The notes under the pieces are model-generated. The model was not told where the DNA came from and searched no databases. It saw nothing but the letters and a program-made list of their open reading frames with translations. A stretch of DNA of 64,000 bases from Nodosilinea sp. FACHB-131 (GTDB taxonomy: Bacteria > Cyanobacteriota > Cyanobacteriia > Phormidesmidales > Phormidesmidaceae). A program made the translations under genes and the position numbers. Position 1 is the first letter of the stretch; every line of letters starts with the position of its first letter. Below are positions 1 through 64,000 of this stretch, one piece after another. The stretch is taken from NCBI RefSeq assembly GCF_014695395.1, contig NZ_JACJOF010000007.1:62001-126000 (forward strand), given 5' to 3'.

Positions 1-257
1 CCAACGCTGCAGCCAACCCCAATGGGCTCCAGCACGTGGTTGCCTTCCAGCACCAAGACTGGATCATCCTCGGTTTTGAGGATATTGTCGGCGGTGGCGA
101 TCGCGACTACAACGACGTGATCTTCGCCGTACGCGGCATTCAGCACGGGGCACCCCCCGCTGAAGATGTTCCTGAGCCCTCTGCCCTGCTCGGCATCGCG
201 GCCTTGGGTATCGGTGGTTTTACCACCCTGCGCCGCCGTAAGGCTGCCACCGCCTAG
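1..257 (+). CDS. PEP-CTERM sorted protein with DUF4114-like domain (5' truncated)
   Basis: The frame is open from base 3, so this is the 3' end of a larger gene that begins outside the window; a GTG at 36 is internal. The visible part has a DUF4114-type end (GFEDIVGGGDRDYNDVIF, an acidic probable calcium-binding loop). It is followed by VPEPSALLGIAALGIGG, a hydrophobic segment, and a basic RRRK tail. That arrangement is the classic PEP-CTERM signal, which is recognised by an exosortase and leads to attachment or export of surface proteins tied to exopolysaccharide. The protein is probably exported and acts at the cell surface or in the matrix. What the missing N-terminal part does cannot be seen. 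Confidence 0.85.
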   Translation, partial: NAAANPNGLQHVVAFQHQDWIILGFEDIVGGGDRDYNDVIFAVRGIQHGAPPAEDVPEPSALLGIAALGIGGFTTLRRRKAATA

Positions 258-318
258 TTTGGCTGGCCTCGGTGGGTAGAACCGTCGAGTGATTTCTGGA
301 TATGCACCCTGATGGTAG

Positions 319-352
319 TCGGGAGGTGAGACATCTCACCTCCCGATTTTTT
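319..352 (+). terminator. Rho-independent terminator of the PEP-CTERM gene
   Basis: A perfect 12-bp stem (319-330 with 335-346), loop ACAT, is followed by a T run to 352. It lies about 60 bases after the PEP-CTERM stop. The T run begins only on the + side, so it serves the + gene; it touches the stop codon of the convergent HAD gene. Confidence 0.85.
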
Positions 353-1163
353 AGCGCTCTAGTGCATAAATAACACCAGCCGTTAGCTCTGTTATGCCGC
401 TTACCACCTCATTAGCCCCAGCCTTCTTCAGGGCATCGCTGTAGGCATTGCGGTAGTCGTCTGCCCCTGCCACCACGTGGGGCGGTAGAATTCCCACCCC
501 TAGCCATTGCCGGTAGGCATAGTTGACCTGGGCCTGCACAACGGTCTGCATGTCGGCGACGGTATCGCCGGCGTAGATCACCGGCAGATCAGCGGGGAGC
601 CCATGCTGCTCGGTCAGGCGCTCCACCACGGCTAGCAGCCCGGCGGGGTCAGGTTTACCGGGGGCATCTTCCATGGCTACGAGCACCGGATTGTTTAGCC
701 CCAGCCGCCGCTCCAGCACATAGCGAGCCGATTCCTGAGTGGCACCGCTAAAAAAACCCCAGGGAATGCGATCGCGCGTCAGCTGATCAAAGTAAGCTGC
801 ATCCACCAGCAGCGGCTCCTGGGTGATGTAGCCTGTCCATTGGTTAGGATCTGCAATGTTAGGTCCCCGGTAGCGCTGCTGAAAGAACTCGACAATCTGG
901 TCGTAGTTGAGAGCGATCGCATCTCGACCCTTTCCCTGACCCTCAAAATAGCGATACACCAGCTCCTGGGAGCTTTCCCAGTCGTTATTCCACTGGCCCT
1001 CGCTCTTTAATTCGTCAATCTCCTCTGACGTGGGCCGGTATTGACCACCGGTAAACTCCTCTACGGTATCGGCCAGGGCGCGGCGATAGGAGTTGCCCAC
1101 ATCCCTTAGTACGCCGTCAATATCAAACACCGCGATCGCTCGAGGGACAGCCAAAGAGGTCAT
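351..1163 (-). CDS. HAD-superfamily hydrolase, TIGR01548-type
   Basis: 270 residues. The N-terminal motif FDIDGVLRDV carries the DxD nucleophile and acid of HAD phosphatases. Later come the conserved Lys/Asp region (APGKPDP, about residue 167) and motif IV GDTVADM (about residue 200). The long insert after motif I (EFTGGQYRPTSEEIDELK) is typical of the TIGR01548 subfamily, found mostly in cyanobacteria and sometimes fused to histidine-biosynthesis enzymes. A cytosolic phosphatase is expected; the substrate is unknown. ATG start at 1163. It converges on the PEP-CTERM gene and is divergent from ycf65. Confidence 0.85.
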   Translation of the reverse strand: MTSLAVPRAIAVFDIDGVLRDVGNSYRRALADTVEEFTGGQYRPTSEEIDELKSEGQWNNDWESSQELVYRYFEGQGKGRDAIALNYDQIVEFFQQRYRGPNIADPNQWTGYITQEPLLVDAAYFDQLTRDRIPWGFFSGATQESARYVLERRLGLNNPVLVAMEDAPGKPDPAGLLAVVERLTEQHGLPADLPVIYAGDTVADMQTVVQAQVNYAYRQWLGVGILPPHVVAGADDYRNAYSDALKKAGANEVVSGITELTAGVIYALER

Positions 1164-1249
1164 AGAATGCAGACTTGGGGTAGAGAGCAGGGAAGCAAGG
1201 TGATAGAATTATAGACTGTAGTATTTTTGGAATTGCAGCGGAGGTTTAC

Positions 1250-1549
1250 TTGTCCAGATTTGTCCTAAAAGTACTCTGGCTAGAAGGCGACGTTGCGCTG
1301 GCGGTTGATCAGGTGGTTGGTAAGGGCACTAGCCCGCTCACCTCTTATTTCTTCTGGCCCCGTAACGATGCCTGGGAACAAATGAAAACAGAGCTTGAGA
1401 GCAAGCCCTGGATCGAAGAAGAGGAGCGGGTTGAAATTCTCAACCAGGCTACTGAGATCATTAACTATTGGCAGGAAGAGGGTAAGGGCAAACCCCTCAC
1501 CGAGGCTCAGGATCGCTTTCCCGAAATTACCTTTACCGGTAGTTCGTGA
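1250..1549 (+). CDS. ycf65: 30S ribosomal protein PSRP-3 / Ycf65
   Basis: 99 residues matching the PSRP-3 (Ycf65, cS23) family nearly end to end, for example [18 protein letters not shown] and [13 protein letters not shown]. It is a small-subunit ribosomal protein shared by cyanobacteria and plastids and absent from most other bacteria. The start is TTG at 1250, supported by a GGAGG-type site (GCGGAGGT, 1239-1246) at good spacing; no in-frame ATG lies nearby. It is monocistronic and ends in a bidirectional terminator facing atpE/atpC. Confidence 0.93.
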
Positions 1550-1649
1550 TGGTTAGATCAGCGGCTAGCTAAGAATCAGACATTGGCTAAGAAGTTCGGT
1601 TCAGAACATCCCTCGCTGCTAAAACTCCACTGGAGCTATAAACCCATTC

Positions 1650-1683
1650 AAAAGCCCACCGGTTAAATAATCGGTGGGCTTTT
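1650..1683. terminator. Bidirectional terminator between ycf65 and ATP synthase epsilon
   Basis: 12-bp perfect stem, AAAAGCCCACCG (1650-1661) with CGGTGGGCTTTT (1672-1683), loop of 10. A-runs and T-runs flank both sides, so it can stop transcription from ycf65 (+) and from the ATP synthase genes (-). Confidence 0.88.
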
Positions 1684-1707
1684 GAGTGAGTGGCTATTGT
1701 CGAAGGG

Positions 1708-2115
1708 CTACTTGAGTCCGCCGGCCGCTTGAAGTTTTGCTCTAGCGCGCTTGAGACTCTGACGGGCCTGAATCGTAGCCGACTTATCTTCTGAGTCAAC
1801 TTCGTTCAGTCGAGCCTCGGCTTCCTGGTAAGCAGTTTGAGCTTGGGCGAGGTCAATGGCATCGCCTCGCTCGGCCCCGTTAACCAGAATAATGACTTCG
1901 TTGCTGTCAACTTCTGCAAAGCCACCCATGAGCGCGATGGGCACCCACTCTTTATCATCTCTCACCCGCATCACCCCGATGTCGAGGGCGGTGAGGAGGG
2001 GCGCGTGGCCAGCTAATATGCCCAACTGACCAGTGGTACTGGGCAGAATGACCTCTTCTGCCTCAGAGTCCCAGACGGTTTTGTCTGGGGCAATTACACG
2101 AACGGTTAATGCCAT
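1708..2115 (-). CDS. atpC: ATP synthase epsilon subunit
   Basis: 135 residues, the usual length. It starts [20 protein letters not shown], the beta-sandwich domain of F1 epsilon, with the conserved [19 protein letters not shown] stretch at residues 29-47; the C-terminal half forms the two inhibitory helices. It is part of the central stalk that couples rotation of the membrane ring to the catalytic head at thylakoids. It lies 71 bp after the beta gene on the same strand, the cyanobacterial/plastid pair atpB-atpE that is separate from the main atp operon. The plastid-style name is atpE. Confidence 0.97.
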
Positions 2116-2186
2116 AGCAAGAATGCAATAGGGATTATGACAGGATGCTGGGGGCCAGAACTATCCCAAGCCCCCAACAGCAGAAG

Positions 2187-3662
<1,476 letters not shown>

Positions 3663-3895
3663 TCAGCTGTTTCGGTCGCTTTTAATTTACTGTTACATTT
3701 TAAAGCGCCATCATTCAGAGTATCACTAGAGCGTTACCGCCTACGACGATCGCGCCGACTTTATCTGAACCTCGGTTTGCTAGGGTGGAGGCATTCCTAG
3801 GTTTCGATAGTTGGTATAGCGCTGCGCCTTAACCAAACCATTAGGTTGCATCGCTAAAATGCCCGGACAACACAATTGGGGGGTTAAGGAAAGCC

Positions 3896-6058
3896 ATGGC
3901 TAAAGCGAAGGTGGCCGACCAGAGCGCTGATTTGAGTGCCCCGCAGTACTACATCAACCGCGAGATCAGCTGGCTGGGGTTTAATGAGCGGGTGCTTCAC
4001 GAGGCCCTTGACCCTCGCACTCCGCTGCTAGAGCGGCTGAAGCTTTTGGCGATCTACAGCGACAATCTGGACGAGTTTTTTATGGTGCGCATCTCGGGCG
4101 TGATGGATCAGGCTGAGGCGGGCGTGCATCCGGCGACGCCTGACAAGCTGACGCCGATTAAGCAGCTGGAGATCATGCGATCGCACTTAATTGAAAAGAT
4201 CGCGCTACAGCAGCAAACCTTTGAGCACGAGCTGCGCCCAGCTCTGACCAAGCACGGGGTTTACCTGCAAAACTATCGCGACCTTACCAAAGAGCAGCTC
4301 TTCTTTCTAAAGGACTACTTTGAGAAGCGGATCTTTCCGGTGCTGACGCCGCTCAGCGTTGATCCGTCCCACCCGTTTCCGCGAATGTCGAACCTGAGCT
4401 TAAACCTGGCGGTCAAGGTGGCCGACCCCGAGACTGGGGTTGAGCGCTTTGCTCGCGTTAAAGTGCCCAGCAACCTGCCTCGCTTTGTGGGCATGCCCGA
4501 GCCGCTGTGCACCTACAAAGGCAAACCCTGCGTCTGGATTGGAGTGCCCCTGGAGCAGGTGATTGCCGAAAATCTGGGCTATCTGTTTCCGGGCATGACA
4601 ATTGTCAGCCATCACTTGTTTAGAATTACCCGTGACGCTGACTTTCCGGTGCTGGAGGATGAAGCCGATGACCTACTGCTGGCTATTGCAAAAGAAATCA
4701 GCAAGCGGCGACTGGAGGGGTTTATCTGCCGCGTTGAGGTCGAGAGCGCTATGCCCGCTGATTTAAAGGAAGGGTTAATGCGTGAGCTGGGGGTAGGCAG
4801 CGATCGCATCTATGAGATTGATGGCCTATTGAATCTGAGAGATCTATTCTTTTTTCTATCGCTGCCCCTGCCGGAGCTTAAAGATAAACCCTGGACGCGT
4901 CTAGTTCCCCCACGGCTCAAGCCAGTGATGATGCTCGACGACGAGGGCAACCGCAACTATTCTGAGCATCCGCCCAATTTCTTCGCCGCCCTGCGAGATG
5001 GCGATATTTTGGTGCACCACCCCTACGAGTCGTTTCGAGCCTCGGTGCAGGAGTTTATTACCCAGGCGGCCGTCGACCCCAAGGTGCTGACCATCAAAAT
5101 AACGCTCTACCGCACATCCGGTGACTCACCCATTATCAAAGCGCTGATCACAGCGGCAGAAAATCGCAAGCAGGTGGTGGCCTTGGTCGAACTCAAGGCC
5201 CGCTTTGATGAGGCCAACAATATTGAGTGGGCTAAAAAGCTTGAAGATGCCGGAGTGCACGTGGTCTACGGCATTGTGGGGCTTAAAACCCACACTAAAA
5301 CCACCCTGGTAGTGCGCGAAGAGGGCGACAACATTCGCCGCTATGTGCATATCGGCACCGGCAACTACAACTCCAAAACGTCGAGGCTCTACACTGACCT
5401 CAGTTTGTTTAGCGGTCAGGAGGAGCTGGGTGCTGACCTCAGCGATCTGTTTAACTTTCTCACTGGCTACTCGCGCCAGAAGGCTTACCGCAAGCTGCTG
5501 GTGGCACCGCTGACGCTGCGCGATCGCATGGAAGCCCTGATTCGTCGCGAGATCGACCATGCCCAGAGCAGTGGCCAGGGCAAAATTGTTGCCAAGATGA
5601 ATTCCCTAGTCGATGGTCGCATTATTCGGTTGCTCTATGAAGCGTCCCAGGCGGGGGTCGAAGTTGACTTGATTGTGCGCGGCATCTGCTGTCTGCGGCC
5701 CGGTATGCCCGGTGTTAGCGAGAACATCCGCGTGATTAGCGTCATCGGTCGATTCTTAGAGCACTCCCGCATTTTCTGCTTCCACAACAGTGGACGGCCC
5801 GAATACTACATCGGCAGCGCCGACTGGATGACTCGCAACCTCGATCGCCGAGTGGAGGCGGTTGTGCCGATTGAAGACCCGAAGTTAATCAAGGAGCTGC
5901 AAAACATTCTCGATATTTTGCAGGCTGACAACCGCCAGGCTTGGGAGATGGCGGCTGACGGTACGTATACTCAGCGCCGCCCCCTCGATGATGAGGAGGA
6001 GCGCGGCACCCACGCCATGCTCATGGCCTATGCCCTAAAGCGCGACAGCACCCTGTAG
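3896..6058 (+). CDS. ppk1: Polyphosphate kinase 1
   Basis: 720 residues, full length for PPK1. The N-terminal domain begins QYYINREISWLGFNERVLHE. The first phospholipase D-like domain holds the autophosphorylated histidine in HIGTGNYNSKTSRLYTDL (about residue 483), and the second has EHSRIFCFHNSG. It polymerises the gamma phosphate of ATP into inorganic polyphosphate, a phosphate and energy reserve; the reaction is reversible. ATG at 3896, preceded by GGGGGGTTAAGGAAAG. The gene stands alone, divergent from the ATP synthase pair. Confidence 0.97.
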   Translation: MAKAKVADQSADLSAPQYYINREISWLGFNERVLHEALDPRTPLLERLKLLAIYSDNLDEFFMVRISGVMDQAEAGVHPATPDKLTPIKQLEIMRSHLIEKIALQQQTFEHELRPALTKHGVYLQNYRDLTKEQLFFLKDYFEKRIFPVLTPLSVDPSHPFPRMSNLSLNLAVKVADPETGVERFARVKVPSNLPRFVGMPEPLCTYKGKPCVWIGVPLEQVIAENLGYLFPGMTIVSHHLFRITRDADFPVLEDEADDLLLAIAKEISKRRLEGFICRVEVESAMPADLKEGLMRELGVGSDRIYEIDGLLNLRDLFFFLSLPLPELKDKPWTRLVPPRLKPVMMLDDEGNRNYSEHPPNFFAALRDGDILVHHPYESFRASVQEFITQAAVDPKVLTIKITLYRTSGDSPIIKALITAAENRKQVVALVELKARFDEANNIEWAKKLEDAGVHVVYGIVGLKTHTKTTLVVREEGDNIRRYVHIGTGNYNSKTSRLYTDLSLFSGQEELGADLSDLFNFLTGYSRQKAYRKLLVAPLTLRDRMEALIRREIDHAQSSGQGKIVAKMNSLVDGRIIRLLYEASQAGVEVDLIVRGICCLRPGMPGVSENIRVISVIGRFLEHSRIFCFHNSGRPEYYIGSADWMTRNLDRRVEAVVPIEDPKLIKELQNILDILQADNRQAWEMAADGTYTQRRPLDDEEERGTHAMLMAYALKRDSTL

Positions 6059-6206
6059 GAGTTGGGCCGCATCCTAGGGAAATCGGACCGTAGATGCGAT
6101 TGGCAGTTTGTCTTGAGGCTACTGCTTGAGTTGGAGCGATTGGATTCGAACCTGATTTAGGGAAAAGATGCGATCGCCCCTCCGTCCTCCAAGCTGCTTC
6201 TCCATC

Positions 6207-6251
6207 AAAAATCCCCTCTACTTTCTCAATGAAAAGGCAGAGGGGATTTTT
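6207..6251. terminator. Bidirectional terminator between ppk1 and helicase
   Basis: 13-bp perfect outer stem, AAAAATCCCCTCT (6207-6219) with AGAGGGGATTTTT (6239-6251). The 19-base loop can pair partly again. A/T runs on both outer sides fit termination of ppk1 (+) and the DECD-box helicase (-). Confidence 0.85.
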
Positions 6252-6307
6252 GTCAGCGCAGTTTAGCTGGCCAGGGAAAAGTTTGACTCATCCCCAGGCA
6301 AGGCCAA

Positions 6308-7570
6308 TTAGCCTCTGGCACCAGCGCCAGCTCGGCGGGGGGCGCTAGGGCTGCTGCCGCCACTGCGGCGACGGGGCCGCTGGCGACGAGGGCTAGCCGG
6401 AGCCGCCGCCGCTCTAACCCTCGTCGTATCAGAGGAAAAGGACGGCTCGTAACCAGGCACTATGTCTTGGGTGATGGTCTGCTTGAGCATGCGCTCAATG
6501 CTGATCAGGAGGGGTAGCTCATCATCGCTGATTAGCGACACGGCGCGGCCCTCGTTGCCAGCTCGACCGGTGCGGCCGATGCGGTGCACGTAGTCTTCGG
6601 GCACGTTGGGCATCTCAAAGTTGACCACATAGGGCAGCTGATCGATATCGATACCACGGGAGGCCACGTCGGTCGCTACCAGTACGCGCACCCGACCCTG
6701 TTTGAAATCTTTCAGGGCACGGGCGCGTGCCGCCTGGGTCTTGTTGCCGTGAATAGCGGCGGTTTTCAGGCCGTCTTTAGCCAGCTGCTCAGCCAGGCGA
6801 TTGGCGCCGTGCTTGGTGCGGGTAAACACCAACACCTGCTGCCAGTTGTGGAAACCAATGATGTGGGAAAGCAGTTCCCGCTTGCGGTGGCGATCGACGG
6901 GATGCACGACCTGCTCTACTCGCTCGGCAGTGGTGTTGCGGGGGGCAACTTCAATCTGCACCGGCGACTTCAGCAGGGTGTGAGCCAGCTGTTGAATGGG
7001 CTTGGAGAAGGTGGCCGAGAACATCAGAGTCTGGCGCTCTTCGGGCAGACGACCCATGATTTTGCGAATATCGTGGATGAAGCCCATATCGAGCATGCGA
7101 TCGCATTCATCCAGCACCAAAATCTCCACTGCACTGAGGTCAATGGTGCCCTGGCTGACGTGGTCAAGCAGACGGCCTGGGGTGGCGATCAAAATATCAA
7201 CTCCCTGGCGCAGCTGGCGAATTTGACCGCCAAAGCTAACACCACCGTAGATCATGGCTGCTCTAAAGGGCAGGTGCTTACCGTAGGTCGTGACGCTGTC
7301 GCCCACCTGGGCGGCCAGCTCACGGGTAGGAGTGAGAATTAACGCCCGGGGTAGGCGTCGCCCTGTGCTCTTGTTTTCTGCTAACCGCTGCAACATAGGC
7401 AGAGTGAAGCCTGCGGTTTTGCCCGTACCCGTCTGGGCGCTGGCTAGAATGTCTTGCCCGTCTAAAATCGCGGGGATCGCCTTTAACTGAATCGGCGTGG
7501 GTTCTGTGTAACCCTGATCGGCAACCGCGCGCAGTAGACCGGCCGCAAGACCGAGTTGCTCAAATGTCAT
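6308..7570 (-). CDS. DEAD-box-family ATP-dependent RNA helicase (RhlE-like, DECD variant)
   Basis: 420 residues with all core motifs: Q motif ([14 protein letters not shown]), motif [18 protein letters not shown], motif II DECD in place of DEAD ([13 protein letters not shown]), SAT (MFSATF), and motif [12 protein letters not shown]. The C-terminus (about 380-420) is a short Arg/Ser/Pro-rich tail likely to bind RNA. It unwinds short RNA duplexes; in cyanobacteria such helicases (Crh family) act in cold or redox stress and RNA turnover. An unusually long 502-bp non-coding stretch precedes the start, which would suit a regulated leader. The assignment to a particular Crh type is not certain. Confidence 0.92.
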
Positions 7571-8072
7571 TTAGTTCTTTGCTCCGAATGGTGCCCCTAT
7601 CCCAAATCAACTACCTGGGCCCAGTCATAAGAGCAGTGAATTTAATCAAAAGAACGGCTGCTAAGCAAATTCTGTTGGCCAGCGCAGACCGGATGGCTGG
7701 ACGAAGCTACATCCTAGCAGATAAGTCGAAAGATTGACGCTAGGCAGGCAAACGCCCTACACCGCCAGCTTTTGCAAAGCTCTGATGAGGTGTCAGGGAC
7801 AGTGGCACCACCAGCTTTAGAGCAGATTTCATCTTTAGAAAGAATTTTTGGCCTAATCCGACCAGAAAGTTGCTTTCGCCAACTTTGAAGTCTCCGTAAA
7901 TTCACTGATGGAGAGCACTGTTAGCCAGTACTGTGAATACGCTAGGGATAGGTGTACCTCCATGCCTTGGGAACGTGGCGCTAGCCATTTTCTAACTGAG
8001 TATTCAACGTTTTGATCACTGCCTGAGTCGTCACCGCAGATGTATGTTGAACTCCCTATCCCGTAAGCCACT
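7571..8072. other. 502-bp divergent intergenic region
   Basis: It lies between the helicase start (-) and a small conserved gene (+). Short open frames on the minus strand here have no recognisable family and no convincing start site, so I do not call them. The region must hold both promoters and possibly a long helicase leader; I see no strong hairpin with a T run. Confidence 0.5.
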
Positions 8073-8342
8073 ATGCCTAAAACTTTTTTGTATGCCAGCG
8101 CCTCGTCGGAGCATGAAGCTACGTCTTCTTCGGGAGGCGATCGCCCCAAAGGGTCAGCCTCCGACCATCGCGACAAGGTTCGCATTCTCGTCGTTGGCCG
8201 CCCCACCGCCGTAAACCGAGTAATTTTGGAAATGAGCCACGTGGGGTTCTCTGACTCAATTGAGTGGAGCAAAGCCATCCCCACCGATCGCCAGCAGGAG
8301 TCGATGCGGGTACTGACTCGCTACGTGTTTGCCGACTCATAA
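8073..8342 (+). CDS. Small conserved cyanobacterial protein of unknown function
   Basis: 89 residues. The C-terminal half (about 37-89) contains VRILVVGRPTAVNRVILEM, then a GF...EWSKAIP segment and a VLTRYV ending. I recognise this layout (ILVVG...LGF...W....P......VLTRY) from a small cyanobacterial family that databases often mislabel as a peptide transporter component; nothing here supports transport. The first 36 residues are low-complexity and poorly conserved, so the true start could be later. The core looks like a short alpha/beta fold. Function is unknown, and the family match is from memory. Confidence 0.7.
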   Translation: MPKTFLYASASSEHEATSSSGGDRPKGSASDHRDKVRILVVGRPTAVNRVILEMSHVGFSDSIEWSKAIPTDRQQESMRVLTRYVFADS

Positions 8343-8470
8343 CGCTTAGAGCAGGTCGGAGTTGACTGCCGCTTGCCCCATAGTTTCTATTTTTAGAAGC
8401 TCAAGGGCAACGGTCTAAACAAACTTCACCCCGCCACAGCGGTTGTCAGGCCTGAAATTGCTGCCACAGC

Positions 8471-8502
8471 AAAACGGAGAACCGTCATAGACAGTTCTCC
8501 GT
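8471..8502 (-). terminator. Probable terminator of the Pro-rich membrane protein gene
   Basis: Imperfect 13-bp stem (8474-8486 with 8490-8502, one mismatch). Read on the minus strand it is followed by TTTT at 8474-8471. It sits 82 bp beyond the stop of the gene at 8584-9177. Confidence 0.55.
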
Positions 8503-8583
8503 AGCTTATGCAAGTCGCAACTAAAAGTGACTTCCCTTCAAACGCATTGGGCTTAGCCGGTCAAGAGGCCCAGTCTGGTGTAA

Positions 8584-9177
8584 CTATTGAGGCTGACTAT
8601 CTTGAGTTACCGGTTGATTGGACTCAGCCTCAGGCTGGGCTTGGCCTTCGGGAGCAGCGCTAGGAACCTCTGGAGCAGCGTTAGGAGCCGGTGCGACAGG
8701 GTTGTTTAGCTCGACGTTAATTTCGGGGGGCTCAACGGTAGGAGCGGGAGCGCTAGGAGCAGGGGCGGTAGGAACGGGCACAGCTTCCTGGGTGCGCTCA
8801 ATGGTGCGCTCGATGATGGTGGTCTCGTTGGTGGGTTCTGGGGTCTGAGTCTCCGGGGCTGGAGCCGCAGGGACGGGGATGATGCTGCCGTCGTTGGCGT
8901 CGCTGTAGACGTAGGCAACCGCACCGACTACAGCGGCAACAGCGGCTAGTACTATACCGAGAATGAGACCTGTAGAGATGCCGTTGTCGGCCCGTAGCCT
9001 GGCATTTTCTTCGTAAATTCTGGCTTCTTCGGCCCGGCGGCGCTCCTGCTCTAGCTGCTCGGTCGACTTGCCACTCACGTAGCCGTCACGGTAGGCGATT
9101 TCATCTTGGGTTACTGGTCGAGCATTAATCGAGGTGTCAAAATCTCGGTTACGAGGATTGGTATTGCGAGTAGACAT
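8584..9177 (-). CDS. Single-pass membrane protein with Pro/Glu-rich exterior tail
   Basis: 197 residues. Residues 1-65 are polar, with a charged helical stretch (STEQLEQERRRAEEARIYEE). One membrane helix follows at about 70-93 (GLILGIVLAAVAAVVGAVAY), then a tail of about 100 residues rich in Pro, Ala, Glu and Thr, with a TIIERTIERTQ motif. With a cytosolic N-terminus the tail would lie in the periplasm or thylakoid lumen. I do not recognise a named family; similar short proteins are common in cyanobacteria. It is monocistronic, with its own downstream hairpin. Confidence 0.75.
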   Translation of the reverse strand: MSTRNTNPRNRDFDTSINARPVTQDEIAYRDGYVSGKSTEQLEQERRRAEEARIYEENARLRADNGISTGLILGIVLAAVAAVVGAVAYVYSDANDGSIIPVPAAPAPETQTPEPTNETTIIERTIERTQEAVPVPTAPAPSAPAPTVEPPEINVELNNPVAPAPNAAPEVPSAAPEGQAQPEAESNQPVTQDSQPQ

Positions 9178-9378
9178 AATAGTATTGGCCTCTTTAGTAG
9201 ACGATTTAGATAGGTGTTCTTATCTGTAGATGTCCCTTTTAACTGTGCCAAATGTAACAATGGCCGCAGCGCATCACCCTCTACCCAAGTGATGAGCTAG
9301 GGGGAATAGATAGCTGCTCGGAGCATCTACCTTGAGAAAGACAGGCTTCAGGCAAACAAGGGGGTTGTAGCGGCTGGG

Positions 9379-10896
9379 TTAGCGATCGCCCTTGAGGTTG
9401 CCCTGGGAAACGTTGTAGAGCTGGTAGCGCTCTTCGATCAGGCGATCGACATCCGCTGTAGCCAATCGCTTGACGTAGTTGAGCTTAAATTCTTCGAGAA
9501 AATCTACTACTAGAGCTTCGATCTCCTCAACATTCTCGTTTTCTTTAAGCTGAGCTTTGAAGGTTTCGCCCAGCTTCTGCACGAGTGCCTGGGTGATATT
9601 GCTACCCGACTTGTCTTCTAACGATCCTTTCACAGCGTCGTAGAGGTTGGCCGAGAGCTGCGAAACCACCTGCTCGGCCATCTGGTCGGGCAGATTGCCA
9701 ATGCCTGGCAATTGGCGAAACCCTTGGTAGCCGGGGGTGCGATCGAAGGCTTGGGTAACGGTGTGCTTGAGCAGGGCGTCGACCTCGGGCTTGACCTGGG
9801 GCAGCACGTTGTAGACCGTTAGGGCGGCCAGTCGTTGCGAAATTACCTCTAGCTCATTGACGCCGCCGACCTCGATGTAGCGTCGGGAACTAGGTTCTAA
9901 AAGGGCTTTAGAGATGCTGCCATCGCGCACCAGCGACTGCATCTGATCAATAATGCGCAGCACTACCATTTCGGTGATTTCGACGGCGACCTGGCTGATG
10001 ATAAAGCGGCTGATGCGGCTTTGAATGGGCTCTAAATTGATGAGATTGGACTGGTTAATGCGAATGGTGACTGGAATCAGGCGCGCTAGGGCCAGCCAGG
10101 GCAATTGCAGGGCGCTGAACGGAATAATCAGCAGCATGTCGAACCAGCGCCACAGGACAGCATCGCGCCAGGTGAAGTTTTTGTAGCGGCGATCGAGGTA
10201 GATGCTGCGAGCCAACAGCTCTAGGCCAAACAGCAGATTGAACCAAATGTCGATGCGCCAAAACAGGTTTACAAAACCACCGTGGACGGCAATGCGCCGG
10301 AAAAAATTGGTTTCGACCCAAGGCTGCACGTCGCTTCTGAAAAAAGCCATCTCGGCAGAAAAACCAGCTTCGCTGAGGTGGTCAACGCTCCAAAACTCGG
10401 TCATGGATTCGGTAGCGGACTCTAACCCAATGCGATCGCGCATTTCGTTCTTAATCTGCTCCAGATTGCCGGAGCGATTGGCAGTCTGAAACGGATTCTC
10501 AGAGATCATGGCAGCGCTCTGCTGTTGCAAATCGCTCAGAATTGACTGTGCCTGAGTTGAGGTCAGCCCAGTTTGGGCCACCTGTTCTTCCAGCCTGTCA
10601 ACGGTGTCGAGGTAGTTGGCGGTAAAGCGGTGAGGCTCAATGCCTTTAAAGGTTTCGCCATACCAGGTCGTCAAACCTGGTAGCAATCGCAGGTATAGAT
10701 CGCGCAGGGGAATGTAGCTCAGATCGCCGATCACCAATGCCAGGTTGAGCAGTGCAATCATCGCCATAATCCGCTCAAACCAGCGTCTCCTCAGACGACG
10801 GGCATCGTATTTAGAAAACTCGCGGCGGTTAGCCGATCGGCGGGGGCGAGATAGGGCAGCCATAGCACCAGGCTTAAACGCATTCCTCTGCAACAA
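9379..10896 (-). CDS. Conserved membrane protein of unknown function
   Basis: 505 residues. A basic N-terminus (RRSANRREFSKYDARRLRRR) precedes a membrane helix near 43-65. Further helices lie near 215-240 (LFWRIDIWFNLLFGLELLARS) and 250-285 (ending in ALARLIPVTIRI). The C-terminal 220 residues are soluble and helical with many acidic and basic pairs. The Glu/Arg pattern around the later helices loosely recalls the voltage-sensor part of ion channels, but I see no pore filter, so this is only an impression. No family is named. ATG at 10896; an internal ATG at 10863 is also possible. It is divergent from the hydrolase at 10998. Confidence 0.75.
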   Translation of the reverse strand: MLQRNAFKPGAMAALSRPRRSANRREFSKYDARRLRRRWFERIMAMIALLNLALVIGDLSYIPLRDLYLRLLPGLTTWYGETFKGIEPHRFTANYLDTVDRLEEQVAQTGLTSTQAQSILSDLQQQSAAMISENPFQTANRSGNLEQIKNEMRDRIGLESATESMTEFWSVDHLSEAGFSAEMAFFRSDVQPWVETNFFRRIAVHGGFVNLFWRIDIWFNLLFGLELLARSIYLDRRYKNFTWRDAVLWRWFDMLLIIPFSALQLPWLALARLIPVTIRINQSNLINLEPIQSRISRFIISQVAVEITEMVVLRIIDQMQSLVRDGSISKALLEPSSRRYIEVGGVNELEVISQRLAALTVYNVLPQVKPEVDALLKHTVTQAFDRTPGYQGFRQLPGIGNLPDQMAEQVVSQLSANLYDAVKGSLEDKSGSNITQALVQKLGETFKAQLKENENVEEIEALVVDFLEEFKLNYVKRLATADVDRLIEERYQLYNVSQGNLKGDR

Positions 10897-10997
10897 TGCC
10901 TGGTATTCGCCCGTTTGTCACCACTCAAGGTTTGAGCGGCTCAGATTCGCTACCATCATAATTAATATATGTTTACAAGCTGATTCCCTAAGCCGCC

Positions 10998-11906
10998 ATG
11001 ACCGCCGCCACCTTTGCCCCTCAGCCCCTCAATAATCCTCCTAGCACCTACTGGACTTGGCGTGACCAAGCCATTCACTACGTGGTGGCCGGAGAAGCTC
11101 ACAGCGACCGCCCTCCCCTGTTACTGGTGCATGGTTTTGGTGCGTCTACCGACCACTGGCGCAAGAATATTCAAGGGCTACAGGCCGACTTTCAGGTGTG
11201 GGCGATCGATCTGCTAGGGTTTGGGCGATCGGCGAAGCCCGACTGGCAGTACAGCGGCGACCTGTGGCAGGCGCAGCTCCACGATTTCATTACCGAGGTG
11301 ATCGGCCGTCCGGTGGTGCTAGCGGGCAATTCCCTTGGCGGATATGCCTCCCTATGTGTGGCAGCAAACCATCCCGAGTCAGCCGCTGGACTGGTGCTAT
11401 TGAACAGCGCTGGGCCCTTTTCTTCCCCCGCTCAAACCCCTCCCCCAGCGCCCAACCCGATCGCAAAACTGATTCAATCGCTGATGCTACAGCCGCTGCC
11501 GAGCTGGCTGCTGTTTCAGTATGTGCGCCAACCCGCTATCATCCGCCGCACCCTGCAACAGGTCTACCTCGACAAATCGGTGATTACCGACCAGCTGGTC
11601 GAGGATATTCGCCGTCCCGCCCTCGACCCCGGTGCCCCTAGGGTGTTTGCCTCGGTTTTTAAGTCTCGCCAGGGCGAAAACGTGGACGTGCTGCTGCAAA
11701 AGCTCACCTGCCCCCTGCTCATGCTCTGGGGCGAAGGCGACCCCTGGATGGATTGCCGCCAGAAGGGGATGCAGTTTCGTGAACACTACCCCACGTTGAC
11801 GGAACACTACCTACAGGCGGGTCACTGCCCCCACGACGAGGTTCCTGACCAGGTGAATAGCCTGCTGCGAGAATGGGTGTTAAAGACGGTGATTGAGGGA
11901 GCGTGA
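10998..11906 (+). CDS. Alpha/beta-fold hydrolase
   Basis: 302 residues. The oxyanion-hole segment is LLLVHGFGASTDHWRKN, the nucleophile elbow is GNSLGGYAS (Ser about residue 113), a late acid lies in LWGEGDPWM, and the catalytic His is in AGHCPHDEVP. This is the epoxide hydrolase/haloperoxidase-like group; cyanobacterial relatives resemble plastid hydrolases such as pheophytinase-like proteins. The substrate cannot be told from sequence. No signal peptide is seen, so it is likely cytosolic. ATG at 10998. Confidence 0.88.
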   Translation: MTAATFAPQPLNNPPSTYWTWRDQAIHYVVAGEAHSDRPPLLLVHGFGASTDHWRKNIQGLQADFQVWAIDLLGFGRSAKPDWQYSGDLWQAQLHDFITEVIGRPVVLAGNSLGGYASLCVAANHPESAAGLVLLNSAGPFSSPAQTPPPAPNPIAKLIQSLMLQPLPSWLLFQYVRQPAIIRRTLQQVYLDKSVITDQLVEDIRRPALDPGAPRVFASVFKSRQGENVDVLLQKLTCPLLMLWGEGDPWMDCRQKGMQFREHYPTLTEHYLQAGHCPHDEVPDQVNSLLREWVLKTVIEGA

Positions 11907-12120
11907 AGCCATGTTTGTGCTTGCGTTTATCCCCAGGGCAGGACGGAAATTTGCCACTCGTTGAGCAGGGTCAGGATGTAGTGGCGCCACTGGGGCTGGC
12001 CTTGGGACTAGGTGCAGTCAAAAGACAGCCGGTCAACTATTACGGAATCCAAACCCGCGCTTTGGGCAGTGTCTCCCGCTTCCCCTAAACTGGGGCTTAT
12101 CCTCCCCAGCCATTCACCCC

Positions 12121-12564
12121 ATGTCTCCCCTTCCCCGCCATCGCCCCCGTCGGCTATCTCTAGGACCCTTAGAGGCCGAGATTCTGGCTATTATCTGGGC
12201 TAAAAATGGAGCCACCGTCAAAGACATCCACGACCACATTCTGGCTGACCCCGATCGCGACTTGACCCAGGCTTCGGTGACGACGGTGCTTCAACGCTTA
12301 GCTAAGAAAGGCTGGCTGCGGCGCGAGGCCGTGCAGCCAGAAAAACCCCGTCGTGCTTTCCGTTGGCAGCCCATAGTCTCGCAGCAAGAGGCTGAGCTGC
12401 TGACTGCCCATCAGCAGCTTCAAAGCTTTTTGGCGGTGGGTAGTCCCGATCTAGTAGCCGCCTTTGCCGATAGCCTAGATGTTGCTGAGCTGGACAAGAT
12501 AGACGCGATCGCCGCCCGCCTACGCGCCCTGCGCCATACCCAAATCCAGGGGGAGGATGCGTAA
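12121..12564 (+). CDS. petR: BlaI/CopY-family repressor, probable PetR (copper-responsive)
   Basis: 147 residues with a winged helix-turn-helix: LGPLEAEILAIIWAKNGATV, VKDIHDHIL, then the recognition helix ASVTTVLQRLAKKGWL. This is the BlaI/MecI/CopY family. It overlaps by one base the start of a BlaR-type membrane protease. In Synechocystis the same arrangement is PetR-PetP: PetR represses the plastocyanin gene and activates the cytochrome c6 gene, and PetP degrades PetR when copper is present. The orthology is inferred from the pairing and the N-terminal LSLGPLEAEIL-type sequence. Confidence 0.8.
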   Translation: MSPLPRHRPRRLSLGPLEAEILAIIWAKNGATVKDIHDHILADPDRDLTQASVTTVLQRLAKKGWLRREAVQPEKPRRAFRWQPIVSQQEAELLTAHQQLQSFLAVGSPDLVAAFADSLDVAELDKIDAIAARLRALRHTQIQGEDA

Positions 12565-13439
12565 TGCACAGCAGTCTACTAGTGCTCACGATTGTGGTGG
12601 CCACGGTCTGGCGGTGGCGGTGGCGACCGTGTGATGGGGCTTGGCCGGTCCGCTGGGAGTCCGCCCTCAGTGCCTTTTGTCTGCCGCCGCTGATGATTGT
12701 GCTGGCTGCCGTGGCGGTGCTTTCCATGGGCCATCATGGCACCATGATCGGACAAGCGGTCAGTCCGGTGGGGTGCTGGGTTAGCCTCGGGATCTTGTTC
12801 TTTGCCGCTGGCGTTCTAGCTTATGCGCTGGGCCAGGCGGTGCGCACTGCCTGGGGGCTGCGCCAATACGCCGTGGTCTCGCTTCCCCAGGGAGCACAGG
12901 CTCGCTGTTTGCCCATCGACCTACCGTTGGCGGCTCAGGTGGGGCTGTGGCGATCGTCGTTGCTGGTCAGCCGGGGCTGGTTAGAGCAGCTGACAGCGAG
13001 CGAACAGCAGGCCATGCTGGCCCACGAACAGGCCCATGCTGACCACCGTGATCCGTTCTGGTTTTTCTGGCTGGGTGTTGTGCGGCGCTTCACCAGCTGG
13101 CTACCCAACACCGAAGCGCTGTGGGAAGAACTGCTGTTGCTGCGAGAGCTGCGCGCTGATCGCCAGGCTGCCAACACCAGTGACCCCCTTGTGCTGGCAG
13201 AGCTGCTAGTGAAACTTGCTCGACAGATGGCCCTGACAACCCATTCACAGTTTTCAGAGCACTGGCTTGAGACCGGAGTGGGCTTCAATCAGGCTTTGTC
13301 GCTCACACGCCTGGAGCAGCGGGTCAACGCTCTAGTTGCACCAGACACCGAGGTAAAAATTTCTGAACAACGTCAGGTCAGACTGACCTGGCTGATGGTT
13401 GCGATGCTGCCCTTGGCAGTCACTTGGCTGCACACGTAA
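12564..13439 (+). CDS. petP: M56 (BlaR1-type) membrane metalloprotease, probable PetP
   Basis: 291 residues. Membrane helices lie near 1-15, 35-57, 70-95 and at the C-terminus (about 272-289). The zinc motif HEQAH (HExxH) is followed by ADHRDPFWF, and a downstream LRELRAD supplies the probable third ligand region. It lacks the penicillin-binding sensor domain of true BlaR1, as does cyanobacterial PetP. The start overlaps the repressor stop by one base (TAATG), so the two are co-translated. Its expected role is cleavage of the partner repressor on a copper signal. The name petP is also used for a cytochrome b6f subunit, which is unrelated. Confidence 0.78.
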   Translation: MHSSLLVLTIVVATVWRWRWRPCDGAWPVRWESALSAFCLPPLMIVLAAVAVLSMGHHGTMIGQAVSPVGCWVSLGILFFAAGVLAYALGQAVRTAWGLRQYAVVSLPQGAQARCLPIDLPLAAQVGLWRSSLLVSRGWLEQLTASEQQAMLAHEQAHADHRDPFWFFWLGVVRRFTSWLPNTEALWEELLLLRELRADRQAANTSDPLVLAELLVKLARQMALTTHSQFSEHWLETGVGFNQALSLTRLEQRVNALVAPDTEVKISEQRQVRLTWLMVAMLPLAVTWLHT

Positions 13440-13441
13440 GC

Positions 13442-14080
13442 TCATTCCTCGTAGGGAGCCAGCTGAGTTTGTAAAGTGGGCAGGTCTTCTTTAACAAAAA
13501 CGGCCATGCGGCCTAGATAGGCAGTGCCGGCGCGATCGTAGGCAATTTCCTGCCAGTAGGCAAAGCGCTCTCCCTGCCGCACTTCACCCCGCAGTACTAG
13601 GTTGGGATTGTCTGTAGAATTGGTCCTGCTGCCTCGAGCCGGGTAGCGTAGCAGCACCGTTGCTTGGCGATAGTCGTTGAAAATCTCCTGCCCGTAGATA
13701 GCCCGCAACGACTCATCGAGCCGATCGACGGTAATAGGGTTGGCGTGGTCGGACAGACTAAAGCGCTCAGAGCGAATCTGGCGAGGGTCTTGATTGGGCG
13801 ATACGCCACTGATCGGAAACACAGACGCCTGGAAGGTGAACCGCTGCCCAGGGGCAACCAGGCGATTGATCGCTAAGCGATCGCTGGGGGCAGGCTTGAG
13901 GGTAGGGTTGTTGCGAATCCACGACTCGGTTAGGTTCACCGTTTGCCCTGGCAATGCCCAGCCGGGATAGGCGGTGAGGACGAGGGCAGCGAGAGCTAGA
14001 GATCCGCTCTTTAGGGCGATCGCCGAAGACCCGATTTTCGGAGCGATCGCACCCCCAAGACTACGTTTAAACCGCATCAT
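13442..14080 (-). CDS. Exported protein of unknown function
   Basis: 212 residues. A basic N-terminus and hydrophobic stretch (SGSLALAALVLTAYPGWA) form a signal peptide, probably cut after ALPG or WAL. The mature part is beta-rich with no cysteine pairs or catalytic motif that I recognise. Similar exported proteins occur in cyanobacteria without known function. It ends only 2 bp from the end of the petP gene on the opposite strand, with no room for a terminator, so the two transcripts probably overlap at their 3' ends. Confidence 0.75.
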   Translation of the reverse strand: MMRFKRSLGGAIAPKIGSSAIALKSGSLALAALVLTAYPGWALPGQTVNLTESWIRNNPTLKPAPSDRLAINRLVAPGQRFTFQASVFPISGVSPNQDPRQIRSERFSLSDHANPITVDRLDESLRAIYGQEIFNDYRQATVLLRYPARGSRTNSTDNPNLVLRGEVRQGERFAYWQEIAYDRAGTAYLGRMAVFVKEDLPTLQTQLAPYEE

Positions 14081-14147
14081 CTATCCTGCCTCCCAAGGAA
14101 CCCGTGCCCGATGATAACAACTCTGGAATAGAACGAATCAACAGAAA

Positions 14148-14175
14148 TGCCCCGGAGGAAAATTCCCCCGGGGCA
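14148..14175 (-). terminator. Probable moeB terminator
   Basis: GC-rich stem TGCCCCGG/CCGGGGCA (outer arms 14148-14155 with 14168-14175, extendable with one mismatch). On the minus strand it is followed by TTTCTGTT. It lies 20 bp beyond the moeB stop. Confidence 0.7.
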
Positions 14176-14194
14176 CTTGGCTATCGCTGAGAGC

Positions 14195-15367
14195 TTAGTA
14201 TTCGGGAACTGAGGCGTCTACCTCTTTACTCCAGGCGGTGATACCGCCTTTCACATTGGTGCCCTCAATGCCGTGCTGCTTGAGAATACCTAGGGCTTTA
14301 GCCGATCGCCCACCCATTTTGCAGTGCACAATCAGGCGATGGCCGTTGACCAAGTTCTTGACCTGATCAACCCCGTCGCCATTCTCGATGTCGGGCAGCG
14401 GCACCAGCACCGAGCCAGGAATGCGGGCAATTTCGTACTCGTTGGGGTTGCGCACGTCGAGCAGCACCACGTCGTCGGCCCCGCTGTCGAGCACCTGCTT
14501 CAGCTCAGTGACGGTCATTTCCGAGATTTCAGCCAACTCTTTCTCTGCCTCCATACGCGCCTGGGGAATACCGCAGAACTCGTCGTAGTCAATTAACTTT
14601 TCGATCACGGGGCGTACGGGATTGGGCCGCAGCTTCAGCTCTCTAAAGGTCATCTCGAGGGCATTGTAGAGCAGCAGGCGACCGCTGAGGGTATTGCCCG
14701 TGCCCAAGATTACCTTGATGGTTTCGTTGGCCTGAATAACGCCAATGATGCCGGGCAGCACGCCCAGCACGCCACCCTCGGCACAGGAGGGCACCAGCCC
14801 CGGCGGTGGCGGTTCGGGATAGAGGTCCCGATAGTTGGGACCATCCTGGTAGTTAAAGACTGTGGCTTGGCCCTCAAAGCGAAAGATGGAGCCGTAGACG
14901 TTGGGCTTGCCCAGCAGCACGCAGGCGTCGTTAACTAAGTAGCGGGTCGGGAAGTTATCGGTGCCGTCAACCACCACATCGTAGGGCTCAAAAATGCCCA
15001 GGGCATTCTCGGCGCTGAGACGGGTTTCGTAGAGGTCAACCTGGCAGTGGGGATTGATTTCAAGAATGCGGCTTTTGGCTGACTCAATTTTTGGTTTGCC
15101 CACCCACGACTCGCTGTGGATCACCTGGCGGTGAAGGTTCGACTGATCGACGGTGTCAAAGTCGACAATGCCGATCCGGCCAATGCCAGCGGCGGCTAAA
15201 TACAGCAGCAGGGGTGAACCCAAGCCTCCGGTGCCCACGCAGAGCACGCTGGCGGCCTTGAGCTTCTTCTGCCCATCGAGACCCACCTCCGGCAGAATGA
15301 TGTGGCGGGAGTAGCGCTCGTACTCCTCTTTAGTGAGCTGAATGTCGTCCAGGTTTGGGTTGAGCAT
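14195..15367 (-). CDS. moeB: MoeB/ThiF-type adenylyltransferase with rhodanese domain
   Basis: 390 residues from ATG 15367 (MLNPNLDDIQLTKEEYERYS). The ThiF/E1 domain has the ATP loop GTGGLGSPLLLYLAAAG and the adenylation region DGTDNFPTRYLVNDAC. The rhodanese domain (about 280-390) has the active loop HCKMGGRSAKA with its cysteine. It adenylates a ubiquitin-like sulfur carrier (MoaD or ThiS type) and can pass sulfur to it, for molybdopterin or related synthesis. An upstream in-frame ATG at 15418 would place a transcription terminator inside the coding region, so I prefer 15367. Confidence 0.93.
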   Translation of the reverse strand: MLNPNLDDIQLTKEEYERYSRHIILPEVGLDGQKKLKAASVLCVGTGGLGSPLLLYLAAAGIGRIGIVDFDTVDQSNLHRQVIHSESWVGKPKIESAKSRILEINPHCQVDLYETRLSAENALGIFEPYDVVVDGTDNFPTRYLVNDACVLLGKPNVYGSIFRFEGQATVFNYQDGPNYRDLYPEPPPPGLVPSCAEGGVLGVLPGIIGVIQANETIKVILGTGNTLSGRLLLYNALEMTFRELKLRPNPVRPVIEKLIDYDEFCGIPQARMEAEKELAEISEMTVTELKQVLDSGADDVVLLDVRNPNEYEIARIPGSVLVPLPDIENGDGVDQVKNLVNGHRLIVHCKMGGRSAKALGILKQHGIEGTNVKGGITAWSKEVDASVPEY

Positions 15368-15399
15368 GGCCTCGGCAGAGAAACTGTGGCGGTAAAAAC

Positions 15400-15429
15400 A
15401 AAAAACGGTCTGGGGCACGACCGTTTTTT
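15400..15429 (-). terminator. Rho-independent terminator between JAMM gene and moeB
   Basis: 11-bp perfect stem (15400-15410 with 15419-15429), loop TGGGGCAC, ending on the minus strand in TTTTTTG and more T's. It is 13 bp beyond the JAMM gene stop and just upstream of moeB, so moeB needs its own promoter or read-through. Confidence 0.85.
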
Positions 15430-15442
15430 ACATCATCTAAGC

Positions 15443-15961
15443 TTAGGACAAGAATGAGGCTTTGTTGGCAGATGATCCAATCATTTTCACAGCCTCGGGC
15501 TCGAACTGGCTTTGGTCATTGAGCTGCCAGCTTTTGAAGTCGGCAACTTGTCCTGCCATTACCGACACAATGATGTAGGAATAGACGGGCCAGGCGAGGG
15601 TGCGATCGCACTCCGACGGCACCGCTACATGGTCGGGGTGCGAGTGAAATACGCCAATAACCTCTAGCTCTCGCTCCTGCGCCGATCGCTGTACTGCCAA
15701 CATATCGGCGGGGTCGATCCAGTAGCGATCGCTCAGACTATGGGCCTCGTCGCCTGAGGGATCGGTATAGTCCAGTAGCGACGGCTCCCAGGCGTTATCC
15801 AAAGCGACAACCTCAACCACAGTGCGGGCGGCCTCGCCGGGTTGAGCTTCCCCAGAACCACGCCGGCCCACTAGCAGCCCACAGCATTCCTTGGGGTAGC
15901 CAGCAACAGCCGCCTCGACTATGGCTTGGTAGCAGTCGGTATCAAGGTAAAGATCAGCCAT
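15443..15961 (-). CDS. JAMM/MPN-domain metallopeptidase, M67 family
   Basis: 172 residues. JAMM signature: glutamate in YPKECCGLLVG (about residue 21), then HSHPDHVAVPSECD carrying the two zinc histidines, serine and aspartate. Bacterial members remove C-terminal residues from ubiquitin-like sulfur carriers (CysO/ThiS-type) or cut isopeptide bonds. The MoeB-rhodanese gene next door fits a sulfur-carrier pathway. No carrier gene is visible in the window. It follows the TolC-type gene by 32 bp on the same strand and may be co-transcribed with it. Confidence 0.92.
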   Translation of the reverse strand: MADLYLDTDCYQAIVEAAVAGYPKECCGLLVGRRGSGEAQPGEAARTVVEVVALDNAWEPSLLDYTDPSGDEAHSLSDRYWIDPADMLAVQRSAQERELEVIGVFHSHPDHVAVPSECDRTLAWPVYSYIIVSVMAGQVADFKSWQLNDQSQFEPEAVKMIGSSANKASFLS

Positions 15962-15993
15962 AGCAAAAAGATAGTCGCTAACGTTGCCCCTTC

Positions 15994-17691
15994 CTATTCT
16001 TCAACTGCTTCCGGAGTCTCAACTGTTCCCAACGTATCGTCGGCTGGGGTGTCCAGGTTGCTGACAGCCCGCTCTAGGCGAGCCAAGGCGCGGTTGTATT
16101 CGAGCACTGCAGTCACCAAGTTGCCCTGGGCTTCAGTCAGATCTCGAATGGCATTGATCACCTCGAGCTGCGTACCTACCCCGGCATTAAACCGCAGGTT
16201 GGCCAGCTCCAGCGCTTCCTCAGCCTGGTTGACGGCCACCGAGGCCGTGTCAATATTCGACTGGTTAGACACTAAGGTGTAGTAAGCCTCTTCCACCTGC
16301 ACCCGAATGTCGTTGCGGGCGCTCTCAAACTCCGACTCATCGGTTTCAATGTCGATTTCGCTCTGGTCGGCTCTGGCTCGGGCAGCCCCACCGTCAAACA
16401 ATCGCCAGTTGAACTGTGCCCCTAGCGAAAACCCATCGTCAATGCTGGATGATGCCCCTGACGATGAGCTCAACAGGCTCTGGACTCCATACTGGGCAAA
16501 CACGCCCAGATTAGGGCGAACCGCTGCCAGGCTGGCCTGACGCTGAGCATCGTTGAACTCTCGCTCGACCAAAAATTGCTCTAGCTCTGACCGATTCTGG
16601 AAGGCCAGCACAATGCTTTCCTCCAGCGAGAGCGGCCAGGCCCCGGCAATGTTGACGGCCAGGGTCGTCAGATCGATCGAGGGCTGAATGTTGAGCCGTC
16701 GGGCCAGCTGTCGCTGGGAAATTTGTCGCTGGCTGGTGGCCTGGGTGAGGGTTTGGCGCGCGTTAGCCACCTGCACCTCAGCCTGCAATACGTCGAACCG
16801 GGTGCCAACGCCGACTTCTTCGCGCAGCTGAGTATCGCGCAGGTTGCGCTCGGCAGCCTCTAAAAAGGCCTGGTTGATGCGAATTTGCTCGATCGCTTCC
16901 TGCACAGCGTAATAGTCGGTGGTGGTGTTGAGCCGCAAATCTTCACGGGTTTGCTCCACCTGCAGCTCAGAGACTCGCACCTGGCGTTCTGCCGCGCGAA
17001 TGCGGGCCGATCGCTCACCCGACAGGCCCAAATCATAGTCAGTTCTGAGGGTGCTGCCAGCAGTGGTGCTGGTGGAGTCGAACGTTCCCCCCGAGCCCGA
17101 TGAGGACTGGTTGCTGGTTTGCAGATCGGCACCCAAATCTACTGTGGGCAGCCGCGTCGCTTGCTGAACCCTCAAACCTGCCTGGTCGCGCTCCAGCCGC
17201 AGCTGCGCAACGCGGAGTTCTTCGCTGTTGCGGTAGGCCAGCTCGATGGCCGTTTCTAAGGACAGCGGCTGGGTACCCAAAATTTCTACCTCCTCGGGCT
17301 GGGTGGGCACCAGCAGGGGATTAGGGTTAGGAGTCAGGTAGTCGGGTGGGGTCTCAAAACCCTGATCGGTGGGACGATCGGATTGGGGTATCAGGGGGCC
17401 AGTCTGCGCCGTGGAGGAGGGAGTAGTGGCCCCGTCAGCCTCCAAAGGCACAGCCTCTTCGCCGGGCTCCAACCGTGGTGCGCCTGCTGCGGGGGCAGGC
17501 ACATCCTCAATAACGGTTGGGGTTGCCTCTAGGGCTTCGGTCTCGGCCTGGGTAATGCTGATTCCCGAACTATCGTCGAGTAAGGGACGAGGCTCAGGGT
17601 TGGCTAACCCCGCAGCGGACCAGCTGGATAGCGTAATGCCTAGGCTTAGCGGTATAAGGCAACGGCAATAAGAGTAAAGCATAGACACCAT
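15994..17691 (-). CDS. TolC-family outer-membrane efflux protein
   Basis: 565 residues. It has a signal peptide (ends near SAAGLANP), then an extra Pro/Glu/Ala-rich segment to about residue 125. Two OEP repeats follow, opening with LSLETAIELAYRNSEELRVAQ and LSLEESIVLAFQNRSELEQF, with long helical stretches (ELANLRFNAGVGTQLEVINA). TolC trimers form the outer-membrane exit for drug, protein and lipid exporters. No ABC or RND partner is in the window, so its pump is elsewhere, as is usual for cyanobacterial TolC (HgdD-like). Start at 17691 or 9 bp later. Confidence 0.92.
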   Translation of the reverse strand: MVSMLYSYCRCLIPLSLGITLSSWSAAGLANPEPRPLLDDSSGISITQAETEALEATPTVIEDVPAPAAGAPRLEPGEEAVPLEADGATTPSSTAQTGPLIPQSDRPTDQGFETPPDYLTPNPNPLLVPTQPEEVEILGTQPLSLETAIELAYRNSEELRVAQLRLERDQAGLRVQQATRLPTVDLGADLQTSNQSSSGSGGTFDSTSTTAGSTLRTDYDLGLSGERSARIRAAERQVRVSELQVEQTREDLRLNTTTDYYAVQEAIEQIRINQAFLEAAERNLRDTQLREEVGVGTRFDVLQAEVQVANARQTLTQATSQRQISQRQLARRLNIQPSIDLTTLAVNIAGAWPLSLEESIVLAFQNRSELEQFLVEREFNDAQRQASLAAVRPNLGVFAQYGVQSLLSSSSGASSSIDDGFSLGAQFNWRLFDGGAARARADQSEIDIETDESEFESARNDIRVQVEEAYYTLVSNQSNIDTASVAVNQAEEALELANLRFNAGVGTQLEVINAIRDLTEAQGNLVTAVLEYNRALARLERAVSNLDTPADDTLGTVETPEAVEE

Positions 17692-17893
17692 GGGCTATCA
17701 CTACCTAAATTGAGTCACCAACGGGAAAAACGAAAATATCTGCCACAGTTTTTTAGCATATCGGCACTAACCAAAGTTAGACCCGCCAAAACCCAATCTA
17801 TCCTCCCATAGAGACCAAACTATCTCGATAGGAGGAAGGATCACCCACAGAATTTTCAGTCACCAGCTTAGCAAACTAAACGGTTTAGTACAA

Positions 17894-19351
17894 TTACGAC
17901 GGTGTCCAATAGCCAGCGGCGGGCTGTAAATCAGCGAAGCTGTGGTCGGGCAGATCGCCGCAGCAGGCCTGCACTAAAGCATCGGTGTCGTCTATAGGAA
18001 TGACTGGGCAGCCAAGGCGCTGGCTGATCTCAGCTACGCTGAGGTCGTCCAAAAACAGAGTGTCTTGGGCTTGGCCCGAATCGCTGGGCTTAAGCATAAC
18101 CGTCGGCAGCAGGAGGGCGTCGCCTAGAGAGCCATGCCGGCGTGCAGGCTCGTCCCGCATCGGTGGTTGAATGGTAGGTAAATCGTGCAGCCCCAGCAGC
18201 AGATCGTGGCCGGTCAGCAGCCCTGTTACCGTCATCTCTCGCCCCCAGTAGTCGCTGGCTAAGGCGGCCAGACGAACCGTCAAGCCTTGGACTTTGTTGA
18301 GGCGATCGACGATGGGCTGGAAGGCATGCTCTACCGCATTGCCCACTACCCAGGTCAACGTGCGCGGTGAGCTGACGGCCTCTGGCAAGTAGTCGTCAGC
18401 CGACTGCTGAAACTCTTTGAGAAACTGACGAATCGACCCCACCCCGTTGCCCAGTTGAGGATAGTCTTCGTAGTGGCTTTCGTCGGGCACCTCTTGCTGA
18501 GCAATCAAAAACCACTCGTCGGCCAGCCAGACAAAATTGGTGCCAAACCGCCGCTGGCAGTCCTGCTGGAAGGCTTGCACCTGGGCGATCGCCTGCTGGG
18601 CCTGGGCCTGAGTCACCGGCGTTAGCTCATCGTCGGAGGGGCGAAACCGGGTGAGACCCACGGGAACCACAGCCACTGACGCTACCGCAGGCACTTCGCC
18701 CTCGTGAAACCGGGCCAAATCCCGCAGGGTGGTAGCTAAGTGATCGCCATCGTTGATGCCGGGACAGACCACCACCTGAGCGTGAATCTGCAATCGCTGG
18801 TCGCGAAACCAGGCCAGCTGATCGAGAATTTGGCCAGCCCGAGGATTTTTGAGCAGGCGCGATCGCACCTCCGCCTCTGTGGCATGCACCGACACATACA
18901 GGGGCGATAGCCTCATTTGGGCAATGCGCTCCCACTCCTGGGGCAGTAGGTTGGTGAGGGTCAGGTAGCTGCCGTAGAGAAAGCTGAGACGATAGTCGTC
19001 ATCTTTGAGGTAGAGTGTGCCGCGCTTGCCGGGGGGCTGCTGATCGATAAAGCAAAAGGGGCAGGCGTTGTTGCACTGCATCAATCCGTCAAAGAGGGCC
19101 GTGTCAAACTCCAGGCCCAGATCGTCATCGATCTCTTTTTCGATATCGATGTGGTGGGTCTTGCCCCGGGTGTCTAGCACTTCTAAGGTCAGGTCTTCGT
19201 CAGCGCAGAGAAAGCGATAGTCGATCAAGTCGCGAGGTTTCTGACCATTGATGGCCACCAGGGCATCGCCGGGCTCAAAACCAATCTCGTCTGCAATGGA
19301 GTCGGGCAGCACGCGGGTAATGCGAGCGGGGCGAATAGCCGGGGCAGCCAT
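17894..19351 (-). CDS. DUF512 radical SAM protein, TIGR03279 family
   Basis: 485 residues. A PDZ-like N-terminus (ITRVLPDSIADEIGFEPGDALVAING, in two parts) is followed by the cysteine cluster QCNNACPFCFID (CxxxCxxC, about residues 93-100) that binds a [4Fe-4S] cluster with S-adenosylmethionine. The radical SAM barrel continues (VSVHATEAEVRSRLLKNP), and a DUF512 region fills the C-terminal half. The family is conserved in cyanobacteria and some anaerobes; its reaction is not established. It lies 42 bp after uppP on the same strand and may share its transcript. Confidence 0.9.
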   Translation of the reverse strand: MAAPAIRPARITRVLPDSIADEIGFEPGDALVAINGQKPRDLIDYRFLCADEDLTLEVLDTRGKTHHIDIEKEIDDDLGLEFDTALFDGLMQCNNACPFCFIDQQPPGKRGTLYLKDDDYRLSFLYGSYLTLTNLLPQEWERIAQMRLSPLYVSVHATEAEVRSRLLKNPRAGQILDQLAWFRDQRLQIHAQVVVCPGINDGDHLATTLRDLARFHEGEVPAVASVAVVPVGLTRFRPSDDELTPVTQAQAQQAIAQVQAFQQDCQRRFGTNFVWLADEWFLIAQQEVPDESHYEDYPQLGNGVGSIRQFLKEFQQSADDYLPEAVSSPRTLTWVVGNAVEHAFQPIVDRLNKVQGLTVRLAALASDYWGREMTVTGLLTGHDLLLGLHDLPTIQPPMRDEPARRHGSLGDALLLPTVMLKPSDSGQAQDTLFLDDLSVAEISQRLGCPVIPIDDTDALVQACCGDLPDHSFADLQPAAGYWTPS

Positions 19352-19393
19352 AGCTAAAGAAAGCCTTGGAGAAGCAAAATGTGCCCTCCTATA

Positions 19394-20308
19394 TTAGATG
19401 TTTTGCATTTTTCCGGTGGCCAGCGCCAGCAGAATGGCGGCTCCGAAGGCCAGACGGTACCACACAAACACCCAGGTGCTGTGCTGCTTTAGAAAGCGAA
19501 TCAGCCAAAAAATTGCCAGATAAGACGACACCACCGCCGCCACGATGCCGCCGATCAGCGGTGCCGGTCCAGCGGCACCAAACCCAGTTTCTAAAAAACC
19601 TTCTAGCTCTACTAGCCCCGACAGGGTAATGGCGGGTACCCCAAGCAAAAAGGAGAACCGCGCCGCTGTCGATCGCTCTAACCCCATAAACAGACCGGCG
19701 GTTAGGGTAGACCCCGATCGCGACACGCCGGGAATCAGCGCTAGAGCCTGGGCAAAGCCCATGATCACGCCATCTTTTAAGGTGAGTGCCTCAAAAGTGC
19801 GTTTGTGGTGGCCAACAATCTCGGCGGCGGCCAGGGCTAGGGCCATCACAATAGAAACTATGGCGATGGTGGAGGCACTGCGCAAAGGCGAATTGTCAAA
19901 ATCTGGGATGAAGGCTTTGATTAGGAGCCCACCCACCACGATGGGAATTGTGCCCAGCAAAATACCCAACCCCAGGCGAAATTCTGGAGAATCAAACTGT
20001 TGGGTCACAGTGGCCTTGACCATGCCCATCGTCACCTGGCGGAGGTCATCCCAAAAGTAGTAAAGAATGGCGGCAATGCTGCCCAGCTGAATGACTGCAG
20101 TAAACGCCACCCCTGGGTCTCCCCAGCCCAACACCACGGGCACCATCTTGACGTGGGCCGTGCTGCTGATGGGTAAAAATTCCGTTAGCCCCTGCACAAT
20201 GCCAATCACAATGGCTTGGAACAGGTTCATCGTCTCCGTGGTAGGTGTGGTCGCGCCGCTGCCCGCCTGGGCTACCGTAGCCACTAGACCAAGGAACACA
20301 CTATTCAT
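19394..20308 (-). CDS. uppP: Undecaprenyl-diphosphatase UppP
   Basis: 304 residues. Signature motifs are GLTEFLPISSTAH and PGVSRSGSTLTAG, with about eight membrane helices. It removes a phosphate from undecaprenyl diphosphate, recycling the lipid carrier for peptidoglycan and polysaccharide synthesis. It starts with a hydrophobic extra segment of 26 residues before MNLFQAIVIG; cyanobacterial members often carry such an extension, so I keep ATG 20308, with 20230 as the alternative. The radical SAM gene lies directly downstream. Confidence 0.95.
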   Translation of the reverse strand: MNSVFLGLVATVAQAGSGATTPTTETMNLFQAIVIGIVQGLTEFLPISSTAHVKMVPVVLGWGDPGVAFTAVIQLGSIAAILYYFWDDLRQVTMGMVKATVTQQFDSPEFRLGLGILLGTIPIVVGGLLIKAFIPDFDNSPLRSASTIAIVSIVMALALAAAEIVGHHKRTFEALTLKDGVIMGFAQALALIPGVSRSGSTLTAGLFMGLERSTAARFSFLLGVPAITLSGLVELEGFLETGFGAAGPAPLIGGIVAAVVSSYLAIFWLIRFLKQHSTWVFVWYRLAFGAAILLALATGKMQNI

Positions 20309-20753
20309 AAGGGGTAACCATAGTAATGGATATAGCTTTGCAAGCCTAAGGCACCTGCTAAAGGTGACAGGGAAGCCTAGGCGGTCTCTACCATGGCGAG
20401 GTCATTGACCACAGGGATGAGCTCTGCATTGCTCTGCCCCCTCCCTAGGATACTTCCCTAAAATCTTAAAATAAGTACACTAATTCCATGGGCAGCTGCC
20501 TAATTTCGGGTGGTCTCCATCAAGTATCTTTACGTTGACTATTCTATGGAGCGGACAGAGTATCCGGTATTAAGGTATTTATTCTTCGTTCAGATTTAAC
20601 CCCTGCTTGGGTTAAGTATGAATTTGGGGGCAGCCTTAATCTGAAGACAATCTTAATACTGGTCTGATCTTTGCCCTAGCTCCCCTATCCCCCCCAGGGG
20701 CATGTTATGTTAACAATGATTAATTAAACACTCAGAATTACGTTGAGTCTACA
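20309..20753. other. 445-bp divergent intergenic region
   Basis: It separates uppP (-) from the DUF3120 gene (+). The DNA is AT-richer than its surroundings, including TTAACAATGATTAATTAAAC at 20709-20728, and a weak inverted repeat AACCCCTGCTTGGGTT near 20599. No open frame has a recognisable product. It presumably holds promoters for both genes. Confidence 0.5.
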
Positions 20754-21470
20754 TTGAGCCTTTCCTACAGTTCTGCTTCAAACAAAGAGACTTTACCGTG
20801 GCTGGCCCTAGTTCAGGGCTGGGTAGCACGGTCAGGTCTTCAAATTAAGGTCTTTGGGGCAGCGCTGGGCCTGGTAATTTTGCCGGTGTTTGTGCAGGCC
20901 CCCTTGGTGCGCTACTTCCCTTGGGTGAGCCTGGCAATTACCCCACTGTGGCTGGTGCTGGGAGCGTGGCTCATGCAGCGCCCTCGTTGGAGTCTTTGGG
21001 GTGATTTGATCGTCGGCTTTGGCTGGATTTGGCTAACGGGCTCCCTGTACTGGGGCTGGTTTCGATGGGATCCGGTTGTTCATCTACCCATTGAGGCCCT
21101 GGGTTTGCCGATCGCCCTGGTTTGTCTGTGTCAAGGCTGGGGCCGGGTAGGCAGTTATTTCTTCTTGGGGTCTCTGTTGGGCACGGCAGTTACAGACCTC
21201 TATATCAACTGGATGCATTTGTTCCCTACCTGGCGGCAGCTGATGCTGACGAGCCCTGATGCGGCTCCCCTAGTGCTGCGAGCGGCTAGCGCTGCCCTGC
21301 AAACGGATGTGGCAGCTTGCCGAGCCGTGATTTTGGTACTGTTTTTGCTGGTGGCGACGGCGATTGCCCTTAGCACCTCGCGTCAGCTTGCCTGGTGGGC
21401 CTTTGGGGGAGCCGTGTTTAGCACGCTTGTAGTTGATGGATTGTTCTTTTTGACGGCGGCGCTAGCCTAG
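20754..21470 (+). CDS. DUF3120 integral membrane protein
   Basis: 238 residues with six or so hydrophobic helices, for example VFGAALGLVILPVFVQAPLV and LIVGFGWIWLTGSLYWGWF. The sequence matches the cyanobacteria-specific DUF3120 family, whose function is unknown; the ending VVDGLFFLTAALA is typical. The start appears to be TTG at 20754, since no ATG lies between an upstream stop and the first hydrophobic segment; the ribosome-binding site is weak. It may sit in the thylakoid or plasma membrane. Confidence 0.82.
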   Translation: MSLSYSSASNKETLPWLALVQGWVARSGLQIKVFGAALGLVILPVFVQAPLVRYFPWVSLAITPLWLVLGAWLMQRPRWSLWGDLIVGFGWIWLTGSLYWGWFRWDPVVHLPIEALGLPIALVCLCQGWGRVGSYFFLGSLLGTAVTDLYINWMHLFPTWRQLMLTSPDAAPLVLRAASAALQTDVAACRAVILVLFLLVATAIALSTSRQLAWWAFGGAVFSTLVVDGLFFLTAALA

Positions 21471-21587
21471 AGCGAGTACTGGGTTTGCATCTCTGGCATA
21501 ATAGGGTGAGCTCAGGGATAGTTTGAGGTTGTTTGCTGCGATCGCAGCTTAGGTTTTGGCGCAGTTGCGCTCGATCGTCTTTTTTGT

Positions 21588-22589
21588 GTGCCTAACTTTA
21601 CCGTTGTGACTTCATCTGGTCCCTACCTTGCGCTTAAAACAGGCTCCGGCGATCGCCAGCTTTCCTTGGCAGGTGGCAGTTACTGGACAGTAGGGCGTGG
21701 CGACGACAATAACTTTGTGCTGCCCGACCGGTGGATATCGCGCAACCACGCCATGCTTCAGGGTGCCGACAGCGGCCGGTTTTATCTAATTGACCTGGGC
21801 AGTCGTAACGGCACCTTTGTCAACGGTAGCCGGGTCAGCGTGCCGGTCATTCTCCACGACGGCGATCTGCTTACCTTTGGCCAAACCGAACTGCGGTTTT
21901 TCTCCCCTCAGGATGCTGCTGTGGCGATAGAAGCGCCCCTGGGTGAAGCCCACGGCCAGAATGCTACCGCTACGGCCATGCTCCACGTGCGCCAGCTCAT
22001 TTCGGTCATGGTGGTCGACATTCGCGACTTCACCGTACTGACCCGGCAGATTGACGAAAAAATTCTCTCCGAGGCCATTGGCACCTGGTTTCGCCGCGCT
22101 GGAGAAATCATTGGTCAATACGGCAGTTGGGTTGATAAATATATCGGTGATGCCGTGATGACGGTGTGGATTCACGGTCCCGAGGGGGCTGACCAGGCCA
22201 GCATGATCAAGATTTTGCAGGCCGTCAGCACCCTGGCCGAAATGACTAGTCAGCTCCACGAGCAGTTTCCGCTGCCGTTTCCCCTGCGCATTGGGGCCGG
22301 CATTAACACGGGCTATGCCATGGTCGGCAACACTGGCAGTGGCGATCGCCCCGACTACACCGCCTTGGGCGACACCGTCAACGCAGCCTTTCGCCTAGAG
22401 TCTGCGACCAAGCCCCTGGGCCTAGATATCGCCATTGGCGAAACCACCTACAAATACCTGCAAAAGTCCGAGGTAGATGACCCCTGCTTCAAGCACTTCA
22501 CCGTAGAGATGAAAGGCTACGAGGAGCCCATCACTACCCATGCTGGCACTTTTGTCGATTTGAACAAGTTTTTAGCCGAGTACTCTTGA
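21588..22589 (+). CDS. cya1: FHA-domain class III adenylate cyclase, Cya1-like
   Basis: 333 residues. The FHA domain (about 28-105) has GRGDDNNFVLPDRWISRNHA and LGSRNGTFVNG, a phosphothreonine-binding fold. The cyclase domain (about 140-320) has the first metal Asp in VVDIRDFTVLT, then DKYIGDAVM with the purine-site lysine and second metal Asp, and DYTALGDTVNAAFRLE with the transition-state arginine. Threonine replaces the second purine-specifying Asp, typical of the bicarbonate-responsive cyclase subgroup. Size and layout match Synechocystis Cya1 (Slr1991), which makes cAMP for motility. GTG start at 21588. Confidence 0.9.
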   Translation: MPNFTVVTSSGPYLALKTGSGDRQLSLAGGSYWTVGRGDDNNFVLPDRWISRNHAMLQGADSGRFYLIDLGSRNGTFVNGSRVSVPVILHDGDLLTFGQTELRFFSPQDAAVAIEAPLGEAHGQNATATAMLHVRQLISVMVVDIRDFTVLTRQIDEKILSEAIGTWFRRAGEIIGQYGSWVDKYIGDAVMTVWIHGPEGADQASMIKILQAVSTLAEMTSQLHEQFPLPFPLRIGAGINTGYAMVGNTGSGDRPDYTALGDTVNAAFRLESATKPLGLDIAIGETTYKYLQKSEVDDPCFKHFTVEMKGYEEPITTHAGTFVDLNKFLAEYS

Positions 22590-22625
22590 CCCCCTACTCA
22601 CCGGCCACGCCTCACGCGCCGCGAC

Positions 22626-23135
22626 ATGATCATTCGAGCTGAGCAGCTAGCGGATATTGAGTCGATTTACCAGGTTAATGCGATCGCCTTTGGTCGCGAG
22701 CATGAGGCCAAGCTGGTCGATCGCCTACGGGGGTTACCCCACATGCTGTCGCTAGTGGCGGTGGTGGTGGATGCGATCGTGGGCCACGTCTTTTTCAGCC
22801 CAGTCACCCTTGAGGACGCTGATACAGGGAATTCAATGGCTTTAGGCCTGGGGCCAGTGGCTGTGCTGCCAGACCACCAGCACCAGAGCATTTGGACACA
22901 GCTAATTCGTCAGGGGATAGAGCAGTGCCGTCAGCAGGGCAGCGGGGCGATGGTTGTGCTGGGCGATTCGCAGTTTTATGCCCAATTTGGCTTTATTCCT
23001 GCTGAAGAGCGGGCGCTACGGTGTGAGTACACAGTGCCCGAGGGTGCGTTTCGGGTGCTGGAGTTGAAGCCGGGGGCTTTGCAGAACTGCTGGGGGCTGG
23101 TGCGGTATCGCCCAGAGTTTGCCGACTGCGAGTGA
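22626..23135 (+). CDS. GNAT-family N-acetyltransferase (YhbS-like)
   Basis: 169 residues. It begins MIIRAEQLADIESIYQVN, has the acetyl-CoA region LGLGPVAVLPDHQHQSIWTQL (read with GxGxxG-type loop weakened), and ends with VVLGDSQFYAQFGF, characteristic of the YhbS-type branch. It transfers an acetyl group from acetyl-CoA to an unknown amine. The usual Gln/Arg-Gly-x-Gly loop is altered here (HQHQSIW), which may lower CoA binding. It follows the cyclase gene by 36 bp and could share its transcript. Confidence 0.88.
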   Translation: MIIRAEQLADIESIYQVNAIAFGREHEAKLVDRLRGLPHMLSLVAVVVDAIVGHVFFSPVTLEDADTGNSMALGLGPVAVLPDHQHQSIWTQLIRQGIEQCRQQGSGAMVVLGDSQFYAQFGFIPAEERALRCEYTVPEGAFRVLELKPGALQNCWGLVRYRPEFADCE

Positions 23136-23417
23136 CCAAATTTGCCCACCACGCCGATTCTGCAAAGGGCAGGCTGAAAGAACCCCACTGAATGCGGTGA
23201 AGGCTCACCTGCTGCAAAGTCTCAAGCGGTCCGCTGCTAAAGCCGCCTACCAACGCTGGGCTATCAGAAGATGCTGCAATTCGTGAATTGCTACTGATGC
23301 GATCGCGTCAACTCCCCTAACGCGCTACTCTCACACCCATCCAGCCATCTACTCCCTTTCCCCGCTCCAAAAGACAACTTAGGGCTAAGATCGGTAGGCA
23401 ACTTCCCCCCTGCCAGC

Positions 23418-25802
<2,385 letters not shown>

Positions 25803-25837
25803 GGCAGGCTTGGAACTTTCCTTATCATCTACATGAC

Positions 25838-25865
25838 AACCCGATAATCCTTTCTACATCGGGTT
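25838..25865 (+). terminator. Weak hairpin between purL and purF
   Basis: 8-bp perfect stem AACCCGAT/ATCGGGTT (25838-25845 with 25858-25865), loop of 12, followed by only TTA. It is a poor terminator and may simply be an attenuating or processing site between purL and purF. Confidence 0.4.
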
Positions 25866-26085
25866 TAGGGCGCCGCCTGCGGAGAATACGGCAGGTGTTA
25901 TGATCGGGCGTATGTTAAGGAACTATTAAATAGGTTAGGGGAGTTCGGTAGTTTCTAATACCACTTCGAAATTCCTGACCCTATGATGAAGCTGGGCTCG
26001 CATTGAGGGCAAAATGCGGCAGCCGAATGTGTTGAGAAGTCTTGCTCCTTTGCCAATTGCGTTCTTAAGCCACCCTGCACCACCA

Positions 26086-27627
26086 ATGACGTTCCCTTCT
26101 AAATCTTTCCTAGACGAGTCCTACGATTCCCCTCAGGATCATGTTGCGGATACTCGTTCCGAGTCGCTGCTCGAACGTCCCGATAAGCCCGAAGAGGCCT
26201 GTGGCATCTTCGGGCTTTATGCTCCCGACGAAGAGGTAGCTCGGCTAGCCTACTTTGGTCTATTTGCCCTACAACACCGAGGCCAAGAGTCGGCGGGCAT
26301 TGCCACCTTCAACGCATCGGGTAGCAACTGCTACAAGCACATGGGCTTGGTGTCCCAGGTGTTTGATGACCAAATTCTCAAAGATCTCACTGGCCACATT
26401 GCCGTCGGTCACACCCGCTACTCCACCACTGGCTCCAGTCATGTGTGCAATGCCCAGCCCGCTGTAGTGCCCACCCGCCTGGGGGATCTGGCCCTGGCCC
26501 ACAACGGCAATTTGGTCAACGCGGCTGATCTGCGTGAAGAACTGTTAGACCGCCACCATGACTTGGTGACTACCACCGATTCAGAAATGATCGCCTTTGC
26601 CTTAGCCGAGGCCGTCAACGACGGGGCCGACTGGGTCCACGCCGCTGAGCAGGCCTTTAACCGTTGTTATGGGGCCTTTAGCCTAGTAATCGGTACACCT
26701 AATGGAATTTTGGGTGCCCGCGACCAGCAGGGTATTCGGCCCCTGGTGCTGGGGGTATTGGGTAATGACATTCCTGAAGTGGGGCAACCGGCTCACTATG
26801 TGCTGGCTTCGGAAACCTGTGCCCTTGACATCATTGGAGCAACCTACGTCCGCGATATTGAGCCAGGTGAGCTGGTGTGGATTACCCCCGAGGGAATTAT
26901 TTCTCGCCAGTGGGCAGAGGCGACCCAACGCAAGCTCTGCGTGTTTGAGATGATTTACTTTTCTCGACCTGATAGCATTGTCAACGGCGAAAGCCTCTAC
27001 AGCTACCGCCGCCGCTTGGGCCATCAGCTAGCCAAGGAAGCCCCCGCCGATGTCGATTTGATTATGGCAGTACCCGACTCTGGGGTGCCAGCGGCGATCG
27101 GCTTTTCGCAGCAGTCCCAAATTCCCTACGCGGAGGGGCTGATCAAGAATCGCTACGTGGGGCGCACCTTTATTCAGCCCACCCAGTCGATGCGAGAGGT
27201 GGGCATTCGCATGAAGCTGAACCCCCTTAAGGATGTGCTGGAGGGCAAGCGAATTTTGATCGTGGATGACTCGATTGTGCGAGGTACTACCAGCCGTAAG
27301 ATTGTGCAGGCATTGCGCGATGCAGGGGCGACCGAGGTGCACATGCGGATTTCGTCGCCACCGGTCACCCACCCCTGTTTTTATGGCATTGACACCGACA
27401 ACCAAGATCAGCTGATCGCGGCTACGAAGTCTCTAGAAGAAATTGCCGACCAAATTAATGTCGATTCCCTGGCCTATCTGAGCTGGGAGGGCATGCTGGC
27501 CGCGACGAACCAGGAGCCAGGCAGCTTCTGCTCCGCCTGCTTTACGGGCAACTATCCAGTAGAAATTCCTGAACCCTTTAAGCGGGCCAAGCTCAAGTTT
27601 GAGGCCAAAGAGCCGGTGGCGACTTAG
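26086..27627 (+). CDS. purF: Amidophosphoribosyltransferase, PurF
   Basis: 513 residues from ATG 26086 (MTFPSKSFLDES); an upstream ATG at 26014 would add 24 residues that do not look conserved. After a short propeptide the nucleophile cysteine is in EEACGIFGLY, so self-cleavage is expected before Cys. PRPP loop: RILIVDDSIVRGTTSRK. Cluster cysteines typical of the Bacillus-type enzyme are visible (HPCFYGID, SFCSACFTGNYP). It makes phosphoribosylamine, the first committed step of purine synthesis. The gene ends 8 bp from the opposing NYN gene. Confidence 0.96.
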   Translation: MTFPSKSFLDESYDSPQDHVADTRSESLLERPDKPEEACGIFGLYAPDEEVARLAYFGLFALQHRGQESAGIATFNASGSNCYKHMGLVSQVFDDQILKDLTGHIAVGHTRYSTTGSSHVCNAQPAVVPTRLGDLALAHNGNLVNAADLREELLDRHHDLVTTTDSEMIAFALAEAVNDGADWVHAAEQAFNRCYGAFSLVIGTPNGILGARDQQGIRPLVLGVLGNDIPEVGQPAHYVLASETCALDIIGATYVRDIEPGELVWITPEGIISRQWAEATQRKLCVFEMIYFSRPDSIVNGESLYSYRRRLGHQLAKEAPADVDLIMAVPDSGVPAAIGFSQQSQIPYAEGLIKNRYVGRTFIQPTQSMREVGIRMKLNPLKDVLEGKRILIVDDSIVRGTTSRKIVQALRDAGATEVHMRISSPPVTHPCFYGIDTDNQDQLIAATKSLEEIADQINVDSLAYLSWEGMLAATNQEPGSFCSACFTGNYPVEIPEPFKRAKLKFEAKEPVAT

Positions 27628-27635
27628 GGGTTGCC

Positions 27636-29123
27636 CTAGCTGACGCAGGCCAAGGTTATCCGCCAGTCTTGGCCCTGCTGTTGCACTTTCAAAGAACGGC
27701 ATTTGGCCAAAAATTTTGGCAGACCCTTGGGCTCGCCGATGCGTTTTAGCACGGCGCTCATGGGTTCTTGATAAATGTGGGCAAAGTAGGTCGCCAGCAC
27801 TGAGAGCTGAATTTGGCTATCTGTCTGACCCGAGGATAGACGCCATAGAAGGGTAATCAGTGCCTGCTCTAGGCTATGAGCATCGGTGATAGGCGGTGGT
27901 GCTAGTGCTACCGTCCCCGCTGCTCCCTCAGCCTTCTCGGGCGAGGCGGCGATCGCGACTGCGGGCTCTAGAGGTGAAGTTTTTTCTTTGGCCGGTGTTG
28001 CTAGGGTCACGACGATGTGCTGACCATCTGGCGATCGCGACAGCTCGAAGCCGTCGTGGTCTTCAAGGAAATGTCTCAGGGTTCTATAGCCAGAATTGGC
28101 TTTGAGCGCTTCACTGGCTGAGATGTGGTTCCGATCGCGAAACAGATGACCCAATCGACCAAGGGTAATTGGCTCCCCTGGCTTGGCCTGCTGCTCCTGC
28201 ATGATCAAAACCTTGAGCCACCATTTCATTTGGCCAAGGGAAGGCACTTCAACTACATCGGAGGGCACCACAGCCTGGCGCTCTACTGACACAGCGTTTG
28301 GTGTTGGAGGTTGAGGTTGATCGATGGACTGGCTCTCCTGAGAAAGGTGAAACACTTGAGCCGTCTGCTGGGCAACATTGAAAATCGAAAACCGGTTGTG
28401 GCGGCGACTGACGCGGTAGGGCGTCACTCCGAGATGCAGCAGCGTATGGCCCAAATGCAGCATGTCTGAGTCGGTGGAGCAAATAAATACCTCACGAATT
28501 GACGGGTTCCAGAGGGAAATCAATGAGGCGTCTAGGGACATTTTGATGTCGGCGCTATTTTTGCCTGAAGGCACATGCACCATTTGGTATCCCCGCTGGT
28601 AGAGCACCTGGTCTCGCCGACCCAGCTTGCGCCAGTTGCCGAAGGCCAGACGGTGCCGGATGGGGTACTGACCTACGGTTTGCAGAAACGCCTCCAACGC
28701 CTCGGGCGGATTCATGTTTTCGGCATCCACCAGCAAAAGCCCGACCCAGGAAAGGTTGGGGGGCCCGTCCTGGGTTTGCTGCCTTGGGGGTGGCTCAGGG
28801 CTAGGAGCGCTGGCGGCGGCTGCGATCGCTAACTGCTGCACCCGCTGCAAAATCTGATCGTAGGGTTTAGATCCCTGGAAGGCTGGTATAAACAGCTTGG
28901 CTAAAATACGCTCGACGGTCAGTGCTGGCAGGGCAGGTTGTTGCTCAAGCATTGCCGTCAGCCTATTGATCTGCGACTCCGCAGAGGTCGCCTGCAACCA
29001 AGTGCTACCGGCCTCCGTGAGCAGATCAACCCGCTGCTGCTGCGTTTTCAGCAGTACGGTATGCAGAAAGCGAGCAATCTTCTCCCAGTGCTCTGGGGTA
29101 GGCGGCTCAGGGGAGCGAGTCAT
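27636..29123 (-). CDS. NYN-domain RNase-like protein with two OST-HTH/LOTUS-type domains
   Basis: 495 residues. A helical N-terminal region (1-110) leads to an NYN/PIN-like domain at about 126-265 with the acidic residues expected of a nuclease: LLLVDAENMN, SADIKMSLDASL and CSTDSDMLHLG. A first OST-HTH (LOTUS)-like domain lies near 295-375 (EPITLGRLGHLFRDRN, GYRTLRHFLEDHDGFEL), and a second near 415-495 (IQLSVLATYFAHIYQEP, GLPKFLAKCRSLKV). LOTUS domains bind RNA (G-rich or structured) or helicases in animals; bacterial NYN-LOTUS proteins are predicted RNA-cutting factors. The domain calls come from pattern reading; the target RNA is unknown. Confidence 0.82.
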   Translation of the reverse strand: MTRSPEPPTPEHWEKIARFLHTVLLKTQQQRVDLLTEAGSTWLQATSAESQINRLTAMLEQQPALPALTVERILAKLFIPAFQGSKPYDQILQRVQQLAIAAAASAPSPEPPPRQQTQDGPPNLSWVGLLLVDAENMNPPEALEAFLQTVGQYPIRHRLAFGNWRKLGRRDQVLYQRGYQMVHVPSGKNSADIKMSLDASLISLWNPSIREVFICSTDSDMLHLGHTLLHLGVTPYRVSRRHNRFSIFNVAQQTAQVFHLSQESQSIDQPQPPTPNAVSVERQAVVPSDVVEVPSLGQMKWWLKVLIMQEQQAKPGEPITLGRLGHLFRDRNHISASEALKANSGYRTLRHFLEDHDGFELSRSPDGQHIVVTLATPAKEKTSPLEPAVAIAASPEKAEGAAGTVALAPPPITDAHSLEQALITLLWRLSSGQTDSQIQLSVLATYFAHIYQEPMSAVLKRIGEPKGLPKFLAKCRSLKVQQQGQDWRITLACVS

Positions 29124-29332
29124 ACCAAGGGCCTAGACGGTTAATGGCTTAGTCTACACGATGAAAAATTCAGCTTTTCTCGAAGCATAGCAACGGCAGT
29201 TTCTCCGGTTTAGGTTACCCCTATTGCGATCGCTACACCCCGCCGCTGGCCTAGGCAAGGTAAACTTCAGCATGTCTCAGCAGTTTGCTGTAGTAAACGA
29301 TCGCTATACCGGCGCAATGGAGCGTTGACACC

Positions 29333-29908
29333 ATGGGCAAGGGCAGAGTAGAAGCCTTCAGCGACGGCGTGCTCGCTATCATCATCACAATTATGGTGCT
29401 AGAGCTGAAGATACCCCATGAGGCTGAGCTTACGGCGCTGCAGCCGCTGATTCCGGTGTTTTTGAGCTACGTACTGAGCTTTGTCTATATCGGTATCTAC
29501 TGGAACAACCACCATCACCTACTGCAGGCGGTGCGCCAGGTGAATGGCAATGTGCTGTGGGCTAACCTGCACCTGCTGTTTTGGCTGTCGCTAATTCCCT
29601 TCGTTACTGGGTGGACGGGGGAGAACCACTTTGCAGCACTGCCAGTGGCGTTTTATGGTGGGGTGCTAATGGCGGCAGCGATCGCCTACTACATCCTCTG
29701 TCGAACGCTGATTGCTTATGAAGGCCGAGATTCGGCCCTGGCGACTGCGGTAGGGCGCGACTGGAAGGGCAAGATTTCGGTCGTAATTTATGCGATCGCC
29801 ATCCCTCTCGCCTTCTTGAATTCCTGGCTATCTCTAGGGCTGTACGTCTTCGTCGCCGTGATGTGGCTCATCCCTGATCGCCGCATTGAACGCGCCCTAA
29901 CGTCCTAA
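29333..29908 (+). CDS. TMEM175-family (DUF1211) potassium channel
   Basis: 191 residues, six membrane helices. The family signature in the first helix is present: RVEAFSDGVLAIIITIMVLE (RxxxFSDG). HHHLLQAV follows in the loop after helix 2-3, as in other bacterial members. Bacterial TMEM175 proteins form tetrameric potassium-permeable channels with no classical selectivity filter. ATG at 29333, just after CACC. It stands alone, facing NDH-2. Confidence 0.93.
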   Translation: MGKGRVEAFSDGVLAIIITIMVLELKIPHEAELTALQPLIPVFLSYVLSFVYIGIYWNNHHHLLQAVRQVNGNVLWANLHLLFWLSLIPFVTGWTGENHFAALPVAFYGGVLMAAAIAYYILCRTLIAYEGRDSALATAVGRDWKGKISVVIYAIAIPLAFLNSWLSLGLYVFVAVMWLIPDRRIERALTS

Positions 29909-30091
29909 GCAAATGTTCTCGCTTTTGCAGATGTCATTTGGAATGTTGCCATCGTGCCGGGAAAAAACTTGATCTAAAGCATGGAACCAAACCCCTTCAC
30001 ATCCTCATCGGTTACCGGTTCATCGTCTGCTTCGACCAAATTGCCCTACAAACTATAGCCTACGCCATACTTAGGTCGTCAGGAGCGATCG

Positions 30092-31390
30092 CTAGGGCTT
30101 TAAGCCCAGCCAGTGTTTGAGCACTCGCCAGCGATGGGCGGAGGTGGGCAGCCGCAGCCAGTAGGCCCAGCGGCGCGACCAGCCACCCAAACGTCCGGTG
30201 ATGCATAGTCCAAACCCGCAGACCACAGCCTCCCCCTGACCCAGGGTAAGCATGTCGCCCAGATGGTTGTAGCGAAAGGGTTTAAGAGAACGATTGGCGA
30301 TTAGCGCCAGTACATTAGAGGCGACCGCAGGCCCAGCCTGGTAGGCGGCCTGGGCTGTAGTGGGGGCTCGATTCCGAAATGGATACTCATGCTGAATCGG
30401 TTCCCGTTTCTGAGATGCCGTAGGCTTTACGCTCTGCGAACTGTGCCCAGGAGCAGGCATGGCAGCCATGTCCCCCAGCACAAAAACATTGTTGTAGTCG
30501 GGCAACTGTAGGGTAGGCAGCACCTGGCACTGGCCAAACGCGGTTGGCTTGAGGTCATCCCCTAGCCAAGCATGAGGCACTGTGCCGACCGTCCACAGGG
30601 TAATGTTGGCCTGGCAGTGGCGGGTTTTGCCCTCGTGGCCAAAGGTCAACCCGCTGGCGTCTACCGCCTCGATCGCAGCATTTAGATAGACCTCTACCCC
30701 CCGTTTCGCCAAAGCTCGCGCCGCCGCCCGCTGGATGCGTTGCGGATAGGATCGCAAAATTTCGCCCCGGCGATCGACCAAGGCGACCTGACCCCGGCTA
30801 CCGAGGCGATCGCTTAGCTTGCAGGCCAGCTCTACGCCGCTGGGGCCAGCTCCGGCCACCACCACCCGGACATGGGGCGATTGTTCGAGGGCGTTTAACC
30901 GCCGCTCTAGCTGTTCGGCATCCTTCAGGGTGTTAAAGGGCAGGCTATGGATCTGGCTGCCGGGGGTAGCGGGGGGCCGCATTTGGCTACCTAGCGCCAC
31001 CACCAGGTAATCGTAGGTGAGGGGTGCTCCGTGGCGTAGGATGACGCGTTGCTGAGCTAGGTCAATGTGCTCGGCCCAGTTCTGGCGCAGGTCGATGGCG
31101 GTGTGCTGGAGCAACTCTCGGTAGGCGGGGGCGATTTCCCAAGGGGCGAGTTCCTGGGTGAGCAGTTCGTAGAGCAGGGGGGTAAAGTTGAAGTGATCGC
31201 GCGGCTCGACTAGGGTGATGTGAATGGGGCGAGGCGATCGCCGCGATCGCTGGTGCAGAGATAGGGCGCAATACAGCCCCCCAAATCCGCCCCCCAAAAT
31301 GCAAACTTTTACTGCCCCAGCTTGGCCAGGGGCAGATGATCCAGGAGCAGCGGGGTCATCTGAGGCAGCAGTAAATGGCTTTGATGGCAT
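30092..31390 (-). CDS. Type II NADH dehydrogenase-like FAD oxidoreductase (NDH-2)
   Basis: 432 residues from ATG 31390; a TTG at 31417 is less likely. The FAD-binding Rossmann motif is VCILGGGFGGLYCALSL, and the NAD(P) motif is VVVAGAGPSGVELACKLSD. NFTPLLYELLT, YDYLVVALGS and NVFVLGDMAAMP are typical of NDH-2. It passes electrons from NAD(P)H to quinone without pumping protons. Cyanobacteria carry several (NdbA-C) and one takes part in phylloquinone synthesis; I cannot assign which this is. The C-terminal amphipathic helix near LGGWSRRWAYWLRL probably anchors it to the membrane. Confidence 0.9.
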   Translation of the reverse strand: MPSKPFTAASDDPAAPGSSAPGQAGAVKVCILGGGFGGLYCALSLHQRSRRSPRPIHITLVEPRDHFNFTPLLYELLTQELAPWEIAPAYRELLQHTAIDLRQNWAEHIDLAQQRVILRHGAPLTYDYLVVALGSQMRPPATPGSQIHSLPFNTLKDAEQLERRLNALEQSPHVRVVVAGAGPSGVELACKLSDRLGSRGQVALVDRRGEILRSYPQRIQRAAARALAKRGVEVYLNAAIEAVDASGLTFGHEGKTRHCQANITLWTVGTVPHAWLGDDLKPTAFGQCQVLPTLQLPDYNNVFVLGDMAAMPAPGHSSQSVKPTASQKREPIQHEYPFRNRAPTTAQAAYQAGPAVASNVLALIANRSLKPFRYNHLGDMLTLGQGEAVVCGFGLCITGRLGGWSRRWAYWLRLPTSAHRWRVLKHWLGLKP

Positions 31391-31484
31391 AGCAAGTGAA
31401 CCGGGGGGCTGTGCCAAGGGTGCCCAGCTTACTGCACAATAGCGCTAGGTTGCCCTTGCTGCTCTCACCCCCTATCCCTACTCT

Positions 31485-32282
31485 ATGTCTGAGTTTCGCC
31501 AGGGCTGTACTTCACCCGCTATCGACCTCTGGCTACTCTCTACCGACTTTGAGACGACTACCCAGCAGGTCCTCAAAGCCTGTTTGTCGCCTGCGGAACA
31601 AGCCCAGCTGCAGCGCATTCGCCGGCCCGCCGTCCAGGGTAAGTTTCTGGCCAGTCGAGGCTGCCTGCGCCACCTGCTAAGCCGCTACACCGGTCAAGCT
31701 CCCGCCGCGCTCACCTTTGTCTACGGGCCCAAGGGCAAGCCAGAACTCAGCCCCGCTACTAGTAGCGCTGGCGCGATGCCAAAATTCAACCTATCCCACA
31801 GTGGGCAGCGGCTGCTGGTGGCCATCAGCACCGCCGCTGACGTCAGGGCGATCGGTGTGGATATCGAAGCCCTGCGTCCGGTGACATGTCTGCCGGGTCT
31901 GTGTCGTCGCTATCTCACAGCCGCTGAGGCTGAAACCGTGCTGGCTCTGCCGCATCCCCAGGCCGACCATCATTTTTTGCGCTACTGGACGGGTAAAGAA
32001 GCCTGCCTGAAATCCTTAGGCATTGGCATAGCCGATTCTATGCAGGCCCTAGAGTTGCGCCTAGAGGTTCCACTGACCTCAGGGCCGACATCGGTGAAAG
32101 TGGCGACGGCACCGGGGTTAGACCATCCAGGACAGCTCTATCAGTGGTACCAGCCAGGCTATATGGGCGCGATCGCCGTGCAGGCTGCTCTGCTAGAGCC
32201 GGAGCGGCTGCGCTTTTGGCAGACGACCCCTGCCGCCCTGTTAGCCGACTGCTCACCCACTGGCCCTCAGCTCAGTCGGTGA
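31485..32282 (+). CDS. 4'-phosphopantetheinyl transferase, Sfp/HetI type
   Basis: 265 residues. Signature motifs: KFNLSHSGQRLLVAIS (about 101), AIGVDIEALRP with the magnesium-binding residues, and FLRYWTGKEACLKSLG. It transfers phosphopantetheine from coenzyme A to carrier proteins of fatty acid, polyketide or peptide synthesis. In cyanobacteria a single broad Sfp-type enzyme (HetI/Sppt) often serves all of these. ATG at 31485. The preceding 67 bp, shared with the divergent NDH-2 gene, must hold both promoters. Confidence 0.92.
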   Translation: MSEFRQGCTSPAIDLWLLSTDFETTTQQVLKACLSPAEQAQLQRIRRPAVQGKFLASRGCLRHLLSRYTGQAPAALTFVYGPKGKPELSPATSSAGAMPKFNLSHSGQRLLVAISTAADVRAIGVDIEALRPVTCLPGLCRRYLTAAEAETVLALPHPQADHHFLRYWTGKEACLKSLGIGIADSMQALELRLEVPLTSGPTSVKVATAPGLDHPGQLYQWYQPGYMGAIAVQAALLEPERLRFWQTTPAALLADCSPTGPQLSR

Positions 32283-32315
32283 GCCCAACTACTGCCGAGG
32301 CGTTCGCCAAAATCT

Positions 32316-33092
32316 CTAGCTATTGCCTAGGTCGGGAATTCCCAGAGGCGAGAGGGTATCGTCCTGGTTCCAAGAGATATCCGGCATGCTGGTTGAAGCT
32401 TCTCTCAGGGCAACCTCCCAATGCTTGCGCATTTTGATCAAATAGGGATCTCCCGCTTGAAACTGAGCTCGGTGGCGGATCTCAAAGCTGTTGGTCTGGT
32501 ACATGGCCATATGAATCGGTGGCCCCACCGACAGGTTCGATCGCATTGTCGAGTCAATTGACAGCAGCGCGCACTTGGCCACTGCATCGAGGGGCACGTC
32601 AAACCCCAGGGTGCGATCGAGGATGGGCTTGCCGTACTTGGTTTCGCCAATCTGCAAAAACGGTGTCTCAGGGGTGGCCTTAATGCAGTTGCCTTGGCTG
32701 TAGATTAAAAACAGCTCTGGCGCTTCGCCCTGTACCTGACCGCCCAGCAGAAAGCTGCACTTAAAGTCAATCTTGTCTTGAGCTAGCCAGGCGCGATCGG
32801 TCTCTTGCAGGGCACGAATTTGATCCCCCAAGTAGCGGGCCACGTCGTAGAGACTGTGCAGGTTGTGCAGGTTGTGCTCGCGATCGCGCTTAATATCTTG
32901 ACCCAGCTGATGCACCACCGCCTGGGTAATCGACAGGTTGCCCGAGGTGCACAGCAAAAGGACGCGATCGCCCGGCTTAGAGAAATCAAACAGCTTGCGG
33001 TACGACGAAATGTAGTCAACCCCAGCATTGGTTCTGGAGTCGGCGGCCAGCACCAACCCCTCCTTCACCAAAATGCCTAAACAGTACGTCAT
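32316..33092 (-). CDS. Anbu-type proteasome-like hydrolase
   Basis: 258 residues starting at ATG 33092 (MTYCLGILVKEGLVLAADSR). With Met removed, Thr becomes residue 1, the N-terminal nucleophile of proteasome-fold enzymes, and AADSRTN with the later lysine (YRKLF) completes the site. A longer frame from 33131 would bury this Thr, so I reject it. Anbu is the proposed ancestral beta-type subunit; it forms open helical rings and its substrate is unknown. It often sits with ATP-grasp, alpha-E and transglutaminase genes; here none of these is near. Confidence 0.93.
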   Translation of the reverse strand: MTYCLGILVKEGLVLAADSRTNAGVDYISSYRKLFDFSKPGDRVLLLCTSGNLSITQAVVHQLGQDIKRDREHNLHNLHSLYDVARYLGDQIRALQETDRAWLAQDKIDFKCSFLLGGQVQGEAPELFLIYSQGNCIKATPETPFLQIGETKYGKPILDRTLGFDVPLDAVAKCALLSIDSTMRSNLSVGPPIHMAMYQTNSFEIRHRAQFQAGDPYLIKMRKHWEVALREASTSMPDISWNQDDTLSPLGIPDLGNS

Positions 33093-33160
33093 TGGTTCCC
33101 AACGGTACGCCATGGCCGACCCACGGTTCATGGAGCAGGCTACCGCAACCCATAGACCGC

Positions 33161-33185
33161 AAAAAAGCGCCGGTTAATCCAGCGC
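33161..33185 (-). terminator. psbM terminator
   Basis: 7-bp stem (33167-33173 with 33179-33185, one G-U pair), loop of 5, followed on the minus strand by TTTTTT (33166-33161). It lies 75 bp after the psbM stop and upstream of the Anbu gene, so it separates the two. Confidence 0.7.
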
Positions 33186-33259
33186 CCTAAGAATACACCT
33201 AATTCCCATAGCCCGACCTGCTGCCCCTCTAGCCGGTGCAACAGCCCCAACCCGCGATC

Positions 33260-33370
33260 TTACGATCCCGTTTGTTTGCTAGAGGTCTGAATGTACAGAA
33301 TTAGCAGAAAAACCGTCGGTACCAGAACAAAGAGAATGCTGGCTACAAAACCAAGCTTATTGACTTCCAT
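33260..33370 (-). CDS. psbM: Photosystem II protein M
   Basis: 36 residues, too short for a usual ORF search. It reads [18 protein letters not shown] and onward, with FLLILYIQT, the invariant pattern of PsbM. A single membrane helix spans about 6-28. In photosystem II, PsbM lies at the dimer interface and helps hold the two monomers together. ATG at 33370, TAA at 33260. A hairpin terminator follows. The ferredoxin gene is 203 bp upstream on the same strand, and psbB is divergent beyond it. Confidence 0.95.
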
Positions 33371-33573
33371 CAGTGCTTGCCTCTACTACTCTCAACCCAA
33401 CAACGTCGCATCGAGCTTCCAGCGCTAGCCGTCTCTACCCTTGTCAAACCTGCTTTAGCTCAACTCACCAAAGACTTGCTGCGCTTAAAAACCCGACAAC
33501 TTCAGAATATCACTCTACTTGTGAGAATGCAGCGAGGCGCCAAAGCCCCTGAGCCGATGCCAGACGATCAAAG

Positions 33574-33912
33574 CTAGGCGCTCTTGGCTTTAGCCTGAGC
33601 CAGGGCCTTGCGATCGGGCTTTGTGGCCACCGAAACCGGCCCATTCACCATGGCCTGGCAAGCCAATCGACAGCTCGCAGGCCACTTCTTTAGTTTGCGC
33701 TCTTCTACCTGAGTGCGGGGTGAAAGGTTCTCGCCACCCGCCACTACATCGACAACGCAGGTGCCGCACTGGCCGTAGCCACCGCAGTTCATCAGCTTGC
33801 CGCTAAAGGTATAGATATCAATGCGGTTTTCTAAGGCCTTAAAACGCAGGTTGGCCCCGTCGGCAACGACAATCTCAGTGCCTTCGTTAACAAACTTAAC
33901 ATTAGCCATCAA
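33574..33912 (-). CDS. [2Fe-2S] ferredoxin-like protein of the psbB neighbourhood
   Basis: 112 residues (or 111 from the second Met). Plant-type cluster spacing: C43-x5-C49-x2-C52 ([11 protein letters not shown]) and a fourth cysteine at 81 or 85 (ASCRLACQA). Compared with PetF the region before the first cysteine is shorter, and a Lys/Ala-rich tail is added. It resembles Slr0148-type ferredoxins encoded near psbB in other cyanobacteria, with a suggested photosystem II link; the electron partner is unknown. It is divergent from psbB. Confidence 0.9.
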
Positions 33913-34261
33913 GGGAATCTCCTTAGCGTTCTGCGTCGTTAGCAGCGGTAAATCAAGCCTTTGGCCGCTAGACCGAGGTGTTCTTAGGCCACAACCCTGA
34001 GCGATCGCCCCCAGCCAAGGCTCAAGCTGGTTGCGAGGGAATTTGGGACTGGTTACACTTCGTTAAGTAATTTCATTGTTACATCTCATCTGTACCAAAT
34101 GGTTCCGCATCCAACAATGACATCGCCCCCTCAGGCAATGGCGGGATGACGGGGCAATTGGAGCAGTACTGAGAGCCTGATTCTGATAGGCTAATCAGTA
34201 CTGGCATGCTTAAGACAATTCCCAAAACAACATTGTTTTACCTAGAGGAGGAGCGTAGTCA
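33913..34261. other. 349-bp ferredoxin/psbB control region
   Basis: This is the divergent control region of the ferredoxin gene (-) and psbB (+). It contains a short palindrome AAAACAA-CA-TTGTTTT (34224-34239) shortly before psbB, and a strong ribosome-binding site GAGGAGG (34245-34251), 10 bases ahead of the psbB ATG. I see no clear -35/-10 pair. The palindrome so near the start could be an operator or 5'-leader structure. Confidence 0.5.
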
Positions 34262-35794
34262 ATGGGACTACCCTGGTACCGGGTACACACGGTCGTCGTT
34301 AACGATCCCGGGCGACTGATTGCTGTACACCTAATGCATACGGCCCTGGTAGCTGGCTGGGCCGGCTCGATGGCTCTCTTTGAACTGTCCACCTTTGACC
34401 CCAGTGACCCCGTGCTCAACCCCATGTGGCGGCAGGGCATGTTTGTCCTACCCTTCATGTCTCGTCTGGGCGTAACCCAGTCGTGGGGCGGCTGGAGTGT
34501 GACCGGCGCATCTGCCGTCAACCCTGGCTTCTGGTCCTTTGAAGGTGTGGCTGCGGCTCACATCGTCCTGTCAGGCCTGCTATTTTTGGCTGCCTGCTGG
34601 CACTGGGTCTATTGGGATCTAGATCTGTTCCGCGATCCTCGCACCGGGGAACCGGCGCTGGATCTGCCCAAAATGTTTGGTATTCACCTGTTCCTGTCGG
34701 GGCTTCTCTGCTTTGGCTTTGGGGCCTTCCACCTGACCGGTCTCTGGGGACCTGGTATGTGGGTATCTGACCCCTACGGTCTCACCGGTCACGTGCAGGG
34801 AGTTGCTCCCGAATGGGGTTCCGCAGGCTTTAACCCCTTTAACCCTGGTGGTATTGTGGCTCACCACATCGCCGCCGGAATTGTGGGCATTATCGCTGGC
34901 CTGTTCCACCTCACGGTGCGCCCGCCCCAGCGCCTCTACAAGGCTCTGCGTATGGGTAACATCGAAACGGTGCTATCCAGCAGTATTGCAGCGGTGTTCT
35001 TTGCCGCCTTTGTGGTGGCAGGCACCATGTGGTACGGCAGTGCTGCTACTCCCATCGAACTGTTTGGCCCCACCCGCTACCAGTGGGATGGCGACTACTT
35101 CAAGCAGGAAATTCAGCGACGGGTTCAGGCCGACGTCAACGCCGGGTCATCCCTGGATGAGGCCTACGCCAGTATTCCTGAGAAACTGGCCTTCTACGAC
35201 TACGTCGGCAACAGCCCTGCTAAGGGTGGTTTGTTCCGGGTTGGCCCCATGGTCCAGGGCGATGGTATCGCTGAGGGTTGGCTGGGTCACCCTGTCTTCA
35301 AAGACAAGGAAGGCCGTGAGCTGTTTGTCCGCCGCCTGCCTAACTTCTTTGAGACCTTCCCCGTGGTGTTGGTCGACAAAGATGGCGTCGTTCGGGCTGA
35401 CATTCCCTTCCGTCGCGCTGAATCTAAGTACAGCTTCGAGCAGACTGGTGTCACCGCTACCTTCTATGGTGGTGAGCTAGGTGGTCAAACGATCACTGAG
35501 CCAGCCCTAGTGAAGCGCTACGCCCGCAAGGCGCAGCTGGGTGAACCCTTCGAGTTCGATCGCGAAACCCTCGGCTCTGACGGGGTATTCCGCACCAGCA
35601 CTCGCGGTTGGTTTACCTACGGTCACGCTGTGTTTGCGCTGCTGTTCTTCTTTGGTCACATCTGGCACGGGTCTCGTACTCTGTTCCGCGATGTGTTTGC
35701 GGGTGTAGACCCCGACCTGTCTCCCGAGCAGGTGGAATGGGGCTTCTTCGCGAAGGTGGGAGATACCTCCACTCGTAAAGAAGAAACGGTTTAG
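34262..35794 (+). CDS. psbB: Photosystem II CP47 reaction-centre protein
   Basis: 510 residues, typical length. It starts [20 protein letters not shown], then six membrane helices with chlorophyll-binding histidines (for example [25 protein letters not shown]), a large lumenal loop between helices 5 and 6 (about 257-450), and a conserved ending. CP47 is the inner antenna that passes excitation to the D1/D2 core. Start supported by GAGGAGG. psbT follows 115 bp later, as in most cyanobacteria. Confidence 0.99.
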
Positions 35795-35810
35795 TTTCCC
35801 GTGAGCTAAG

Positions 35811-35850
35811 GTGCCCGGCGGTTGATTTTAGAACGTCATCCGTCGGGCAC
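35811..35850 (+). other. Hairpin between psbB and psbT
   Basis: 11-bp stem GTGCCCGGCGG/CCGTCGGGCAC (one G-U), loop of 18, with no T run. It lies 17 bp after psbB. It may stabilise the psbB 3' end, act as a processing site, or lower transcription into psbT. Confidence 0.45.
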
Positions 35851-35909
35851 GTTATATCTAATCCTTGTAAACTAAAGATAACCCGGTTGAGATAGGAGCC
35901 TTTTTCACT

Positions 35910-36008
35910 ATGGAAGCTGTCGCTTACATCTTCATTTTTGCCTGCATCATTGGTACCCTGTTTTTTGCGATCGCCTTTCGCGAACCCCCTCGCATTTCCA
36001 AGGACTAA
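35910..36008 (+). CDS. psbT: Photosystem II protein T
   Basis: 32 residues, short enough to be missed by length-limited searches. It reads [20 protein letters not shown] then [12 protein letters not shown], the standard PsbT. One membrane helix (about 3-22) sits at the photosystem II dimer interface next to CP47 and PsbM. ATG at 35910, TAA at 36006, with a ribosome-binding site GATAGGAG (35891-35898). It is downstream of psbB and followed by a strong terminator. Confidence 0.97.
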
Positions 36009-36113
36009 CCCCAGCCACTTAGTCACTTAGCTCGACAATGGTTTGAGGTTTACGCAAATCTGACAGGACTTTCGACTCATTTCGATTGTTTTCTCACAAT
36101 TTAATTAATATAG

Positions 36114-36156
36114 AGGCAAGCCTTTCCGTTCATGGGAAGGTTTGCCTTTATTTTTT
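36114..36156 (+). terminator. psbB-psbT transcript terminator
   Basis: 14-bp stem AGGCAAGCCTTTCC (36114-36127) with GGGAAGGTTTGCCT (two G-U pairs), a short loop, then TTATTTTTT. It is about 105 bp after psbT and ends the photosystem II unit before nrdR. Confidence 0.88.
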
Positions 36157-36219
36157 CCAGGTTGCAATGACCCCAAGGCATTCTGACCTGGTCCTTTTTC
36201 TCCCATTGGGAGTGTGTCT

Positions 36220-36735
36220 ATGCATTGCCCGTTCTGTCAGCATCTGAACAATCGAGTCTTAGAGTCGCGATCGGCGGAGGCGGGGCGCAGTATTCGCAGG
36301 CGCCGGGAATGCTTGCGATGCGAGCGTCGATTTACTACCTACGAGCGCATTGAGTATGTACCCGTTACGGTGATTAAGCGCAGCGCCGATCGAGAGCTGT
36401 TTGAACGTTCCAAGGTGCTGCGGGGTATAGTGCGGGCCTGCGAAAAAACTCCCGTGTCGTCCCTAGCAATGGAGGCGATCGTCGATGACATTGAAGCTGA
36501 ACTTCAGCAGCGGGCCAGCCGAGAGGTGACCAGCGCTGAGATTGGCGAAATGGTGCTGACCAAGCTCCAGGCCATGAATGAGGTAGCCTTTGTGCGGTTT
36601 GCCTCGGTCTATCGTCAGTTTCAAGGCATTCGCGATTTTGCAGAAACCCTAAGCCAGCTTCAGGGTGATCGAGGCGATCGCTCTGGGGGCGGTACGGAAA
36701 ACGGTCAGTCCTCAACCTACGTGATTTCTGCCTAA
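36220..36735 (+). CDS. nrdR: Transcriptional repressor NrdR
   Basis: 171 residues from ATG 36220 ([17 protein letters not shown]); a GTG at 36214 is also in frame but lies within the ribosome-binding spacing of TTGGGAG. Zinc ribbon cysteines are in CPFC and [15 protein letters not shown], followed by an ATP-cone ([17 protein letters not shown] onward). NrdR senses ATP/dATP and represses ribonucleotide reductase genes. The last 20 residues are a variable tail. It precedes rps1 in this genome with a gap of about 230 bp. Confidence 0.95.
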
Positions 36736-36819
36736 TCTTTGTAAGCAGTAGTCCCAGTGAATTTGACCTTGAACTCAAACCAATCCTGTCGGTGTAGATA
36801 ACAACACCGCTTATTCAGC

Positions 36820-36825
36820 TATAAT
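36820..36825 (+). promoter_or_regulatory. Possible -10 element for rps1
   Basis: TATAAT preceded by GC, 139 bp upstream of the S1 start, in an AT-rich stretch. No good -35 is seen at 17 bp. The intervening leader contains a small hairpin CACGC-TGTT-GCGTG (36862-36875). If this is the promoter, the mRNA has a leader of about 130 bases, long enough for S1 self-regulation. Confidence 0.35.
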
Positions 36826-36964
36826 TTTAATCCTGTGGGTTTATCGGGCTGTCTATGTCGGCACGCTGTTGCGTGGGGGCTGACTGTCACATATCTGAGT
36901 TGATTGTTTTGTACGTCTACACGGAAACCGCAGTATTACGGAGAAATAATAGGACAACACTAGC

Positions 36965-37942
36965 ATGCTCAATCAGGACGTAAAGGACGCTGACATCGGG
37001 TTTACACACGAAGACTTTGCCGCACTTTTAGATAAGTACGACTATCACTTCAACCCAGGCGATACGGTTTCTGGTACCGTGTTTAGCCTTGAGCCCAGGG
37101 GCGCCCTGATTGATATCGGTGCTAAAACCGCCGCTTATCTCCCTATTCAGGAGATGTCGATCAACCGGGTTGATCACCCTGAAGAGGTGTTGCGCTCTAA
37201 TGAAACCCGCGAGTTCTTTATTCTTACCGACGAAAACGAAGACGGTCAGCTGACCCTTTCCATTCGTCGTATTGAGTATATGCGCGCCTGGGAGCGGGTA
37301 CGCCAGCTCCAGCAGGAAGACGCCACCGTCCGTTCCGGTGTGTTTGCTACCAACCGAGGTGGTGCTCTGGTGCGCATTGAGGGGTTACGCGGCTTTATCC
37401 CCGGTTCTCACATCAGCACCCGCAAGCCTAAGGAAGATCTGGTGGGTGAAGACCTACCCCTCAAGTTCTTGGAAGTCGACGAGGAGCGCAACCGGCTTGT
37501 GCTCAGTCATCGTCGTGCTCTGGTTGAGCGCAAGATGAACGGTCTTCAGGTGGGTGAAGTAGTGCTGGGTGCAGTGCGCGGCCTCAAACCCTACGGTGCC
37601 TTTATTGATATCGGTGGCGTTAGCGGTTTGCTGCACATCTCTGAGATTTCCCACGACCACATCGACACGCCGCACAGCGTGCTCAACGTCAACGACGAAA
37701 TCAAGGTCATGATCATCGACCTCGATGCTGAGCGAGGCCGAATCTCTCTCTCGACTAAGCAACTAGAGCCCGAGCCGGGTGACATGGTCAAGAATCCTGA
37801 CCTGGTCTACGACAAGGCTGAGGAAATGGCTGCTAAGTACCGCGAAGCCATGCGTCGTCAGGCTGCTGAGCAAGCTGGCGAGATAATTGACGAACCTGAA
37901 GAACAGTATGAAGAAGAGGAAGTGGCCGTGGCCGTAGACTAA
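36965..37942 (+). CDS. rpsA: 30S ribosomal protein S1
   Basis: 325 residues with three S1 RNA-binding domains: first near 31-100 (GDTVSGTVFSLEPRGALIDI), second near 118-182 (RSGVFATNRGGALVRIEG), third near 198-268 (GEVVLGAVRGLKPYGAFIDI). The C-terminal tail is acidic (EEQYEEEEVAVAVD). The three-domain form is usual for cyanobacteria and plastids, against six in E. coli. It helps mRNA bind the small ribosomal subunit. The cyanobacterial name is rps1A. The gene ends 9 bp from the opposing alkyltransferase-like gene. Confidence 0.96.
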   Translation: MLNQDVKDADIGFTHEDFAALLDKYDYHFNPGDTVSGTVFSLEPRGALIDIGAKTAAYLPIQEMSINRVDHPEEVLRSNETREFFILTDENEDGQLTLSIRRIEYMRAWERVRQLQQEDATVRSGVFATNRGGALVRIEGLRGFIPGSHISTRKPKEDLVGEDLPLKFLEVDEERNRLVLSHRRALVERKMNGLQVGEVVLGAVRGLKPYGAFIDIGGVSGLLHISEISHDHIDTPHSVLNVNDEIKVMIIDLDAERGRISLSTKQLEPEPGDMVKNPDLVYDKAEEMAAKYREAMRRQAAEQAGEIIDEPEEQYEEEEVAVAVD

Positions 37943-37951
37943 ACCCCTCGT

Positions 37952-38314
37952 CTAGTCTAAGCTCTCTCCAAATGCTTCCAGCGCCCGCTCGATGACACTA
38001 TCAGGCGGGCGCCATCTATATTTGCCCAGATCAACGCGACCCCGGTGGTCAAACTCAATGCCTTCGTCCTCCAGCATGGCCCGCTGAATGCAGTCGCTGC
38101 CGTGGCGCAGAGGCGACTCAGAGACTTCTCCCTTAGCGTTGATTACCCGTTGCCAGGGTACGTCGTCGGTGGTCATATCAACCCGGTAAAGGGCGTAACC
38201 TACCAGACGAGGTTTGCCAACCAGCCCTGCCAGCTCAGCCACCTGCCCATAGGTGGCGACCTGGCCCCGAGGAATTTGGCGGACTACGGCGTAGATGCGT
38301 TCGTAGGTCAGCAT
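37952..38314 (-). CDS. Alkyltransferase-like protein (ATL), MGMT family
   Basis: 120 residues with the DNA-binding part of O6-alkylguanine-DNA alkyltransferase (IPRGQVATYGQVAELAGL and GYALYR). The active-site PCHRV is replaced by PWQRV, so the methyl-accepting cysteine is a tryptophan. That marks the ATL class, which binds alkylated guanine without repairing it and hands it to nucleotide excision repair. It lies 4 bp after glgX on the same strand and is likely translated from the same mRNA. Confidence 0.92.
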   Translation of the reverse strand: MLTYERIYAVVRQIPRGQVATYGQVAELAGLVGKPRLVGYALYRVDMTTDDVPWQRVINAKGEVSESPLRHGSDCIQRAMLEDEGIEFDHRGRVDLGKYRWRPPDSVIERALEAFGESLD

Positions 38315-38318
38315 AGCC

Positions 38319-40472
38319 TTAGCCCGCAGTGGGTTTGGGGCTGGTCAGTACGACTAGCGAAAAGTCGGCTACGGCGATCGCCTGTCCAGGTTTGTAGACC
38401 TGCTTGTCATTCACGAAGCCAGCAGGCTTTTCAGTGTCAATCACCATCGACCAGGGCTGGTGCCTAAGCAGGGGTGGAATACAAAAATCTTGAGAATCGG
38501 CTTGGGCATTAAAAAATAGCAAAAAGCTGTCATCCTCTAGCCGTTGACCCTGGGTCTCAAAGCCCATCAGCTCTTCGCCGTTGAGGAATACCGTAATCGC
38601 CTTGGCCGAGCCGCCATACCACTGGTCGGCTGTAATTTCGCTGCCGTCAGGGTTGTACCAACCGATGTCGTGAACCCCAGAACCATGAATGGCGCGTCCC
38701 TGAAACCAGTGGCGACGGGCAAAGGAAGGGTGGGTTTGTCGGAGCTGAATCAGCTTACTTGTAAACGACAGCAGGTCATGTCCTAAGGGGCTCAAGTTCC
38801 AATCGAACCATGACAACTCGCTATCTTGGCAGTAGGTATTGTTATTGCCCTGCTGAGTACGGCCGAGCTCATCACCACCGAGCAGCATGGGAACCCCCTG
38901 GGAGAGTAACAGCGTAGCCAACAGGTTGCGCTGCTGCTTATGCCGCAGAGCCAGAATGGTTGGGTCATCAGTTTTGCCCTCTGCTCCGCAGTTCCAAGAG
39001 CGGTTATAGCTCTCGCCGTCGCGATTGTTTTCGTGGTTAGCGAGATTATGCTTCTCGTTGTAGCTCACCAAATCCTGCAGGGTAAAGCCATCGTGGCAGG
39101 TGATGAAGTTGATACTGGCATGGGGACGTTTGCCGTTGGCTTTATACAGGTCAGAACTACCGGTAATCCGAAAGGCAAACTCGCCCAAGCGGCAGTCATG
39201 GTCACGCCAGAAGTCGCGCATCGAATCGCGGTACTTGCCGTTCCACTCTGACCACAGCAGCGGAAAGTTGCCCACCTGATAGCCCCCCTCCCCCAAATCC
39301 CAAGGTTCGGCGATCAGCTTAATAGTGGACAGCACCGGATCTTGGTGGATGATGTCAAAGAAAGCTGCCAGACTGTCTACTTCGTACAGTTCCCGAGCCA
39401 GCGCTGAGGCTAGATCAAAACGAAAGCCATCGACGTGCATCTCTAGCACCCAATAGCGCAAGCTATCCATAATCAGCTTGAGCACTTGCGGATGGCGTAC
39501 GTTGAGGGAGTTGCCGCAGCCGGTGAAGTCCATGTAGTAGCGGGGAGCATCTTCGACGAGGCGATAGTAGGCCGCATTGTCGATGCCTCGTAGGCTGATG
39601 GTTGGCCCTAGGTGGCTGCCTTCTCCGGTGTGGTTGTAGACCACATCTAAAATGACTTCAATGCCGGCCCGATGCAGCGCTTTAACCATCTGCTTAAACT
39701 CGTTGACCTGGCCACCCGTCTGCCCAGCGCTGCTATAGCCGCCGTAGGGAGCCAAATAACTGAGTGAGTCGTAGCCCCAGTAGTTGCGCAGCCCTGTGTT
39801 AGCTAGATGCCCTGGATAAGCATGGAAGTGGTGAACAGGCAGCAGTTCTACAGCAGTAATGCCCAAACTGCTGAGGTGGTCAATTATGGCTGGATGAGCC
39901 AGCCCGGCGTAGGTGCCCCGTAGCGGTTCTGGGACGTCTGGATGGCGCTGGGTCAGCCCTTTAACATGAGTCTCGTAGATAATAGTGCGATGCCAGGGAA
40001 TATCAAGGGGGCGATCGCCCTCCCAGTCGAAGCTGGGATCAATCACCACAGCCTTGGGCATAAACGGGGCGCTATCGACCTCAGAAAACGACAGATCGAG
40101 GTTTTCGAGATCGTTTGTCGCCTCTAGGTCATAGCAAAAAATAGCAGGGTCAAACTGCACATCGCCGTCTACTGCCTTAGCGTAGGGGTCAATGAGCAGC
40201 TTATAGGGGTTGAACCGCTGCCCAGCCTTAGGATAGTGGAGCCCCTGTACCCGGAAGCCATAGCGCTGCCCAGGCCCCACCCCGGCCAAATAGCCGTGCC
40301 ATACGTAATTATCGACCTCAGTGAGAGGAATTCGAGTTTCCTGATCAGCCGCATCGAACAGACAGAGGTCGACCCCTGTAGCATTTTCTGAAAACAGGGC
40401 GAAGTTGGTGCCCGTGCCATCCCAAGTGGCACCCAGGGGATGGGGACGACCTGGCCAAACTTGCATTCCCAT
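38319..40472 (-). CDS. glgX: Glycogen debranching enzyme GlgX (isoamylase type)
   Basis: 717 residues from ATG 40472 ([14 protein letters not shown]); a TTG at 40508 is a less likely start. The N-terminal CBM48 domain ([20 protein letters not shown]) is followed by a GH13 barrel with [28 protein letters not shown] (nucleophile Asp), LIAEPWD (acid Glu) and [10 protein letters not shown]. It cuts alpha-1,6 branches during glycogen breakdown. The small ATL gene follows at 4 bp, an unusual operon partner. Confidence 0.96.
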
Positions 40473-40763
40473 GGTGAGTGCTGTGTTGCTTAAAGATCCT
40501 AAGTTCAACGACGCTGAGGCTGACGACCCATTGGGGAGCCCCCATCGAAAAGGCTTCGCCGTGCCAATGCATCGTGCCTATCCCAGGGTAACAGGCTACG
40601 GGAATGGGCGTGGCAATGGCAAGAGGGGTTTGGCATTCCTGAGGCTTATCAAACTTTTATAGTCTTACGGTAATGTTGCCAGGAGAGATTGGGTTGTCGA
40701 TCGCAATCCGTGTCGAACAATACTGATCGGCTTTGTAAACTTCATGGGTAGGAGTGGTAAGCA

Positions 40764-41531
40764 ATGCCTCTCACAAAGCGTTGTGTAGCTGAATTTTTTG
40801 GGACGTTGTGGTTGGTACTGGGCGGCTGTGGTAGCGCCGTGCTGGCCGGTAAGTTTTTAGATAGCAGCGGTGCCTTTAACCTAGGCATTGGCTTTTTGGG
40901 TGTTTCGCTGGCGTTTGGTTTGACGGTGCTAACCATGGCCTACGCCATTGGCCATATCTCAGGTTGTCATCTCAATCCGGCGGTATCCTTCGGGCTGTGG
41001 GCTGGGGGACGGTTTCCCAGTAGCGAACTGCTGCCCTACATCGTGGCTCAGGTGTTGGGGGGCATTGTCGGGGCTGGCATCATCTACATTATTGCCACCG
41101 GACAACCAGGGTTTGCCATTGACCCCTCCGTGGGCAATCCTTTGGCTACTAACGGATTTGGGGCTCACTCACCCGGTGGGTTTAGCCTACTGGCTTGCTT
41201 TGTGTGCGAAGTGGTGATGACCTTCTTTTTCTTAGTGGTTATCTTGGGGGCTACTGACTTTCGCGCTCCAGTAGGTTTAGCCCCAGTGGCGATTGGCCTG
41301 GCGCTGACGCTAATTCACCTCATTAGCATTCCAGTAACCAATACGTCTGTGAACCCGGCTCGCAGCACAGGTCCAGCTCTATTTGTCGGTGGCCCGCTGT
41401 TTGCCCAGCTGTGGCTATTCTGGGTGGCGCCTATTTTAGGGGCGCTGCTGGCAGGGTGGTTCTATGCCACGTTCTTTTCCGTTGATAGAGAACCAGCGGT
41501 TCAAGTTGAAAGTGCCAAGCCAGCCGTCTAG
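40764..41531 (+). CDS. aqpZ: Aquaporin Z
   Basis: 255 residues, six helices and two half-helices with both NPA boxes ([11 protein letters not shown] and [11 protein letters not shown]). The pore arginine follows the second box. It starts [24 protein letters not shown], which includes the Cys lining the AqpZ mouth. It conducts water across the plasma membrane and supports osmotic response. ATG at 40764; a strong terminator follows. Confidence 0.97.
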
Positions 41532-41613
41532 CGCAAAACCTCAGACCCCAAGTTGCTAGCTCGCTCTGGTGGTTTAGGGTCTAGACTCCATCATTGAAAT
41601 TGTGGACACAGAT

Positions 41614-41640
41614 TGGGGGGAGGCATTCCCCCAGTTTTTT
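41614..41640 (+). terminator. aqpZ terminator
   Basis: 8-bp stem (41614-41621 with 41626-41633, one G-U), loop GGCA, followed by TTTTTT (41635-41640). It is 83 bp after aqpZ and just before the opposing zinc-ribbon gene. Confidence 0.85.
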
Positions 41641-41652
41641 GTGGTCCAAAGG

Positions 41653-42174
41653 TTAAGGCAGCTGACGGCCACAGCTGCCGCAGAAACGATCGCCCTGGGC
41701 GATCGCAGCCCCGCACTGGGTACAAAATTTTGGGGTGTTAACCGCCGGCGTGCCCAAGCCGAGGGTCATCTTACCCATACGCAGGGTCATGGGGTTGCTC
41801 GACATCTGCATGTCGCCCATTTGCATAGGAGCCATAGGTGGCATGGGCGGCATTGGGGCGATCGGAGAAGGCGCAAGTTCGGTCGCCTGCATGGGAGTGG
41901 CCTGATCGGCAACCCAGGCTGTGGTAGGTGCGGCTTCAATCTGCATCCCCTGAATCTGCCAAAAAAACGTTCCCTGGGCCGCAACGCAGCGCAGGAGCAC
42001 CCCGTTGCTTACCCTGGCTATTTGAGGTGTCTCCGTCCAGGGGCCCGTATGCACCTGGGTGCTTGACTGCTGCTGTTGGCCGACACCAGCGCTGACTAGG
42101 GTAATGAGAGTGATGGAACCGGGGTTATCAAGATATATCTTTTGGCCAGGGCTAAAATCGCAGTGGTAAGGCAT
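41653..42174 (-). CDS. C-terminal zinc-ribbon protein with Met/Pro-rich linker
   Basis: 173 residues. The N-terminal beta-rich part (1-100, MPYHCDFSPGQKIYLDNPGS) has no family I recognise. A Met/Pro-rich linker (about 108-133, with repeated MPP and MQM) joins it to a double-CxxC zinc ribbon at the end (FCTQCGAAIAQGDRFCGSCG). Such ribbons are usual in small cyanobacterial proteins that bind partners or nucleic acid. The methionine-rich stretch could bind copper, but that is speculation. Confidence 0.78.
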   Translation of the reverse strand: MPYHCDFSPGQKIYLDNPGSITLITLVSAGVGQQQQSSTQVHTGPWTETPQIARVSNGVLLRCVAAQGTFFWQIQGMQIEAAPTTAWVADQATPMQATELAPSPIAPMPPMPPMAPMQMGDMQMSSNPMTLRMGKMTLGLGTPAVNTPKFCTQCGAAIAQGDRFCGSCGRQLP

Positions 42175-42495
42175 AGTTAACGGTGCTAATTCTGCTAATA
42201 ACCTAAAGCTGTTTGAATTCGTTAAACCTAGGCTATAAGTATGCTAGGGCAAGCCCCTGACCTCTAGCCGTTTTTTCAAACCTTTTGGTTTATTGACTCG
42301 GTTTAGAGCTGGTTCAAGGCTCCCCTTGGGGCGCTTTGGGAAAACCAAGGACAGGTCAAACTAAGCGTTTTTAGACCCGCCGGCTAAAATCGGATAGTCA
42401 AATGAGTCCTTTGTCTAAGGTTGTAACTGCTAATTATTTAAGGAAGACATGCCCAAGCCTGGCCAGGCGGGCTTGGGTATGGCGCGATCGCTGCC
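42175..42495. other. 321-bp region with hairpin before the NUDIX gene
   Basis: Divergent spacer between the zinc-ribbon (-) and NUDIX (+) genes. An 8-bp perfect hairpin CCCAAGCC/GGCTTGGG (42452-42459 with 42470-42477) ends 18 bases before the NUDIX ATG and could mask it. AAGGAAG (42440-42446) lies just before an out-of-frame ATG at 42449 that would begin a small frame overlapping the NUDIX start. Confidence 0.5.
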
Positions 42496-42969
42496 ATGGC
42501 TAAAAAAAGCGCAGGGCTACTCATGTATCGAACCCAGGATCGCCACCTAGAGGTGCTGTTGGTGCACTCAGGTGGGCCTTACTGGGCCAATCGCCGCTGG
42601 CAAGCCTGGACAATTCCCAAAGGCGAAATCGACCCTGGAGAAGACACCTTTGAAGCCGCCAAGCGCGAATTTTTAGAAGAAACTGGGCAAGTTCCGACTG
42701 GCAGCTTTCGCCCCCTACAGCCGGTACGCCAGGCGGGGGGCAAGCTAGTCTTTGCCTGGGCCTTCGAGGGCAACTTTAACCCTGCAAATCTACACAGCAA
42801 TACCTTCGTTCTAGAATGGCCACCCAACTCTGGCGTGCTACGGGAGTTTCCTGAGGTAGACCAAGCCGCTTGGTTTGAGCTAGAAGAGGCCAAGAGACGC
42901 ATCATCAAAGCCCAAGGCCAGTTTTTAGACGAACTAGTGCGAGTGCTGGGACAGGTGCCTTTAGCGTGA
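42496..42969 (+). CDS. NUDIX hydrolase
   Basis: 157 residues with a complete Nudix box: GEIDPGEDTFEAAKREFLEE followed by TG, the REFLEE glutamates binding magnesium. It is preceded by the typical SAGLLMYR strand. It cleaves a nucleoside diphosphate linked to another group; the substrate cannot be told. MutT- or Ap4A-type activities are possible. ATG at 42496, preceded by a hairpin that might affect translation. Confidence 0.93.
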   Translation: MAKKSAGLLMYRTQDRHLEVLLVHSGGPYWANRRWQAWTIPKGEIDPGEDTFEAAKREFLEETGQVPTGSFRPLQPVRQAGGKLVFAWAFEGNFNPANLHSNTFVLEWPPNSGVLREFPEVDQAAWFELEEAKRRIIKAQGQFLDELVRVLGQVPLA

Positions 42970-42993
42970 GTGCTTTTGGGTGCTTGGCAGACT

Positions 42994-43380
42994 TCAAAGG
43001 GTAGGCTGTTGCAAAAACTGCCGCAGTCGCGCCATCACCAAGCTTTGACCCAGGTTTAAAGGCAGGGCCGACACTCCCTCCAGGCGCGACTGCACCCACT
43101 GATCACCCCAGTACCATTCATGGAAGCCATCAATTCCGCCAGATAGCACCATGTAAAGGCTGTGGTCATTTACATGTTTGACATCGTGGTGAATTTCAAC
43201 CGGGCCAAGGTAACTGTTAAAGCTCAGACCACTATGGATTTTGCCAGGCAACCCCTGGCTAAACTGTTGGGGCCAAAGCCACCGCCGAAATTGGCTGGGC
43301 TGCACCAAGCTGGCCTGAATATGCTCGTGGTTGGCATTGACTTCGATGCGGAGGTGGCTGTGCTGAAATGTGCCTAGCAT
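42994..43380 (-). CDS. Conserved cyanobacterial protein, SRPBCC-like
   Basis: 128 residues from ATG 43380 (MLGTFQHSHLRIEVNANHEH); the longer frame to 43485 adds a non-conserved start. The body has SQFRRWLWPQQFSQGLP, a HHDVKHVNDHSLYMVLSGGI strand pattern and GFHEWYWGDQWVQSRLEGVS. The mix of long strands and a final helix (SLVMARLRQFLQQ) suggests the SRPBCC ligand-binding fold, as an inference only. Similar proteins are widespread in cyanobacteria with no known function. Confidence 0.75.
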   Translation of the reverse strand: MLGTFQHSHLRIEVNANHEHIQASLVQPSQFRRWLWPQQFSQGLPGKIHSGLSFNSYLGPVEIHHDVKHVNDHSLYMVLSGGIDGFHEWYWGDQWVQSRLEGVSALPLNLGQSLVMARLRQFLQQPTL

Positions 43381-43555
43381 AGGGTAGAGTCCGCAAACAA
43401 CACCTCTCAGTATGCCAAAAGAAACCCGATGGCATGCAGGCACAGAGGCGGCAAGCAAGCTCTCTCCTGAAGGTAGGCAAATCACTCCAAACCCCTACTC
43501 ACCAAACCTCTTACAATAATTAATAAGCAATATTAAGTGAAGACTAGGGCAGCGC

Positions 43556-44467
43556 ATGGTAGATCAACTGATTCGGGCTACCGCCGCCGATGGCGGTATA
43601 CGGGTGGTAGGCGTCATCACCACTAAGCTTACTGAGGTGGCCCGGCAGCGCCACAACCTCTCCTACGTAGCTACCGCTGCCCTGGGTCGTACCCTTTCGG
43701 CGGGTCTGCTGTTGGCCTCCAGCATGAAACAACCCCAGGGCCGGGTGAATATTCGCGTGCGGGGAGACGGCCCCCTTGGTGGCATTTTGGTAGATGCCGG
43801 TATGGATGGTACTGCCCGTGGCTATGTGGATAACCCGGCTGTGGAGCTGCCTCCCAATGCCCAGGGCAAGCTTGATGTTGGCGGAGCCGTAGGTCGCAAT
43901 GGCTATGTCTATGTCGTGCGCGACATGGGCTATGGCTACCCCTACTCCAGCACTGTTGGGCTAGTCTCAGGGGAAATTGGCGATGATCTCACTCACTACC
44001 TAGTGAACTCTGAGCAAACCCCCTCGGCCCTGATCCTGGGTGTATTTGTAGGGGCTAATGGGGTTGAGGCGGCCGGGGGCCTGCTGCTGCAAATTTTGCC
44101 CCGAGCTGCCGAAGATACCGAAATGGTGACTTTGATTGAAAGTCGTTTGGCAGGCTTGACCGGCTTTACCCCCCTGCTGCGGGCCAACAAGACGTTGCCG
44201 CAGATCTTTGATGAGCTGGTGGGCGATCTGGGCCTGGAAATTTTGCCCGAAACTCAAATGGTGCAGTTTTCTTGCCCCTGCTCGTTCGATCGCATGCTGA
44301 GAGCGCTCAAAATGCTGGGCGAAGATGAGCTGCAAGACATGATTGAGACCGATGATGGGGCCGAAGCTATCTGTCATTTTTGCAATGAGGTCTACCACAC
44401 CAACAGCGATCAGCTAGCGCAGCTCATCGAAGATCTGCGTGAGGAGCGCCAGGAGGCGAGTCGTTGA
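43556..44467 (+). CDS. hslO: Redox-regulated chaperone Hsp33
   Basis: 303 residues. The N-terminal domain begins MVDQLIRATAADGGIRVVGV. The C-terminal zinc site has the CxC (FSCPCSFDRM) and CxxC (ICHFCNEVYH) pairs that release zinc and form disulfides under oxidative stress, switching on chaperone activity. It is full length and cytosolic. ATG at 43556. It converges on the sugar-kinase gene 107 bp away. Confidence 0.96.
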   Translation: MVDQLIRATAADGGIRVVGVITTKLTEVARQRHNLSYVATAALGRTLSAGLLLASSMKQPQGRVNIRVRGDGPLGGILVDAGMDGTARGYVDNPAVELPPNAQGKLDVGGAVGRNGYVYVVRDMGYGYPYSSTVGLVSGEIGDDLTHYLVNSEQTPSALILGVFVGANGVEAAGGLLLQILPRAAEDTEMVTLIESRLAGLTGFTPLLRANKTLPQIFDELVGDLGLEILPETQMVQFSCPCSFDRMLRALKMLGEDELQDMIETDDGAEAICHFCNEVYHTNSDQLAQLIEDLREERQEASR

Positions 44468-44573
44468 GGTTTGGGGAAGATGATGAGATGAGGAAGCTAG
44501 GGAATGGATTCTGTTATTGAATCAATCCCTACAGGGCTTAGCTGCTCCTTACCGCAGCATCTTCTCGTCTTTC

Positions 44574-45893
44574 CTATTGACCCATCAATCGCCGATAGGC
44601 CAGGGCCAGCGCCCCCTCATCTCCCACATTGCCGGGGAAAAGCACTACTGGCAGATCGGGAAACTGGGGGTGGTCGGCGGGGGTGCGCACAGCAGAGACG
44701 CCGGGTAAAATTTGGCCGAGCAGACGGGCAGTACGCAGCGCTAACCCAGTGCTGAGGGTGTCGTTGGAGGTGATGCCGCCTTTGCTGATGAGAAATCCAA
44801 TCTCGTCGGGCAATCCTTTGACCACGTCCATTAGCAAGGAAGAAACTTCGACACCAAAGTCGAGACGGGCTTGAACGGTATTGAAGGTGAGTTCCTGGCG
44901 GCTGGTGTAAACCACTGGCACCTGACCGCCGTCGTGGGCCTGGTTTACCTGGTCAAGAATATCGGCTAGCGCCGCTTTGTGATGGCCGGGTTTGCCGTCT
45001 CGGAGCTGTGCTACGTCTACTTCAATGCCAGTCACCCCAGGTTCCTGTAGTAGCTGCTCAAGCTGCTGGGTGGTTTTTTGCACGTGGGAACCGACGATGA
45101 TGGCTCCAGGGCGACCACCGCGCACGTAAGTGCGCATGTGATTGGCGTCGATGGGCTGGGGAGGAAGGGCGGCCAGGGCTGTGAGAATGCTGGCAGCACT
45201 GCGAAAGAGAAATTTTTTGCTTTGGGCGGCGGCAGCGAGCAAATCCTGGGCAAACTGGTCCAGGTCAGTCTGGGTTTCACCATCCACAGCGCAGCAGACG
45301 TTGTGCTCTAGCCCCATTAGCCGCTCTAGCGAACCCGTCCGAATATCCTCAAGGGTAAAGCGTTCTACGGATGCAGCTGGGATGCGGCCTGAGGTTTTTT
45401 CGGCAACGTAGTCAGGCAGATAGCTGGTGCTGTAGCCAAACACTGAATCTTGAGCAAACTCGGTTTCGTGGACGGGGGTGGGGACGCCATCCACCATGAG
45501 GTAATGAACGCTGTCGCGGGTAATGCGTCCCCCCTCAAAAAAGGCGGGCACCAAGAAGTGGGCATCGAAGGGGCCTAGTTCTTGGGCGATCGCATCGGTC
45601 TCCACCGGATAGTGTCCCCGCAGGGTCGAGTCGGAGCGACTGACAACGAGAAAATCCTCGATGCCTTCAAGGGCGATCGCCTGCTTGAGATGCTGGCAAA
45701 CCTCTCGGGTCACCTGCTCAGCGGCGACGGCGGTGAGCGCGCGGGTGTTGGTCAGCACAAAGAAAATCGGCGAGGCATCGCGCAGCCCCTGACGTAGGGT
45801 GTCTACGTCCCACTGCATGAGCAGCAGGCAGCTGTGCACCGTTTGAGAACCGGTAGGGTCGTCGTCTAAAACAATGATCTTGGGCTGAGCCAT
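44574..45893 (-). CDS. Four-carbon acid sugar kinase family protein (DUF1537)
   Basis: 439 residues from ATG 45893 (MAQPKIIVLDDDPTGSQTVH); the upstream frame to 45920 adds nine residues. The DDDPTGSQ motif is typical of the DUF1537/OtnK kinase family. The C-terminal nucleotide-binding half has GITSNDTLSTGLALR-like and PVVLFPGNVGDEGAL sequence. Known members phosphorylate four-carbon acid sugars such as threonate or erythronate, usually beside an aldolase and dehydrogenase. Here no such partner is near, so the substrate is open. Confidence 0.9.
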   Translation of the reverse strand: MAQPKIIVLDDDPTGSQTVHSCLLLMQWDVDTLRQGLRDASPIFFVLTNTRALTAVAAEQVTREVCQHLKQAIALEGIEDFLVVSRSDSTLRGHYPVETDAIAQELGPFDAHFLVPAFFEGGRITRDSVHYLMVDGVPTPVHETEFAQDSVFGYSTSYLPDYVAEKTSGRIPAASVERFTLEDIRTGSLERLMGLEHNVCCAVDGETQTDLDQFAQDLLAAAAQSKKFLFRSAASILTALAALPPQPIDANHMRTYVRGGRPGAIIVGSHVQKTTQQLEQLLQEPGVTGIEVDVAQLRDGKPGHHKAALADILDQVNQAHDGGQVPVVYTSRQELTFNTVQARLDFGVEVSSLLMDVVKGLPDEIGFLISKGGITSNDTLSTGLALRTARLLGQILPGVSAVRTPADHPQFPDLPVVLFPGNVGDEGALALAYRRLMGQ

Positions 45894-45964
45894 CGGTGCC
45901 GGCCTCGACGGGATGAACAAAAATCACTATCGCCCATTGAGGACGCGTTGGCCAAGGTAGCTCC

Positions 45965-46006
45965 AAAAAAATAGGGTTCCTAGCCATGGCTAGGAACCCT
46001 ATTTTT
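45965..46006 (-). terminator. Initiator tRNA terminator (long perfect hairpin)
   Basis: 19-bp perfect inverted repeat (45967-45985 with 45988-46006) around CCATGG, followed on the minus strand by a seven-T run. It begins five bases from the tRNA 3' end, so the transcript stops almost directly after CCA. It is symmetrical and could also stop + transcription. Confidence 0.9.
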
Positions 46007-46010
46007 GTTT

Positions 46011-46087
<77 letters not shown>

Positions 46088-46098
46088 TCGGCTTATTC

Positions 46099-46128
46099 AA
46101 TATAGCGCTAAATGTTCTTAGATAACAA
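46099..46128 (-). promoter_or_regulatory. Probable promoter of initiator tRNA
   Basis: On the minus strand a -35-like TTGTTA (46128-46123) is 18 bases from a -10 TATATT (46104-46099), and 11 bases later the tRNA begins at 46087. The spacing fits a sigma-70-type promoter with a very short leader. Confidence 0.55.
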
Positions 46129-46306
46129 TCTAATTTTCTTTTTTAATCAAATTTCTTCAGCAATTGCCTGCATGTCGAATCTTCGAGGCGGCTGAAGCGG
46201 GCGAATAGCGGTACAGCGTTGTCCCCCAAGCGGAATCGTTTGTCTCCACAGGTCAGCGGCTCTAACAGGCATCGTCCTGGGGGCGCAGGAGAATCACTGC
46301 GGATAG

Positions 46307-47269
46307 TTAGTACATCATGGGCAGATCGCCGACGACGTCGAGCCGGGTAAAATCGCCAATTTTCATATAGGTTTCGGCTAGGGTGTCGGCCACTGTGGGA
46401 GTGATCCAGCCGAGTTGCCTCAGGGTAAAGATCGCGGTGGCGTACTTGGCTCGCTTGGCCCCGTCGATTACCTTGATCGACAGGCCTAGACCTTCACCCA
46501 CCCGCCCAATGCACTGAATGCCTTCGGCCCCCGATTTGCTGACCAGAGCCCCATGGGTAAGATTCATCAGCGTGGTGTCGAAGCTGCCGGGGCCGCCCAC
46601 CATGTCGGGGTGGCTAATCATGGCCCGGACAATACGCTCCATGTCGAGGTTTTTGCCCGAGGAGAGCATGGCAAACAGGGAAGCCATCTGGCTCAGCTGC
46701 ATGAAGTAGGTGGGAGCACCACAGTCGTCATGGGCGCAGATAAACTCGTCAGAAGGCATGCCCAGCAGCTCTGAAATGCGGGTCAGGATCAGCTTTTGTA
46801 CTGGGTGGCTGCGATCGAGATAGGTTGCTAGGGGCCAGTTGCGCTGCTGACAGACGGCCAGCATACCGGCGTGCTTGCCTGAGCAGTTGTGCTCAAGGGG
46901 GCTTTTCTTGCCTGCTGGAGTAGGACAGCGTAAGGCCGTAGGGTCGAGATCAGCTTGCCAGAGAATGTGAAAGGCCTGACGCGCCTGCTCGATGGTGCCC
47001 TGGTGAGAGCCGCACATAATGGCTAGGTCGCGATCGCCAAGGCTGTAGCGCTCTAGCGCTCCGGCTGCGGTCACCGCCAGGGCCTGAAATGGTTTGAAGG
47101 CAGAGCGAATAAAGGTACCTAGCTCGCCGTTGCCCGCCACCGATAGGGTGCGCCCCCGATCGTCGCATACCGCTACGTGGGCCAGATGGGTAGCCTCTAC
47201 AATGCCCTCCCGCAGCAGCTGAATTTCTAACTCTTTGGTTTGATGGCGATTAACCCGACTGCTGGTCAT
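46307..47269 (-). CDS. L-asparaginase, Rhizobium etli type (AnsA-like)
   Basis: 320 residues from ATG 47269 (MTSSRVNRHQTKELEIQLLRE); longer frames to 47338 add an unlikely leader. The SxxK catalytic pair is in FIRSAFKPFQAL and the zinc-binding cysteine/lysine region is HNCSGKHAGML. The family is Asparaginase_II, unlike the E. coli enzymes. It hydrolyses asparagine to aspartate and ammonia in the cytosol. It is the last gene of the rsfS-ycf36-asparaginase run, an order I recognise from other cyanobacteria. Confidence 0.92.
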   Translation of the reverse strand: MTSSRVNRHQTKELEIQLLREGIVEATHLAHVAVCDDRGRTLSVAGNGELGTFIRSAFKPFQALAVTAAGALERYSLGDRDLAIMCGSHQGTIEQARQAFHILWQADLDPTALRCPTPAGKKSPLEHNCSGKHAGMLAVCQQRNWPLATYLDRSHPVQKLILTRISELLGMPSDEFICAHDDCGAPTYFMQLSQMASLFAMLSSGKNLDMERIVRAMISHPDMVGGPGSFDTTLMNLTHGALVSKSGAEGIQCIGRVGEGLGLSIKVIDGAKRAKYATAIFTLRQLGWITPTVADTLAETYMKIGDFTRLDVVGDLPMMY

Positions 47270-47318
47270 AGGGAACGCTCTGCGGTGGTGTACAACGTTG
47301 ATGTAGCGGCGATGACAA

Positions 47319-47807
47319 CTATACCAGGGGCCAAGCAATCAGTCCCAGGGCGAGCAGCAGGGCCATGACCCCCAGAGTGCGGCGAATGCGCTGAAGTACA
47401 GGCTGCACCTCATAGTCGACGATCAAGCGATCGCGGTTTGAGACCTCCTCCGGTTTGACCCAGAGCTGACCGTCGTACCAGCCCGACTCTTCGTAGGGTA
47501 CGGTAGTTTGCCGCAGGCGTCCGCCCACGTGAGCCCACCCCACGTAGAGCTGAAGGAGGGCCAGCACGGGCAATACCAGAGCCCCCAAGGCTCCACTGAG
47601 GCTAAAGGAAAGGGGATGCTTGGCTGGGGCAAAGCTGGCGGCGGCTATGGGCCCAGCCACAACCCAACCTACCAGCCAAAGAACAGCGACGGGTTTGAGA
47701 TAGCCTGCCAGATCTCGGCTGCCCCAGCCGTAAAACCAGGACTCGCGCACGTCCTGGTATTCGTTGATAGGCTGTTGCTCAGCCGGTACTGGACATCGTT
47801 GAGTCAT
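47319..47807 (-). CDS. ycf36: CGLD27 / Ycf36 family membrane protein (DUF1230)
   Basis: 162 residues from ATG 47807 (MTQRCPVPAEQQPINEY). Conserved N-terminal segment CPVPxEQQPxxEYQ, ESWFYGW, then two membrane helices (about 38-60 and 68-90) and a third at the end (RRTLGVMALLLALGLIAW). LRQTTVPYEESGWYDGQ and WVKP lie between. It belongs to the conserved green-lineage CGLD27 proteins, present in cyanobacteria and plastids, with a proposed role in iron or photosynthesis acclimation. It lies between rsfS and asparaginase, codirectional. Confidence 0.93.
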   Translation of the reverse strand: MTQRCPVPAEQQPINEYQDVRESWFYGWGSRDLAGYLKPVAVLWLVGWVVAGPIAAASFAPAKHPLSFSLSGALGALVLPVLALLQLYVGWAHVGGRLRQTTVPYEESGWYDGQLWVKPEEVSNRDRLIVDYEVQPVLQRIRRTLGVMALLLALGLIAWPLV

Positions 47808-47940
47808 GGCCACCGACAATACGCAAATCTAGCTATAGCCTAAACGAATTGCCTACCAATAGGAATCGCTGAGCGGGAATTTGTGTTTCAACCGACAATG
47901 GCCGCGAGGGTGAAGCGGTAAATTCCAGTTCAACTCGATT

Positions 47941-48381
47941 TCAAAACTGGGCCGGGCTAAAGTGCTGGCCCGAGGGTTGGTAGAGGATTTGGTTGGCATG
48001 ACCCCAAAATGCCTCTAGATCATAGTAATCTCGAGCCTCAGGCATGAAGATATGGGTGATGACTTCACCGTAGTCCATGACGATCCAGCTGCCCTCGCCT
48101 TGACCTTCGACCCGCAGAGGGCGGCGGTTGTGGTCGCTTTCGAGAGTAGCCTCAATGGAGCGGGTAATGGCGCGCACCTGCACGGCTGAAAAGCCGGTGG
48201 CAACTACAAAATAATCAGCTAAGTACGACACATCTCCCACCTGGAGAATTGTGATGTTGCCTGCTTTACGCTCATCGGCGGCGGCCGCAATGGCGTAGGC
48301 CAGTTGAAGGGCATCGTCCTCAGCTTGATTCGGCGCAGGGGTATCGGTAGCAGCAGGCGGGCGGTGGGAAGACTGGGTCAT
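47941..48381 (-). CDS. rsfS: Ribosomal silencing factor RsfS
   Basis: 146 residues from ATG 48381 (MTQSSHRPPAATDTPAPN); the longer frame to 48471 is not conserved. The RsfS fold is clear: ILQVGDVSYLADYFVVATG, then VEGQGEGSWIVMDYGEVITH and YYDLEAFWGHA. It binds ribosomal protein uL14 and blocks joining of the subunits when nutrients are low. It has a short Pro/Thr-rich N-terminal extension. It is first in a three-gene run with ycf36 and asparaginase. Confidence 0.95.
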   Translation of the reverse strand: MTQSSHRPPAATDTPAPNQAEDDALQLAYAIAAAADERKAGNITILQVGDVSYLADYFVVATGFSAVQVRAITRSIEATLESDHNRRPLRVEGQGEGSWIVMDYGEVITHIFMPEARDYYDLEAFWGHANQILYQPSGQHFSPAQF

Positions 48382-48699
48382 ACGCAAAGACGTAATGGGA
48401 CAATTACGGTGGCTATGGTTCAGACTTACTGCACCGATACACCGTAGCTTCATTCTAGAGGATGACTCCAAGGGGGCGCGGACTGGCTCTCTCCACGGTC
48501 ATAATCTGTTATGGAAAGTTCCGGCCCTGCCCGAGGTGGGGCAAAGTTCGAGATCCCAAACGGGGCACAGCGTATATCATTGATCGTCAATATTTAGCGG
48601 CTGAAAAGTGGCTGCAAAGGCGGGGTGGCGGTTGGTTTCTGCCCCTCAGGCGTGGATACTCTACGGCTCGTCTTTGAACTCTACAGGGGAAGATATACC
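48382..48699. other. 318-bp divergent region upstream of the repeat protein
   Basis: Between rsfS (-) and the coiled-coil repeat protein (+). Open frames here are not recognisable. A good ribosome-binding site AGGGGAAGA (48686-48694) precedes the ATG at 48700 and sets that start over longer frames. No palindrome or terminator is clear. Confidence 0.5.
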
Positions 48700-51180
48700 A
48701 TGCCTCAACTTACGCAAGGGCTCATCGTTGCTGCTTTAATCGGCCTGCTGCTGGCGATCATCGTGGGGTATTACCTGCGCCAGAGTCAGGTAAATGAGTT
48801 GACCGAGGCCTTGCAGCAGAGCCAAAAGCGCAAAGAGGGGCTAGAAAAAGAGCACGAGCAGCGGCTGCGCACCGCCACCCAGCAGCTGCAAAAAGATTAT
48901 GAAGCTCAGCTTGCTGAGAAAATGGAGCAGTATCAGGATCAGTTTGAGGAGCGGCGCGATCAACTAGAGTCTGAGTACCGCACCCGCCAGAGCGTGATGG
49001 GCGGTGCCCCCGTCGATGCCGATAGCACCACCGAACAGCGCATTCGCAAACAGTACGAAACCCGCCTCAAAGAAGCAGCTACCAAAATTCAGCAAGCCTA
49101 CGAACAGCACCTGCAAGACAAGCTTGTGGAAGCGCGATCGCAGGCGCAGCAGGACTACGACCAGCGGCTGGCGGAGGCGATCGCCCATTACCAAGACCAA
49201 GAGCAAACTCGCCAGCCCCTAGCCCCTAGCGCTCTTTCCCTGGGTGCGCTGGTGCCAGATCAGACAGCCGTAGCTAGTGTAGATACCTCTAACGTCGCTG
49301 AGATCGAAGCCCGACTGCAGGCCGAGTATAATCAGCGTCTGGCCGACTACCAAGCCGACATGGACCAGCGTCTGGCCCAAATGAAACAGGACTACGAGGC
49401 CCGGCTCCGGATGACCCAGGCCAATGGTCCAGTGCCCGCTGCCCTAGACCCCGCTGCCCTAACCCCCTCCACCGCAGAGCTAGAACTCAATCTGCGACGA
49501 GAGCTAGAGGAAAGCCTCGGAGCGGAATACGAGCAAAAGCTGGCCGAGAAGATCGAGCACTACCAGGATGAGCTGACCCAGCGCACCCTGGAGCTTGAGC
49601 AGGCCTACGAAGCCCGTCTGCAACTGCAAGTTCCATCTTTCCCAGAGCCAGTTGCCCCTGTGGCCGATGCGCTAGCAGTAGATTTAGATATGGCCATGCT
49701 TGAAGAGGCTATGCCGCCAGAAGCTGCGATCGCCGACGAAGCTGCTCTGATCGCCGACAGCGAGATTAGCCTAGATATGAATGAGTTCTCCTCAGCAGTG
49801 CCTTCACCGGCAGTAGATGAGGAAGACTCAAACCTGGCTGCAATGCCGGAGAGTGAGGCAGACAGTGGTCAGGTTGATGATTGGGGCCTAGATGGTGATA
49901 TTGACAGCGACGATCTCAACGTAGATGCATTCAATACATCAGAGCCAGACACTATCTCTGATCTATCTGAGCTGAATTTTGACGACGCTGCCGAATCTTT
50001 CCCAGAACCGACCTCGCCAGGGTTCGCCGCAGGCGAATTTGGCTTAGCTGGCCCCGTAGAGAGTGAACCAGAGAGCGTTCAAATTGACGACTTTGGCCTA
50101 GAGCCTGACGTTGACGCTGACAGTCTTGAACTCGGTGCCCTCCTCAACGAACCTGCCTCAGAACCCAGTTCTGAGTTTGCTGTGGATGAGTTTGCTTTTG
50201 AGGCAGCACCGGCATCGGATGAAAGCGATTTCGGCCTGGCTGGCCTGCTCGAAGATGAAACATCGAGTAGTCAAGCCAACGCCCTAGGGCCAGATACCGA
50301 CTTCAACGCCGACAGTCTTGATCTCAATGCCCTGCTCAACGAACCTGCCTCAGAACCCAGTTCTGAGTTTGCTGTGGATGAGTTTGCTTTTGAGGCAGCA
50401 CCGGCATCGGATGAAAGCGATTTCGGCCTGGCTGGCCTGCTCGAGGATGAAACATCCAGTAGTCAAGCCGATGATCTGGGTCTGGACACCGACTTTAACG
50501 CCGACAGTCTTGATCTCAATGCCCTGCTCAACGAACCTGCCTCAGAACCCAGTTCTGAGTTTGCTGTGGACGAGATTGCTCTTGAGGCGGCACCGGCATC
50601 GGATGAAAGCGATTTTGGCCTGGCTGGCCTGCTCGAAGATGAAACATCGAGTAGTCAAGCCGACGCTCTGGGGCCAGATACTAACTTCAACGCCGACAGT
50701 CTTGATCTCAATGCCTTGCTCAACGAACCTGTCTCAGAACCCAGTTCTGAGTTCGCTGTGGACGAGATTGCTTTTGAGGCAGCACCGGCATCAGATGAAA
50801 GCGATTTTGGCCTGGCTGGCCTGCTCGAAGATGAAACATTCAGTGGTCAAGTCGATGATCTGGGTCTAGACACCGATTTCAACGCCGACAGTCTCGATCT
50901 CAATGCCCTTCTCAACGAACCTGTCCCAGAACCCAGTTCCGAGTTTGCTGTGGACGAGTTTTCCCCGGAGACGGCTTCATCTGGGTTAGATGACCGGGAC
51001 TTTGGTTTGGGTGCCTTATTGGAGGGCGAAGCAGACAGCGGTCAAGAGGATGAGTTTAGTCTGGATGCCGACTTTAACGCTGACAGCCTCGACCTCGACA
51101 CCCTACTCAACACGCCTGCACCAGAACCTACCTCTGACGAACTATTAGACGATCTCGACGACCTTAGCAATCTAAGCTAA
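48700..51180 (+). CDS. Membrane-anchored coiled-coil protein with acidic tandem repeats
   Basis: 826 residues. One N-terminal membrane helix (about 8-27, LIVAALIGLLLAIIVGYYLR), then a long coiled coil (about 30-330) rich in Gln/Glu/Lys with repeated xxYxxxLxE units (QRLADYQADMDQRL, EYEQKLAEKIEHYQDEL). From about 330 the chain turns acidic, and from 476 to the end it has five complete 64-residue repeats and a partial sixth. The layout (membrane anchor, coil, acidic LDLNALL-type repeats) recalls FimV-like and other envelope scaffold proteins, but I do not recognise a family. Start at 48700 is set by AGGGGAAGA. Confidence 0.8.
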   Translation: MPQLTQGLIVAALIGLLLAIIVGYYLRQSQVNELTEALQQSQKRKEGLEKEHEQRLRTATQQLQKDYEAQLAEKMEQYQDQFEERRDQLESEYRTRQSVMGGAPVDADSTTEQRIRKQYETRLKEAATKIQQAYEQHLQDKLVEARSQAQQDYDQRLAEAIAHYQDQEQTRQPLAPSALSLGALVPDQTAVASVDTSNVAEIEARLQAEYNQRLADYQADMDQRLAQMKQDYEARLRMTQANGPVPAALDPAALTPSTAELELNLRRELEESLGAEYEQKLAEKIEHYQDELTQRTLELEQAYEARLQLQVPSFPEPVAPVADALAVDLDMAMLEEAMPPEAAIADEAALIADSEISLDMNEFSSAVPSPAVDEEDSNLAAMPESEADSGQVDDWGLDGDIDSDDLNVDAFNTSEPDTISDLSELNFDDAAESFPEPTSPGFAAGEFGLAGPVESEPESVQIDDFGLEPDVDADSLELGALLNEPASEPSSEFAVDEFAFEAAPASDESDFGLAGLLEDETSSSQANALGPDTDFNADSLDLNALLNEPASEPSSEFAVDEFAFEAAPASDESDFGLAGLLEDETSSSQADDLGLDTDFNADSLDLNALLNEPASEPSSEFAVDEIALEAAPASDESDFGLAGLLEDETSSSQADALGPDTNFNADSLDLNALLNEPVSEPSSEFAVDEIAFEAAPASDESDFGLAGLLEDETFSGQVDDLGLDTDFNADSLDLNALLNEPVPEPSSEFAVDEFSPETASSGLDDRDFGLGALLEGEADSGQEDEFSLDADFNADSLDLDTLLNTPAPEPTSDELLDDLDDLSNLS
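50125..51180 (+). repeat. 192-bp in-frame tandem repeats (5 full copies plus partial)
   Basis: Units begin at 50125, 50317, 50509, 50701, 50893 and 51088 (partial). The first four are 192 bp and almost identical at DNA level; the fifth is 195 bp and more diverged. Each encodes LxLxALLNEP.SEPSSEFAVDE..(acidic)..DFGLAGLLEDE..., ending NADS. Near identity including silent sites points to recent duplication or homogenisation. Confidence 0.93.
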
Positions 51181-51242
51181 TTGTCGCTCTATAACCGCCC
51201 GACATTCAGCCGTAAAAATCTTGGCTTTGGCCCAGGCGGGCT

Positions 51243-51674
51243 CTAAAGCACGTTCGGAGTATAGGGCTCAAATTCCTCACAGCTACCCTTTTTGACCGTA
51301 ATCACTGTTTTGACCCCACCGCGGCGGGTATAATCGCCAATCACCCGCAACCCCTGGGGCTGGAGCTCGTTCCACAGGCGATCGGCAATCTGGTTGGCCA
51401 CGTTTTCATGGCTGATGCGCTGATCGCGAAAGCTGTTGATGTAGAGCTTGAACGCCTTGAGTTCCACCACCCAAGGCCCTGGGCAATAGTCCACCACAAT
51501 AGTGCCAAAGTCCGGGTAGCCCGATCGCGGGCACAGCGCCGTAAATTCTGGGTGCTCTAGGTGAATGGTATAGACATTTTCCGAAGGATTTGGCCATTTC
51601 TCCAGCGGGTCTACGCTGGCCTGGAGAATGGCGCGATCGCCGTATTGAGAGGTCGAAGCTGAGGCAATAGTCAT
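51243..51674 (-). CDS. queF: 7-cyano-7-deazaguanine reductase QueF
   Basis: 143 residues, the short type I enzyme. The catalytic cysteine is in FTALCPRSGYPDFG, followed by WVVELKAFKLYINSFRDQRI and the HENVAN segment typical of QueF. It reduces preQ0 nitrile to preQ1 amine with NADPH in queuosine synthesis. Other que genes are not in the window, and no preQ1 riboswitch sequence is visible upstream. ATG at 51674. Confidence 0.97.
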   Translation of the reverse strand: MTIASASTSQYGDRAILQASVDPLEKWPNPSENVYTIHLEHPEFTALCPRSGYPDFGTIVVDYCPGPWVVELKAFKLYINSFRDQRISHENVANQIADRLWNELQPQGLRVIGDYTRRGGVKTVITVKKGSCEEFEPYTPNVL

Positions 51675-52061
51675 GGGCAGCAGAAAATGGGGTAGACAGG
51701 ATCAGTTCAGGCTGATACAGAGCGGTTGAGACCAGCTTTGCCAATGCTTAGCATTCCCAAAGAAAAATGCGGCTGCGGCGTAGATTGCCTCTTTTGGTAA
51801 TGTAGCCTTTTTCAATGTTTCTTAACTAAAACGGCGATTGATCACCCCTAGATGACTGGGCTGCGGCAAAAGTTCCCGGCTAGAGCCTTGACTAAAGTTA
51901 TTCCAATCGCTTAATCAAAACTTCATACTTCTTCCTTAACACCTTTGGCTGTGCCCCAAACCCTGTGATAAGTTCACCAAGCGTTGGGAGTAGTTTTTGT
52001 AGCACGTTTGTAGCACTGACTCCCCAGTCGCATTGGAAGACGCTTTTTCAGGAGAGACATT
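51675..52061. other. 387-bp divergent region, queF to acidic protein gene
   Basis: Spacer between queF (-) and an acidic exported protein (+). AT-rich with several ATG-poor stretches. TGTGATAAG (51965-51973) could be an extended -10 for the + gene. A GGAGAG site (52050-52055) precedes its ATG at 52062. No hairpin of note. Confidence 0.45.
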
Positions 52062-52703
52062 ATGACGATTTACCGTAAGCTTGCCCTCGCTGCCGGTAGC
52101 CTCACCCTCGCTGGCTTTGCCCTAGGCCTGCCTGCCCATGCCGAAGATCCCAAGGCCGAAGCTGTAACCGAAGGCACCGAAGCCATTGCCCCTGAGACCG
52201 AAGCCGTCGCCCCCACGGTTGATGTCGAAGCAATTGAAGCTGAACTCGATGCCGAGCGGGAAGCTGGGATCGAAGCCGCCACCCCTGATGCAGCTCCCAC
52301 GGTTGATGTCGAAGCGATCGAGGCTGAACTCGATGCTGAGCGGGAAGCTGGGATCGAAGCCGCCACCCCTGACATTCGGACTGAAGAAACTGACCCCGAA
52401 ACGGTGACTGAAGAGACCACCGTTGAAGAAGCCGATTCTGAATCAGTGACCGAAGAAACCACTGGTGAAGAGGCCGATTCTGAATCAGTGACCGAAGAAA
52501 CCACCGACACCGTTGGCGCTGAAGCAGAAGACCCTGCTGACGTCGAAGCCACCACCGATGAGGTTGACCCTGAGGCCGCCGTTGAAGAGGTTGCTCCCGA
52601 AGTAACCGTCGACGAGACCCCCGACGCAGTTGACGCCTCTGAAGCCGAAACCACCGGCGAAGAAGCAGCTAAGCCTGCCGCTGAAGCTACCTCGGGTAGC
52701 TAA
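52062..52703 (+). CDS. Exported, extremely acidic repeat protein
   Basis: 213 residues. Signal peptide (RKLALAAGSLTLAGFALG ... PAHA, cut before EDPKAE), then a mature chain dominated by Glu, Asp, Thr, Val and Ala with no cysteine or aromatic residue that I can find after the signal. It has two copies of a 28-residue unit, three of a 14-residue unit and Pro-poor Thr/Glu spacing to the end. It is likely disordered and strongly negative, in periplasm or outside the cell, where it could bind cations. No family recognised. RBS GGAGAG. Confidence 0.72.
   Translation: MTIYRKLALAAGSLTLAGFALGLPAHAEDPKAEAVTEGTEAIAPETEAVAPTVDVEAIEAELDAEREAGIEAATPDAAPTVDVEAIEAELDAEREAGIEAATPDIRTEETDPETVTEETTVEEADSESVTEETTGEEADSESVTEETTDTVGAEAEDPADVEATTDEVDPEAAVEEVAPEVTVDETPDAVDASEAETTGEEAAKPAAEATSGS
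52209..52508 (+). repeat. Two nested tandem repeat sets inside the acidic protein gene
   Basis: Two near-identical 84-bp units at 52209 and 52293 encode a VDVEAIEAELDAEREAGIEA-type unit. A second set of 42-bp units at 52404, 52446 and 52488 (last partial) encodes VTEETT.EEADSES. Confidence 0.9.
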
Positions 52704-52713
52704 ACGTCTGGGG

Positions 52714-54006
52714 CTAGAGCTGCCGCTTGACCCACTCCAGGGCTTCTTCGCGGCAGCTCACTAGCCCCTCGGCTTGGGCCAGATGAACGGCCTCTAGCAG
52801 CTCACCAATTTGAGGACCTGGTTTGAGAGCAAGCCCTTGCACCAGGTCTTTGCCTGTAACGAGAGGCTGGGGATGGGCAACGGGGTCATTGGGGGTGAGG
52901 TATCGCTCCACCAGCGGCAGAATCAAGGCCTCGGGCGTACCGTAGGCCAAACTCAGCAGGGCAACGCCCCCAAAGCCCGCTCCGGCAGTTCTGAACAACT
53001 GGTACTGCTGGCCGGGGGGGAGCAATGTAGCGCTTTGGTGTTGATGTAGGTACTGCCAACCCTTAAGAATGCTCAGCACCGCCTGCTGCTCGGCACGGCT
53101 GTATTTGAGTTTTGCCAGGGTTGTCTCGGCGCTGGACAGGTCGGGGGGCAGCAGCTGACTGAGCTTGACCGCCTTAAGCCAGCTGCGGTGCAGGCCGGGG
53201 GTAGTCTGTTCTTTGACCCAGCTGTGCAGCAGGTAGGAAAAATTGGGCCAGCGCTTATGGTACTGGGCCGCCAGTTGGTCGATGGTGGCCAAACGGTCCA
53301 GATGGGGGCGATCGACCTCGGGTAGCCAGGTTTGCAGCAGGCCGTCCTGCCAGGCCAAGCTCAGCAGGGTAGACCCCTCGGGCTGGCTGAGGAGGCAGTC
53401 TAGCTCACCGCGCACCCGCTCAGCCGCCATGCGCCCCAGGGCTGGGGCCAGGCCGCGAATGGTTTGTTGAGTGGTGGGGTCGAGGCTAAAGCCCAGCTGG
53501 GCGGCCTGGCGGTAGGCCCGCAGCAGCCGCAAGGGGTCGTCTTTGAGGTTTTCAGCGGCGACCATGCAGAGGGTTTTGCGGGCCAGATCGGCGCAGCCAT
53601 CGAGGGGGTCGAGCAGGGTTTCGCTGTGGGGGCTGTAGGCGATCGCGTTGATCGTAAAGTCGCGCCGGTGAAGGTCGGAGTAAATTGTTGGCCCCACCTG
53701 CTGGGCAAAGTCAACGGTGGCGCTAGGAAACACCACCCGCGCGATCTGGTGCTCGGTGTCGAGCACTACAAAGCCTGCGCTGTAGTGCTGGGCAATGGAT
53801 TGTGCCGTGGCGATCGCCCGCTCAGGTAGCACAAAATCGAGGTCTAGATAGTCGGCCTGGCGATGCAGCAGGGCATCTCTGACACTTCCCCCCACCAAGT
53901 AGGCTTGCTGCGGCAGTAGCGACACGCTGAAGGGCCAGGTTTTTGGCGAAAGCGCCGATTTCTCAGTAGCCACTGCGAGGGAGAAGGGTGATAGCGTTGG
54001 ATTCAA
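52714..54006 (-). CDS. cca: CCA-adding tRNA nucleotidyltransferase
   Basis: 430 residues from a TTG at 54006, preceded by a GAGGG site; the ATG at 54135 adds 43 unconserved residues, and a GTG at 53973 is a third option. Core motifs: YLVGGSVRDALLHRQADYLDLDFVLP with catalytic aspartates, RRDFTINAIAYSP, and LRLLRAYRQAAQLGF. It adds or repairs the 3' CCA of tRNA; cyanobacteria can split C- and A-adding tasks, so the exact specificity is not certain. ycf34 is divergent, an arrangement I recall from other cyanobacteria. Confidence 0.9.
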   Translation of the reverse strand: MNPTLSPFSLAVATEKSALSPKTWPFSVSLLPQQAYLVGGSVRDALLHRQADYLDLDFVLPERAIATAQSIAQHYSAGFVVLDTEHQIARVVFPSATVDFAQQVGPTIYSDLHRRDFTINAIAYSPHSETLLDPLDGCADLARKTLCMVAAENLKDDPLRLLRAYRQAAQLGFSLDPTTQQTIRGLAPALGRMAAERVRGELDCLLSQPEGSTLLSLAWQDGLLQTWLPEVDRPHLDRLATIDQLAAQYHKRWPNFSYLLHSWVKEQTTPGLHRSWLKAVKLSQLLPPDLSSAETTLAKLKYSRAEQQAVLSILKGWQYLHQHQSATLLPPGQQYQLFRTAGAGFGGVALLSLAYGTPEALILPLVERYLTPNDPVAHPQPLVTGKDLVQGLALKPGPQIGELLEAVHLAQAEGLVSCREEALEWVKRQL

Positions 54007-54280
54007 TGAACCCTCATTTCTTTCATTACAACAGGGTTTTTTAGTCTTGACACCCTGGCCCCGCAGAGAACAGCCGAAAACCCAAGCTGGGTTTCCATTT
54101 TGCAACATCTGGGCTGGGCCGCCCGGGACATTCAAAAAACTTGAGCTAGACTACCAGAAAACGCATCCCCTTTACGGCAAAAGCCCTTTACTGCCTTAAG
54201 AATGACGGTCATTTAGCTGAGGGCTGGCTAGACTGGAGATGTCAGCTTTGACCTTGCTGTGTTCCTGCCGAGGGCGTGCT

Positions 54281-54529
54281 ATGTGCATTTGTGTAAACTG
54301 CCACTACGTCGATCGCTGCACCACTTACCACGCGGTGGAAGAGCTGCACAGACAACCTCATCTGACCGATTCCCCCAGCTTTGAAGCCGTGAATCCTACG
54401 GTCAACGCCAACATTCGTATGCTCGATGACGGGGTTGAACAGGAGTTTGACGTAGTCGGCTGCGACAGCTTTGTTGCAGAACAGGGTAAGTGGGCCAAGC
54501 TGCGCCCCGGCGAATTGGTGCCGACTTAA
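54281..54529 (+). CDS. ycf34: Ycf34, iron-sulfur protein of cyanobacteria and plastids
   Basis: 82 residues from ATG 54281 (MCICVNCHYVDRCTTYHAVE); the frame from 54239 adds a non-conserved leader. Four N-terminal cysteines (C2, C4, C7, C13) and a later one near GCDSF make the conserved set thought to hold an Fe-S cluster. Synechocystis Ycf34 has been linked to photosynthetic electron transport and iron. Divergent from cca. Confidence 0.95.
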   Translation: MCICVNCHYVDRCTTYHAVEELHRQPHLTDSPSFEAVNPTVNANIRMLDDGVEQEFDVVGCDSFVAEQGKWAKLRPGELVPT

Positions 54530-54530
54530 G

Positions 54531-54570
54531 GAGTGGATGAGTAGTTGGGTAGATGGGTAGGTGGGTTGGT
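54531..54570 (+). repeat. G-rich TGGGTAG-type short tandem repeats
   Basis: Purine-rich tract of near-repeats GGATGAG-TAGTTGGG-TAGATGGG-TAGGTGGG-TTGG, starting at the ycf34 stop. It holds three G-triplets with short loops. A very similar tract lies at 63851-63890, and a C-rich counterpart at 62981-63043. Confidence 0.7.
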
Positions 54571-54638
54571 CTCTCCGTATCATTCCTAAGCAGGGTGGGG
54601 TTAGTGCTCACCAGCACAAAAATCTCTAACATCGCAGA

Positions 54639-56522
54639 TTGCTGGATAGTGAATCGAGCCATCCTTTGACCACTCTTTGCGTCAACCCTGCTTGTCCACA
54701 GCCTGAGAATGAGGAAAGGGCTAGGGTCTGCACAGCCTGCGGTCAGTCGTTGCGGATGGCTGAGCGCTATTGCTGTCAGCAGTTCCTTGGCCAGGGCGGG
54801 TTTGGGCGCACGTACCTGGCAGTAGATGAGAGCAAAAACCCATCAGCCGTTTGTGTGGTCAAGCAGATGACCTTGGCAGTAGGAAGCGATCGCGGAGAAA
54901 GGCGCGATCGCTTTCACCGCGAGGCCGATCGCCTGGCTACCCTGGGCCAGCACCCTCAAATTCCTGCCCTACTGGATGTGATTGACAACGCTCAAGGGCA
55001 GTTTTTGGTGCAGGAATACATCCCTGGTCCCAACCTCGACCAGCTGATTCAACGATCCTCTAACCTGAGTGGTGAAGCCCTAGTGCAGCGAGTGCTCTAC
55101 GAGCTGCTGCCCGTGTTGGCCTACATTCACGACCACAGCGTTATTCACCGCGACATTAAGCCCGCCAACATTATTGTGCCTCCATCACCGCAACCTCTGG
55201 CCCTGGTGGATTTTGGGGCGGCAAAGGCGATCGCAGACCCCGAACAACTCAAGCGTACCGCTACGGTAATCGGCAGTGCGGGGTACGCTGCCCCAGAGCA
55301 GGCCCTGGGCAAGGCGGTCTACGCCAGCGACATTTTCAGTCTGGGGGTGACCTGCCTGCACGTGCTTACCGGGCTGCACCCCTTCGACCTGTATTCTGTC
55401 AGCGATGATGCCTGGGTGTGGCGGCCCTACGTGACGGCACCCATTAGCCCGGCCCTGGGGCGTGTATTGGATCGCATGGTCAACCGCCGCCTGCAAGAGC
55501 GCTACAGCGATGCCCAAAAGGTGCTGGCCGACCTGCGCTGGAGCGGTCTGGCCTTGGATGCCAAAGACTCAAAATTACCTCTGGTCTCAACCAAGTCGCT
55601 GAATGCCGCCCCGACCTGGGAGCAGCGGTTTGCCCTCAGTCTGCCGGGGATTGTGGCCAACGGCCTGGCGATGAGTCCCCATGGAAGGGCGATCGCCGCT
55701 GCCTGTGCCGACGGCGCTGTGCGCCTGTGGGACTGCACCAACGGAGAGTTGATTCACACCTTTCGCCGATCGCTGGGCCTGCTAGGCGTGGGCCATCGTG
55801 GTGCCGTCAACGCGGTGGCGTTTACCCATGCTGGAGATGCGATCGTCAGCGGCGGCGAAGACAGTCAGCTGATCCGGTGGCAGCTGGATGATTACACTGG
55901 CCATAAATTGCCAGTGTCGAGCTGGCAGATTTCCTCACTGCTGATTGCTCCACCTGACGACACCCTGGCGGTGGGCAGCGGTGATGGGCGCATTCACCTG
56001 TGGGCGCTTGAGCGGGGAGATGGGCCAAAGATGCTGGTGCACCACCAAGACCAGGTGACGGCACTGGCGGTGGATATAGTGGGGAATCTGTTGGTGAGCG
56101 GGGGGCGCGATCGCACCCTGCGCCTCTGGTCACTGCCCTCGGGACGGCTAACTCGTACCCTTACGGCCCCCAAAGCCCCAATTATGGCCCTCGCCTGCCA
56201 CCCCCAGGATGGCCGCATCACCAGCGGCGATGGCGAAGGCCACGTGCAGGTCTGGAGCGCCGAAAATCCTGACCAGGGGCTGGTAATCCACAAAGCTCCT
56301 AACCCGATTACGGCGTTAGCGATCAGCCCTAATGGGCATTGGCTGGCGATCGGGGCAGACGATGGTCACCTGACCCTAAAGAACCTGCAAGGGCTGGGCC
56401 AAACCATTCAGCTGCGCCACGCCTGGGGCGTACGGGCGATCGCCTTTACCCCCGACAGCCGTATGTTGGTCAGCACCAGCGCCGATCAAACCATTCGCTT
56501 TTGGTGCCTTGAGGCCGCCTAG
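54639..56522 (+). CDS. Ser/Thr protein kinase with N-terminal zinc ribbon and C-terminal WD40 propeller
   Basis: 627 residues. Zinc ribbon C14-x4-C19...C31-x2-C34 (CTACGQSL). Kinase domain about 45-300: FLGQGGFGRTYLAV, VVKQM lysine, VIHRDIKPANII, VDFGAAK and APEQ, all catalytic residues present. C-terminal part has seven WD40 repeats (for example VNAVAFTHAGDAIVSGGEDS and VRAIAFTPDSRMLVSTSADQ), one full propeller. Cyanobacterial kinases of the SpkB/D type share the Cys-rich start. It is cytosolic as drawn, with a TTG start at 54639 and no signal peptide or membrane helix. Targets are unknown. Confidence 0.93.
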   Translation: MLDSESSHPLTTLCVNPACPQPENEERARVCTACGQSLRMAERYCCQQFLGQGGFGRTYLAVDESKNPSAVCVVKQMTLAVGSDRGERRDRFHREADRLATLGQHPQIPALLDVIDNAQGQFLVQEYIPGPNLDQLIQRSSNLSGEALVQRVLYELLPVLAYIHDHSVIHRDIKPANIIVPPSPQPLALVDFGAAKAIADPEQLKRTATVIGSAGYAAPEQALGKAVYASDIFSLGVTCLHVLTGLHPFDLYSVSDDAWVWRPYVTAPISPALGRVLDRMVNRRLQERYSDAQKVLADLRWSGLALDAKDSKLPLVSTKSLNAAPTWEQRFALSLPGIVANGLAMSPHGRAIAAACADGAVRLWDCTNGELIHTFRRSLGLLGVGHRGAVNAVAFTHAGDAIVSGGEDSQLIRWQLDDYTGHKLPVSSWQISSLLIAPPDDTLAVGSGDGRIHLWALERGDGPKMLVHHQDQVTALAVDIVGNLLVSGGRDRTLRLWSLPSGRLTRTLTAPKAPIMALACHPQDGRITSGDGEGHVQVWSAENPDQGLVIHKAPNPITALAISPNGHWLAIGADDGHLTLKNLQGLGQTIQLRHAWGVRAIAFTPDSRMLVSTSADQTIRFWCLEAA

Positions 56523-56587
56523 CTGGGGCGATCGGAGTCGTCTTAGGAATTGGGGCAGCCAAACTCAGTTGAGAGACTGGGCGGAGA

Positions 56588-57043
56588 CTACTGTCGTGCC
56601 GATGGGGTCTCAGAAAACTGGCGCACGGTGGCGCCGAACCCCGATGCTTTAAACTGCTTGAGTTTGAGGGGCTCGGGCTGGCTGGCGGCCACAGAAATCC
56701 GCAGTTCGAAGGGACTCTCGCCGGGGGGAACTTCTGGAATGCCGCCCAATCGCCCTCGGTTTTGCATGACGGGATTGTCGTCGGCGTCAAAAATGCGGCC
56801 AAAAATGTCGGCGTCAATTACAGACTTGCCGGTGCGGTTAATTGCTTTGCCGGTGATCAAAAAGCACTTCGCCTCCTGAATTGAGCCGGCGGCCACCATG
56901 CCCTCGGCGTAGTCGGGGGGGCAGGGGGCGTAGCTGAGGTCGCTAATTTCAATGGGAGTTAAGGCTTGGGCCGTTAGCCCCGCCCCACTAATCAGCCAAA
57001 GGCCTGCGATTAAAAGAGCGGTGAAGATCCCACGTAGTGCCAT
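56588..57043 (-). CDS. Exported FxLYD-type protein
   Basis: 151 residues from ATG 57043 (MALRGIFTALLIAGLWLIS), an N-terminal signal segment ending near GLTAQALT. The mature part has an ITGKAINRTGKSVIDADIFG core and FELRISVA, the pattern of the FxLYD beta-sandwich, a fold seen on bacterial envelope proteins. Two cysteines (APCPPDY and AKCFLIT) could form a disulfide. Its function is unknown. It converges on the kinase gene; a longer frame to 57070 is less likely. Confidence 0.75.
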   Translation of the reverse strand: MALRGIFTALLIAGLWLISGAGLTAQALTPIEISDLSYAPCPPDYAEGMVAAGSIQEAKCFLITGKAINRTGKSVIDADIFGRIFDADDNPVMQNRGRLGGIPEVPPGESPFELRISVAASQPEPLKLKQFKASGFGATVRQFSETPSARQ

Positions 57044-57152
57044 AGGTCGCCTGCTGGTAAGCAAAATCAAACCTTTATCAGCTTATCGCGATTTGCCCTG
57101 GCAGGAGGGCAAGGGTGTTTCGTCCCAGCGCTGGGTAAGGGTCAGCCCCAGC

Positions 57153-57458
57153 CTAGGGCAGCCGCTCCGCAACATAGGCTTTGGCGTCGCTCAGACTACA
57201 GCCGTTGACCTCTCTAACGCGTTTAACGGCATCGATCAGCCTGCCCTGGCCCAGCAGGTCGCGCACCTGGCGATCGAGGTCGGTGGCGGGCGGGTTTTGT
57301 AAGGCGGGAGAACTAGCCCCATTTTGCGGCGATCGCCCCTGTAAGCCAGCAGGAGCGTTTTGATCCCCGGCTGGGCGAGGGCGCTGAAGCCGTCGAGTCA
57401 GCCAGAACGACAGGCCAAAGGCCAGCAGACCCGCCCCAATAAAGACAACAACGACCAT
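57153..57458 (-). CDS. Membrane-anchored small protein with ribosomal L7/L12 C-terminal-like domain
   Basis: 101 residues from ATG 57458. One N-terminal membrane helix (VVVVFIGAGLLAFGLSFWL) and a basic stretch, then a Pro/Asn/Ala linker (31-65). A short domain at 66-101 (QVRDLLGQGRLIDAVKRVRE, then GCSLSDAKAYVAE) resembles the C-terminal domain of ribosomal protein bL12. Such membrane-linked bL12-like domains occur in cyanobacteria with no set function. It is 110 bp upstream of the FxLYD gene on the same strand. Confidence 0.72.
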   Translation of the reverse strand: MVVVVFIGAGLLAFGLSFWLTRRLQRPRPAGDQNAPAGLQGRSPQNGASSPALQNPPATDLDRQVRDLLGQGRLIDAVKRVREVNGCSLSDAKAYVAERLP

Positions 57459-57595
57459 GGCAACGCCCAACGAAGTGCCTCTACTCTAGCCGCTGCATGG
57501 GCCAACCTCCCTCCCCTGCCCAGTAAAAAATCCTTCCAACCCCCGCCCCAGCGTGTATCCTTTAGCAGATCGTTTACTGACCTCTGGGTACCGCC

Positions 57596-60500
57596 ATGAA
57601 TCAGTTTCCTAAGCCGTCTCTGGCCATGCTAGCGCTGCTCAGCGCCCTGGCTGCGCTGCCGATCAATGCGCTCAGGTCTGAGCCTCGGCTGCTGGCTCAG
57701 GTGACTGAGAAACCCACACCCACCTTTACCCTGCAACCGAGCGTCCCCGCCGGCACTACCCTCTCGATTGAGGGGTCACCGTCGATGGTGGAGATCAACG
57801 AGAGCCTGGGTGAAGGCTTTGAGGCCCGCTACCCTGATACCGATGTGGTGGCGTCGATTAGTGGTGACGATCAGGCGCTCCAGGCACTGCGGGACGGTGA
57901 CGTAGAGCTGGCGGCTCTGGGGCGATCGCTCAGTGACGCCGAGGAAGATCCGAGCCTGACGTCAATTCCAGTGGCGCGGGAAAAAATTGCCATCATTGTG
58001 GGGCGCGACAACCCGTTCCGAGGTGATTTGACCTTTGATGAGTTTGTTGCCATTTTTCGTGGTGAAATCACCAACTGGTCGCAGCTGGGTGGACCCAACG
58101 TGCCGCTGCGGTTTGTCGATCGCCCCGCCACCAGCTCTATCCGGTTGGCCCTAGCCGACTACGAAATCTTTCAAGCCCAGCCCTTTGAGACTGGCGACAA
58201 CGCCGTGCAGGTAGAGGAGGATGACACCGCTGCGGTGGTGCGTGAGCTGGGCAGCGACGGCATTAGCTATGCGATCGCCTCTGAAGTGCTAGGGCAAGAC
58301 GCCGTGCGCCCGGTGAGCCTAGACGGCACCCTGCCCGACGACCCCCGCTATCCCTACTCTCAACCCCGCAATTACATCTATCAGGGTGAGCCGAGCCTGC
58401 CCGTAGAGGCATTTTTGGGTTTTGCCACCAGTGACGAAGGCCAGGCCGCTGTGGCCGAGGCGCAGCAAACCGCCCGCGCCAACGTCACCGTGGGGGCCAG
58501 CAAGCTACCCGGCGGTGTGGCTTTGGCCCCGGATGGTCAGTTTATGGTGCGCGGCACTGAAGACGGTCAGCTGCAATGGCTGGATGCTGACGGCAATCTG
58601 ACGAAAACGGTGGTAGCCGATGCCCATCAAGGGGCCGTATCGACTGTAGTGATTAGCCCCGATGGCCAAACCATCGTTTCTAGCGGAGCCGATGGCACCC
58701 TGCGCCGGTGGGATCGCAGCGGTAACCCGATTGGCGAGCCGATCGAAGGGCAGGGTGGCCCAATTTTGGCCCTGGCCGTCAGCCCTGACGGTCAAACCCT
58801 GGCCAGTGGCAGCGCTGACGGCACCGTAGAGCGCTGGTCGCTGGCCGATGGCACCCGCGTGGGTGAACCCATTGCCGCCCCCGGTGGGCCAGTGCAGGCG
58901 CTCCACTACCCGGTGGGTGGGCAAACGCTGATTACGGGCAGCCGCGACGGCAACTTGGGCGTTTGGAATGCGGATGGCACTGCTGCAGGCCAAAGCGCCA
59001 ACGCCCACCCCGAGGGCGTGACCACCATTACCAGCAGCCCCGATGGCCAGGTCTTAACTACCACGGGCGGTGACGGCAGCCTGCGCAACTGGGATCGCTC
59101 CACTCTCCAACCCAGGGGAAATACCATTCAAGCCCATGGCGACAGGGTTAGCGCTGTGGCCTACAGCCCCGACGGCCGCACTCTGGCTACTGCCGGGGCC
59201 GACAGCACCCTCCAGCTGTGGTCGGCGGATGGCAGTAAGCAACTGGCAGAACCGGTGCAGCTCGATGAGCCTGCAGCCTCCCTGGGGTATACCCCCGAGG
59301 GACTGCTGGTGGTGGGAGGGAGCGATCGCCAGGTTGAACTGCGCAATGACCGGGGCGAGCTGGTGTCCAACAGTGAATCTGGGGCTGGCTCGGGAGACGC
59401 CAACGACCCGATCACGGGTTTGGGTGATTTCTGGCAGCGCCTGCGGGACTTGCCTCCCAGCGCTTGGTGGATGCTGGCCGTGATTCCGGCCCTGCTGCTG
59501 CTGTTTGGTATTGCGGGGTCGCTGTTTAGCAAAGACGACGACGATGAGGATGAGCTAGAGGCCGACGGCGATCGCGGCACGGCGGTGGGTCTCATCCCTG
59601 GTCCAGATATCGATTTTTCTAAGGTAAGTAGCCAGCCCCCGGCAGATAGGCCAGTGCTTCCCCCAACTCCTCTGCCCGAGGTAGAGGGGTTGCCCCCCGA
59701 GGCCGAACTCGTGCCCAGCGGTGAGTATCTAGGAGCAGTGCCGCCAGACAAACTAGAGCAGGCCCGCATTGACCTGGCTGAGGGTCGTCGCCTGATGCGC
59801 GAGGGCCGTTACGACAACGCTCTGATCTACTTTAACCAGGCTGTGGAAGCTACCGAAGTGGAGCGCCGCAAGACTGACGCTACCGCGACAGCGGCCGGAG
59901 GCATCAACGCCATTGCCGCCCAGGCCCAGGCCGAGCGAGGGAATGCCCTAGCGCTTTTGGGGCAGGCCAACGACGCTATGGATAGCTTTAATGCCGCGCT
60001 GCGCCTCGACGCCAGCGTTGTTGACGCCTGGATTGGCAAAGGCCGTTTGCTCAGCACCATGGCCCGCTACGAAGAATCTCTCTTCTGCTTTGACACCGCC
60101 CTAGAACTCGACCCCACGTCCGCCGCGGCTCTTTCGGGCAAGGGACAAGCGCTCATAGCGATGGGCCGCCAGAGCGAGGGACAAGCCTGCCTGGATCGGG
60201 CCGCTGCCATGGCTAACGGCGATTCTACCTGGGAGCTACCTGCGATCGATGCTCCCCCTGAAGCCGGAGCATCGATCGCAGGGGCTGCAGCGATTGGCAG
60301 CGCCTCTGGGTCAGGGGTGGTGCCTGAGTATGCCCCTCCATCGGACTATGGCTACGACCCCGATGTGCCCATGGAGCTACAGCAGATGGTGCAGGGGCTG
60401 CCATCCGCCGATGTGGAAATGGTGGGCACCTCCACCCTCAGTTTTGATGTGCCCCCAGACCTGGCGGCAGAGGCGGCTGAGTTGCCCGATCGCGCCGAAG

Positions 60501-61315
60501 ATGCCAGCGCGATTCGCGAAGCGATCCCTACGGGAATCGCCCCTGGCTTACCGCCCGCTGCCCCTGAAGGCGTCCCCAATGGCGATGTTCCAGCGGCGAT
60601 TCCCCCTGAGATCCCGGTGTCAGAGCCGGTGCCCAGCACTCTGGAAGAAGAACTGCTCAGCCAAGTGCGTCTTGGGAATACCCCTCCCGTTGAGGCCGAG
60701 CCTACGGCGCTGCCGATGGAAAGCAACGGTGCTGCTACCTCGGCAACAATGCCGCCCCTACGACCGGCCCCGATGCCTGTACCGCCGCCGGTGCTCCTAG
60801 AACCGGGTGACTATGTGCCGCCCCCGGCAGAGGTGTCGGGAAGCGAGGATTTGTCGGGATTGGAGGGACTGCCGCCCGAGGTCATGGCGGCTCTAGCCAG
60901 CATTCCGCCCAGTTCGCCCGACAGCTTTGGGGTTGTGCCCACCAGCTCTGAGCCAGTACCAGAAGATACTGACGATGCCGCTGCTGCTAGCTGGATTCGC
61001 CTATCCATTGACCAGGATGGGGGGCGATTCTATGCGGTGTGGCAGATCGACGAGGGCGATCGCGCCCAGGCCAAAGCCGACGGCGGTGAAACCATGACCC
61101 TGCGCCTCTACGATGTCACCGGTCGGGCCACTCAAGCCGCGCTGCCCCCAGCGGTAGTGGAGCAGCGCTGCCGCGACGACTTTGCCCAAGACTGGTACCT
61201 GCCCATTCCCCAGTGGGATCGCATCTATGTCGTAGAAGTGGGTTATCTAAGTGCGGCTGGCGATTGGCTAGCGATCGCGCAATCGATCGAGGTAGCGGCG
61301 ATTTCTGCTGCTTAA
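57596..61315 (+). CDS. Giant PstS-like / WD40 / membrane / TPR / DUF4912 protein
   Basis: 1239 residues, one frame with no break. Order: signal-like N-terminus (1-36); phosphate-binding-protein-like domain (about 50-300: SPSMVEINESLGEGFEARYP, VAFFRGE-type loop FVAIFRGEITNWSQLGG); seven WD40 repeats (about 301-580); one membrane helix (624-645, WWMLAVIPALLLLFGIAGSL); acidic loop; TPR-like repeats (731-874, GRRLMREGRYDNALIYFNQA); Pro-rich linker; DUF4912 (about 1131-1239, SWIRLSIDQDGGRFYAVWQI). The sensor half would be outside and the TPR/DUF4912 half inside. Known families, unknown combined role. ATG at 57596. Confidence 0.9.
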   Translation: MNQFPKPSLAMLALLSALAALPINALRSEPRLLAQVTEKPTPTFTLQPSVPAGTTLSIEGSPSMVEINESLGEGFEARYPDTDVVASISGDDQALQALRDGDVELAALGRSLSDAEEDPSLTSIPVAREKIAIIVGRDNPFRGDLTFDEFVAIFRGEITNWSQLGGPNVPLRFVDRPATSSIRLALADYEIFQAQPFETGDNAVQVEEDDTAAVVRELGSDGISYAIASEVLGQDAVRPVSLDGTLPDDPRYPYSQPRNYIYQGEPSLPVEAFLGFATSDEGQAAVAEAQQTARANVTVGASKLPGGVALAPDGQFMVRGTEDGQLQWLDADGNLTKTVVADAHQGAVSTVVISPDGQTIVSSGADGTLRRWDRSGNPIGEPIEGQGGPILALAVSPDGQTLASGSADGTVERWSLADGTRVGEPIAAPGGPVQALHYPVGGQTLITGSRDGNLGVWNADGTAAGQSANAHPEGVTTITSSPDGQVLTTTGGDGSLRNWDRSTLQPRGNTIQAHGDRVSAVAYSPDGRTLATAGADSTLQLWSADGSKQLAEPVQLDEPAASLGYTPEGLLVVGGSDRQVELRNDRGELVSNSESGAGSGDANDPITGLGDFWQRLRDLPPSAWWMLAVIPALLLLFGIAGSLFSKDDDDEDELEADGDRGTAVGLIPGPDIDFSKVSSQPPADRPVLPPTPLPEVEGLPPEAELVPSGEYLGAVPPDKLEQARIDLAEGRRLMREGRYDNALIYFNQAVEATEVERRKTDATATAAGGINAIAAQAQAERGNALALLGQANDAMDSFNAALRLDASVVDAWIGKGRLLSTMARYEESLFCFDTALELDPTSAAALSGKGQALIAMGRQSEGQACLDRAAAMANGDSTWELPAIDAPPEAGASIAGAAAIGSASGSGVVPEYAPPSDYGYDPDVPMELQQMVQGLPSADVEMVGTSTLSFDVPPDLAAEAAELPDRAEDASAIREAIPTGIAPGLPPAAPEGVPNGDVPAAIPPEIPVSEPVPSTLEEELLSQVRLGNTPPVEAEPTALPMESNGAATSATMPPLRPAPMPVPPPVLLEPGDYVPPPAEVSGSEDLSGLEGLPPEVMAALASIPPSSPDSFGVVPTSSEPVPEDTDDAAAASWIRLSIDQDGGRFYAVWQIDEGDRAQAKADGGETMTLRLYDVTGRATQAALPPAVVEQRCRDDFAQDWYLPIPQWDRIYVVEVGYLSAAGDWLAIAQSIEVAAISAA

Positions 61316-61331
61316 GCAAAAACAGCTAGCG

Positions 61332-61357
61332 GGTTGGCAAGTTCGAACTTGCTAACC
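61332..61357. repeat. 26-bp palindrome after the giant protein gene
   Basis: GGTTGGCAAGTTC pairs with GAACTTGCTAACC (one G-T) with no spacer, 16 bp after the stop. A second copy of the outer arm, TGCCAAC (61358-61364), follows. No T run, so termination is doubtful; it may be a protein-binding palindrome or a stabilising 3' hairpin. Confidence 0.5.
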
Positions 61358-61393
61358 TGCCAACTAAAACTTTGCGCTGCACCAGCTTTGATC

Positions 61394-61420
61394 AAAAAAG
61401 CCCGAGGCGGAGCCCCGGGC
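61394..61420 (-). terminator. Terminator of the ferritin-like gene
   Basis: 9-bp stem GCCCGAGGC/GCCCCGGGC (61400-61408 with 61412-61420, one mismatch), loop GGA, followed on the minus strand by TTTTTT (61399-61394). It lies 75 bp after the stop at 61495. Confidence 0.75.
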
Positions 61421-61494
61421 ACAAGTCAGGAGTGACTTGAAGATCCAGATAGTGACGACTTCAGGAAGTCTGTTGGACAGCACCATCAGGTAAT

Positions 61495-62196
61495 TCACAC
61501 CTTGAGCACCCACTGCTCGCGGGTAGCGGTGCTGACAAAGGGGGCGGGCACAAAGGGGATCTCGACCCCCAGTGAAATGAAGGCGGCCCGAATGGTGGTA
61601 GCGTGAGCTGCCTCAGCGGCGGCGATAGTAGCCCCGGCAGTGATTAGCTCGGGGGTTCTGAGGCGGGCGACCTCGCTAGCGTAGGCAATGGCGGCATCGG
61701 TTTCGAGGGCCAGGGCCAGCTTGGCGATGTTGACATCAGAGTCGAGGCCACCGTCGCCCCGCTCCAGGTAGGCCGACAGGTCGTAGCTATCTTCGGCCGT
61801 GACGGGAGTGCCGCCCAGGTCGCTCACGACTTGTGTGAGCAGGTCGCGGTGGGCCATGTGGTCGGCCTGGTTAGCCAGGGCGATCGCCAGCACGGCTTTG
61901 CCCACATCGGTGTCGCTAAGACCCCCAGCAGCGGCTCCATAGGCCCAGATAGCTTGATGCTCGTAGAAGAGCGCCCCATTGAGAACGGCAGCATCGTTAG
62001 CGGCCGCTCTGCCGCGGATTCCACCCATGACGCGGTTCTGCGCGCTACGGCTCTCGGCTTGGGCTGCACTCTTGGTTAGGGCAGAGAAGCCGAGGGTGCC
62101 AACTAGACCTGCGATCGTGCCGCCCACCATAACCCGACGACGAGAAACCCCTGCTTTGGGGGAAGCTAGATCGTCAGACATGAAATCATGATTCAT
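61495..62196 (-). CDS. Tat-exported ferritin-like protein
   Basis: 233 residues from ATG 62196 (MNHDFMSDDLASPKAG). A twin-arginine signal SRRRVMVGGTIAGLVG leads to a signal end near AAQAES. The mature part is a four-helix ferritin-like domain with YEHQAIWAY, NQADHMAHRDLLTQ and AAAEAAHATTIRAAF, whose Glu and His pairs could bind two metal ions. Tat export implies folding, probably with a cofactor, before export to the periplasm or lumen. It resembles desiccation-linked ferritin-like proteins. Divergent from an ECF sigma gene, 195 bp away. Confidence 0.87.
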   Translation of the reverse strand: MNHDFMSDDLASPKAGVSRRRVMVGGTIAGLVGTLGFSALTKSAAQAESRSAQNRVMGGIRGRAAANDAAVLNGALFYEHQAIWAYGAAAGGLSDTDVGKAVLAIALANQADHMAHRDLLTQVVSDLGGTPVTAEDSYDLSAYLERGDGGLDSDVNIAKLALALETDAAIAYASEVARLRTPELITAGATIAAAEAAHATTIRAAFISLGVEIPFVPAPFVSTATREQWVLKV

Positions 62197-62391
62197 TGCA
62201 GTATCCTTTGCGCTAATGTCGTGGGCAAGCGTAATTGCTATCAGACCCGCCACAATACGACTAGCCCTGGTCTATGGATGGCAAGTTCTCCCAATTGATG
62301 TTTGAGTTCAGCACATCCACTGCGTTCTATATCTGTTTCTCCCCCAGCCATCCACAACGGTGGTCTGAGTCGTATTCCTGATGTGTAGTTA

Positions 62392-62979
62392 ATGCCTCCA
62401 TTGCCGCCCCCCGACCCTCGGATGTCTTCCCCAGTTAGCGATCGCGATCTGGTTACCCGTCTGTGGGCCGGTGATACCGCTGCCCTCGCTACCCTCTACG
62501 ATCGCTATTCGTCGATGGTTTATACCCTGGCCCTCAAAATGCTGTCTAACCCCGCCGAAGCCGAAGACCTTACCCAGGAGGTGTTCGTCAATTTTTGGCA
62601 GCGGCGACAGTACGACGCCGAGCGGGGCAGCGTGGGCAGCTACCTGGCGACCTTCACCCGCTCCCGTGCCCTCGATCGCCTGCGGATCACCAGCGGGCGG
62701 GCGGTGATTTTGCAGCGGTTCCAGCGCATTAGTGAAGCCTCGGCGCGATCGCCCAACCCGGTTGACTATGCCACCCAGCACGAGCAGAACCAGCACCTGC
62801 GCGCCGCCCTCGATCAGCTCCCCACCACCGAGCGCGAAGTGTTAGAAATCGCCTACTTTCAAGGGCTCACCCAAGCCGAAATCTCAGCCCAACTCGGCAT
62901 TCCCCTAGGTACCGTCAAATCCCGCTGCCGCCAAGGCCTCCTACGCCTGCGCACCCTCCTCCAACCTCACAAAGACTAA
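62392..62979 (+). CDS. ECF-family RNA polymerase sigma factor
   Basis: 195 residues. Region 2: LATLYDRYSSMVYTLALKML with DLTQEVFVNFW, and DRLRITSGR. Region 4: LPTTEREVLEIAYFQGLTQA then EISAQLGIPLGTVKSRCRQG. It lacks regions 1 and 3. It drives a small set of genes when released from its anti-sigma factor, which follows at once. Start could also be the ATG at 62422; neither has a clear ribosome-binding site. It resembles SigK/RskA-type ECF systems of cyanobacteria and actinobacteria. Confidence 0.94.
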   Translation: MPPLPPPDPRMSSPVSDRDLVTRLWAGDTAALATLYDRYSSMVYTLALKMLSNPAEAEDLTQEVFVNFWQRRQYDAERGSVGSYLATFTRSRALDRLRITSGRAVILQRFQRISEASARSPNPVDYATQHEQNQHLRAALDQLPTTEREVLEIAYFQGLTQAEISAQLGIPLGTVKSRCRQGLLRLRTLLQPHKD

Positions 62980-62980
62980 A

Positions 62981-63043
62981 CCCTCCCCACCCACTCTCCC
63001 ACCCATCCACCCTCCCACCCTCCCACCCCTCACCCGCCCACCG
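62981..63043 (+). repeat. C-rich tract filling the sigma/anti-sigma spacer
   Basis: 63 bases made almost entirely of CCC separated by A or T (for example CCCATCCACCCTCCCACCC), ending at the anti-sigma ATG. It holds at least eight C-triplets, so the minus strand can form G-quadruplexes and the plus strand i-motifs. No purine-rich ribosome-binding site is present before the ATG at 63044. Confidence 0.8.
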
Positions 63044-63850
63044 ATGACCTCACCTCCCCTTCCTGACAATTGGCGCTCGCTGCTGGCGGGGTATGTGCTC
63101 GACGACCTCACCCCTGAAGAAGCCGCCCAGGTCGAGCAGTGGCTTGATCAATATCCTGAAGTGGCGACTGAACTGGCAGCTCTGCAAGCCACCTGGGGCA
63201 GCCTTGCCCTCGGGCCAACCCCAGTAGCGCCGCCGCCCGATCTGCGCGATCGCACCCTGGCTGCTGCCTTAGCCGCTGCTGTACCCGTCGCCGTGCCCGC
63301 TGCCGCTGGGCCTGAGTCGGCAATTGCCGGAGAGGTACTCGTGCCGAGTCAGCTCCCCAATGCTGCGCCCACCCCCCGCCGATTTCTCTGGGCGCAGCTG
63401 GGGCTGGCCCTGGGCTGGGCCGCTACCGCGCTGGCCCTGGCCTTTGCCCTGCAAGAAAACCAGCGCCTGCGCCTGGCCCTGCGCCAAACCGAGGCTGTGG
63501 TGGCCAGCTTTAGCCAGCCCGCCAACCGCCTTTATACCCTGGCGGGCACCGAGGCTGAACCCCAGGCCAACGCCCGCCTGGTGGTCAACCCCGCCGACCA
63601 AACCGCGCTGATTGTCACCACCGATCTGCCGCCCCTGGCCGACGATCAGGTCTATCGTCTCTGGGCGCTGACTGACAGCGACCCCGTATATTGCGGAGAA
63701 TTTAACCCGGCCGCCGCTGAAGACACGAACGAGTGGGTGCTGCCCGACGCCGTCTGTGGCACTGCCCCCGTGCAGATGTTGATCACGGCCGAGCGGGCGG
63801 ACGATCCACCGGTGCCGGCAGGGGATTTGGTGATGCAGAGTGAGTCGTAG
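63044..63850 (+). CDS. Anti-sigma factor, RskA type
   Basis: 268 residues. The N-terminal anti-sigma domain (about 4-45, LLAGYVLDDLTPEEAAQVEQ) binds the ECF sigma factor. One membrane helix at about 110-132 (FLWAQLGLALGWAATALALA) splits it from a C-terminal RskA domain (about 150-268, VYRLWALTD, PVYCGEF). Two cysteines near 225 and 243 face outside and could form a redox-sensitive disulfide. It should be cleaved on an envelope or redox signal to free the sigma factor. ATG at 63044 with no purine-rich ribosome-binding site. Confidence 0.93.
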   Translation: MTSPPLPDNWRSLLAGYVLDDLTPEEAAQVEQWLDQYPEVATELAALQATWGSLALGPTPVAPPPDLRDRTLAAALAAAVPVAVPAAAGPESAIAGEVLVPSQLPNAAPTPRRFLWAQLGLALGWAATALALAFALQENQRLRLALRQTEAVVASFSQPANRLYTLAGTEAEPQANARLVVNPADQTALIVTTDLPPLADDQVYRLWALTDSDPVYCGEFNPAAAEDTNEWVLPDAVCGTAPVQMLITAERADDPPVPAGDLVMQSES

Positions 63851-63890
63851 GGGAGTAGATGGGTAGGGGGTGGATGGGTGAGGGGTGAGG
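63851..63890 (+). repeat. G-rich tract after the anti-sigma gene
   Basis: GGGAGTAGATGGGTAGGGGG and more, about 40 bases with five G-runs of three or more, beginning directly after the TAG at 63848. Four runs with loops of 1 to 7 fit a G-quadruplex pattern. It is roughly the reverse complement of the C-rich tract before the anti-sigma gene, and shares TAGATGGGTAGG with the tract at 54531. Confidence 0.75.
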
Positions 63891-63956
63891 ACGATCGCTC
63901 CACCCTCTAGGGCGTCCTGGGTCACAATAGAGTAAGCAACGTTTATCTCTGCACCT

Positions 63957-64000
63957 ATGGCTTCTTTGGCACCGTCGCGATCGCAACCTGCCGCCGCACC
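63957..64000 (+). CDS. Possible start of a gene cut by the window end
   Basis: ATG at 63957 opens a frame MASLAPSRSQPAAA that stays open to the end of the window. No ribosome-binding site stands out and the visible residues are too few to name. It is codirectional with the sigma/anti-sigma pair and about 100 bp after it. Confidence 0.35.
   Translation, partial: MASLAPSRSQPAAA

Follow-up and report, generated by a model that had tools for sequence, protein, structure and literature searches.

A possible undescribed cyanobacterial superfamily of single-pass membrane proteins with a PstS-derived head and interchangeable cytosolic modules

The gene at 57596-61315 (+) of the window, the whole 64,000-nucleotide stretch of DNA that was analysed, encoded a membrane protein whose relatives may form an undescribed cyanobacterial superfamily. 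In this superfamily, which we propose at slightly below even confidence, a PstS-derived head for something other than phosphate would act as a universal mounting or sensing device for interchangeable cytosolic modules, acetyl-CoA synthetase among them. The window protein is tentatively read as a single-pass envelope receptor or tether that holds scaffold modules under an envelope-facing clamp, the ligand being other than free phosphate. The architecture, its conservation, the evidence on topology, the change in the pocket and the exchange of inner modules can all be read from the sequences. Signalling through the TPR and DUF4912 regions, as the initial annotation had proposed, is so far an inference: the family scan showed no signalling enzyme among the families listed, and three genomes have lost the PBP domain while keeping the rest.

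The ORF reading gave a single intact frame with an ATG start, 1239 codons for 1239 residues and zero internal stops; all features of the gene lie on the + strand. The hydropathy profile showed two hydrophobic helices, at residues 8-26 and 626-644. The first lay inside a signal sequence (residues 1-27, 57596-57676) that was kept in the orthologues. The second, with a hydropathy of 2.41, marked the membrane helix (residues 624-646, 59465-59533), and the segment directly after it, KDDDDEDELEA (59534-59566), was acidic and was Asp/Glu-rich in the orthologues too. A PstS-type periplasmic-binding-protein (PBP) domain occupied residues 46-295 (57731-58480), where Pfam matched PBP_like_2 (PF12849) at residues 51-281 with an E of 1.2e-29 and 104.4 bits against a gathering score of 27. 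It was followed by a WD40 propeller (residues 305-590, 58508-59365; Pfam repeats over about residues 300-590, E 1.1e-39). This region was modelled at a pLDDT of about 83-93 and matched the seven-bladed propeller 7bie in Foldseek (TM-score on target 0.91, 30% identity), giving seven four-stranded blades.

Beyond the membrane helix, Pfam found a TPR region (residues 735-870, 59798-60205) by TPR_2, TPR_1 and TPR_8, with TPR_2 matching in three stretches (E 5.6e-14). The chain ended in a divergent copy of DUF4912 (residues 1131-1237, 60986-61306), and PF16258 matched at residues 1141-1234 (E 3.4e-15, 56.8 bits, cut-off 29.4). The DUF4912 model (pLDDT 90) was a beta sandwich nearest to fibronectin type III (FN3) and cytokine-receptor domains; the best Foldseek match was 4nzd (E 3.3e-4), the FN3 domain 5dft gave a TM-score on target of 0.71, and TM-scores lay at about 0.5-0.7. 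Folds of the FN3 type usually serve for binding; DUF4912, being FN3-like on this model, presumably does so too, in keeping with a role as a scaffold. The folded domains (PBP, WD40, TPR and DUF4912) were under purifying selection, with NG86 dN/dS values of 0.03-0.17, and the Pro/Glu-rich linker (residues 871-1125, 60206-60970) evolved faster, at about 0.27-0.32. The ORF, Pfam and hydropathy results bear out the initial annotation, which had described one chain with a signal-like start, a PstS-like domain, WD40, a helix, TPR and DUF4912, and its count of seven blades agrees with the 7bie match.

Among 28 genomes of the same genus, 22 (the window's own included, and five with the copy cut by contig ends) carried the PBP domain, the WD40 region, the helix and the inner region. 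The architecture is thus conserved, rather than the recent one-strain fusion that had been named as the outcome speaking against the annotation. Three further genomes of the 28 had the same protein minus the PBP domain only, with propeller, helix, TPR and DUF4912 kept; counted from the table, one more had a fragmentary copy and two were without any. The named relatives were Nodosilinea, Leptolyngbya, Phormidium and similar filamentous cyanobacteria, and in four more genera belonging to the same family the order was PBP-WD40-helix-TPR, with no terminal DUF4912. In a quick tree of the WD40-TPR part, with moderate support, the PBP-less proteins grouped with a PBP-bearing protein within the genus, which makes a loss of the PBP domain there probable. 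This loss counts against the receptor or tether reading, as the clamp is not always needed. It would also suit an explanation in which the WD40 propeller is the working part in the genus and the PBP domain a dispensable inherited cap, since the rest of the protein was kept in all three genomes. However, the PBP domain showed dN/dS values of 0.10-0.17 in the genomes that have it, and the long branches of the PBP-less proteins point to a relaxed or changed function there. We rate this explanation as the least likely of those considered.

The window protein belongs to a wider family, defined here by a signal sequence, a PBP domain with a DRPxxSDTR-type signature, a helix and a variable inner part. 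The window genome alone held three more PBP-helix proteins, one with a single DUF4912 (C20), one with three (C8) and one with an unassigned C-terminal part (C15). Run over 244 genomes of the phylum, the PBP profile hit 68; some 40-odd of its loci were large proteins and the rest were soluble proteins of about 300-340 residues. A Pfam scan of 43 large proteins found the PBP domain in 43/43, DUF4912 in 34/43, WD40 in five and TPR in four. One member (L061) carried a coiled coil and helix-hairpin-helix repeats on the PBP-helix base. In four genomes of one family the PBP-helix protein was fused to acetyl-CoA synthetase (G045, L063:8299-12090 (+); G295 and G297, single frames; G294, in pieces). The ATP-binding and lysine motifs of the fused enzyme were intact, and no separate full-length acetyl-CoA synthetase was found in these four genomes among the matches listed. 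A glycogen-phosphorylase-like (carbohydrate phosphorylase) domain followed PBP-helix-TPR at L059:10264-14736 (-) of genome G058, a fusion seen in one of 194 genomes; a free phosphorylase of the ordinary kind is present in G058 as well. The fused domain reads EASATGNLI in place of the PLP lysine motif EASGTGNMK, and because the PLP lysine is missing it is probably inactive, a pseudo-enzyme on a membrane tether.

Some further observations were made at the loci of the paralogues. Directly downstream of the C15 gene lies glgC (L052:11641-12930). A glycogen link, based on this gene and the phosphorylase fusion, was rejected with no conserved partner in 51 loci, one fusion in 194 genomes and the PLP lysine lost. 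A small protein with no Pfam match adjoins the gene for the PBP-helix protein with three DUF4912 copies on its downstream side in two cyanobacterial families (L053:7423-8001 (-) and L110:12281-12811 (+)), and it is a possible partner.

The structural model of the PBP domain was poor (pLDDT about 30-60), and the statements on its pocket are therefore drawn from sequence alignment. Positions were tabulated against C. perfringens PstS (4Q8R) for 21 soluble Sll0540-type and 60 membrane-anchored proteins. Arg125 of 4Q8R is a named phosphate contact (PMC12421899); the remaining contact positions, carried over from the same paper by motif, are putative. T12, S59, R125, S129, G130 and T131 (4Q8R numbering) were kept in 21/21 soluble proteins. 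In the membrane-anchored group R125 was present in 55, S129 in 57 and T131 in 54 of the 60, whereas T12 was found in only three, S59 in one (Gly in 48, Ala in 10) and G130 in two (Asp in 44, Glu in six, Ser in six). Position 124 was Asn in all 21 soluble proteins and Asp in all 60 membrane-anchored ones, and position 132 was Arg in 60/60 of the latter, giving the clade signature DRPxxSDTR. The tree agreed with a single membrane-anchored clade, split from the soluble Sll0540 type by a branch of length 0.59 with 100/100 support. This consistent, clade-wide rebuilding indicates that the pocket is constrained and not decaying.

Compared with its clade, the window protein was more altered. It keeps the equivalents of S11 (S61), R125 (R176) and S129 (S180), and its signature runs D175-R176-P177...S180...R183, S181 and I182 standing where the clade signature has D and T. 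The replacements are T12 to P62, S41 to D91, S59 to G109, G130 to S181 and T131 to I182, so by alignment the pocket no longer holds the PstS phosphate contact set. A pocket that is conserved yet changed points away from phosphate and towards a different ligand or an internal lock. The initial annotation had proposed a sensor of phosphate or a close anion, in which the PstS-like domain would report the periplasmic level to the inner scaffold. The PstS fold and ancestry, the retention of R176, S180 and S61, and the relative fused to a phosphorylase, a phosphate-using enzyme family, are in line with such a sensor. Nevertheless, we consider it unlikely. Five contact equivalents (Thr12, Ser41, Ser59, Gly130 and Thr131) are replaced in the window protein and three of them (T12, S59 and G130) clade-wide; the score against the PstS family TIGR02136 was 85.2 bits, far below the cut-off of 206.6; the fused phosphorylase lacks the PLP lysine; and no Pho-box-like site was found in the 160 bases upstream of the gene. 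The annotation was thus right on the PstS-like domain, as PBP_like_2 and the nearest structure agree, but phosphate as the ligand was not supported, the pocket residues named as a check on it included.

The placement of the two halves was judged from several features. Within the group of the window protein the ectodomains contained a single Cys over 12,574 residues and the inner parts 63 over 12,833, and in the wider family the figures were two in 13,709 and 128 in 30,332; these counts come from related sequences, and p-values on them overstate independence. The adjacent cytosolic kinase-WD40 protein had four Cys in its 297-residue propeller. Both the signal sequence and the membrane helix were present in the orthologues. 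Of 50 family helices, 44 were flanked by more Lys/Arg inside than outside and one showed the reverse, although in a few rows the chosen helix was a second hydrophobic stretch. At the window protein's own helix the charge rule was neutral to unfavourable, owing to the acidic run, and this counts against the receptor or tether reading. In relatives the part after the helix must be cytosolic, because enzymes requiring ATP, CoA or glycogen follow it there. The Cys bias, the conserved signal and helix and the enzyme fusions support a topology with the PBP domain and propeller outside and TPR and DUF4912 in the cytosol, the same outside/inside split that the initial annotation had drawn.

On the receptor or tether reading, the exported PstS-derived clamp would bind a small molecule, an envelope component or a protein rather than free phosphate, and the propeller would dock a protein partner in the periplasm. 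The protein might then position or cluster inner-face partners bound by TPR and the FN3-like DUF4912. The family would serve as a mounting plate, with the inner module changed by lineage. Since the inner module is swapped in this way, the members may share one job, that of bringing a cytosolic module to a particular membrane site or of doing so when an envelope ligand is present. A passive tether or structural scaffold is possible and ranks nearly as likely. Here the outer half would anchor the protein to an envelope component, no ligand-driven signal would cross the membrane, and the pocket would act as an internal lock, the place of phosphate being taken in most relatives by an acidic residue. 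Of the 60 proteins, 50 had such a residue at the G130 position, but the window protein has Ser there, not Asp. No kinase, cyclase or other signalling enzyme was seen among the families listed in the scan of 43 members (25 of the 62 matched), acetyl-CoA synthetase with intact catalytic motifs is mounted in the same way, and the Pfam scans found no HAMP or other coupling element beside the single helix; all three suit a passive tether. On the other hand, several pocket positions varied little or not at all over 60 divergent proteins, a pattern that a ligand could explain.

The surroundings of the gene were conserved at close range only. Its neighbours are cca, a Ser/Thr kinase-WD40 gene, a ferritin-like gene and an ECF sigma factor, with synteny at genus level only. 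The kinase-WD40 fusion lies at 54639-56522, two genes upstream on the same strand, and shares this genus-level synteny. Unbiased neighbour clustering across 51 loci gave no conserved partner gene and no neighbour conserved beyond the genus, another point against the receptor or tether reading; operon logic at this locus was rejected because the neighbours are conserved only as genus synteny. Among the Pfam-scanned ORFs around the gene no PstCAB transporter genes were found. Further upstream, 48625-51180 encodes a coiled-coil protein whose C-terminal half contains acidic repeats, each some 60 residues long and almost identical to one another. An upstream element, GTGTATCCTTTAGCAGA (57553-57569 (+)), ends 26 bases before the ATG. 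In an alignment of 13 orthologous upstream regions it was invariant or almost so, and the flanks had diverged. At up to 2 mismatches it occurred once in the genome, and a regulon motif was rejected on that ground. No upstream riboswitch was found, the single Rfam match (HOTTIP_3, 7.6 bits) being a chance match.

Each part of the protein is known, and the combination and the family are apparently undescribed. No description of either was found in the open-access literature, where absence is weak evidence; DUF4912 turned up there in one paper, on cotton callus transcriptomes. If the proposal is correct, a large anonymous cyanobacterial set, usually annotated as phosphate-binding or DUF4912, would become one coherent family of heads that span the membrane and have a changed ligand, and to annotate its members as phosphate-binding would mislead. 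A fold and a setting could be assigned to DUF4912, and in the enzyme fusions metabolism would be attached immediately beneath a binding domain that faces the envelope. Because the pocket differs from that of the soluble paralogues, the question of the ligand can be tested directly.

Among known systems, the PBP domain is nearest in solved structure to Sll0540 of Synechocystis (9l8j, E 1.1e-53), a PstS homologue. The Sll0540 type is soluble, has about 310-340 residues and keeps the phosphate contact set, which is changed in the membrane family. With PstS itself (TIGR02136, 4Q8R) the window protein has in common the fold and the Arg125 and Ser129 equivalents; unlike PstS, it falls below the family cut-off, has several contacts replaced and is membrane-anchored, with WD40, TPR and DUF4912. 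DUF4912 is also shared with a Rho_N-DUF4912 protein (C21 in the window genome), which is cytosolic by sequence and, unlike the window protein, has no PBP domain or helix. This protein of about 430 residues (L054:9481-10824 and elsewhere) occurs about once per genome in many cyanobacteria, and its conserved tail is shared with the paralogue C20. Venus-flytrap (periplasmic-binding-protein) receptors such as the BvgS-type sensor kinases combine an exported clamp, a helix and a cytosolic effector, and the same plan is seen here. Unlike in the BvgS type, no kinase or cyclase output was seen among the families listed for the relatives of the window protein, whose effectors are scaffold modules or metabolic enzymes. 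In kind, they are Venus-flytrap-headed membrane proteins, set apart by the rebuilding of the PstS pocket and by their unusual inner modules.
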